Assembly (NCBI GenBank): GCA_001784585.1
Contig: MFRN01000003.1
Location: 1 to 36,062, forward strand
DNA: 36,062 nucleotides
Source: Candidatus Melainabacteria bacterium RIFCSPLOWO2_02_FULL_35_15
GTDB lineage: Bacteria; Cyanobacteriota; Vampirovibrionia; 2-02-FULL-35-15
Direction of reading: 5' to 3'
The notes under the pieces were generated by a model. It did not search any database and had not been told where the DNA came from. It saw nothing but the letters and a program-made list of their open reading frames with translations. The position numbers and the translations under genes were made by a program. This document shows positions 1-36,062 of the stretch, one piece after another. Each line of letters opens with the position of its first letter. Within the stretch, counting starts at the first letter, position 1.

Positions 1-79
1 AATAAATATTTCTTTTGCATCAAAAGTTAGAATATCATAATTTTTAGAAAATTTAAAAGTCTGCAATCAACTGGGATTT

Positions 80-109
80 TCCACCAAAGGTGGATCAGCC
101 TTTGGCTGA
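80..109. repeat. Tandem double-hairpin element (15+15 bp)
   Basis: Two perfect hairpins lie head to tail with no gap. The first, 80-94, has arms TCCACC and GGTGGA around an AAA loop. The second, 95-109, has arms TCAGCC and GGCTGA around a TTT loop. A degenerate element with the same 15+15 layout lies at 34594-34623, so this looks like a dispersed REP-like unit rather than a terminator; no T-tract follows. The rest of bases 1-159 shows no gene that I can support. Confidence 0.7.
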
Positions 110-159
110 GAACCAAAATTCATCAGAGTTAATAACCAAAACATGCATATATTGATTTC

Positions 160-233
160 TCGGGGCGACACGATTTGAACGTGCGACCCTCTGCTCCCAA
201 AGCAGATGCTCTACCAAGCTGAGCCACGCCCCG
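160..233 (-). tRNA. tRNA-Pro (anticodon UGG)
   Basis: Read on the minus strand, this 74-nt stretch folds as a cloverleaf. A 7-bp acceptor stem CGGGGCG/CGCCCCG is followed by discriminator A. The anticodon stem TCTGC/GCAGA encloses the loop TTTGGGA, whose positions 34-36 are TGG, giving proline. The T-arm has the usual TTCAAAT loop. No CCA is encoded. The neighbour at 361-1414 is on the same strand and would be transcribed towards the tRNA. Confidence 0.95.
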
Positions 234-242
234 AATTCAGCA

Positions 243-271
243 ATCAGTTGTCAGAAATCAGAAGATCAGAA
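243..271. repeat. Heptanucleotide-period repeat
   Basis: Three 7-nt units and one 8-nt unit run in tandem: ATCAGTT, GTCAGAA, ATCAGAA, GATCAGAA. The array lies between the tRNA and the broken SGNH gene. It is one of four 7-nt-period arrays in this window; the others are at 18369, 18474 and 33430. Confidence 0.6.
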
Positions 272-360
272 TCTAATTCAATCAACAATCACCAGAATAT
301 TATACCCCAATATTAAAAACATTCTCATTATATTAAGTGCAAACTAAATAACAGTGTTAT

Positions 361-1414
361 TCATTTTATGGTTTCAAACAAATGCTCGTATACTATTTTT
401 GCTAAAAGTATATGGCCTTCGGGACTGTAATGTACTATGTCATTAAGATTGAAAACTTTATCTACATCCTCTTTCTTAATATAAGAAATAAAATCTATAA
501 TTTCTAATTCATTGTTTTTGCTTATTGATTCTTTGAATATAGTCTGAAACCATCTGAATCTTATGGTAGCTTTTACAAAGTCATCTCTACTTGGGCTTAA
601 AACTATGAGAAGCTTAGCGCCATGACTTCTGGCAAGATTATAAATTTGTTGGATCATTACACATGGAAGTAAACCATTTTCATCCGGATCGTTGTTGTAA
701 TCTAATGTTTTATCACCTGCAATTTTACTTAGAAATGTACCTATAAGACCTTGATTAGGTTGGAATCTATTTAAAAAAAGGCTTCTTGAAAGTATATTTC
801 TTAAACAATATTGTTTTATATTATTACCTTTTAATATAAGTTGATGATTATTATCGATCTTAAAATAAGGTTTCCTTTTTCCATAGAGAACATTACTACC
901 TATACCCGTCAGGTCATTGTATGTGCAAATAACACATACTATATATTTTATATTTTTAAATTTGTTTATGTGTCTGTTTAAAAACAGGTAATATTGTTCA
1001 AGATTGTAACCTGATACAGCAAGGTTTGATACTTGGTATCCTTTGTCAGATACCATTCTATCTAGTGCATATGAGAATGTTTGTTTATCGTTTACACCGG
1101 CTCCAAAAGCAACAGAATCACCGATTACAATTATTGCTTTCTTAGTAGGATCAATTTCAGCAGATCGAAATCCTTGTGAATTTGAACTAAGTGTTCCCTC
1201 CGCCCAATAGGCAGGACACTTAACTGATCTATTAAGAATTGGACTCCATCCAAGCTCAGAATCAAATTTTGTATTTGGGTTTTTCCAGTTATCTCTGTAA
1301 TATGGTTCAAGACTTAAAAAAAACTCTTACTTCCAGTACAATAAAAACTAAAATAGTACATATAAAAATACTTACCAATGAAATAGAAATATTAACAATT
1401 AAATCTTTATTCAT
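361..1414 (-). pseudogene. Membrane-anchored SGNH/GDSL-family hydrolase, single frameshift
   Basis: The intact part carries the SGNH hydrolase signature. Block I (GDSVAFGAG, nucleophile Ser) is encoded near 1093-1122, an AVSGYN block follows, then a TYND block with the Asn, and a C-terminal DIVHYSPEGH supplies the Asp/His pair. The longest ATG-started frame (from 1056) begins after block I, so it cannot be the true start. The same frame stays open back to a stop at 1327-1329. Upstream, another frame encodes a short basic start (ATG at 1414, MNKDL) and one hydrophobic helix ending in VLEVR, a typical signal anchor. The two frames meet at eight A (1316-1323, T8 on the coding strand); removing one base joins them into about 350 residues. 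Such proteins often move or remove acyl groups on envelope sugars. The break could be a real mutation, slippage or a sequencing error. Confidence 0.72.
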
Positions 1415-1588
1415 ATGCACGCAAAAACTTCTTAAAATTAGATAAACCATTAGGTGTATCTAAACTTATTTAAAGTAATAGTATACTTTTAACATTTAAC
1501 ATTTGCTAAAGAAATAAAACCACCTTGAAATAGCTAGAATATTATATACCCAGACATTGGAGATATACTCATTCTGTAAACTATAAAT

Positions 1589-3583
1589 ATGGTAACCAGG
1601 GATATAAAACAAAAAACAGAAGATCTTCGTAAAAAACTCCACCACTGGAATCATGCATATTATGTTCTGGATAATCCAGAAGTGGATGATGCTGTTTATG
1701 ATGCAGCAATGCGCGAGCTGATTGAGATCGAAAAAAAATATCCTGAACTAATTACACCAGATAGTCCAAGCCGGAGAATCGGTACTGAACCTGTTTCAGA
1801 TTTTAAAAAAGTTACTCATAGAACACCGCTCTACAGTCTCGATAATGCATTAAATTTTGAAGAGCTGGAAGACTGGGAAGAAAAGATTTTCAGAGTGTTA
1901 GGTGAAAGAACAAAAATAGATTATGTCTGTGAAATGAAAATTGATGGACTTGCAATAGCTTTAACATATAAAGATGGCATTTTAATCCTTGGTGCTACAC
2001 GTGGAGATGGAGATATCGGCGAAGATATTTCAAATAATATTAAAACCATAAGATCAGTCCCATTAATTTTAAACAAACCTGTTTTCGGGCTACTGGAAAT
2101 TCGTGGTGAAGTCTTTATGCCAATTGAAAGTTTTGAAAAACTAAATAAAGATCAAAAAGAAAAAGAAGAAAAAATATTTGCAAATCCGCGAAATGCTGCA
2201 GCCGGCTCAGTCAGACAATACGATTCAAAGATTACTGCCAGCCGGGATTTGGATATGTTTGTGTATGCTGGAATATGGGATAAAGCGCCAAAAACCCATT
2301 GGGAAAGTCTTGAACTTTTAAAAGATCTGGGTTTTAAAGTCAATAAAACTTCAAAGCTTTGCCATGGACTTAAAGAGGTAAAAGATTTTTGTAATGTCTG
2401 GTATGAAAAAAAACATGAGCTGTCTTATGCCATTGACGGGATAGTAGTAAAAGTAAATGACCTTTCACTTCACGAAGAGCTTGGCTTTACGGCTAAGAGT
2501 CCTCGCTGGGCAATAGCATATAAATATCCGCCTCAAGTCGCCAAGACAAAAGTTTTATCCATAATCTGTGATGTAGGCAGAACAGGAACATTAACTCCTG
2601 TTGCAAATTTGGAACCGGTGTTACTGGCAGGTTCCGTAGTAAAAAGAGCAAGTCTGCATAACCAGGACACAATAAACAAGCTGGATGTCAGAGAAGAAGA
2701 TATTGTAACAGTCAGAAAAGCCGGAGAAATTATTCCTGAAGTAGTATCTGTCGATAAGAAAAAAAGGAACCATAAAAATCCTCCTTATAAACTTCCTGCT
2801 AAATGCCCTGTTTGTAATTCAAAGGTGGAAAGAGAAGAAGAAGAATCTGCTGTACGCTGTACAAATGTCAGCTGTCCCGGACAAATTCAAAGACGAATAG
2901 AACACTGGTGTTCACGTGATGCTATGGACATAGACGGTGTCGGTGAATCTTTAATAAAACAGCTTTTAAAAAATAAACTGATTGAAGATCCTGTTGATTT
3001 ATATTTTTTAAAACAAGAACAGTTTGAAGAACTGGAAAGAATGGCAGAAAAATCTGCACAAAACGCTATTACATCCATTCAAAACAGCAAAGAAAGAAGT
3101 TTAGATCGGTTAATTTATGCCTTTGGTATAAGGCATGTCGGGAAAACAATTGCAGAGCTGTTAACCACAAGATTTCATTCTATAGAAGAATTGTCAAAAA
3201 CCACACCTGAAGAACTTACAGAAATTGGCGGTATTGGACCAAAAATTGCTCAGTCAATAATTGACTTCTTTAAAACTGGTGCATCCAGAGAACTAATAAA
3301 TAAAATCAAGAGGGCACAAATTAAATCTCAGGCAAAACAAATAAAGATAAAAGACAGTAAATTAGCAGGAAAAACATTAGTCATTACCGGAATACTGGAG
3401 AGTATGACAAGAACCAAAGCTGAAGAATTAATTAAGAATTTAGGCGGGAGAGCAGCTTCAAGTGTAAGTAAAAATACTGATTATCTGGTAGCCGGAACAG
3501 ATCCAGGCTCTAAATTAAAAAAAGCTAAAGATTTGGGGATTTCTGTCCTTTCTGAGCAAGAATTTCTGGGATTGATAAAATAA
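1589..3583 (+). CDS. ligA: NAD-dependent DNA ligase LigA
   Basis: LigA seals nicks in DNA during replication and repair using NAD+. At 664 residues it is the usual size. Order of domains: N-terminal Ia domain with the AYYVLDNPEVDDAVYD block, adenylation domain with the active-site lysine in EMKIDGLA (K117), OB fold, a four-cysteine zinc finger (CPVC near residue 408, then CTNVSC), helix-hairpin-helix repeats (GIGPKIAQ) and a C-terminal BRCT domain of about 75 residues starting LAGKTLVITG. No strong Shine-Dalgarno is visible before the ATG, but the N-terminus matches the family well. Two small genes follow at gaps of 4 and 9 bases, so it probably heads a short operon. Confidence 0.97.
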   Translation: MVTRDIKQKTEDLRKKLHHWNHAYYVLDNPEVDDAVYDAAMRELIEIEKKYPELITPDSPSRRIGTEPVSDFKKVTHRTPLYSLDNALNFEELEDWEEKIFRVLGERTKIDYVCEMKIDGLAIALTYKDGILILGATRGDGDIGEDISNNIKTIRSVPLILNKPVFGLLEIRGEVFMPIESFEKLNKDQKEKEEKIFANPRNAAAGSVRQYDSKITASRDLDMFVYAGIWDKAPKTHWESLELLKDLGFKVNKTSKLCHGLKEVKDFCNVWYEKKHELSYAIDGIVVKVNDLSLHEELGFTAKSPRWAIAYKYPPQVAKTKVLSIICDVGRTGTLTPVANLEPVLLAGSVVKRASLHNQDTINKLDVREEDIVTVRKAGEIIPEVVSVDKKKRNHKNPPYKLPAKCPVCNSKVEREEEESAVRCTNVSCPGQIQRRIEHWCSRDAMDIDGVGESLIKQLLKNKLIEDPVDLYFLKQEQFEELERMAEKSAQNAITSIQNSKERSLDRLIYAFGIRHVGKTIAELLTTRFHSIEELSKTTPEELTEIGGIGPKIAQSIIDFFKTGASRELINKIKRAQIKSQAKQIKIKDSKLAGKTLVITGILESMTRTKAEELIKNLGGRAASSVSKNTDYLVAGTDPGSKLKKAKDLGISVLSEQEFLGLIK

Positions 3584-3587
3584 GATT

Positions 3588-3914
3588 ATGAAGATTTACA
3601 AATTAAATTCTTTAACTACAATTCTTTTTGGTTTTTTTATTATTTGCTTTGTTGTCTTTTTACCAATAATTTTTATTGAGGTTTTATGGAATACTACAAT
3701 AGCAAAATCATACAGTGATTTCGCCATTGATTTCTGGCAAGCATTGATTCTTTGGTTAATAGTTTTAGTTTTATTAAATCTCATAGGGATATTTAAGTTT
3801 GAATTTGCCGTAGAAACAGCTGATACTTTTGATAAAGATATCTTAAAAAAGAAGCTTGAGAGCCTGCAAAACAAGCCTGAAGAGAAAAAAGAAGAACCCT
3901 TGGATAAAAATTAA
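3588..3914 (+). CDS. Small two-helix membrane protein, unknown
   Basis: The product has 108 residues with two hydrophobic helices (about 10-32 and 50-67) joined by a short loop containing aromatic and acidic residues, then a charged tail rich in Lys and Glu ending in EEKKEEPLDKN. It probably sits in the inner membrane with the tail in the cytoplasm. It begins 4 bases after the ligA stop and ends 9 bases before the next gene, so it is likely co-transcribed with both. I do not recognise a family. Confidence 0.75.
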   Translation: MKIYKLNSLTTILFGFFIICFVVFLPIIFIEVLWNTTIAKSYSDFAIDFWQALILWLIVLVLLNLIGIFKFEFAVETADTFDKDILKKKLESLQNKPEEKKEEPLDKN

Positions 3915-3923
3915 CTTGTTCTT

Positions 3924-4583
3924 ATGAAAACAAAATTACATTTCAATATTCTACTTTTATTTCCTCTGCTTATTGCATGCTCACTCCCGGCAATCAGTTC
4001 ACCAGAAGAAACATACGACAAAATTTTAACCAGATTAGACAAAGTGCAGGAAGTTAAAAACCGGAGCAAATGGGATCTTAAATTTGAGCATGACAAGCTT
4101 CCAAATTTAAATGGTATCTGGAAGGTTACAAAAAAAATAAATAAAAGAATAGCAAATCCTGTACTTTCAAAACCTGTTACTTTTATACACTGCACATCAA
4201 GACTTCCATTTGAAAAAAGAGATTTTAAAGAAAAGCAGGTGGTTATCAGTCTGACAAGCCCTGATTCATTTTCAGTAATGGCTCTTTATCCTGTTACTAA
4301 TGACATTTACCATGATCCAAACCAGGACAAAGATTTTATTTATGAAAATTTCGGTTTCAAAGCTGTTATAAGGCCTGAAGATATTACTTATGCTTATACA
4401 TTAAAACTCAAAGACTATATAGAAAATCCCACGCTTTCCAGACAATTATGGCTAAATGGAAAACTCCAGCTCGAACATATCTCACATTCTAAAATTACAG
4501 GAAAAGGATATGAGATCGAATATACGCCGGAGTGTCATGGTTTTGTAACAGATGAAGTGGCTTTCGAATTTGAAAAAGTATAG
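3924..4583 (+). CDS. Predicted lipoprotein, unknown function
   Basis: The product has 219 residues. The N-terminus has a basic start, a hydrophobic core and LIAC at residues 16-19, which fits a lipobox with Cys19 as the lipidated residue. The rest is a soluble domain with many short beta-prone stretches and conserved-looking aromatic and Gly residues (LNGIWKV near residue 57, NENFGFKAVIRPED further on). The lspA gene at 5806-6267 could process it. Its stop codon directly abuts the end of the opposing LapA-like gene (4583/4584) with no room for a terminator between them. No family recognised. Confidence 0.75.
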   Translation: MKTKLHFNILLLFPLLIACSLPAISSPEETYDKILTRLDKVQEVKNRSKWDLKFEHDKLPNLNGIWKVTKKINKRIANPVLSKPVTFIHCTSRLPFEKRDFKEKQVVISLTSPDSFSVMALYPVTNDIYHDPNQDKDFIYENFGFKAVIRPEDITYAYTLKLKDYIENPTLSRQLWLNGKLQLEHISHSKITGKGYEIEYTPECHGFVTDEVAFEFEKV

Positions 4584-4916
4584 CTATAAGCCGCTGGTTA
4601 CTTTCTTAAGAGCCTCTTCAAGAGTTTTAACTTTTGCTTCAAGCTGAATAACTTTTGCAGATTCTATTTCATGTCTTAATTTTGCATCTTCAGCCTGCTT
4701 TTTAATATTTGTAGTCGATCGTGAGCCTATTGACATTAAAAATAACAGGGTTGCAAGGATCGACAAAATTACACAAAACAAAATTAAAAATCCTACATTT
4801 GCTCTAAGACTTAAAAAGCTGGTTTCAACAGCAATAGAATTTGAAATGTTCAGTAAGACAAAAAGCCCTATTAAAATAAAAAGTGAGAACGAAATAATCC
4901 CGAAAACTGATTTCAT
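4584..4916 (-). CDS. LapA-domain-like membrane protein
   Basis: The 110-residue product has two hydrophobic helices (about 4-26 and 42-62) separated by a short polar loop with LRANVG, then a C-terminal coiled coil (about 70-108). This is the layout of the LapA (lipopolysaccharide assembly protein A, DUF1049) family, where the coiled coil faces the cytoplasm. It starts 5 bases after the rluD stop, so it is the last gene of the lpxA-lspA-rluD run. A link to LPS assembly would suit the neighbouring lpxA but is inferred. The sequence match is by layout more than by motif. Confidence 0.65.
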   Translation of the reverse strand: MKSVFGIISFSLFILIGLFVLLNISNSIAVETSFLSLRANVGFLILFCVILSILATLLFLMSIGSRSTTNIKKQAEDAKLRHEIESAKVIQLEAKVKTLEEALKKVTSGL

Positions 4917-4921
4917 GTTTA

Positions 4922-5833
4922 TTATTTTACATTAAATCTCTCAGGTATTCCAGTCTCAAGTCTTATTTCTTTTTTTGTTCTCGGATGTATAAAAACCAGT
5001 TTATACGCATGAAGCATCATTTTATCTATAGGATCATTCTTTTCTCCATAGGTCTTATCTCCCAGAATTGGATGCCCAATGCTTTTCATATGAACCCTGA
5101 TTTGATGTGTACGACCTGTTTCCAGGATACATTCAACAAGCGTAAATTTTTCTCGTAAAGGCGTTTTATGAAACGCCTTTACTTTGTAATGGGTAATGGC
5201 TTTCCTGCCATTCGAAACCACAGCCATTTTATGTCTGTGAATTTTGTCCCTCCCGATTGGTTTATTTATAACCCCTTTATCATGCTGGATTTTTCCATGA
5301 ACAATAGCCAGATAATGTCTTTTTAACTTTCTCTCCTGTATTTGCTTTGCAATTTCAGTATGTGATTTATCATTTTTACAGACTATAATCAGTCCGGAAG
5401 TCTCTTTATCAAGTCTGTGAACAATTCCCGGTCTTAAAACACCGTTAATCCCTGAGAGCGAATCCTTACAGTGGCTTAAAAGTGCATTAACAAGCGTTCC
5501 TTTATGTACACCGCTTGCCGGATGAGTTACCATTCCCTGCGGTTTATTGATAACAATTACATCCCTGTCTTCAAAAACAACATCAAGTTTAATCTTTTCA
5601 GGTTCAATTTTTGTTTCCTGTAAATCAGGTATTGAAATAAAAACCATATCATCTGCTTTTAACCTGTAACCGGATTTTGAAGGTTTTTTATTTACAAGAA
5701 TTAAATTTTCATCAATTAATTTTTGAATTAATGTTCTGCTCAAATCTTTAAGAGAAGCAGAAACAAAGCGATCTAATCGTTTGCCAGCAAAATCATCTAA
5801 AACAGTTAATATTTTTTCTTTGATATAAACCAT
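4922..5833 (-). CDS. rluD: Large-subunit pseudouridine synthase, RluD family
   Basis: Converts specific uridines in 23S rRNA to pseudouridine. An N-terminal S4 RNA-binding domain (about 15-75, with GKRLDRFVSASLKDLSRTLIQKLI in the usual place) is followed by the synthase domain. The catalytic Asp is D142 in HRLDKETSG, and LETGRTHQIRVHMKSIGHPILGDKTYG is the family C-terminal block. The start overlaps the end of lspA by 28 bases, so the two are translationally coupled. Between THY and LETGRTHQ there are about five more residues than in E. coli RluD; this stretch (VKAFHKTPLRE) is encoded by the perfect palindrome at 5155-5182. RluD is the best-fitting member; other RluA-family assignments cannot be excluded. 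Confidence 0.93.
   Translation of the reverse strand: MVYIKEKILTVLDDFAGKRLDRFVSASLKDLSRTLIQKLIDENLILVNKKPSKSGYRLKADDMVFISIPDLQETKIEPEKIKLDVVFEDRDVIVINKPQGMVTHPASGVHKGTLVNALLSHCKDSLSGINGVLRPGIVHRLDKETSGLIIVCKNDKSHTEIAKQIQERKLKRHYLAIVHGKIQHDKGVINKPIGRDKIHRHKMAVVSNGRKAITHYKVKAFHKTPLREKFTLVECILETGRTHQIRVHMKSIGHPILGDKTYGEKNDPIDKMMLHAYKLVFIHPRTKKEIRLETGIPERFNVK
5155..5182. repeat. 28-bp perfect palindromic element inside rluD
   Basis: Two 12-nt arms, GTAAAGGCGTTT and AAACGCCTTTAC, are perfectly complementary around a TATG loop. The element is in frame in rluD and encodes a surface-loop-like stretch just before the conserved LETGRTHQ block. It shares its 28-bp length and GTA...TAC termini with the element at 10824-10851. 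Confidence 0.8.
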
Positions 5834-6267
5834 CCTATTACAATTAATACCACTCCAATATCTATAAAGACATCAGCCAGGTTAAAAACAGCAAAATTAA
5901 AAAGCTGCAAATCAAAAAAATCTATGACACCGCCATGAACAATTCTATCTATTAAATTTCCAGTAGTACCACCCAAAACGCATGCACAGCCGATCTTAAC
6001 TATATTATTTAAAGATACTGCTGGACAAAACACAAGACAAGAAAAAATTAAAAAATTAATTACACCAAGAAGCTGAAAAATAAGGGGGTATTGTTTAAGA
6101 ATACTAAATGCACCGCCGGTATTTTGCACTACTGTAAACTGTACTAATCCTGGAATAAACGGCTTACTGTTATTTAAGCCAATATCAAAAAGCAAATATT
6201 TCTTTGTAAGCTGATCAAAAATAACAATTAAAAAAAATATAAAAAAGTTTAATAATCTCATAATCAA
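5806..6267 (-). CDS. lspA: Lipoprotein signal peptidase (signal peptidase II)
   Basis: Cleaves signal peptides from diacylglyceryl-modified prolipoproteins in the inner membrane. The 153-residue product has four hydrophobic segments and the family blocks: FDQLTKKY near residue 17, VQNTGGAFS at 47-55, GGTTGNLIDRI at 99-109, VIDFFDL at 114-120 and FNLADVFIDIG at 128-138. The conserved aspartates of the aspartyl-protease active site lie in the last three blocks. The start ATG overlaps the lpxA stop (ATGA), and its own end overlaps rluD by 28 bases. Predicted lipoproteins at 3924-4583 and 35030-35848 are plausible substrates. Confidence 0.96.
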   Translation of the reverse strand: MIMRLLNFFIFFLIVIFDQLTKKYLLFDIGLNNSKPFIPGLVQFTVVQNTGGAFSILKQYPLIFQLLGVINFLIFSCLVFCPAVSLNNIVKIGCACVLGGTTGNLIDRIVHGGVIDFFDLQLFNFAVFNLADVFIDIGVVLIVIGWFISKKKY

Positions 6268-7112
6268 ACTTCAATGTCATTATCTGAGCCATCATTTTCA
6301 ATATCTCTTCCGACAACCCCTCTTTTACTTGTTTTAAAAAAGTTTACCAGTTTTTTTATTTCATCAAACTGCATAAGCCCGGTTTCTATCTTCTCAAGAG
6401 CATTTGCAGTATTTAATCCGGACAGATAAATCATCTTATATGCTTTCATAAGCTCGATCCTGACCTCTGCTTTAATTCCCCGCCTGCGCAATCCTACTTT
6501 ATTTACTCCTCTGATTTTTGCCGGTCTTCCATCTGCCATAAAATAAGGAGGGAGATCAAGCCTGGTTCCTGTCATTCCGCCAACCATAGCAGATTCACCT
6601 ATACGACAGTGTTGATGAGTTACACACAGTGCACTAATAAAAACAAAATCTTCAACAATTGTATAACCAGCAAGTATTGATGAGCTGGCCATAATTACAT
6701 TGTTTCCAAGCCGTGCATTGTGTCCTATATGAGCACAGTTCATTAAAAAACAATCTTTTCCAATTACAGTAAATCCTTCTTTTACAGCTCTGTGAATAGT
6801 TACATATTCTCTGATAACTGTATTCTCGCCAATTTTTACGCCTGTAAGTTCTCCTTTATAGCTAATATCCTGCGGCGGCAAACCAATACTGCAAGCAGCA
6901 ATTAACTTACAGTTTGCTCCTATTTCTGTCTTGCCTTCGATAATTACATGCGGACCAATATAAGTATTTTCTTTAATTTCAACACCAGGACCAATAACAC
7001 AATAAGGGCCAATATTTACACCTGATGCAATTTTTGCTTCTTTTGATATGATGGCTGTTGGGTGTATTATTAGGGTTTGATTAATCAAACCCTTTCTGGC
7101 TGTAGTAAGCAT
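6264..7112 (-). CDS. lpxA: Acyl-ACP--UDP-N-acetylglucosamine O-acyltransferase LpxA
   Basis: First step of lipid A synthesis in the cytoplasm. The left-handed beta-helix repeats run from about residue 17 to 200 and the C-terminal helical domain follows. LpxA-specific features are GLPPQDISYKGE (79-88), TIHRA (106-110) and AHIGH, in which H131 aligns with the catalytic His of the E. coli enzyme. The length of 282 includes about 7 extra N-terminal residues relative to E. coli. Codons 7-14 lie in a 22-bp perfect palindrome, and a TTG at 7088 just inside it is an alternative start. lpxC, lpxD and lpxB are not in the window. The run continues into lspA with a 4-base overlap. The product shows that the organism makes lipid A. 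Confidence 0.94.
   Translation of the reverse strand: MLTTARKGLINQTLIIHPTAIISKEAKIASGVNIGPYCVIGPGVEIKENTYIGPHVIIEGKTEIGANCKLIAACSIGLPPQDISYKGELTGVKIGENTVIREYVTIHRAVKEGFTVIGKDCFLMNCAHIGHNARLGNNVIMASSSILAGYTIVEDFVFISALCVTHQHCRIGESAMVGGMTGTRLDLPPYFMADGRPAKIRGVNKVGLRRRGIKAEVRIELMKAYKMIYLSGLNTANALEKIETGLMQFDEIKKLVNFFKTSKRGVVGRDIENDGSDNDIEV
7072..7093. repeat. 22-bp perfect palindrome overlapping the start of lpxA
   Basis: The half-site AGGGTTTGATT is followed directly by its exact reverse complement. The palindrome covers lpxA codons 7-14, where the protein is longer than known LpxA, and includes an in-frame TTG at 7088. It could be an inserted repeat or a regulatory site. It lies about 57 bases from the opposing promoter of the toxin-antitoxin genes. 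Confidence 0.75.
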
Positions 7113-7149
7113 GAGAATAGTTTATCATAATAAAAAATCATTTAATGGG

Positions 7150-7155
7150 TATAAT
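7150..7155 (+). promoter_or_regulatory. Candidate -10 box giving a leaderless antitoxin mRNA
   Basis: A perfect TATAAT ends 7 bases before the ATG at 7162, which places the expected transcription start on or next to the start codon. No Shine-Dalgarno precedes this ATG. A clear -35 is not visible. A leaderless transcript is an inference from the spacing. Confidence 0.45.
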
Positions 7156-7161
7156 AATGAC

Positions 7162-7365
7162 ATGTCAATAGATAAAGAATTAATAAATAAAGTAAAATCC
7201 TTATCACAAAATGAAAGGACAAAACTTGTAAAAATAATTATGGGATTTGAAATTCCACCAAAAGAAAAGCATAATTTAACAGAATTAGCCGGCTTAGGTA
7301 CTGAAATATGGAAAGATATTGATGCCCAAGAATACATCGCCAAGGAGAGAGAAGATTGGACATAA
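7162..7365 (+). CDS. VapB-type antitoxin (partner of PIN toxin)
   Basis: The 67-residue product is small and acidic at the C-terminus: a helical N-terminal part (SIDKELINKVKSLSQNERTK) followed by LTELAGLGTEIWKDIDAQEYIAKEREDW. The pattern L-x-GLG-x-EIW-x-x-IDAQEY is typical of antitoxins encoded next to PIN-domain toxins. An upstream in-frame ATG at 7111 would add 17 residues (MRIVYHNKKSFNG...) but overlaps the lpxA start; 7162 is preferred because it starts the conserved part. The stop overlaps the next gene by 10 bases. It would bind and neutralise the PIN toxin and probably repress the operon. Confidence 0.78.
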   Translation: MSIDKELINKVKSLSQNERTKLVKIIMGFEIPPKEKHNLTELAGLGTEIWKDIDAQEYIAKEREDWT

Positions 7366-7817
7366 ATAACCTCTTAGACAACTCTAGCAGAATCGCCCTT
7401 GATACATCAATCTTTATCTACTACATAGAAAAAAATAAAACCTACTTTGATTTATTAAAAACTATATTTGAGAGGTCACGGCAAAGTAATAGCTCACTTA
7501 AAATTATAACTTCTAATATTACTTTAATTGAGGTTTTAACAAAACCATTTTTTGAAAAGAGAGAAGATCTGGCAAATAAATACAAAGACATTTTACTAGC
7601 TTCAGAAGAAATTTCTATCTTAGAGCTGAATAATGATATTGCTGAATTAACTGCCAAATTAAAATCAAAATACTCTTTTTTAAAAACTCCCGATGCAATT
7701 CAAATTGCCACCTCAATTTATACTAATGCTGATCTGTTCTTAAGCAATGATAAAAAACTCCAAGGTATCAGTGAAATAAAAGTCGTTGTTTTAGATCAAT
7801 TACTTATAAATAAATGA
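7356..7817 (+). CDS. PIN-domain toxin, VapC-like ribonuclease
   Basis: The 153-residue PIN domain begins IALDTSIFIYYIE (first acidic residue D16), has IEVLTKPF with the conserved Glu in the middle, and ends with TPDAIQIATSI followed by ADLFLSNDKKL, supplying the remaining acidic metal ligands. VapC-type toxins cut tRNA or rRNA with Mg2+. The gene overlaps the antitoxin by 10 bases and the following gene by 4, so all three are translationally coupled. Confidence 0.88.
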   Translation: MDINNLLDNSSRIALDTSIFIYYIEKNKTYFDLLKTIFERSRQSNSSLKIITSNITLIEVLTKPFFEKREDLANKYKDILLASEEISILELNNDIAELTAKLKSKYSFLKTPDAIQIATSIYTNADLFLSNDKKLQGISEIKVVVLDQLLINK

Positions 7818-8266
7818 ACACATTAAAAGTAACTAAAATAGAATTTGAATCTTTAGACAAAGTATTGTCAGAATCCGTAGATAAGGAAATTCTTTTAAAT
7901 CTTGATCATTGCTTAAATCTTGTAAGAAAAAAAAGCCGTGCTTTAGCATCCAGTTTAAATAGATGTTTTAATAATGCCAGAAACAGTATGAGATATGTCC
8001 TGGTTTATAATCTTGGCAGGAAAGATTTTAAAAATAAAAAACATATAAAGGAAGAAGAACTACAAAAATATCTGAAAGATTATTTAAAAGATTACTTTGA
8101 AAAGAATGATTTTATACATTATAGAGAATTTGTAAGGCTTTTACGCGCATGCACTATAGATACCGGCAGTGAAGTCAGCTCCTCCATCAAAGAAATGTAT
8201 AACAACTTTTTTTCAGGTAAACGTTTGGTTAAATCTTACAAACTTGGGACTTTTGGCCTTTCTTAA
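7814..8266 (+). CDS. Unknown protein coupled to the VapBC pair
   Basis: The 150-residue product is basic and mostly helical (NSMRYVLVYNLGRKDFKNKK, then a run of charged helix with KDYLKDYFEKNDF). No catalytic motif or membrane segment is apparent and I do not recognise the family. Its ATG overlaps the toxin stop (ATGA) and a terminator lies 45 bases after its stop, so it belongs to the toxin-antitoxin transcript. VapBC modules normally have two genes; the third could modulate the toxin or be a passenger. Confidence 0.7.
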   Translation: MNTLKVTKIEFESLDKVLSESVDKEILLNLDHCLNLVRKKSRALASSLNRCFNNARNSMRYVLVYNLGRKDFKNKKHIKEEELQKYLKDYLKDYFEKNDFIHYREFVRLLRACTIDTGSEVSSSIKEMYNNFFSGKRLVKSYKLGTFGLS

Positions 8267-8310
8267 TATTTCCAGCTATCAAATTTTCTAAAAACGGCCT
8301 TTTTATATTC

Positions 8311-8332
8311 AGAGTCATACTATGACTCTTTT
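8311..8332 (+). terminator. Rho-independent terminator after the toxin-antitoxin run
   Basis: AGAGTCA and TGACTCT pair around a TACTA loop and are followed by TTTT. The inverted repeat is in fact perfect out to 9-bp arms around one base. It lies between the three-gene toxin-antitoxin run and the next gene, and could alternatively act as an operator. Confidence 0.55.
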
Positions 8333-8374
8333 AAGATACTTTATTTAATAAAAATATTAAAGGAAGATATATAA

Positions 8375-10063
8375 ATGTTCGTTCTTAGTACAGCAACACT
8401 AGCACCAACAGCACCAGTAGCACTAGCAGGAACTACTAATCCTTCACTGACATCAGCATCACCTCCTGGAACAGCTCCAGCTGGTGAAGCTACTGGCCGC
8501 TGGTTTAGAGATTCATTTGTAGGCAAAGCATTGTACAACCCACAAACAAGCACTATACAAAAGCTGCAAGGCGGTAATGCATTATTTTCTTTTGTAATCG
8601 GAATTTTTACAGGAACGCTTACAAACCCGTTAACACTTCTAACCATCGGACTTGGAGGTGCAGCATTTTTCTTTGGCATAACTAATCCATGGTTAATACT
8701 TGCATGTGCAGCAGTCGGTTTACTTCAAGCTCTTGGCAGTGCAAAAGATACCCTTCATTCTGTAAAAGAAAATGGTTTATTTAGTCTTAGTACATTAATG
8801 AGTGCAGGCGGTACAGCGCTATCTGCGTTTTGTGTAATGCCGGGAATTGGAAACTTAGGTAATGCACTAAAAATTGCAAAATTGAAATCTTTTACTACAG
8901 TTAAGGGCGTTACTGTAGAAGCCAAAGACCTTGGAAGTGCAATATTAAACACTGAAAAGAAAATAACTGAAAATTTAGTTACTCTCAAAGAATCACTTAA
9001 AAAAGGAACAGATGCATTAACAACTGTAGAATCTAAAATTGTAGACATAGCAAAAACACAGGGAAAAACCGTAACAGGTTTTAATGATAAGCTTATTAAA
9101 GATCTAAAAGAACAATTAGCAGAAAAAATAAAAACTGCTTCTGAAGAAGCTAAAAAAGAACTTCAAAAGACATTAGAAAATCTTAGGAAATTAGTATCAG
9201 AGAGAAGAAAAATACTCGTGGCTAATAACTACGGGAATAAATTAAGAATAAAATTTGAAGGTGCTGACGGAAAAGGTGGGATTCTCAAATCACTAAAAGA
9301 TCTCAAAGCCGACTCGCCTAACGCCTTAAAGACATTTAACGATAGCCTAAACTATACATTAGAAACCAATTATGATCGATATACACGCGCATTCATTAAA
9401 GAAACCTATGGTGCACAAGGCGCTCGCGGCTATGATCAAATCAAAGGAATAGTTGGAAAAGGGAAGGCAAAATATACTAACTGGAAAAATGATGTTTCTA
9501 AATCCCGTATTGCTGATACTCCTTCAAATCCACCTGTAGAAACACCAGCCCCAAAACCATCTGCTGTTGCACCGACTACTGTACCATCACCTCAATCACC
9601 AGCATTAACTCCTTTTCCTGTTCCACCTAGACCAGTTAGTGTTGACAAAAATGGAATACCGATACTTCCTGATAAACCACCATTTACAAAAGCTAAGCCA
9701 CGACCTTCAGTTACTGCATCACCAGCTTCTGTACTACCACCAACTGTACCTGCACCACCATCGCCAGCCTTTGCACCACCTCCTCCTCTTGTATATCATG
9801 AATTTAGGGCTCCACAGCCAAGCACAAAACCAAAGATACCACTTAAAGGTGGAACAGCGATCACTCCTCCAGGCCCATTAATATCACCTGAAATTGCAAA
9901 GCGATTCCCACCTGAAGGACAATATATCCTGAAAGCAAATCGCCAAGGTGTAAATGGAAATTATATCTGGAATAGAACTACTGGTAAGTATGATTTTGTA
10001 GCAGATCCACTAACTCCAAACCCTTCAATGATAAATAAAATAATAAATTTCTGTCAAACTTAG
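8375..10063 (+). CDS. Large orphan protein: hydrophobic head, coiled coil, proline-rich tail
   Basis: The product has 562 residues and no family I recognise. Residues 1-45 are rich in Ala, Pro, Ser and Thr. Three hydrophobic segments follow (about 68-80, 86-120, 138-157; GLGGAAFFFG, ILACAAVGLLQALG). Residues 190-285 are charged helix likely to form a coiled coil. Residues 380-505 are proline-rich with low-complexity PAPKPSAVAPTTVPSP-like runs. The end is a small Tyr/Trp-containing motif (YIWNRTTGKYDF). A Shine-Dalgarno (AAGGAAG) lies about 9 bases before the ATG. The plan of hydrophobic segments, coiled coil and proline-rich linker suggests a membrane-inserting or surface-exported protein, but this is inference. 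The small gene at 10217 is its likely companion. Confidence 0.75.
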   Translation: MFVLSTATLAPTAPVALAGTTNPSLTSASPPGTAPAGEATGRWFRDSFVGKALYNPQTSTIQKLQGGNALFSFVIGIFTGTLTNPLTLLTIGLGGAAFFFGITNPWLILACAAVGLLQALGSAKDTLHSVKENGLFSLSTLMSAGGTALSAFCVMPGIGNLGNALKIAKLKSFTTVKGVTVEAKDLGSAILNTEKKITENLVTLKESLKKGTDALTTVESKIVDIAKTQGKTVTGFNDKLIKDLKEQLAEKIKTASEEAKKELQKTLENLRKLVSERRKILVANNYGNKLRIKFEGADGKGGILKSLKDLKADSPNALKTFNDSLNYTLETNYDRYTRAFIKETYGAQGARGYDQIKGIVGKGKAKYTNWKNDVSKSRIADTPSNPPVETPAPKPSAVAPTTVPSPQSPALTPFPVPPRPVSVDKNGIPILPDKPPFTKAKPRPSVTASPASVLPPTVPAPPSPAFAPPPPLVYHEFRAPQPSTKPKIPLKGGTAITPPGPLISPEIAKRFPPEGQYILKANRQGVNGNYIWNRTTGKYDFVADPLTPNPSMINKIINFCQT

Positions 10064-10216
10064 GCATAAATTACCCTGTTGGAACCTGGGTTTAATCAAA
10101 GAAAATATAAAAGAGTAAGATTAAAGAAACATTAAGTAAGTTAACCTATCAAATTTATTCCATTACTTGCTTTGTATGTATGTAAACAGTCAAAGTTTAT
10201 TATTAGAGGATTTTAT

Positions 10217-10504
10217 ATGAGCGGACTAGGATTTTTCGGTAATTCAATTTTAAGTGTTGCTGGTACAGCTGTTATATATGCAGCTGCTTTTAAAAATCCA
10301 GGTTTACTCAGAGAGCTGGTAAAAAATCCATCCTTTTTTAAAAACGAATTAGATTTAATGTATGTTGGAACCAGAGCCGCAAATAGAATCTTACAGACCC
10401 GGAGAGATGATGCTACACATCCTCATAACACACCATCACAAGGTCATCCAAGCGCACAAGAAGCAGCTCAAAATGCCGGGCAATCCTTAAATCAAGCAGC
10501 ATAA
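10217..10504 (+). CDS. Small orphan protein with hydrophobic N-terminus
   Basis: The 95-residue product starts at an ATG with a nearby AGAGG (about 10204), which is why this start is chosen over one 15 codons upstream. Residues 1-25 are hydrophobic (FFGNSILSVAGTAVIYAAAF), then a charged helix NPGLLRELVKNPSFFKNELDLMYVGTRAANRIL, then a polar tail of His, Gln, Ala and Asn. It follows the 562-residue orphan by about 150 bases on the same strand. No family recognised. Confidence 0.6.
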   Translation: MSGLGFFGNSILSVAGTAVIYAAAFKNPGLLRELVKNPSFFKNELDLMYVGTRAANRILQTRRDDATHPHNTPSQGHPSAQEAAQNAGQSLNQAA

Positions 10505-10640
10505 AAAGATAAAAGGAATTGGCACAAGAGAAGAGCCTGAACACATTCAAAGATTAATTAAATTGATGAGAAAAATGTTTGATTTTAAATTAACAGATAA
10601 ACAAATATCACAGTTAGCAGAATATCCGGGAACACTGTAG
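10491..10640 (+). other. Possible short ORF or coding remnant
   Basis: In a different frame from the gene before it, this stretch is open and reads like protein (EEPEHIQRLIKLM, then FDFKLTDKQISQLAEYPGTL) up to a TAG. The only ATG starts are late (10566), leaving 24 codons with no Shine-Dalgarno. It may be the end of a gene joined by a frameshift to 10217-10504, or chance. Confidence 0.25.
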
Positions 10641-10664
10641 ATAAATTAATTTTCATTAATTATT

Positions 10665-11672
10665 ATGGTAAAAAAAATATTATTTTTTATCCTATTTTTT
10701 CTTTTGTCTGTAAATGTCTCATATGCTATTGAACCTAAAATCCTTGATTACAACAAAGAAAATAAAACTATAAAAGTAGAAATAGAAGGAAAAGAATACT
10801 CGTTTGATGTTCCCATTGAAGACGTAGAGATGCTGCATGCAACGTCTCTACAGGGAAATATTTCAAAAAAAGAATATGCAAAAGGTCCAGCCACTACTAC
10901 TTTAGGCTCAAGACTTTTTTCCATACCTACAGATTCCCTTCTTCCTGAGAAAGGATTTGGTTATGATTTTACTCATAGATTTGCCCAAGCCATTGATAAC
11001 AGTACAAACCATGATTTATACGGATTAGACGGCTTTGCTTATACAGGCATCGGATTATATTACGGAATCACAAATAATCTTGAAGCACATGTATTTAGAT
11101 CCAGCCTTACCGATGCTTCTGAATTTGGAATAAAATTCAGAATGTTTAAAGAAGCAAAAAAATGGGGAGAAGGTGCACCTTTTGGATTAACCCTGTCAAG
11201 CGGATTTCAAAACGATAATATTCAGAACTCAATAGACCCTTATGTTCAGGCAATTTTTTCCAGGGTGATTATTCCAGGCTGGCTGAAAGTTTATTTAGTG
11301 CCTACATGGGCAGTTAGAACATCGACAATAGGAAATCTTGGATCAAAGTCAGCATCGTTTTTTACATTTAGTGATCCAAAACACAGAGGATTTATAAGAA
11401 ACAGAGGAACGTTTGCGCTGCCTATCGGTGCAGCACTGCAAATAGTTCCAAACAGACTGTCTTTATTTGGGGAATATACTCCGGTTCTTGGCGGATACAG
11501 GGAAGCAGATAATGCATGGGCTTTTGGTTTGCAAATCTTATCCAGACTTGAAACACATGTGTGGACACTTGGAGTATCAAATGTTCCTTATACAACTTTT
11601 GGACAATTCATAACCGGCGGTCCTTCAAATAATTTTCACTTTGGATTTAATTTGACAGCTAGAATTCGGTAG
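10665..11672 (+). CDS. Outer-membrane beta-barrel protein (DUF5777-like)
   Basis: The 335-residue product starts with a clear signal peptide (KKILFFILFFLLSVNVSYA, cleavage after Ala about residue 21). The mature part is a beta-barrel: DFTHRFAQAIDN, LYGLDGFAYTGIGLYYGITNNLEAHVFRSS, then repeated amphipathic strands and a terminal FGFNLTARIR. The phrases H-R-F, LDG and YGI-NLE resemble DUF5777-type barrel proteins. Residues 55-64 (EMLHATSLQ) are encoded by the palindrome at 10824-10851. It converges with the patatin gene and their stops share one hairpin. Substrate unknown. Confidence 0.72.
   Translation: MVKKILFFILFFLLSVNVSYAIEPKILDYNKENKTIKVEIEGKEYSFDVPIEDVEMLHATSLQGNISKKEYAKGPATTTLGSRLFSIPTDSLLPEKGFGYDFTHRFAQAIDNSTNHDLYGLDGFAYTGIGLYYGITNNLEAHVFRSSLTDASEFGIKFRMFKEAKKWGEGAPFGLTLSSGFQNDNIQNSIDPYVQAIFSRVIIPGWLKVYLVPTWAVRTSTIGNLGSKSASFFTFSDPKHRGFIRNRGTFALPIGAALQIVPNRLSLFGEYTPVLGGYREADNAWAFGLQILSRLETHVWTLGVSNVPYTTFGQFITGGPSNNFHFGFNLTARIR
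10824..10851. repeat. 28-bp palindromic element in the barrel-protein gene
   Basis: Outer arms GTAGAGA and TCTCTAC enclose a GCATGC core; 12 of 14 base pairs are complementary. It encodes VEMLHATSLQ in frame. The related stretch in mqnA at 29179-29206 encodes IEKLSAMPLQ, which suggests that both derive from the same element in the same frame. Confidence 0.75.
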
Positions 11673-11695
11673 GAATGTAGCATGCTACATCCTAC
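11669..11695. terminator. Hairpin holding both stop codons of two converging genes
   Basis: GTAGG, a bulged A, then ATGTAGCA pairs with TGCTACATCCTAC: 13 base pairs, including a perfect 16-bp core at 11675-11690. The TAG of the barrel gene (11670-11672) and the TAG of the patatin gene (11692-11694, minus strand) both lie in the stem. It may terminate or protect both transcripts, though no T-tract follows. Termini GTA and TAC match the other palindromes in the window. Confidence 0.6.
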
Positions 11696-12924
11696 ACATT
11701 TCCCACAATTTTATCAATAAGCTTTATGTTCTTTTTAAGATGCGGTTCCCAGATAGTTGAATTTATTTTTTCCAGACCATCTTTATAACCCAGATCTATA
11801 AGTGCTTTACTGTAATAAGGATTAAAAAAGAAATAACTTAAAAGATCACCGCGTAAATGTCCTTTTAAATTTCCTAATTTAAAAAGCCAGTCTAACGTGC
11901 GAAAATTTTTTCTGGTGTCAGGATATCTGTCCCAGATATCTTCTGCAATCTCACTTATAGGACTACTTGGAGAGACGAAGAGATCAGGAATTATTCTCCA
12001 GGGTCTGGAACCTCTTTTCATCCTTTGTTCATTTATTTTCCCCAAAAGAGATGGATCGTCAATTGACTCTAAGATTTCATTTACCATATTTAATCTCTGA
12101 GTATCAGCTCTTATGTGATCTAAAAAAAGTGCATTTAAAAGTTTCCCGACATTCTGCAAAAGCCCTGGTTTTTCTGTGTCAGGACTAAATCTTTCCTCAG
12201 CAAAATGAAGTCCGATAATTATAAGAGCATCTGCTCCTAATAATAGTGCAGGGGATAATGGGGTGTTTTGTCTAACACCACCATCACAAAACCAATCTCC
12301 ATGCTCAATATTATGATCTTTAAATCTAATATACTCAGGTTTAAAAAATATCGGGATAGAAGTGGAAGCAAGTGCATGTGTACCGGTAATTGTATCCGGA
12401 ACAAACCGGGCATGAGAATCTCTGGGTATAACACTTATACATTCCGGATCATGAGATTCATAAAATACAATTGATTTTCCGCTTGTAATAGATGTAGCTG
12501 TAATAGTTAAAGCATAAATTAATTCACTCTGAATATTTTTTCTTATTTGTTCCCAGCTGACATCATTTTCCAGGATTCTTTTTAATGGTGTGTTATCAAG
12601 CAATCCCTGAAAATCCGGCTGACCAAGTCTGAGAGAACCGAGAAAAGATCTAAGTCCTGCATGTGCCCAGTTTTCTATAAAAACCTGTTCTCTTTTTAAT
12701 GTAAGCCAATAGTGTTCAAGACCTTCAACAATTTTTTCAACTGGCAGATGTACAAGTGAACTTACAAAACATGCATTAACTGATCCAACACTTGTACCAC
12801 AAATAATTTTAAATCCTCCATATTTTTGAATCTCAGGAAGAAGTGCTTTTAATACACCTATTTCATAAGCTCCTCTTGCAGCTCCACCGGATAAAACCAG
12901 AGCTATTTTTTTTTGATGAGTCAT
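11692..12924 (-). CDS. Patatin-like phospholipase
   Basis: The 410-residue product has the patatin catalytic set: oxyanion loop SGGAARG at residues 12-18, nucleophile elbow GTSVG with S45, and the Asp of DGGVRQNTPL at about residue 220. Family members release fatty acids from membrane lipids. No signal peptide or membrane helix is seen, so it is probably cytoplasmic or peripheral (RssA-like plus a C-terminal extension of about 150 residues containing WDRYPDTRKNFRTLDWLFKLG). The start has no obvious Shine-Dalgarno. It converges on the barrel-protein gene. Confidence 0.9.
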   Translation of the reverse strand: MTHQKKIALVLSGGAARGAYEIGVLKALLPEIQKYGGFKIICGTSVGSVNACFVSSLVHLPVEKIVEGLEHYWLTLKREQVFIENWAHAGLRSFLGSLRLGQPDFQGLLDNTPLKRILENDVSWEQIRKNIQSELIYALTITATSITSGKSIVFYESHDPECISVIPRDSHARFVPDTITGTHALASTSIPIFFKPEYIRFKDHNIEHGDWFCDGGVRQNTPLSPALLLGADALIIIGLHFAEERFSPDTEKPGLLQNVGKLLNALFLDHIRADTQRLNMVNEILESIDDPSLLGKINEQRMKRGSRPWRIIPDLFVSPSSPISEIAEDIWDRYPDTRKNFRTLDWLFKLGNLKGHLRGDLLSYFFFNPYYSKALIDLGYKDGLEKINSTIWEPHLKKNIKLIDKIVGNV

Positions 12925-13009
12925 ATAAAAATTATTCCACGAATCTGATTTATACTGGACATTATATTAAAAGGATTGAGTAAAAAAGGGGAAATGCCTA
13001 CAATACAGG

Positions 13010-13015
13010 TATAAT
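13010..13015 (+). promoter_or_regulatory. Candidate -10 box for leuCD
   Basis: A perfect TATAAT lies 43 bases before the leuC ATG, and a GGGGAAG Shine-Dalgarno follows at about 13050. A TTGAGT 28 bases upstream is too far to be its -35, so the promoter is only partly supported. Confidence 0.4.
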
Positions 13016-13057
13016 GATTAGTTGCAGATAATTGTAGAATAAGGGACAGGGGAAGAA

Positions 13058-14395
13058 ATGAAATCGGTGTTTGAAAAAATTTGGGATTCACATATAGTAG
13101 AAAAACTGCCTGGAAATAATTATTTGATTTTTATGGATCAAATTGTAGCTCATGAAATTACCACACCGCAGGGAGCTGTGGAAATCGATCAAAATTTTGG
13201 CGGAAAGTTATTTGAACCAAAAAGAATAATAGCTATCAATGATCACGTCTCACCTGCCAAAGATACCGCTACTGCCATTCAGGCAAAAGTTTTACGTGAC
13301 TGGGCAAAAAAACACAAAGTAAAAATATTTGATGTTGGAGATAACGGTATCTGTCATGTGGTGGCTCCGGAGAGAGGCTATGTTCAGCCAGGAATAACGC
13401 TTTGCTGTGGTGATAGTCATACAGGCACAAATGGTGCATTTGGAGCTTTTGCGCTGGGCATAGGAACTACAGCACAAGCTGGAGCTATGCTTGCACAGTG
13501 TTTAATTTTAAACAAACCAAAAACCTTCAGGGTTTTAATAAATGGAGCACTTCCGAAATTTGTTTATGCAAAAGATGTAATTCTGGCAATTATAGGAACA
13601 ATTACTTTCAAAGGTGCTACAGGTTATGTCCTGGAATACGCAGGTTCGACTATTCAGTCTATGTCCATGGAAGAGCGAATGACCATGTGTAATATGTCCA
13701 TTGAAGCAGGTGCTACAAGTGGAATGATAAGCCCTGATCAAATTACAATCGATTACTTATGGGGAAAAGAAAACATTACAAAAGATAAAAGTGCTTTTGA
13801 AAAATTAAAAATCAAGTGGCTAAATTATACCAGCGACAAAGGTGCAAAATACGACAAAGAAGTTTTTCTTGATGCCACGGCGTTAAAGCCAAAAGTTACA
13901 TGGGGAACAAATCCTGGTGAAGTAATAGATATTGATGGAATAATTCCATCAGATGCAGATGAAAAATCCCTTGAATATATGGGATTAAAAAAAGGACAAA
14001 GACTTCTAGGACTTCCTATAGATCAGGCTTTCATAGGTTCATGTACAAATTCAAGAATTTCAGATCTCCGTGAAGCTGCAAAAATATTACAAGGGAAAAA
14101 AGTTTCTATTCCTACCATTATTACTCCAGGCTCGCAGGCAGTAAAAAGACAGGCAGAAAAAGAAGGCCTTCATGATATTTTCCAGGATGCAGGTGCACTT
14201 TGGACACACTCTTCATGCGGACCGTGCCTGGGTATGTCCATGGGTGTTGTAGCTCCTGAATCACGCTGTATTTCTTCTACAAATAGAAATTTCCCGGGGC
14301 GCATGGGAACAGGGGGGAGGGTTCATCTGTCCAGCCCTGCGGTAGTAGCAGTTAGTGCTGTAACAGGGGTGATTACACATCCAAAGGATTTATGA
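13058..14395 (+). CDS. leuC: 3-isopropylmalate dehydratase large subunit (aconitase family)
   Basis: With LeuD it isomerises 2-isopropylmalate to 3-isopropylmalate in leucine synthesis. The 445-residue product has the aconitase-family blocks: GDSHTGTNGAFGAFALGIGTT, GSCTNSR and SSCGPCLGMSMG; the three cysteines in the last two hold the [4Fe-4S] cluster. It is slightly longer than many LeuC2-type proteins because of an N-terminal stretch of about 20 residues. The leuD ATG overlaps its stop (ATGA). The close relatives homoaconitase and citramalate-pathway dehydratases cannot be excluded by sequence alone, and leuA and leuB are not in the window. Confidence 0.92.
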   Translation: MKSVFEKIWDSHIVEKLPGNNYLIFMDQIVAHEITTPQGAVEIDQNFGGKLFEPKRIIAINDHVSPAKDTATAIQAKVLRDWAKKHKVKIFDVGDNGICHVVAPERGYVQPGITLCCGDSHTGTNGAFGAFALGIGTTAQAGAMLAQCLILNKPKTFRVLINGALPKFVYAKDVILAIIGTITFKGATGYVLEYAGSTIQSMSMEERMTMCNMSIEAGATSGMISPDQITIDYLWGKENITKDKSAFEKLKIKWLNYTSDKGAKYDKEVFLDATALKPKVTWGTNPGEVIDIDGIIPSDADEKSLEYMGLKKGQRLLGLPIDQAFIGSCTNSRISDLREAAKILQGKKVSIPTIITPGSQAVKRQAEKEGLHDIFQDAGALWTHSSCGPCLGMSMGVVAPESRCISSTNRNFPGRMGTGGRVHLSSPAVVAVSAVTGVITHPKDL

Positions 14396-14964
14396 TCATT
14401 AAAGGCAAAATTTTACCTCTTGACTGCTCAAACATTGACACTGATCAAATTATTCCTGCACGTCATCTCACTGGCATTACAAAGAGCGGGTATGGAATTC
14501 ATTTATTTGAAGATGTTCCTCATACTACGATTAACGATCCAAAATATAAAGATGCAGCAATTTTACTAACGAGAGAAAATTTTGGCTGTGGTTCATCACG
14601 GGAACATGCTGTCTGGGCAATTATGGATAGAGGATTTAAAGCTGTTATAGCCACTAGCTTTGCCAGAATATTCGAAGAGAACTGTTATAACAATGGACTT
14701 GTACCTGTAAAGTTAAAACCAGAAGAAGCAGAAAAATTATTTACAGAAAGTGAATGCACAATTGATGTTGTGAAGCAAATTGTTGAGACACCTCACCGTG
14801 ACGTCTTTACTTTTGATTTAGATCCATTAAAAAAAGAATTTATTTTAAAAGGCGGGTTTTTAAAGTTTATGGAAGGTAAAGTCAGTAAAGTAAAAAGCTG
14901 GGAGAAGCAGTATAGTCAATTTGACGGATCTCCCACTGGCACATCTATCGTAACAGGATCATGA
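14392..14964 (+). CDS. leuD: 3-isopropylmalate dehydratase small subunit
   Basis: Swivel-domain partner of LeuC. The 190-residue product has DCSNIDTDQIIPARHL near the start and the hallmark NFGCGSSREHAVWAI in the middle, then ATSFARIFEENCYNNGL. It overlaps leuC by 4 bases. The C-terminus runs about 15-20 residues past the usual end (GKVSKVKSWEKQYSQFDGSP...), and this extension is the part that overlaps the opposing EEP-family gene by 49 bases, so the stop may have been displaced by loss of the original one. Confidence 0.93.
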   Translation: MIIKGKILPLDCSNIDTDQIIPARHLTGITKSGYGIHLFEDVPHTTINDPKYKDAAILLTRENFGCGSSREHAVWAIMDRGFKAVIATSFARIFEENCYNNGLVPVKLKPEEAEKLFTESECTIDVVKQIVETPHRDVFTFDLDPLKKEFILKGGFLKFMEGKVSKVKSWEKQYSQFDGSPTGTSIVTGS

Positions 14965-16445
14965 TCTGAAATCTTTTTCCCGAAAACTCTATTTACAAGC
15001 CCCAGTGTTCTTCCAAAATGCGGAGCATAAGCATATGATCCGTTTTTATTATTTGAATCTTTTAAACTTAAAGGTTTTACAAAAAACCAATCTAATTTAT
15101 ATTTTGCAATTCCAAGATTCCTTTCAAGCTCAAATGTAGGCTTAAATCCTTTAAGTTCTCTTTCATTTGAATTACTTAAGAGCCCTGCATGACCAAGGTG
15201 CGTTTTTTTAGAAATTCCTCTTACATCAAAAGCACCTCCATCATTGAATTTAAATTCTTTTAAAAGATCAAAAAATTTTCTTTCTTTATTCGGCAAAATA
15301 ACCGGAATATGTTTTGTGGTTGGATCTTTAAACTGCCTGAATACATTTGCTGTATTTAAAATCAGATTTTGTGCAAGAGTTACAGGGGTAAGAGATACAA
15401 TAGCCTGCTTGGCAATATACTGAGGATCTTTCACTCTTTTTAAAATTTCTTTTTTAACTGAAACAGGACTTGCGTCTGTACCGGTAGTATTAAAGTCTCC
15501 TCCCAAAATTAAAGGATTTTTTATGTTTCTTAATCTGCCAAGTAAAAATTCCATTTCTTTAATTCTGCATTCAGGCATACATCTGTTTTCAAGATGTGTT
15601 GCAACAACTGTAATTTTATTTTTATTTGGCAGCATTAATTCTGTAATAATTGCCATCCTTCCTCCATGACGCAATTCTGTCAGAACTTTCGAAGAGAAAA
15701 TCTTTTCAGCAGCTTCTCTTCTGGCCAGTTCAAGAGTTGAAATCTTCTTTGATTCTGCCTGGTACCACGGGTAGCATTCAGGAAGCCTTATAATCCTTGC
15801 ATTTAAAATAGGATATTTGGAAAGTATTGCAGTGCCATGAAGTCCTTTAAACTTACTTTTATCAATATTATTCAATTGTTCCAATATCTGAGGTTCAAGA
15901 AACGTTTTTGTTTCATTTGTAAATTTTTTAATTCCAAGCTGGTAAGGATCAACCTCTATAAACTCAGTACCAAAAATATATCCCATCTTAAGAGTCTCTG
16001 CCAGTTTATGAGCTATATTCTGATATTTCGTTCTGGGCATTCCAATATCCACCTCGTTTAAAATGATTATGCTTGCCTTCCGTAAAATATTGAATTCTTC
16101 ATTCAATGCACTATTACCAGAGACTTGCTCCGGTAAGTCTCTGCCAGCGAAAATATTTTCGATTTTATCCGCATTAAATCCTCTTTCAATATTCCAGCTT
16201 GCTATCCTGAAAAATTTCCCTATAGTCATCCCATTGAGAAAATCCGTTTCGCTGCGGGGCGGCCGAACAATAACCGGAACATTTAACTGGTTTTCAAGCT
16301 TTTGTTTAAGCTCTCCGAAGGGACTTGAGGTTCTGCTTAATTCAACCAAATCATCATAATTTAAACCTTGTTCATATCCAATAATTGCAAAAGATGGATT
16401 TAAAGATATAATAAATAAAATAATAAATAACAGGGTTCTGTTCAT
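14916..16445 (-). CDS. Secreted endonuclease/exonuclease/phosphatase-family protein
   Basis: The EEP fold covers DNase I-like nucleases and phospho(di)esterases. With the ATG at 16445 the product is 509 residues and begins with a signal peptide (LLFIILFIISLNPSFA); the longer reading from 16553 would bury this signal, so 16445 is preferred. Active-site blocks in order: ASWNIERGF (Asn), LNEVD (Glu), THLENR, GGDFNTTGTD (Asp/Asn) and C-terminal SDHDPV (Asp-His). The protein is therefore exported and metal-dependent, but its substrate (nucleic acid or lipid/inositol phosphate) is unknown. It overlaps leuD by 49 bases tail to tail and starts 18 bases from the divergent mtnW. A palindrome at 16118-16143 encodes GRDLPEQVS. 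Confidence 0.85.
   Translation of the reverse strand: MNRTLLFIILFIISLNPSFAIIGYEQGLNYDDLVELSRTSSPFGELKQKLENQLNVPVIVRPPRSETDFLNGMTIGKFFRIASWNIERGFNADKIENIFAGRDLPEQVSGNSALNEEFNILRKASIIILNEVDIGMPRTKYQNIAHKLAETLKMGYIFGTEFIEVDPYQLGIKKFTNETKTFLEPQILEQLNNIDKSKFKGLHGTAILSKYPILNARIIRLPECYPWYQAESKKISTLELARREAAEKIFSSKVLTELRHGGRMAIITELMLPNKNKITVVATHLENRCMPECRIKEMEFLLGRLRNIKNPLILGGDFNTTGTDASPVSVKKEILKRVKDPQYIAKQAIVSLTPVTLAQNLILNTANVFRQFKDPTTKHIPVILPNKERKFFDLLKEFKFNDGGAFDVRGISKKTHLGHAGLLSNSNERELKGFKPTFELERNLGIAKYKLDWFFVKPLSLKDSNNKNGSYAYAPHFGRTLGLVNRVFGKKISDHDPVTIDVPVGDPSN
16118..16143. repeat. 26-bp palindromic element in the EEP-family gene
   Basis: Perfect 9-nt arms CAGAGACTT and AAGTCTCTG surround GCTCCGGT. 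On the coding strand it encodes GRDLPEQVS in frame. The nadE element encodes GRDVPPAHL, and both contain a GAGAC...GTCTC or closely related core. Confidence 0.65.
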
Positions 16446-16463
16446 ATAACAAATGATACAACT

Positions 16464-17591
16464 ATGACAAAAGATACTATAATAGCAGTTTATACTGTAA
16501 AAAAAGACGGGCGGGATATAAAAAAGTTTGCTCAGGCTATAGCAATAGGACAAACCACCGGAACATGGAATGAGCTTTCAGGTAATTTAAGGTTACAAAT
16601 TTCAGGGCATATTGCAGAAGTAATATCAATAGAAGAATCTGAATTTACATCTGCTATTAGAATTGCATTTCCAATAGAAAATTTTGGCTCAGATCTTGGA
16701 GCTTTACTAACAGCTATTTATGGAAAAATCAGTCTTGCACCAAAAATTAAACTTGAAGATATTGAGTTTTCACAAAAATATTTAAATCTTTTTAAAGGAC
16801 CAAGGTTGGGAATTGGCGGACTACGAGAACTTATTGATAAAAAGAACAAACCACTGTTAATGAGTATCTTTAAACCATGCCTGGGCCTAACTCCCGGTGA
16901 GCTTGGAAGCATGTTTTATTCCCAGGCAGAAGCTGGTTTTGATCTGGTAAAAGATGATGAAATTTTGTATGACAGTGATTTTAATGTGACTTTAAAAAGG
17001 CTTGAAGAGTGTTTAAAAGCAAAAGAAAAAGCAAGGTCAAAAACAATATATGCAATTAATCTGACCGGCGAAGCAAATGAAATTTTAAAGAGAGCAATTG
17101 AGCTTGAAAAAAACGGCGCAAACTGTATTTTATTTAATTATGTTTCTTACGGATTGCCTCTTTTATCAGCACTCAGAAAAACAGTTTCTATTTCAATTAT
17201 GGCTCATCCGGCATTTAGCGGTGCTATGTGCATGAGCAGTAATTCAGGACTAAGCGAAAAATTGCTTCTTGGAAGTTTACCCAGAATTGCCGGAGCTGAT
17301 TTTGTTTTATTTCCCAGCCCTTATGGATCACTTGCCTGGGATAAAGATATTACAAAAGACATTCAAAATAAATTAACCCAGTCACTTTTAAATATAAAAC
17401 CCTCTTGGCCGGTGCCTTCTGCAGGTGTTAAATCCTCTATGGTAAAAGAAATAGTTTTAGATTTTGGAGAAGATATAGTTATAAATGCAGGAACTGCCGT
17501 CTGGGAGCATAAAGATGGCGGACTTCATGGAGCTAAAGAGTTTATTAAAGAGGTTGAGAATTTAAGAATCAAAGAAACAATTAAAAGTTAA
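16464..17591 (+). CDS. mtnW: RuBisCO-like protein, probable DK-MTP-1-P enolase MtnW
   Basis: A form IV RuBisCO (RuBisCO-like protein). In the methionine salvage pathway it enolises 2,3-diketo-5-methylthiopentyl-1-phosphate. The 375-residue product (somewhat shorter than the about 410 of Bacillus MtnW) keeps the metal site: K163 (the carbamylatable lysine), D165 and E166 in FDLVKDDE, plus FKPCLGLTPGELG with K137, MAHPAF and FPSPYGS. True carboxylation is unlikely. mtnX follows after a 1-base gap and mtnB after that, which supports MtnW over the isoprenoid-shunt type. No mtnA, mtnD or mtnE is in the window. No Shine-Dalgarno is seen. Confidence 0.88.
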   Translation: MTKDTIIAVYTVKKDGRDIKKFAQAIAIGQTTGTWNELSGNLRLQISGHIAEVISIEESEFTSAIRIAFPIENFGSDLGALLTAIYGKISLAPKIKLEDIEFSQKYLNLFKGPRLGIGGLRELIDKKNKPLLMSIFKPCLGLTPGELGSMFYSQAEAGFDLVKDDEILYDSDFNVTLKRLEECLKAKEKARSKTIYAINLTGEANEILKRAIELEKNGANCILFNYVSYGLPLLSALRKTVSISIMAHPAFSGAMCMSSNSGLSEKLLLGSLPRIAGADFVLFPSPYGSLAWDKDITKDIQNKLTQSLLNIKPSWPVPSAGVKSSMVKEIVLDFGEDIVINAGTAVWEHKDGGLHGAKEFIKEVENLRIKETIKS

Positions 17592-17592
17592 A

Positions 17593-18264
17593 TTGAACAA
17601 AATCCCTATAATCTTCTCTGACTTTGACGGTACCATTACTGAACGTGATGTAATTTTAACCATAATGGAAAGATTTGCACCTCCGGAATGGGTTGAAATT
17701 AAAAATAAAATCTTATACGAGAGAACAATTACTTTAAAAGATGGTGTGGAAAAGCTTTTTAGCCTAATTGAAAGTAATAAAAAAAACAAAATCACTGATT
17801 TTATAAAAGAAAAGGTGAAACTTAGGGGAGGATTTGAAGATTTTCTAAGTTTTTGTGAAAAAGAAAAAATTGAATTTAATGTATTAAGCGGTGGACTGGA
17901 TTTTCACATTGAACCTGTTTTAGGAAAGTTTAGAAATAAATTAAAGATCTTCTGTAACAAAGCGAACTTTAATTCAAAAAATATAAAAATAAATTATGAG
18001 TATTTGCCTGAGGATTGTTCTTTATGCGGAGATTGCGGGTTCTGTAAAATAGAGGTTATTGAAAAATACCCAAAAGAAAAGTTTACAAGGATATTAATCG
18101 GTGACAGTCTGACAGATTTAGCTGCTTCAAAAATAGCAGATATGGTATTTGCAAGAGGAGATTTGATAAAATACTTGGAACAGGAAAAAATTTCTTATAT
18201 TCCGTTTCAAACTTTCTATGAGGTAAAAGGACAATTAGCACAAAAACTATCAATCAGGACTTAA
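17593..18264 (+). CDS. mtnX: HAD phosphatase MtnX (HK-MTPenyl-1-P phosphatase)
   Basis: Removes phosphate from the MtnW product. The 223-residue product has HAD motif I in FSDFDGTIT (D10, D12), the typical MtnX N-terminus ERDVILTIMERFAPPEW, motif II in VLSGGLDFHI, a cysteine-rich cap segment CSLCGDCGFCK and motif IV IGDSLTDLAASKIADMVFARG. The start codon is TTG, one base after the mtnW stop. The serine phosphatase SerB and ThrH families are excluded by the N-terminus and cap. The stop at 18262-18264 lies inside an open frame leading into mtnB. Confidence 0.9.
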   Translation: MNKIPIIFSDFDGTITERDVILTIMERFAPPEWVEIKNKILYERTITLKDGVEKLFSLIESNKKNKITDFIKEKVKLRGGFEDFLSFCEKEKIEFNVLSGGLDFHIEPVLGKFRNKLKIFCNKANFNSKNIKINYEYLPEDCSLCGDCGFCKIEVIEKYPKEKFTRILIGDSLTDLAASKIADMVFARGDLIKYLEQEKISYIPFQTFYEVKGQLAQKLSIRT

Positions 18265-18326
18265 AAATAGCTCAAGCAAAGAGTGAACTAATAAAAGTCA
18301 GTAAAAACTTTTACGATCGTGGCTGG

Positions 18327-18899
18327 ATGCTTGGGACATCAGGAAATCTTTCGGTTTTAATTTCTGAACGACGAGCGACAAGCGACGAGTTACTATTTCT
18401 AATTACAGCAAGCGGAAAAGATAAAGGTGAGCTTACAGAAGATGATTTTATTCTGGTTAATGAAAATGAAGAAAATGTAGAATGTAGAATGCAGAATGTA
18501 GAATTAAAGCCATCAGCTGAAACACTATTACACAGTACTATTTACAAACATACAAATGCAAAATCTGTTTTTCATGTGCATACTACAAACAGTACTCTTT
18601 TATCCATAAAGTTACAGGATAAAATTATTTTTTCAGATTTGGAAATGTTAAAAGGGTTAGGTTTTAAAACTCACGATGTAAAAGTAATTATTCCAATAAT
18701 TAAAAATTCTCAGGATATAAAATATTTAGCAGAAATTGTACCAGGCTATATTAATGAAGAAGTTCCGGGACTTCTTTTAAAAGGGCATGGAATCTATGCC
18801 TGGGGCACTTCGCCCAAAGAAGCTAAAAGACATTTAGAAATTTTTGAGTTTTTGTTTGAATATAGGATAAAAGAATTGAGCTTGACAAAGAGTTTATAA
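18327..18899 (+). CDS. mtnB: Methylthioribulose-1-phosphate dehydratase MtnB (start uncertain)
   Basis: A class II aldolase-fold dehydratase. Metal ligands are the pair in HVHTT and the His of LKGHGIYAWG; the catalytic Glu lies in KPSAETLLH. The ATG at 18327 truncates the domain: family members have about 20 residues before GTSGN, and the frame upstream continues with exactly such sequence (KSELIKVSKNFYDRGW). No ATG, GTG or TTG exists between 18222 and 18327, so translation may start at ATA 18267 or another rare codon, or by frameshift from mtnX. Two heptanucleotide arrays are inside the gene at loop positions. The 3' end is duplicated at 19482-19522. Confidence 0.85.
   Translation: MLGTSGNLSVLISERRATSDELLFLITASGKDKGELTEDDFILVNENEENVECRMQNVELKPSAETLLHSTIYKHTNAKSVFHVHTTNSTLLSIKLQDKIIFSDLEMLKGLGFKTHDVKVIIPIIKNSQDIKYLAEIVPGYINEEVPGLLLKGHGIYAWGTSPKEAKRHLEIFEFLFEYRIKELSLTKSL
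18369..18389. repeat. Heptanucleotide array in mtnB (3 x 7)
   Basis: Units CGACGAG, CGACAAG, CGACGAG. In frame it encodes part of SERRATSDE, about five residues longer than the corresponding loop in Bacillus MtnB. Confidence 0.65.
18474..18501. repeat. Heptanucleotide array in mtnB (4 x 7)
   Basis: Units AATGTAG, AATGTAG, AATGCAG, AATGTAG. It encodes NVECRMQNVE in the loop just before the conserved KPSAETLLH, without a frame change. Confidence 0.7.
18842..18882. repeat. Direct repeat DR1 (mtnB 3' end)
   Basis: 41 bp that recur at 19482-19522, exactly 640 bases on: 36 identical bases, one mismatch, 4 identical. It encodes the C-terminal FEFLFEYRIKELS of mtnB. Confidence 0.85.
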
Positions 18900-18909
18900 T
18901 TAATAATAA

Positions 18910-19140
18910 ATGGACAATAATCTAGACAATATACTTAACTCAATTAAACAACTCTCAACAGGAGATAAGCTAAGGATTTTATATTTTCTAAAGGAAGAAC
19001 AAAACAAAAAGCCAACACAAGAAGAGATTGTTTCCTTCTTTTCTGAAGAGACAAAAAAACTGGAGAATTGGAATCAAGAAGTTGATAAATTATTAGAAGA
19101 AACAGGAAAATTCTTTAGTGAGCTTAACAAGTCAATTTAA
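18910..19140 (+). CDS. Small helical protein in the mtnB-end cassette
   Basis: The 76-residue product is acidic and almost wholly helical. Its opening IKQLSTGDKLRILYFLKEEQ resembles small antitoxin-like or regulator proteins, but I cannot assign a family. It starts 10 bases after the mtnB stop and overlaps the following GTG-started gene by 23 bases. Both lie between the two direct repeats. Confidence 0.6.
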   Translation: MDNNLDNILNSIKQLSTGDKLRILYFLKEEQNKKPTQEEIVSFFSEETKKLENWNQEVDKLLEETGKFFSELNKSI

Positions 19141-19480
19141 GGAAAAGCTGAAGCTTTTAAAAAGTAAACTTGAGAAAGCAAGCAAAGCATATAAATATAC
19201 TGCTGAGCTAATAATTTCTGGGTTAAAAACAATTAGTTTGGAAGATCCTGTCAGAAATATTTTTGCAAAACATGAATTTATAAATCAGGAATCATTTGCA
19301 AAATTAAAGTTACTTATAAATGAACTAAATATATTTTATAAACACGAAGAAATAATTCTATACGACGATAAAAGAATACAAAAAGCTTTAGAAATATTAA
19401 ATGTTTTTGAAGATCAAATCAATGATATTCTCGCTACGTTACAAGCCAGGGCAATATTTCTAGAAAATCTTTTAAGATAA
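19118..19480 (+). CDS. Helical coiled-coil-like protein in the mtnB-end cassette
   Basis: The 120-residue product starts with GTG (19118) inside the preceding gene. The N-terminal part is a basic helix (FKEKLKLLKSKLEKASKAYK) and the rest is amphipathic helix (FAKLKLLINELNIFYKHEE, ALEILNVFEDQINDILATLQ). No catalytic motif or membrane segment. It ends 1 base before the second direct repeat, so the gene pair almost exactly fills the cassette. Function unknown; a two-gene toxin-antitoxin-like role is only speculation. Confidence 0.55.
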   Translation: MSLTSQFKEKLKLLKSKLEKASKAYKYTAELIISGLKTISLEDPVRNIFAKHEFINQESFAKLKLLINELNIFYKHEEIILYDDKRIQKALEILNVFEDQINDILATLQARAIFLENLLR

Positions 19481-19481
19481 G

Positions 19482-19522
19482 TTTTGAGTTTTTGTTTGAA
19501 TATAGGATAAAAGAATTAAGCT
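19482..19522. repeat. Direct repeat DR2 (second mtnB 3' end)
   Basis: Second copy of DR1. In frame it reads FEFLFEYRIKELSC and then a TAA at 19525-19527, which could be the original end of mtnB. It lies 6 bases from the end of the opposing arginase-family gene. Confidence 0.85.
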
Positions 19523-19532
19523 GTTAAAACAT

Positions 19533-20537
19533 TTACAAATCCCTGGCATGTATATTAATATTTCTTGTCATTCTGGATAAATTATTAAATAAATTACCAC
19601 CAAATGAAGTAGTTATCAGCTGAAGAGCCCAGTCTACTGTTTGTCCCCTTAAATCTCTACGTTCTAATTTTGGAGCTACTTCCATAACTTCAAAACCAGC
19701 TAATCTGCCAGCTAATCTTATTTTTTTATTTATTGCTCTGGCAACTACAAGGCCTTCTCTAAGATTTAACTGACTATCACCACTCGTACCAGTACCTGTA
19801 ACATTCATAGAATCTATATCCCACGCTATATAAACATACTTAACTCTTTTTAACAGATAATCTAATGCTTCATTGATAACTTTGTTTATACCTTTATCAT
19901 CAATATCAGACATTGAATACCATTTTGTTTTTGGATTTACAGCACTTTTTTCACCAATTGCAATCTGAACAAAATTTTCTTTTTTTATTTTAGGCAGATT
20001 TTTATTTTTCCCAATCATTAGTAATCTTTGAAAATCCGGATGCGGATCATAATGCTTATTTGCTATAGCTACTGAGACTGGCATACCATGAGCCCTTAAA
20101 GACGGGCTGTTTTTAGGTGAATGGGCATCAAAGTGTCTATCCAGCCAAAGAACGCCTATATTATTCAGGGCATCATGAGTTCCGCTTATCGTACCAATTG
20201 CAAGACTATGATCACCACCTATTGTCAGAGGAACTGAACCGTTTTTAATCTCATCTCTTACAGTCTCTGAAAGCCATTCATTTATTTTTATTACTGCATC
20301 AATATTTTTAATTCTGCTTTTTGCGTTTTCTGGTTTGTGGCTGGAGACATAATGCATTACATCTCTACCGGGTTTTATAATTTTTATATTGAAACCTAAT
20401 TCTTTTAAATCATCACTAAGCCCATTCGACATCAAAGCTTTAGGGCCATCTTTAGCAGCATCATTTGGTCCGCCGATGGAAAAAGGAGCAAGGATTATGG
20501 AGATATTGTTATTTGTCGTCATCTTTATTACTACCAT
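19533..20537 (-). CDS. Arginase/agmatinase-family ureohydrolase
   Basis: The 334-residue product has the family metal site: H110 in IGGDHS, then D133, H135 and D137 in WLDRHFDAH, and D240 and D242 in AWDIDSMNV; E286 is in the EVMEVAP block. Most relatives have Ala where this one has R134 (DAH is DRH here). The binuclear Mn2+ centre is therefore intact, but the substrate (arginine, agmatine, formiminoglutamate or another guanidino compound) cannot be told. Start could be 20537 or ATG 20522. It follows yqeG on the same strand after 25 bases, which contain a 14-bp palindrome. Confidence 0.85.
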   Translation of the reverse strand: MVVIKMTTNNNISIILAPFSIGGPNDAAKDGPKALMSNGLSDDLKELGFNIKIIKPGRDVMHYVSSHKPENAKSRIKNIDAVIKINEWLSETVRDEIKNGSVPLTIGGDHSLAIGTISGTHDALNNIGVLWLDRHFDAHSPKNSPSLRAHGMPVSVAIANKHYDPHPDFQRLLMIGKNKNLPKIKKENFVQIAIGEKSAVNPKTKWYSMSDIDDKGINKVINEALDYLLKRVKYVYIAWDIDSMNVTGTGTSGDSQLNLREGLVVARAINKKIRLAGRLAGFEVMEVAPKLERRDLRGQTVDWALQLITTSFGGNLFNNLSRMTRNINIHARDL

Positions 20538-20545
20538 TATCTGGG

Positions 20546-20559
20546 CAGGTCATGACCTG
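20546..20559. repeat. 14-bp palindrome before the arginase-family gene
   Basis: CAGGTCATGACCTG is its own reverse complement and lies between the yqeG stop and the arginase-family start. It could be an operator, or a chance palindrome near the start codon. Confidence 0.4.
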
Positions 20560-20562
20560 TTC

Positions 20563-21060
20563 CTACATTCTCTTCACAAAAGACCACTCCAGTTTTCTGA
20601 GCCAATATTTCCACCTTGGTTCAATATGTGCTGTCAGCGCCCTCACTAAAACAGTTTTAAATCCATATCTTTGACCAAGCCATATGTCAGTTAACGGGCG
20701 ATCTCCAATTACTGCAATTTTAGCATTTGATAATTTTAAAATCTCAAGTGCTTCATAAATTCCAAATAACCAGGGTTTTTTCGCAAAGCCAATGACAGGA
20801 AGATCAAGCACCTGTCTTACAGCTTCCAGATAAAAAGCTTTTTTATTGTTTGTAAGCACAACTATCTTAAAATTTTTCTTCATAATATCAAGCCAGGCTT
20901 TAACAGAAGGATCTAATCTGGCACTTTTTGGCGCCATTATTGTGTTATCAAGATCAAGTATTAAACCTTCAACTCCTAATTTTTCAATGTCTTCAAGACG
21001 TATTTTTGTTACATCATTATCATAAATAAGTGTTGGTTTTAAGAATGGAAACATTCGCAT
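20563..21060 (-). CDS. YqeG-family HAD phosphatase
   Basis: The 165-residue product has HAD motif I LILDLDNTI, motif II VVLTNN, Lys in FAKKP and motif IV VIGDRPLTDIWLGQRYG, which together mark the YqeG family (HAD IIIA). Some members act on phosphatidylglycerol phosphate or have unknown substrates. The N-terminus LKPTLIYDNDVTKI is also family-typical. The arginase-family gene follows closely. A good -10 (TATAAT on the minus strand, 21090-21095) lies 30 bases upstream of the ATG. Confidence 0.9.
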   Translation of the reverse strand: MRMFPFLKPTLIYDNDVTKIRLEDIEKLGVEGLILDLDNTIMAPKSARLDPSVKAWLDIMKKNFKIVVLTNNKKAFYLEAVRQVLDLPVIGFAKKPWLFGIYEALEILKLSNAKIAVIGDRPLTDIWLGQRYGFKTVLVRALTAHIEPRWKYWLRKLEWSFVKRM

Positions 21061-21089
21061 TTAATTGTATTCTATTTCTTGTGTAATGC

Positions 21090-21095
21090 ATTATA
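21090..21095 (-). promoter_or_regulatory. Candidate -10 box for yqeG
   Basis: TATAAT on the minus strand, 30 bases before the yqeG ATG, giving a leader of about 20 bases. The -35 region (TGTTAA at 17-bp spacing) is weak. The region also lies between divergent genes. Confidence 0.4.
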
Positions 21096-21123
21096 CCTAA
21101 CAGAAAACGTTTTAACATTTAAA

Positions 21124-21151
21124 GGATTCATCCGATTTATTCGGTGAATCC
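21124..21151. repeat. 28-bp imperfect palindrome upstream of murJ
   Basis: GGATTCA, one unpaired T, CCGA, loop TTTAT, then TCGG and TGAATCC: 11 base pairs with one bulge. It lies in the 150-base space between yqeG and murJ. Confidence 0.6.
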
Positions 21152-21179
21152 GATCAAACGAAAAGAATTGACAGCGAGA

Positions 21180-21200
21180 CGCTCCAGCTTGTCTGGAGCG
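21180..21200. repeat. Perfect hairpin covering the murJ Shine-Dalgarno
   Basis: CGCTCCAG and CTGGAGCG are perfectly complementary (8 bp) around CTTGT. The only plausible Shine-Dalgarno of murJ, GGAG at 21195-21198, is in the 3' arm, 12 bases before the ATG. In RNA the hairpin would hide it. Confidence 0.6.
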
Positions 21201-21210
21201 AAATAAAAAA

Positions 21211-22818
21211 ATGAATAGAAAGTTATTCAAAATAGCAGGCTTTGTAGGAATAATTACTGTAGTAAGTAAAATCGTTGGATTGCTTAGAGATTTAGTAATA
21301 GCAAAGTTTTACGGCACTACGATTACTGCTGATGCATATAACTTTGCATATCTTCTTACTGGTAATGCACTTATACTTCTTGGCGGACTTGGCGGGCCTT
21401 TTCATTCAGCTACAATAGCCACGCTTACAAAAATAAAAGATAATGCAAAAGATTTCGGAAGTTTCTTAACAAAGATTTTTACATCGACATTTATAGTACT
21501 TTTACTAATAACATTTGCAGTCATTTATTTTAAAACTCAAATAGTGCATTTTATTGCTCCGGCTACTGGACATGATATTTCATATCAAGAAAAATTATGG
21601 CACTTAACAGTAATGCAGCTTGAGATAATGTCTCCGTTAATAATTATTTCCGGATTACTCGGGATTTTATGCGGCGTTGCAAATGTCTATGGAAGATACT
21701 TTTGGCCCTCATTCAGTCCTGTTTTACCAAGCATTGCAATTATCTTTTTTGTTGAGATATGCCACGGCATGTCTTTACAAGGACTTTATATTTCGGGATT
21801 AGTACTTGGCATAGGAACATTAATCGGTGCAGCTTTGCAGCTGCTTGTTCAGTTACCTGATTTACTTAAAGCCGGACTATATAAAAATTGCAGATTAACA
21901 CTGATAAAAAATCAAAAAGCAGTAGGTGATTTCAATCATTTTTTAGGTCCTGCAATTCTTAGCACTTCTATTGGCCAAATCACTGTCTACATTGACAGCT
22001 TTTTTTGTTCAGGACTTCAGGAAGGCAGCTGGACGGCTACAGTACTGGCAAACAGATTAATCCAGCTGCCACTTGGAGTTTTACTTACTTCATTTTTAGT
22101 GCCATTTTTTCCCAGATTTTCAGAGCTGGCACATGCTAAAAACATCAATGCATTAAAAGAAACTGCCATTTTAGTAATCAAGTCCTTATGGTTTTTAACA
22201 TTGCCGATTGCTGTTTATTTGTTTTTATTTGCAAAACCAGTTGTAGAAATAGTTTTTCAAAGAGGCGCATTTGACGAGAGATCCACTATGCTTACAAGCA
22301 GTATTCTGATAGCATTGTTACTTTCAATGATTGCTTATGTAGCCAGGGATACTTTGACCAGAGTTTTTTATTCTTTTGAAAATTCAAGAATACCTTTGCT
22401 TGTAGCTGTATTTTCAATCATTTTAAAAATAATTTTAAATGGTGTGTTTGTGGAAAAATATCAGGCTCCGGGAATTGCTTTTTCTACATCACTGGTTACT
22501 TTATTTAATTTCTTACTTCTAGGATTTTTACTTAGAAAACAAATTGGGTGTCTGGGCTGGTTAAAACATGTGAGATCGCTTTTAAAGATGGGAGTGGCTA
22601 CACTTATAATGTACTTATTTGGGGTATTATTTTTATTGGTATTTCCTGTTCATATGGAACAATATGGTTTCTTTTCAAAAGCAATTTTACTTTCTGCAAG
22701 CTTTATAGTTTGTTTTCTGATTTATTATGGACTTGCCCTGGCCTTAAGGGTAGAAGAAGCAGCTTCTTTAGTACCCGTACTGAAAAGGTTCTTAACCACA
22801 ACCAGTTTAAAAACATGA
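21211..22818 (+). CDS. murJ: Lipid II flippase MurJ (MviN family)
   Basis: Flips lipid II across the inner membrane during peptidoglycan synthesis. The 535-residue product has the family's 14 or so hydrophobic helices, the N-terminal VVSKIVGLLRDLVIAKFYG, central helices with PLGVLLTSFLVPFFPRFSELA and VFQRGAFDERS, then the terminal helix pair. Charged residues expected in the central cavity (Arg in LLRD and FQRGAF) are present. The start is fixed by family alignment. The Shine-Dalgarno lies inside a hairpin (21180-21200). Confidence 0.93.
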   Translation: MNRKLFKIAGFVGIITVVSKIVGLLRDLVIAKFYGTTITADAYNFAYLLTGNALILLGGLGGPFHSATIATLTKIKDNAKDFGSFLTKIFTSTFIVLLLITFAVIYFKTQIVHFIAPATGHDISYQEKLWHLTVMQLEIMSPLIIISGLLGILCGVANVYGRYFWPSFSPVLPSIAIIFFVEICHGMSLQGLYISGLVLGIGTLIGAALQLLVQLPDLLKAGLYKNCRLTLIKNQKAVGDFNHFLGPAILSTSIGQITVYIDSFFCSGLQEGSWTATVLANRLIQLPLGVLLTSFLVPFFPRFSELAHAKNINALKETAILVIKSLWFLTLPIAVYLFLFAKPVVEIVFQRGAFDERSTMLTSSILIALLLSMIAYVARDTLTRVFYSFENSRIPLLVAVFSIILKIILNGVFVEKYQAPGIAFSTSLVTLFNFLLLGFLLRKQIGCLGWLKHVRSLLKMGVATLIMYLFGVLFLLVFPVHMEQYGFFSKAILLSASFIVCFLIYYGLALALRVEEAASLVPVLKRFLTTTSLKT

Positions 22819-22881
22819 GTTTTTGATACATCTCAAAATAAAATTCTTCTAATAATTCACTTTAAAATCTACATTTTTTGC

Positions 22882-22887
22882 TATAGT
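22882..22887 (+). promoter_or_regulatory. Candidate -10 box before the duplicated orphan gene
   Basis: TATAGT lies 30 bases before the ATG at 22918. A TTCACT 19 bases upstream is a poor -35. Weak support. Confidence 0.3.
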
Positions 22888-22917
22888 ATTGAGTTAACAA
22901 AGAAGTAACTTAAATCT

Positions 22918-24666
22918 ATGCAATCTGCCTTTATAATACAAAGACACCGACAGAGTCCATTTTTCTTTAAAAGGCCTGTTATCAGAAGGCCTCTTACTCC
23001 AGGACAGCTTTTCAGAAAAATACCAGCTCATCAAAATGATGATAAATCATTTTCTGCTATCAGCCCGGGGGAAATATTTTTGAATGCATTAAGATACAAG
23101 CATAGTAAAGAAATAAATTATACAGATATAGAGAAAGCTACCGTTGTTAAACCTGATAACTTTACTCATTGTGATTTTTTTGCAGAAGATGATACTGAGT
23201 TAAAAAAAAATATTTTAAAAGATTTCGAAAAACTTACTCCGGATAAAGTAAGTGATATGACTAATATTGCTCTTAATATCTGCTTAAAAAAAATTCTTGA
23301 GCTCGATAACGGAAATAGACTTGAAAAACCTTTGTCTTCATGGCTGGCATATTTTACAGAATTTTTTGACTGTCATTATAATGCACTAGAGATAGTGTCC
23401 AGCAGCCAAAGAGAAATTGCAATTGCAGTTATTTCAGAATATATATCAGAAGGTAACGGCAAACCATTACCTCATCCATATGACATCTGGAAGGAAAATA
23501 AAGTTAAAATCAATAAACTGTTTTCAGGTGAAGATTTTGAAGAAGCTAAATATTTAACCGCAAAAGAAAGAAAAGATCTTCTTACTTCACCACTAAGAGA
23601 AGTTAGAGGAGGAAAATTAAGATATAACTTCCTGGCAGACATATACCTGGATAATGCTAAAAGAAGAAAATGGTTTGAAGACTGGACAGGAGAACTTGCA
23701 GATAAAACAGATAAAGGTATAAATCTTAGCCCAGAAGATTTACATAAAATACAAGATCTATTGAAAGAATCTGAGCATGTATCCTGGGTAGACAAAAAAA
23801 TGTTGGCAAAATTGAACTACTTAGGGAACATAGAAGCTAATTGTGCTGTAAGGACAGAAAATAATGACAATGCTTATAATGTAACTGATGCTCTGTCCGA
23901 TGTTACATTTATTGATACTTCAAATGACAAAACAGTAGAAAGGAATTTTACTGACAATGAACTAAGAATAAGAATAAAAAAAATCAAAGAAGATTCTGAT
24001 GCACATAAGCGATTGGATACAAATTTGCTGCTATGGACTGAAGAGCTTTTAAGTGTATATTTTCATCATCCAATGACTTCACAAATCAGAGAAATCGCAA
24101 AAGAAATAATTTGCAGATATTACGGGCTGGGGCTTAAAATAGAACTTTGCAATCCTGAAGAGAAAAGAGAAGGTATAAAAGCTGATATAAAAGAATTCCT
24201 GGAATCAAAACATTATATTAAAGATTCAAATTTTATTGATGAGGAAAGAGATGCCTTAAGCAGGATTTCACAAATGCCACAAGAAGAAGTTTTAAATCCT
24301 TTCTCTGACTGGTTTCACGAGGTTTTATTATATAGAGATAATTCAGAAAGGAGAGACTGGTTTAATAAATATATTGAAATATTAGAAGATGAACACAAAT
24401 ATGAAAAAAACATAAACAAGCAGCTAGCGGGACTGGTACTGGAATTTATGCAGACAAACTGGCTGACAAAACCACAAAGCGAAAGGTTTCTAAATCTTAT
24501 TAATTCTTTAAGGAAAAATGAAAAAGAAGATTTTAGAAAAAATGCAGTCAAAATATTAAAGCACTTTGAAGAATATCCGCCTTTATTACCGAACCAGACA
24601 AAAACAGATTTACTTACTCATACTGCATCAACACATCTCTGTTATATTCCCCAGATAGCTGCGTAA
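22918..24666 (+). CDS. Orphan helical protein with an internal duplication
   Basis: The 582-residue product is not recognisable. It is highly charged and mostly helical, with no signal peptide or membrane segment; the first 35 residues are Arg-rich. Two halves can be aligned: residues about 139-302 and 366-530. Shared landmarks are SSWLAYFTEFF and LLLWTEELLS, SSSQREIAIAVISEY and TSQIREIAKEIICRY, KERKDLL and DEERDAL, and YLDNAKRRKWF and YRDNSERRDWF. The spacing is nearly constant at about 225-230 residues. The gene stands alone after murJ and its last 39 bases overlap the end of serS tail to tail. A scaffold or repeat protein is a guess; no function is claimed. Confidence 0.8.
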   Translation: MQSAFIIQRHRQSPFFFKRPVIRRPLTPGQLFRKIPAHQNDDKSFSAISPGEIFLNALRYKHSKEINYTDIEKATVVKPDNFTHCDFFAEDDTELKKNILKDFEKLTPDKVSDMTNIALNICLKKILELDNGNRLEKPLSSWLAYFTEFFDCHYNALEIVSSSQREIAIAVISEYISEGNGKPLPHPYDIWKENKVKINKLFSGEDFEEAKYLTAKERKDLLTSPLREVRGGKLRYNFLADIYLDNAKRRKWFEDWTGELADKTDKGINLSPEDLHKIQDLLKESEHVSWVDKKMLAKLNYLGNIEANCAVRTENNDNAYNVTDALSDVTFIDTSNDKTVERNFTDNELRIRIKKIKEDSDAHKRLDTNLLLWTEELLSVYFHHPMTSQIREIAKEIICRYYGLGLKIELCNPEEKREGIKADIKEFLESKHYIKDSNFIDEERDALSRISQMPQEEVLNPFSDWFHEVLLYRDNSERRDWFNKYIEILEDEHKYEKNINKQLAGLVLEFMQTNWLTKPQSERFLNLINSLRKNEKEDFRKNAVKILKHFEEYPPLLPNQTKTDLLTHTASTHLCYIPQIAA

Positions 24667-25899
24667 AATATTTGGCACTATAATAGTTCCTTTTTCAGTC
24701 TGATAGTTTTCCAGAATTGCAGCCATTGTCCTGCCAATAGCAAGTCCTGAACCATTTATAGTGTGTACAAACTGTGGTTTATCTTTTGGGTTTGGTTTGT
24801 ATTTTATGTTTATTCGCCTTGCCTGAAAAGATCCAAAGTTAGAACAGCTGCTTATTTCACGATATGTATTTTGTGCGGGAAACCAGACTTCAAGGTCATA
24901 GCACTTCATAGCTGAAAATCCTGTGTCTCCTGTGCAAAGAAGTATTTTTCTGTAAGGAAGCTCTAATTTCTGCAGAATTTCTTCTGCATCATCTGTAAGT
25001 CCTTCATGTTCTTTATCACTTGTTTCCGGTAAAACAATTTTTACAAGCTCTACTTTATTAAACTGATGTTGCCTGATTATTCCACGCGTATCTTTGCTGG
25101 CAGCACCGGCTTCTCTTCTAAAGCAAGGGGTGTAAGCACAATATTTTACAGGTAATTGTTCAAGCGGGATCACTTCATCCCTATACAGGTTTGTTAAAGG
25201 TACTTCTGCAGTAGGCACAAGATATAAAAATTCATTTTCACACTTATAAAAATCACCGTCAAACTTAGGCAGCTGCCCGGTTCCGGTCATTGACTCCTTG
25301 TTAACTAAAATTGGCGGGGAAATTTCTTTATAACCTTTACTGCTGGCATGATCAAGCATAAAGTTCATAAGTGCTCTTTCAAGTTTTGCTCCTATACCGC
25401 TTAATACTGTAAATCTTGACTGAGCTACTTTTACACCACGCTCAAAGTCAAGCAAATTTAATTTTGTACCTATTTCCCAGTGAGACTTAATCCATTTTTC
25501 ACTCCGGGGATTTCCCCATTTTGATATTTCTTTATTTTTAGTTTCATCTTCTCCTTCAGGCACAGAATCACAAACAATGTTTGGCAGCCAGAGAGCTTTT
25601 TCGGTAAGTTTATACGTTAAATCCATTTCTTCTTTCTCTATTTCAGCTAATTTTGAATTAACATCACTGCCTCCTTTTTTTAAAGATTCAACTTTTTCTT
25701 TATGATCTTTCGAGCGTCCAATTTCATCTGCAATTTCATTTTTTCTTTTACGCAGTTCATCTGCTTTAGTCTGTATTCCTCTTTTTTGTTCATCCAGTTT
25801 TAATATTTCTTCAAAAAGCAAAAGAAGGCTTTTATCTCTTTTGGAGAACTTATCTTTATAATAATCAGGTCTTGTACGTAAGTCTTTCAAATCATGCAT
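24628..25899 (-). CDS. serS: Seryl-tRNA synthetase
   Basis: Charges tRNA-Ser. The 423-residue product has an N-terminal coiled-coil arm (about 25-110, KRGIQTKADELRKRKNEI), then the class II catalytic core: TGTGQLPKF, motif 2 in FRREAGAASKDTRGIIRQHQF, and motif 3 in GSGLAIGRTMAAILEN near the end. Length is normal. The gene converges with the orphan gene with a 39-base overlap and lies 29 bases from the divergent TPR gene. The N-terminus MHDLKDLRTRPDYY matches the family, so the ATG at 25899 is kept. Confidence 0.97.
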   Translation of the reverse strand: MHDLKDLRTRPDYYKDKFSKRDKSLLLLFEEILKLDEQKRGIQTKADELRKRKNEIADEIGRSKDHKEKVESLKKGGSDVNSKLAEIEKEEMDLTYKLTEKALWLPNIVCDSVPEGEDETKNKEISKWGNPRSEKWIKSHWEIGTKLNLLDFERGVKVAQSRFTVLSGIGAKLERALMNFMLDHASSKGYKEISPPILVNKESMTGTGQLPKFDGDFYKCENEFLYLVPTAEVPLTNLYRDEVIPLEQLPVKYCAYTPCFRREAGAASKDTRGIIRQHQFNKVELVKIVLPETSDKEHEGLTDDAEEILQKLELPYRKILLCTGDTGFSAMKCYDLEVWFPAQNTYREISSCSNFGSFQARRINIKYKPNPKDKPQFVHTINGSGLAIGRTMAAILENYQTEKGTIIVPNILRSYLGNITEMC

Positions 25900-25928
25900 A
25901 GGATTAGTTTATAATAAAATAGAACCTT

Positions 25929-26300
25929 ATGAACAAATGTTTATTTATTATATTTCTTTTGATAACTTTAAGTACCTCCTGCTGCTTTATCGATCCGGTT
26001 ACATGTGCACAGAATCTTTCTCAAAAAGGAAAATTTGCCGATGCAATTAAAATACTTGAAAATGAGTACAAAAATCAGCCAAATTCAATTCCAATAAAAT
26101 CCCTACTGGCACAAGCATACTCTGATTATGGACTTGCGCTCTGCCAGGACACAAACAAGCCACCCAAAATAAAATATCCTATGGCAAAAGAACAATTTGC
26201 AATGGCTATTGCTTTAAATCCATATTTAAAAGATGCAAAAGATATGTATGAAATGATTGAAAAGATACAAGAATCTTTCCGTGTAAATAATGTAAATTAG
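25929..26300 (+). CDS. TPR-like exported protein
   Basis: The 123-residue product starts with a signal-peptide-like stretch (LFIIFLLITLSTSCC) and continues with about two tetratricopeptide repeats (FADAIKILENEYKNQP, AKEQFAMAIALNPYLKDAKDMYEMI). The cysteines at the end of the signal could be lipidated, but the lipobox is weak. It is 2 bases from the following permease gene and begins a four-gene run ending with mqnA. A TATAAT at 25910-25915 suggests a promoter with a very short leader. Function unknown. Confidence 0.72.
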   Translation: MNKCLFIIFLLITLSTSCCFIDPVTCAQNLSQKGKFADAIKILENEYKNQPNSIPIKSLLAQAYSDYGLALCQDTNKPPKIKYPMAKEQFAMAIALNPYLKDAKDMYEMIEKIQESFRVNNVN

Positions 26301-26302
26301 TT

Positions 26303-27142
26303 GTGAATCCTATACCCTTAATTACCAGAAACAAATTTATATTATTACCGTGTTTATTTATTTTTTCAATATTAGTTTTAGTTATTTTGTCTTATCTGGG
26401 TTTTAGTTTCGGCAAATATTCTTTCGATTTTCAGGATCAGGATATAATTTTACAGTCACCTTCATTAGAACATCCCCTTGGTACAGATCAGCTTGGAAGA
26501 GATATGCTCGCCAGGTTAATTTTTGGCGCAAGGCTTTCTTTTTTAGTCGCTGTGGTAACTGCTTTAATTGCCCTTTTAATAGGAGTCTCAATGGGTACAA
26601 TTGCCGGTATGTTTGAAGGCAGAATTGATTTTTTTATTTCAAGAACAATAGATGTAATTTATTCCCTGCCGGATCTTTTAGTTTTAAGTATTATAGGACT
26701 TATATTTAACAGATCCACTACCGGAATATTATTTGCTATTGGATTAATAAGCTGGATGGACTTAGCCAGGCTAAGCAGAGCAGAGATCCTAAAATTAAAA
26801 CAACAGGAATTTATCCTTTCAGCTACAGCAATCGGATTAGATAAAAGAAAAATTTTTTTTAGTCATCTTTTACCAAATATTTTAAATGTAATTTTAGTCT
26901 CAGTTACCTTTATTATGCCAAGAGCAATTATTGCTGAATCTACTTTAAGTTTTCTTGGACTTGGGCTTTCTCCGCCAAACTGCAGCTGGGGAACATTAGC
27001 CAGTGACGGCTGGCAATTTTTAAATACACATACAAATCTTATTCTTTATCCAAGCATAATGATTATGCTTACTGTGTTAAGTTTGAATATAATCGGTGAT
27101 TTTTTAACAGAATTGAATCAACCGAGAAAGATTTATATATAA
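26303..27142 (+). CDS. ABC transporter permease, DppC/OppC type
   Basis: The 279-residue product has six hydrophobic segments and the HPLGTDQLGRDMLARLIFGARLS block of DppC/OppC permeases; its EAA loop, EFILSATAIGLDKRKIFFSHLLPN, touches the ATPase. The family imports peptides, nickel or other small solutes. No binding protein, ATPase or second permease is in the window, so it probably works with subunits encoded elsewhere. Start is GTG, 2 bases after the TPR gene; nadE starts 7 bases after its end. Confidence 0.9.
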   Translation: MNPIPLITRNKFILLPCLFIFSILVLVILSYLGFSFGKYSFDFQDQDIILQSPSLEHPLGTDQLGRDMLARLIFGARLSFLVAVVTALIALLIGVSMGTIAGMFEGRIDFFISRTIDVIYSLPDLLVLSIIGLIFNRSTTGILFAIGLISWMDLARLSRAEILKLKQQEFILSATAIGLDKRKIFFSHLLPNILNVILVSVTFIMPRAIIAESTLSFLGLGLSPPNCSWGTLASDGWQFLNTHTNLILYPSIMIMLTVLSLNIIGDFLTELNQPRKIYI

Positions 27143-27149
27143 TTTTCTC

Positions 27150-28811
27150 ATGAAAATCGCACTTGCACAAATTAATCCAACTGTCGGAGATTTTGAAGGT
27201 AATCTAAAAAAAATTTTAGAAAATATAGATCAGGCAGATAAACAAAATGCCGAACTTATTGTTTTTTCTGAGCTTGCTTTATGCGGGTATCCGCCAAAAG
27301 ATTTACTATTAAAAAAACAATTTATAGAAGACAACAAAAAATACTTAATTAAACTGGCTGAAAGTATAAAATCGGATATTACTGTTATTATAGGTTTTGC
27401 TGAAGAAAATAATGGAAAAGGTAAGCCTTTATTTGACTCACTGGCAGTTTTAAAGTCAGGGAAAATTTTATTCACCAGGCAAAAAACATTACTGCCGACA
27501 TATGATGTCTTTGATGAAGACAGATATTTTGAGCATGGAAAGATAATTAGTCCTGTTAAACTGTTTCACCAAAAAATCGGATTAACCGTTTGTGAAGATA
27601 TATGGCATGATGATTTAAGCTGGACTAAGCCAAGATATCATCTCGACCCGGTTTCAGAGCTTTCGGAACAAAACGTTAGTCTAATAATTAATTCTTCTGC
27701 TTCACCTTATTTTCTTGGTAAGCCAGAGTTAAGAGAAGGCATCCTGAAAAATTGTGCCAAGAAGCATAAGCTGCCAATCATCTATGTTAATCAGGTAGGC
27801 GGAAATGATGAATTAATTTTTGACGGAAATTCCTGTGTAATAGATCAAAACGGGAATATTTGTTTAAAATTAAAATCATTTGAAGAAGATTTGCAGATTA
27901 TTGAATTTAATAACGATAGCAGTCAAATTATCACTGGTAGAGACGTCCCGCCGGCACATCTCTACACAAATGAAACCAACATGGAAGAATTATTAAAAGC
28001 CATTACCTGCGGATTACGTGACTATGTAAAAAAGTGTGATTTTAAAAAGGTTATTATTGGTTTATCAGGCGGTATTGATTCAGCACTTGTAACTGTTTTA
28101 GCTATTTATGCACTGGGAAAAGAAAGTATTTCATGTATATTTATGCCTTCAAGATATACATCAGAAACCAGTTCCAGCGATGTGAATAAATTAGCTTTAA
28201 GTCTTGGTATCGAACTTAAGACTATTTCCATAGAAGAACCTTTTAAAGTATTTTTGAATTTATTATCACCTTCCTCTCTAACAGAAGAAAACATACAAGC
28301 CAGAATCAGAGGATTAATATTAATGGCACTGTCAAATCAAAGTGGTGGATTAGTTCTGTCAACCGGAAATAAAAGTGAGCTTGCAACTGGTTACTGTACA
28401 CTGTATGGTGATATGTGCGGAGGTCTTGCAATAATATCCGACCTTCCTAAAACATTAGTTTATACACTCTCCAAATATATAAATAAGAAAGAAAATAAAG
28501 AACTAATTCCAAAAAATATTCTTACAAAAGCTCCAACGGCTGAATTAAAGCTAAATCAAACTGATCAAGATATATTACCACCGTATGACACTTTAGATAA
28601 AATTTTAAATCTTTATGTAGAACAACACTCTTCTTTAAAAGAAATTATAAAGAAAGGTCTGCCACAAGATACAGTTAAAAAAGTTTGTAATATGATTGAT
28701 TTAAGTGAATATAAGAGATATCAGTCAGCGCCTGGATTAAAATTAACTAGCAGATCATTTGGTTATGGCTGGAGAATGCCAATTGCACAACAATACAAGG
28801 AAACAATTTAA
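27150..28811 (+). CDS. nadE: Glutamine-dependent NAD+ synthase
   Basis: Converts deamido-NAD to NAD+. Residues 1-260 are a nitrilase-type glutaminase with the Glu-Lys-Cys triad: E41 in FSELALCGYPP, K112 in RQKTLLPTYDVF and C148 in VCEDIWHDD. Residues about 275-553 are the synthase with the PP-loop GLSGGIDSA (304-312) and STGNKSELATGYCTLYGD. Length is normal. The linker between the two domains (263-272, GRDVPPAHLY) is encoded by the palindrome at 27937-27965. The neighbouring ABC permease and mqnA are probably only co-transcribed. The end overlaps mqnA. Confidence 0.96.
   Translation: MKIALAQINPTVGDFEGNLKKILENIDQADKQNAELIVFSELALCGYPPKDLLLKKQFIEDNKKYLIKLAESIKSDITVIIGFAEENNGKGKPLFDSLAVLKSGKILFTRQKTLLPTYDVFDEDRYFEHGKIISPVKLFHQKIGLTVCEDIWHDDLSWTKPRYHLDPVSELSEQNVSLIINSSASPYFLGKPELREGILKNCAKKHKLPIIYVNQVGGNDELIFDGNSCVIDQNGNICLKLKSFEEDLQIIEFNNDSSQIITGRDVPPAHLYTNETNMEELLKAITCGLRDYVKKCDFKKVIIGLSGGIDSALVTVLAIYALGKESISCIFMPSRYTSETSSSDVNKLALSLGIELKTISIEEPFKVFLNLLSPSSLTEENIQARIRGLILMALSNQSGGLVLSTGNKSELATGYCTLYGDMCGGLAIISDLPKTLVYTLSKYINKKENKELIPKNILTKAPTAELKLNQTDQDILPPYDTLDKILNLYVEQHSSLKEIIKKGLPQDTVKKVCNMIDLSEYKRYQSAPGLKLTSRSFGYGWRMPIAQQYKETI
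27937..27965. repeat. 29-bp palindromic element in the nadE linker
   Basis: Outer arms GTAGAGA and TCTCTAC are perfect; the interior (CGTCCCGCCGGCACA) is only partly complementary. It lies in frame in the linker between the glutaminase and synthase domains, where extra sequence is easily tolerated. It shares the outer arms of the element at 10824-10851. Confidence 0.7.
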
Positions 28812-29616
28812 CATTGGTCAGGTGGACTTCATAAATTGTCTGCCAATTAACCTGCCGATTGAATTTGGTGAGGTTAGTATAAATGCAAACATTATAAATG
28901 CTGTTCCTAGTGAGTTAAATAAGAAAATCTTACGTGGAGAAATAGATATTGCTCCTGTGTCATCATATGCCTACCTTACAAACAAAGACAAATTAACTCC
29001 TATAGCTAATCTGTGTATAGCATCAAACGGGCCTGCTGACAGCGTTTTATTGTTTTCACAATTTCCAATCGAAGAATTAGATGGTGCAAAAATCGCATTA
29101 TCACCGGCATCTGCCACTTCTAACAAATTACTGGAAATTATATTAAAAGAATTTCTAAATGTTAACGTTATCTGTGAAATAGAGAAATTGAGTGCAATGC
29201 CTCTACAATTGGTTAATTATCCAGCCAGATTATTAATCGGTGATCATGCATTACTTGAATTCTCAAAGATGCCAAGAAATATTTTTATTTATGATCTGGG
29301 CTCACTCTGGAAAAAACATACAGGATTTCCAATGGTTTTTGGTATATGGGTAGTAAGAAAAGATATTTTAGAAAAATATCCGGCTGAAATGGAAATTATA
29401 TCTGACCAATTAAGAAAGGCAAAGGAAATTGGCTTAACAACAATGTTTGACAAGGTTATTAAAAAAGCACAGGGGAAAGTTTTAATTTCAAAAGAATTCT
29501 ACAGCACTTATTTCCAGCATTTAAGTTATGACTTTACTGATGAATATAAAAAAGGATTAGAGGTTTTTGAAGAGTATTGTTATAAGACAAAGGAAGCAGC
29601 AGTCATGTGTAAATAG
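28783..29616 (+). CDS. mqnA: Futalosine-pathway menaquinone enzyme MqnA
   Basis: MqnA dehydrates chorismate to 3-enolpyruvylbenzoate, the first step of the futalosine route to menaquinone. The product (277 residues from this start) has the family start FNIGQVDFINCLPI, then LRGEIDIAPVSSYAYL, ALSPASATSNKLLEIIL, LLIGDHALLEF and YDLGSLWKKHTGFPMVFGIWVVRK. Earlier in-frame starts (TTG 28759, ATG 28765) overlap nadE by more; TTG 28783 has GGAG about 10 bases upstream and starts closest to the conserved region, so it is chosen. The related MqnD is less likely because of the N-terminal block. It ends a four-gene run. Other mqn genes are not in the window. Confidence 0.87.
   Translation: MHNNTRKQFNIGQVDFINCLPINLPIEFGEVSINANIINAVPSELNKKILRGEIDIAPVSSYAYLTNKDKLTPIANLCIASNGPADSVLLFSQFPIEELDGAKIALSPASATSNKLLEIILKEFLNVNVICEIEKLSAMPLQLVNYPARLLIGDHALLEFSKMPRNIFIYDLGSLWKKHTGFPMVFGIWVVRKDILEKYPAEMEIISDQLRKAKEIGLTTMFDKVIKKAQGKVLISKEFYSTYFQHLSYDFTDEYKKGLEVFEEYCYKTKEAAVMCK
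29179..29206. repeat. Decayed palindromic element in mqnA
   Basis: TAGAG and CTCTA arms plus an ATTG/CAAT inner pair leave 9 of 14 positions complementary over 28 bp. The encoded IEKLSAMPLQ parallels VEMLHATSLQ of the clear element at 10824-10851. Interpreted as an old copy. Confidence 0.4.
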
Positions 29617-29635
29617 AGTCCGCTGCCGCATTCCT

Positions 29636-32600
29636 CTATCCACAATGACTCCACCCGCACCCCAGACAAACCGGTCCGCTCTTACATGCTGCATTTCCAA
29701 ATGATTCATTTGTAAACTCAGAATGACAGCACGGACACTGTGTTTCATGTCCATGTGCAATCCAGTCCATTCTGGCTCTTATTATCTCATCAAATTTTTC
29801 TTCAAATTTTATTTCGTGTTTTCTCTGTAAGGTGGTTTGTACAGGCATCGGTTCTTCCTGTAATTTTTCTTCCAATGCAGAGGCACAATTAGTCACATCT
29901 TTATTACCACCATTACCATTTAAAACCTCATTAAAAAGTGAGAGCTGGTATTGTCCGTTACATGCTTCTTTTAATATTTTTCCAATTGCATCCGGTATGG
30001 AGCTCGATTCAATACCAATAATTTTTTGTCCGCCCTGAATATTCAACAGTCCATTTGCTACATCTTCCGGTGGGCATCCCCATTTCAGCGCTTTTGTAGC
30101 CATGCGACAGATAGCCTCAATCATTCCAGAAGCTACCCCGCCACCTCTCATAAGATGTGCAAATACCTGTCTTGGTCCGTTTTCATCAAAATAAATATGA
30201 ACATGAACAGGTCCTTCCGGAGTCATTACTTCTTCATTAAATCCATAAAGTCTTTTTGGTCTTACGCGAACTTTGTTTTGCTCTGATCTTAGTAAAGATG
30301 CTGCATTCAAAGTCCCTGTCTGGGATTCTTCTTTTTGTAATGGTGTTACATGCAGCGCCATTAAATTATGCGGAACAAACTTACTTAATTTTTTAATTTC
30401 CTGCGATTTTTTCTCCTGCTCTTCAACAGGCTGACTGAGCCTGGTTCCATCAGGATAAAAAGTAATTGATTTAACTCCGAGTTTATAACCTCTCATCGTG
30501 GCTTCCCATGCATACTCCCATGGTAATCTCCCTTTTATCATGCAGGTATTTGAAAGAGCATTAAAACATTCAGGATATCCACCAACTCCCTTTTGAATAC
30601 TGGCAAGATGAGTAATATAAGCATGCGGATCAATTTCTGTATTTATCTTAAATATTTTCTGAACATCTTCAGGAACTTCTTTTAGATTAGTAACTCTCTT
30701 ACCGTTTTTTCTAATCTTGTCGCAAAGTTCCTGGACTTCCTGTTCTGTTTTAGGCCATGTATTTCGCTTTTTCATGGCTTCTTCAAATCCCGGAGAAGTA
30801 AAACTTACCCAGGCATCCCTAACTTTTCTGGAAAACACTATTCCGTTAAATGGCTCCGGCCCCCATGAAGTACCACAAAGCTGGGCCATCGTACCTGTAG
30901 GCTGCTGATTAATCATGCAACAGTTCCTGACTTTCAGCCCTTTTTGCGCAAATGTACTGCCAGCCCAAATTTCATAAACTCCTCTTTCTTCTGCAAGTCT
31001 CTGGCTTGCTCTTATAGAGGCTTTTGCAAGATGATCATAAAGTCTTGTGACAAAAGCATTGGCCTCTTTAGATGCAAATTCAAGTTCATGTCGTGCAACA
31101 AACTCGGCTACACCTGCAAAACCGCCGCCATTTCTTCTTTCACGGCGAGCTGTAGAATTCTGAGCTAAAATCGGAAAGTGACTTACAGTAGTTACATCAT
31201 CCATAAATTCAGTAGCTAATTCAGCGACTTCTTCCATTTTCTCCCATTGATAATTTCCGTGTTCGTCCCAGAAATCTTTATGTGCAGCATGAAGAGTAGT
31301 TAAGTTACAAATACCTCTGTACTCTAGTCCGTCTTTCCCGGTTTGTGCCGGAAGATTTTGTTCTCCACATGGATTACATGTATGCAGTTCATAGATGTGC
31401 TTGTTTGCATTAGCTGTCTCGACATGATCGGCAAATTGAATACCAGGTTCACCACCATTAACCATTCCAATGCAAATTCTCTTAAAAAGATCAGGTGCAT
31501 AAAAACAAAATGCTCCGTCACGCTGAACCTGTATTCTTTTTCCATCTTCTGATTTTAAAACCTGTAAGTTTTGTTTTACTGCAATACTTTCTGCCAGAGG
31601 AAACTCTTCCAGGCTTACAGAATAAAGTTCAAACAAAGGCTCTTTGTTCAGGGGATTTACTTTTTGTTCTCCTTTAGAATCTAAAACAGGTTTTGTGAAA
31701 TCGTATAGATTTCCTCTCCATAGAGAATTTGTAAAATAAGCCGGGTACCATTCTTTATTTTCAACATGAGCCATAAATCCACGAACTGCTCTTACAGAAA
31801 CATTATAGTTTTTTAAATATTGTTGTTTTGTGTAATATTCGAATGATACTTTACTGAAGTAATCAAGGGACTTTTGCATAACACTCAGCTGTCTCTGGGA
31901 AAGTGCACTTTCATATTCGCTCGGATCCGAGTATTCATTTGCATCAATTTTTGGAGTAATTAAGTCCATGGCATCATAGACATCAGGAAAATTTGGTTCT
32001 TTAGGCAATTGTTTCTTTCCAATGAATAAAGTTACATCAGGATGATCACTGTCTCGTAATTCTATAAAAGCCCCTCCACGTCTTCCTCCCTGAGCAATAG
32101 ATTGACCTGCAGGACAAAAAAGCTTTTCTACAAAACGATCCGGACCGGACGCTGTACTTCCATCACTGTTAGGTGTTTGCCACGGACGCAGAGAACTCGT
32201 ATTTATTCCCATACCCATTGAACCTTTAGTAGCATCCATGATTTCATTTGCTGCTTTTTCAATATCTTCAAGACTGTCACCTGCATTCGTAACACCACAG
32301 GCTGCAAGTCCACCACGCCTTTTTATGCGGGCCGCATAATAACCCATTGCAAGTTCATGTTTGTTTGTCTCGATTATATTTGGATAAAAAAGTTTCTGCT
32401 GCTGCCCGTAGATATTGCTGTTTGTATTAGTACCTTTAATATCAAAGATCCACTTTTTAACTTTTTCCTTTTCTGCTTTTGGAAGTCTGTCATATTTTTG
32501 CCGTAAATCATTTTCACTCATCCAAATTTTATATGTGTTCCAGCCAAGGATTTCACCATGAGCTTCATATTGTAAAACACTAAGCGATACTTCAGGATTT

Positions 32601-32992
32601 GCATTTATGTTTGCAGGAGTATTTGCAAACATTTTTCTCTCACCCATTGCCTGATAGTATCTGGCCGCAGCTTTTAAAACTGATTCATTTTCAAGGGCCA
32701 GCTCAGGAGTAAGTTTGATCAGCTCATGAGGTTTCATGACATATTTTAATCTTGCAATTGCAACTGCCATGGCTACCCGTCTCCATGTCTGACTGATAGT
32801 TTCAATTGCTTCACCTTTTTCACTCCTTCTGCTATATAGTTTTCTAACAACTTCCTGAACGTTGTCAGGAAAGTTGGCATTAAAATCCATTGACAGAATT
32901 TCTTTTGCTTTTTCCTTACTAAAGATATTCTGTTTTTCCAGTGCATTTTCCATCTGGTTTGATACTAAACTATTTGATACAGTGATTGTCAT
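29636..32992 (-). CDS. nrdJ: Adenosylcobalamin-dependent (class II) ribonucleotide reductase
   Basis: Makes deoxyribonucleotides, using coenzyme B12 to start the radical, so it works with or without oxygen. The 1118-residue product has the catalytic-site blocks GGLAACGVTNAGDS, NPCGEQNLPAQTG (thiyl Cys and Glu) and CNLTTLHAAH, QQPTGTMAQLCGTSWGPEP further on, and a C-terminal four-cysteine motif (CPCCHSEF ... CLGCGWSHCG) for redox transfer or metal binding. No intein is seen. A Shine-Dalgarno (AGGA) precedes the ATG by about 9 bases. The control region upstream (33347-33411) has two NrdR boxes at the canonical spacing. No other RNR gene is in the window. Confidence 0.96.
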   Translation of the reverse strand: MTITVSNSLVSNQMENALEKQNIFSKEKAKEILSMDFNANFPDNVQEVVRKLYSRRSEKGEAIETISQTWRRVAMAVAIARLKYVMKPHELIKLTPELALENESVLKAAARYYQAMGERKMFANTPANINANPEVSLSVLQYEAHGEILGWNTYKIWMSENDLRQKYDRLPKAEKEKVKKWIFDIKGTNTNSNIYGQQQKLFYPNIIETNKHELAMGYYAARIKRRGGLAACGVTNAGDSLEDIEKAANEIMDATKGSMGMGINTSSLRPWQTPNSDGSTASGPDRFVEKLFCPAGQSIAQGGRRGGAFIELRDSDHPDVTLFIGKKQLPKEPNFPDVYDAMDLITPKIDANEYSDPSEYESALSQRQLSVMQKSLDYFSKVSFEYYTKQQYLKNYNVSVRAVRGFMAHVENKEWYPAYFTNSLWRGNLYDFTKPVLDSKGEQKVNPLNKEPLFELYSVSLEEFPLAESIAVKQNLQVLKSEDGKRIQVQRDGAFCFYAPDLFKRICIGMVNGGEPGIQFADHVETANANKHIYELHTCNPCGEQNLPAQTGKDGLEYRGICNLTTLHAAHKDFWDEHGNYQWEKMEEVAELATEFMDDVTTVSHFPILAQNSTARRERRNGGGFAGVAEFVARHELEFASKEANAFVTRLYDHLAKASIRASQRLAEERGVYEIWAGSTFAQKGLKVRNCCMINQQPTGTMAQLCGTSWGPEPFNGIVFSRKVRDAWVSFTSPGFEEAMKKRNTWPKTEQEVQELCDKIRKNGKRVTNLKEVPEDVQKIFKINTEIDPHAYITHLASIQKGVGGYPECFNALSNTCMIKGRLPWEYAWEATMRGYKLGVKSITFYPDGTRLSQPVEEQEKKSQEIKKLSKFVPHNLMALHVTPLQKEESQTGTLNAASLLRSEQNKVRVRPKRLYGFNEEVMTPEGPVHVHIYFDENGPRQVFAHLMRGGGVASGMIEAICRMATKALKWGCPPEDVANGLLNIQGGQKIIGIESSSIPDAIGKILKEACNGQYQLSLFNEVLNGNGGNKDVTNCASALEEKLQEEPMPVQTTLQRKHEIKFEEKFDEIIRARMDWIAHGHETQCPCCHSEFTNESFGNAACKSGPVCLGCGWSHCG

Positions 32993-33042
32993 CTTAGTCC
33001 TGATTTTAAGAAAAAGAACCTCTAATTAAGCTAATTTTCTTA

Positions 33043-33058
33043 CCTCTATATTTAGTGT
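33043..33058 (-). promoter_or_regulatory. Weak NrdR-like box near the nrdJ start
   Basis: ACACTAAATATAGAGG on the minus strand matches 13 of 16 positions of the NrdR-box consensus ACACWATATATWGTGT. It has no partner at the usual spacing, so it is doubtful. Confidence 0.3.
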
Positions 33059-33346
33059 CATCAAAATTTGGGAAAATCTTCAGATAACTGTCATACTTAA
33101 CTGTCTTATTAAAGATAGTAAAGATTAATGGTACCCTAAAATTGTTTTTTGTCATCTGTTTGTGATCTTTCTTTTACGTTTGTTTTTTTTGTTTACAATC
33201 ATCTTGAAAGCCTTACTATCATTAGGGTTTAAGGAGACTGATTTTACATTTGTGTAGCTTAGCATAGTATTTCTCTGTTCAAAAATTACCAGAACCTTTA
33301 TTTTGTGAGATTAGATTATTGTCTTTTAACCTTTTAGAAAAGAGCC

Positions 33347-33393
33347 TGTCATATTAAAGTGTGTGATACACGTCTATCTACTATATATAGTGT
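33347..33393 (-). promoter_or_regulatory. Paired NrdR boxes upstream of nrdJ
   Basis: Box 1 (33393-33378 on the minus strand, ACACTATATATAGTAG) matches 14 of 16 consensus bases. Box 2 (33362-33347, ACACTTTAATATGACA) keeps the first half. The linker is exactly 15 bases, as expected for NrdR operators, which bind as pairs. Box 1 overlaps the -10 region, so binding would block transcription. Confidence 0.72.
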
Positions 33394-33411
33394 TGACGGG
33401 TATATATACAA
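33384..33411 (-). promoter_or_regulatory. Candidate nrdJ promoter
   Basis: On the minus strand, TTGTAT (33411-33406) is followed after 16 bases by TATATA (33389-33384); an 18-base alternative is TATATA from 33387. The -10 lies in NrdR box 1. The leader would be about 380 nt. Confidence 0.5.
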
Positions 33412-33429
33412 ATGGTTCCTTCCAAAAAA

Positions 33430-33464
33430 AGCTGCAAGTTGTAAGCTTTAAGTTATAAGCTGAA
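33430..33464. repeat. Heptanucleotide array before the methyltransferase (5 x 7)
   Basis: Units AGCTGCA, AGTTGTA, AGCTTTA, AGTTATA, AGCTGAA end two bases before the ATG at 33466. The alternating pairs give a 14-nt super-period. It takes the place where a Shine-Dalgarno would be expected. Confidence 0.7.
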
Positions 33465-33465
33465 A

Positions 33466-34101
33466 ATGAGTAAAGTAAATAAAAGCAATTTTTGGGAAGA
33501 ACGGTACATTGCAAATAATACTCCGTGGGATACCGGAGAAGCTGCACCTGCTTTTGTTAAATATTTTGATAAAAAGAATTTGTTAAATAAAAAAGTTGCT
33601 GTTCTCGGTTGCGGTAAAGGGCATGATGCTTTTTACATTGCAAGTTTAAAAGAAGGTGAGATTAATGAATCCTGCCTTCAGGTTTATGGATTTGATTTTT
33701 CGCACAGTGCAGTTAAATTTTGCAAGGAGGTAAAAGAAAATAATAATAATAAAAATATTGATTTTTATCAGGCAGATTTTTTTGATCTAATAAAAGAGTT
33801 AAAATGGAAAAATTATTTTGACTTTGTAATAGAACACACCAGTTTATGTGCAATAGATCCATTACGCAGAAAAGAGTATGCAAACCTAATAAAATATCTT
33901 TTAAAACCAAACGGTAAATTAGTTGGTTTATTTTTTATAAGACCAATAGAACTGGGCGGCCCGCCTTTTGGCAGTACACAGGAAGAAATAAAAGAACTGT
34001 TTAAAAATGATTTTCTGGAGACAGAAGAGCTTCGCCACGAAAAATGTCCGCATACTTTTACCGGAGAAGAATATTTTGGGGTATTTGAGAAAAGAATATA
34101 A
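33466..34101 (+). CDS. SAM-dependent methyltransferase, TPMT-like
   Basis: The 211-residue class I methyltransferase has the thiopurine-methyltransferase-type start FWEERYIANNTPWDTGEAAPAF, SAM-binding motif I VAVLGCGKGHDAFYIA, acidic motif II YGFDFSHSAV, then DFVIEHTSLCAIDPLRRKEYANLI and FFIRPIELGGPPFGSTQEEI. The substrate is unknown; related enzymes methylate sulfur, selenium, tellurium or halide species. A polyasparagine stretch (NNNNKN) near residue 92 is encoded by AAT repeats. No Shine-Dalgarno is present; a heptanucleotide array fills the site. It is divergent from nrdJ. Confidence 0.88.
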   Translation: MSKVNKSNFWEERYIANNTPWDTGEAAPAFVKYFDKKNLLNKKVAVLGCGKGHDAFYIASLKEGEINESCLQVYGFDFSHSAVKFCKEVKENNNNKNIDFYQADFFDLIKELKWKNYFDFVIEHTSLCAIDPLRRKEYANLIKYLLKPNGKLVGLFFIRPIELGGPPFGSTQEEIKELFKNDFLETEELRHEKCPHTFTGEEYFGVFEKRI

Positions 34102-34190
34102 AACCAGATTTGCAAGTGCAAGTTTTTCCATAAGCAAAAATTATAAAGGACAGATTTATATTCCAGAACTGGCTTTGGTTGCTTAAAAAG

Positions 34191-34532
34191 TTACCGCTTC
34201 CCTATAGAGGTTTCGTAGCCATGTGCTTCTAAATATGCTTTTGCATATTGCAAAACTTGATGTGGTTCTGTTATTTCAGTTGGAGGCTCTGGGTTTTTGC
34301 TTGGATCATACGGAGATGTTCTCTTACCTATTTTTAACTCATCCATTTTGTCGCCAGATTTAGCAACTGATAGATCTATAGCACTAACTGTAGATAAATC
34401 TTCGTGTATTTGTGGAAAGTATACTGTCTTACATCCTGCTCGTTCCAAATCAGGACCAAGATTTATAAAGAATGGATGATTACCCCAAAAAATTACATTT
34501 ATTTTGGGTTGTGTTCCACTGACTGCTTGCAT
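34191..34532 (-). CDS. Small unknown protein
   Basis: The 113-residue product has a good Shine-Dalgarno (AAGGAG, about 9 bases from the ATG) and coding-like composition. It begins TQPKINVIFWGNHPFFINLGPDLERAGCKTVYFPQIHEDL, which could form a beta-alpha unit, then a Pro-rich loop and a C-terminal helix (HQVLQYAKAYLEAHGYE). No family recognised. It follows the ribbon-helix-helix gene by about 40 bases on the same strand. Confidence 0.65.
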   Translation of the reverse strand: MQAVSGTQPKINVIFWGNHPFFINLGPDLERAGCKTVYFPQIHEDLSTVSAIDLSVAKSGDKMDELKIGKRTSPYDPSKNPEPPTEITEPHQVLQYAKAYLEAHGYETSIGKR

Positions 34533-34572
34533 ACTATTTTCTCCTTTTTAAATAATTCTACAGTACGATTAC

Positions 34573-34881
34573 CTAATATGAGGATTTAATCTTCCCACCC
34601 GAGGCAGGTCTGTCTTTGGCAGAAAAGTTAAGCTTTTTAGTTTTCCCCTCTTTGTATTCTATAAGTCCTTCAGCAATGATTTGTTTTAAATTATCAACAT
34701 TAGAATTTTCAAAACCTAATTTACTTACAAAAGATATAACCAAATTATTGTTTACAAAATTAGTTAGTAAAAGTCTCACTATCTCATTAACTGAGCTAAA
34801 GCCGACTTCTTTAGCCTTTTTCTTAAGTTTATTATTTAGCTCTTCAGAAATAGGAACTTGTAATTTTAATTGATAAGTCAT
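34573..34881 (-). CDS. Ribbon-helix-helix-like antitoxin/regulator
   Basis: The 102-residue product begins YQLKLQVPISEELNNKLKKKAKEVGFSSVNEIVRLLL, which has the strand-helix-helix pattern of ribbon-helix-helix DNA-binding proteins. The middle is helical (VDNLKQIIAEGLIEYKEGK). The last residues, SAKDRPASGGKI, are encoded by the double-hairpin element at 34594-34623, so the original C-terminus may have been replaced. An AGAGGT lies about 8 bases before the ATG. No obvious toxin partner; the unknown gene at 34191 is the only candidate next to it. Confidence 0.65.
   Translation of the reverse strand: MTYQLKLQVPISEELNNKLKKKAKEVGFSSVNEIVRLLLTNFVNNNLVISFVSKLGFENSNVDNLKQIIAEGLIEYKEGKTKKLNFSAKDRPASGGKIKSSY
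34594..34623. repeat. Degenerate double-hairpin element in the RHH gene
   Basis: First half 34594-34608 is CCCACC, CGA, GGCAGG (4 of 6 pairs); second half 34609-34623 is TCTGTC, TTT, GGCAGA (6 pairs, one G-T). Size and layout equal the element at 80-109. Confidence 0.55.
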
Positions 34882-34986
34882 AAATTATACCTCTTTTATA
34901 CCATGATTATACCTTAAAAAGATTATATCTAATCAAGGTACAATTAGAATAATTGTAAGTCACTTTTAACTTTAGGTTAAGACTCG

Positions 34987-35003
34987 CAAGGTGGGAAACC
35001 TTG
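34987..35003. repeat. Hairpin after the EF-hand lipoprotein gene
   Basis: CAAGGT and ACCTTG pair perfectly around GGGAA. A second, weaker hairpin (GCTTCC/GGAGC) follows at about 35009-35022. They lie just downstream of the stop of the minus-strand gene and may end its transcript, though no T-tract is seen. Confidence 0.4.
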
Positions 35004-35029
35004 TCCCCGCTTCCAAAGGAGCTTGATTA

Positions 35030-35848
35030 CTATCTATCTATAAGTTTAACTGGCTCTGGAGCTGGAAGTGAGGGGTACTGTCCATATAGTTCTGAATATT
35101 GCTCTTGTAACTTATTCCTAATGCGATCACATGACAGTCTTGTTGAGAATTCAGTTGGTATGTTTAATGTTCGTTCCAACGACCTGCCTGCTTTTCCTAG
35201 TGAATATGCTGCAAAAGCATCTATTACCTTTCTAAAATCTTTTGGTGTAACTTGTCCTTTAGCATCTCTTTCTAGTTTTATGTTAGTTCTTTCTTCATAA
35301 AATTTAAGTGCTTCTGTTACATCAATCCTTCCATTTTTATCTTTATCAAACTTAGCAAATATCCTGGGAAGCGGAGTGTGGATAAACTCTTTGTTGTTCA
35401 TATAGTTATAAAGTTCTGCAGCAACATCCAGGCAAACCTCTTTTTCTTCAGAACTTGTATCCTTTGAATTACCAACTTTAATAAACCAATCACTAACTTT
35501 TAGTACTTTGTCTTTTGTTATTTTGTAGGGAAAATTATAGCCAATAGAAAGAATACAAGGACTATAGTGTGCTTTATCTGAATAAAATTCAAGTGCTTCT
35601 TCAGGGACATCTATTTTTCCATTTCCATTAAAATCATGAAGCTGAAATAATTTTGGTAATTTGCCTTTATAATCCCCGGATGCTGGAAAAGTGTAAAGTG
35701 TACTAGCCAGAAATGGTATATTATTAACTTCTTTTACTAATGCCGGTTCTGAAATTGTCTTGGCTCGATCTTGTTTTTGTTCATTTAATGTACATCCTAC
35801 TGGAAGTGTTACAGCTACAGCAGCAGCTAGTTTTAATATTGGATTCAT
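35030..35848 (-). CDS. EF-hand lipoprotein-like protein
   Basis: The 272-residue product begins with a signal stretch (LKLAAAVAVTLPVGC) whose Cys19 fits lipid modification. Two EF-hand loops are clear: DFNGNGKIDVPEE (about 74-86) and DKDKNGRIDVTE (about 169-180), each with Asp/Asn at positions 1, 3 and 5, Gly at 6 and Glu at 12, followed by similar helices (ALEFY, ALKFYEE). It is therefore probably a calcium-binding envelope protein made of two related modules. The Shine-Dalgarno AAGGAG lies about 10 bases before the ATG. Partner and role unknown. Confidence 0.82.
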   Translation of the reverse strand: MNPILKLAAAVAVTLPVGCTLNEQKQDRAKTISEPALVKEVNNIPFLASTLYTFPASGDYKGKLPKLFQLHDFNGNGKIDVPEEALEFYSDKAHYSPCILSIGYNFPYKITKDKVLKVSDWFIKVGNSKDTSSEEKEVCLDVAAELYNYMNNKEFIHTPLPRIFAKFDKDKNGRIDVTEALKFYEERTNIKLERDAKGQVTPKDFRKVIDAFAAYSLGKAGRSLERTLNIPTEFSTRLSCDRIRNKLQEQYSELYGQYPSLPAPEPVKLIDR

Positions 35849-36020
35849 TTACTTTCTTCTCCTTAAAATGATTTTTTACTTGTGGATATTATATTCCTAC
35901 TTATCTTCAAATTGCAATGTGTAAACTTGAGTTACTACTTAGGGTTTTAAGCAAAAATAATGTTTTTAGGTTAAGGGCACCGTCGGTTAATTGCTAAGAA
36001 TAAATTTAATTTAAGGAAAA

Positions 36021-36062
36021 ATGCAGGAAAAAATTAGAGAGGGAGTGACAGAAAAATGCACT
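36021..36062 (+). CDS. Possible start of a gene running off the window
   Basis: An ATG at 36021 has AAGG 5 bases upstream and stays open to the window end (MQEKIREGVTEKC). A second possible start is the ATG at 36057 after GAGGGAG. Only 14 codons are visible, so the call is weak. The region 35849-36020 holds the EF-hand gene's leader and nothing else that I can identify. Confidence 0.3.
   Translation, partial: MQEKIREGVTEKCT

Follow-up and report, generated by a model that had tools for sequence, protein, structure and literature searches.

The window (the whole 36,062-nucleotide stretch that was analysed, positions 1 to 36,062 of contig MFRN01000003.1 of Candidatus Melainabacteria bacterium RIFCSPLOWO2_02_FULL_35_15, genome G000 below) carries the mtnB gene, two small genes which we call orf1 and orf2, and a convergent arginase-family gene; a short stretch from the 3' end of mtnB is present twice, once within mtnB itself (DR1) and once beyond orf2 (DR2; Table 1). 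The mtnB frame is open from 18258 and its start codon is uncertain, with the alignments of its relatives beginning at residue 1.

Table 1. Features at the mtnB locus, with positions given in the numbering of the window.
Feature	Position	Strand	Description
mtnB	18258-18899	+	Class II aldolase family, methylthioribulose-1-phosphate dehydratase; Pfam Aldolase_II 5.6e-38
DR1, upstream copy	18839-18882 (41-bp core 18842-18882)	+	Inside mtnB 3' end
Present mtnB tail beyond DR1	18883-18899	+	LTKSL and stop
orf1	18910-19140	+	76 aa, helical, no recognised family; homologues confined to two further genera of the family
orf2	19118-19480	+	120 aa, no recognised family; predicted three-helix bundle, pLDDT 93.5
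DR2, downstream copy of mtnB end	19479-19522 (41-bp core 19482-19522)	+	Core begins 1 nt past the orf2 stop
End of displaced mtnB tail	19523-19527	+	Remainder of Cys codon and stop
Arginase-family gene	19533-20537	-	Convergent neighbour; Pfam Arginase 1.3e-36

A first-pass annotation of this DNA had described the two copies as lying exactly 640 bases apart and agreeing in a run of 36 bases, one mismatch and 4 more bases, and sequence comparison bore this out, with a start-to-start distance of 640 bp, 40/41 matching bases in the core in just that pattern, and 42/44 when the alignment is extended without gaps. The sole core mismatch (TTG/TTA) is synonymous, coding for Leu in both copies. In a self-comparison of the window this was by far the strongest direct repeat (E = 3.6e-13, the runner-up having E = 0.007), and no further copy turned up anywhere in the genome (1.94 Mb in 45 contigs). 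DR2 does provide the alternative mtnB end that had been proposed, coding for FEFLFEYRIKELSC followed by a stop at 19525-19527, while the present C-terminal end of the gene product reads FEFLFEYRIKELSLTKSL, its stop finishing at 18899. A plain tandem duplication of mtnB was ruled out, as the repeated part is just 41-44 bp, is no part of any larger mtnB duplication and encloses an insert with homologues elsewhere. The G+C content of the insert is 0.27, compared to 0.34 for the window. Elsewhere in the window, a 43-bp internal repeat was seen in an EF-hand-like lipoprotein gene (35030-35848), and no direct repeats flank the pair at 7356-8266, in which a PIN-domain toxin gene overlaps the gene of a 150-aa partner of no recognised family.

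Between the repeats there is nothing but orf1 and orf2, as the first-pass annotation had stated, and no transposase, integrase or other recombinase gene was found there. The two genes overlap by 23 nt and, because this 23-nt overlap is conserved in homologous pairs from two further genera (three genera in all), both look to be real genes. Those homologues are confined to G006 and G009 and are distant (28-37% identity); a search for orf2 in 386 genomes of the phylum gave convincing matches only in these two and in G000, and viral contigs gave no match. Neither protein had an above-cut-off match in Pfam or to any toxin or antitoxin family, no restriction-modification domain was found in either, and profile comparison with the neighbouring antitoxin and HEPN proteins revealed no worthwhile similarity. 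The N-terminus of Orf1 weakly matched VapB15 (E 0.024) and the PADLOC model PDC-M52A (E 3e-4), and the predicted fold of Orf2 resembled generic three-helix bundles only, with no PDB fold match. A promoter and terminator scan gave no more hits than shuffled sequences did.

In both G006 and G009 the orf1-orf2 homologues lie directly upstream of ubiA, in one operon with it, and no flanking repeats were detected at this slot. The same slot holds HicB-HicA in G000 (L174, contig C13) and a HEPN plus nucleotidyltransferase pair in G001, and no such pair in G003-G005; these differing contents suggest that the ubiA slot exchanges two-gene modules. It is chiefly for this reason that orf1-orf2 is suspected of belonging to the same class, and we tentatively regard it as a putative toxin-antitoxin pair, a guess from context to which we give somewhat less than even weight. 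At L174 a DUF2281-like gene and a shortened PIN gene stand downstream of ubiA, where relatives carry a reductase gene that is missing here.

Across the family members which have the mtnB locus, gene order is kept: mtnW-mtnX-mtnB comes first, next a stretch that varies and usually holds mtnD, and after it the arginase-family gene, which is convergent, and a HAD gene (the locus ends at a contig edge in G010, and G004 has no mtnB match). Nowhere else among these members does orf1-orf2 lie behind mtnB. In G008 mtnB directly abuts the arginase-family gene and the ends of the two genes overlap, and so the site is empty there, which is the insert-free arrangement that the first-pass annotation had suggested looking for. 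Several of the relatives compared are metagenome-assembled genomes, and the sites lacking an insert were all seen in other species and genera rather than in strains of the same species. The mtnD gene, usual between mtnB and the arginase-family gene, is missing both in G008 and at 18899-20537 in the window.

The G009 locus carries a different insert at the same place: behind its mtnB come a nucleotidyltransferase and HEPN pair (MNT-HEPN) and a 103-aa gene, beyond which the mtnB end recurs as a 21/23 copy that still reads EYRVKELSLSAK before a stop. The end of mtnD is likewise duplicated beyond large inserted genes in G009 (63 bp at 94% identity) and in G006 (53 bp at 79%). We could rule out that mtnB is a general attachment site in all bacteria, as a genuine tail copy was present in only 1/80 mtnB loci (L072, the Melainabacterial G009). 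Other apparent copies were rejected: that at L073 is really an mtnD remnant, that at L107 merely a 15-bp match, and the apparent mtnB-end repeat of G006 is really the mtnD end. At L152 (G003) the methionine-salvage operon is split by tandem paralogous lipoprotein-like genes situated between mtnW, mtnX and mtnB.

Loci of nucleotidyltransferase (PF18765) and PIN (PF01850) genes in 11 genomes of the family were scanned for direct repeats bracketing the gene. Bracketing repeats were present at 17/57 toxin-type loci, corresponding to 14/53 independent sites, and at the threshold used the other 39/53 sites had none. Control sliding windows from the same family gave 8/212 unrelated positives (tandem paralogues and low complexity among them) and control single-gene loci 2/82, so that the toxin-type sites were enriched over both (Fisher P = 3e-6 and P = 4e-5 respectively), these P values being approximate because windows overlapped and loci were grouped manually into independent sites. 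The duplicated host ends include those of uvrA, pntB, tktC (the transketolase C-terminal subunit), a DNA methyltransferase gene and an MGMT-like gene, among others, the names uvrA, pntB and tktC having been read off the protein sequences and not taken from a family search. A tRNA gene is also among the hosts: in G003 (L207, contig C20, 939-1728) a nucleotidyltransferase and HEPN pair stands just behind tRNA-Glu; on the far side of the pair the tRNA 3' half recurs as a 31/33 copy, which is broken by a short insertion. The HEPN protein of this site is 59% identical to that of the G009 mtnB site. In several relatives there are no toxin modules at these places, tktC being followed directly by an acyl-CoA dehydrogenase gene and pntB standing near an exonuclease gene.

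The duplications were 23-69 bp long across sites, with one of 209 bp. In most cases the second repeat begins 0-25 nt from the last stop codon of the module, with overlap in two cases and with exceptions at about 60 and 106 nt and at the G009 mtnB site with its extra gene between, so that the inserted unit is trimmed almost to its coding sequence. Arrays with at least three repeat copies around successive modules occur at three sites (G000 contig C33, G008 C25 and G001 C6); that in the window's own genome (L266, L269) has two tandem PIN modules and three copies of the MGMT-like tail, and G003 C58 holds a further repeat-rich cluster. At one locus (L257) it is the 5' end of a gene that is duplicated, although this case is less certain as the upstream copy runs into a run of N. 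The modules inspected contain no recombinase gene, and tyrosine recombinases are absent from the window's contig, with four encoded on other contigs of the genome. The first-pass annotation had called the mtnB unit unusually small, which holds against integrase-borne elements and does not hold within this family, where other units are of about the same size.

Where the two copies of a host end could be compared in frame, the ratios of synonymous to non-synonymous codon differences were 1:0 for mtnB in G000, 2:0 for mtnB in G009, 3:0 for pntB and 8:1 for the methyltransferase gene, and they were near neutral for uvrA (2:3) and tktC (5:7). Judged from these codon changes, the mtnB, pntB and methyltransferase copies look like two once-functional tails, as though a version of the host end had arrived with the insert, while the uvrA and tktC copies would fit either homologous tails or the decay of a useless copy. 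Both pntB copies share an Ile that is absent from every other relative (it is specific to G008), suggesting that any donor was close. The copy data appear compatible both with duplication at insertion and with an incoming homologous end; as the divergence is mixed, one mechanism may not cover all sites.

Insertion with long target duplication has been proposed for restriction-modification systems (Nobusato et al. 2000, cited in PMC3874152, PMC1643837 and PMC3154945); in the passages of those papers that deal with it, it was inferred by comparing related genomes and no known mobile element was attached. On that description the likeness is in a self-contained addiction-type unit with a long, variable, direct target duplication and no mobile element, and the mtnB case has a 41-44 bp repeat, insert-free relatives (of other species and genera) and no transposase or integrase. 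The Melainabacterial units differ in being toxin-antitoxin-type pairs or pairs of unrecognised family instead of restriction-modification systems (it is only the mode of insertion that is compared), in having duplications of 23-69 bp (one of 209 bp) instead of some 100 bp in order of magnitude, and in usually involving the 3' end of a gene, which is restored. Integrative elements at the 3' ends of tRNA and protein genes share the gene-end repeat on both sides, the restored end and a tRNA gene among the targets, but the Melainabacterial units lack an integrase, are below 1 kb and have a separate repeat for each host gene. As with integron cassettes, the units are small, can stand in tandem and are often toxin-antitoxin pairs, but their repeats are derived from host gene ends and are not members of a conserved attC family, the unit contains no integron integrase and no attC-typical inverted repeat was found around the mtnB repeat. 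Two small overlapping genes, a patchy distribution and exchange at the same slots recall the type II toxin-antitoxin systems (MNT-HEPN, VapBC-type PIN, HicBA; Makarova et al. 2009, PMC2701414), but neither orf1 nor orf2 has an above-cut-off match to a toxin or antitoxin family. In a limited literature search no description of this pattern came up, either for toxin-antitoxin pairs or for Melainabacteria, and this counts as weak evidence that it is new. The mtnB case is best read as an insertion with duplication of the host gene end of the kind proposed for restriction-modification systems, here with small two-gene modules in Melainabacteria.

Several other explanations must be weighed against this. 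The draft assembly (45 contigs) might have joined two strains through the 36-bp exact repeat, whose length is near short k-mer sizes, but the contig needs both junctions, that between orf2 and DR2 lies outside any repeat common to other sequence, and comparable structures are present in genomes that were assembled independently, so we consider such an artefact highly improbable. The pair might instead have been relocated once from the ubiA operon to the end of mtnB by ordinary chromosomal rearrangement, the repeat being an incidental local duplication; orf1-orf2-ubiA does form one operon in two genera and G000 lacks the pair at ubiA, having HicBA there. The ubiA slot itself swaps modules (HicBA, HEPN-MNT or none), however, and flanking repeats are enriched at toxin-type pairs generally, making a single relocation rather unlikely, though, as no flanking repeats were detected at the ubiA pairs of G006 and G009, orf1-orf2 may perhaps be no more than a normal pair of genes with a single move in its past.

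Site-specific integration, in which a trans-acting tyrosine recombinase inserts small circles bearing an attachment site that matches a host gene end (as for a non-autonomous integrative element), would agree with gene 3' ends and a tRNA 3' end being classical attachment sites at which an element brings a replacement tail, with the four tyrosine recombinases of the genome and with arrays that look like repeated integration at one site. Against it, the repeat differs from one host gene to the next and inspection by eye shows no common core, a single gene can have repeats of different length and left boundary (41-44 bp at mtnB in G000, 23 bp in G009), the modules inspected have no recombinase and L257 duplicates a gene 5' end, and we judge it distinctly unlikely. 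In homology-facilitated illegitimate recombination, a linear donor would pair with the host gene on one side and form an illegitimate joint on the other within the recipient gene end, DR2 being the leftover recipient tail. This has more in its favour, as the copies often differ in the manner of two functional homologous tails (by synonymous or conservative changes), the tails after the repeat differ between copies, the boundaries vary and larger non-toxin genes show the same pattern, but it predicts varied trailing DNA where DR2 mostly lies 0-25 nt from the last stop, and the G008-specific Ile in both pntB copies speaks against a distant donor; on balance it is a possible account to which we give something under a one-in-three chance.

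What can be said most safely is that an insertion placed orf1-orf2 at the end of mtnB and duplicated this end, and that genes in the family have repeatedly been inserted in this manner. Insertion at the mtnB 3' end with the coding end restored, as the first-pass annotation had proposed, is well supported by the relatives that have no insert, by the limited extent of the duplication and by the recurrence of the architecture at other genes and at a tRNA gene. The further suggestion of a mobile two-gene cassette is only partly supported, since the repeat and the pair are found at a single site in this genome and the pairs in G006 and G009 sit in the ubiA operon with no flanking repeats detected. 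In the explanation that we prefer, the inserted unit would comprise a short leader, orf1 and orf2, terminating at the orf2 stop, and the event would leave the last ~41 bp of mtnB on both sides, so that mtnB keeps a working end. Toxin-antitoxin-type pairs and some larger genes would settle at gene ends in this way, duplicating 23-69 bp of the host end, and could build arrays. No dedicated recombinase would be involved; most likely, incoming DNA carrying a homologous gene end would recombine there, and the alternative route within the same proposal is the target duplication put forward for restriction-modification systems. A trans-acting integrase is possible and is disfavoured because there is no evident shared core and the boundaries vary.

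Taken as a whole, the insertion of a minimal two-gene unit with host-end duplication, as one case of a family-wide mode, seems to us probable, even with the repeat-free majority of toxin sites, the empty sites coming only from other species and genera, and the mixed divergence of the copies counting against it. A bolder proposal is that the family has a dedicated route, active to this day and based on a trans-acting recombinase or on a process coupled to transformation, which moves minimal two-gene addiction-type units as cassettes, with the host gene end serving as both recombination site and replacement end and with arrays built without any element-encoded recombinase; this we think unlikely.

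These findings bear on the open question of how toxin-antitoxin pairs move when carried by neither a transposon nor an integrase. Many repeat-flanked insertions are available in the family, at gene ends that have been identified and at a tRNA gene, and the divergence of their copies can be read; target duplication, homologous gene-end recombination and a trans-acting integrase can therefore be compared directly within it. By its context, the flanking gene-end repeat could also point to two-gene systems that are still unknown, such as orf1-orf2.
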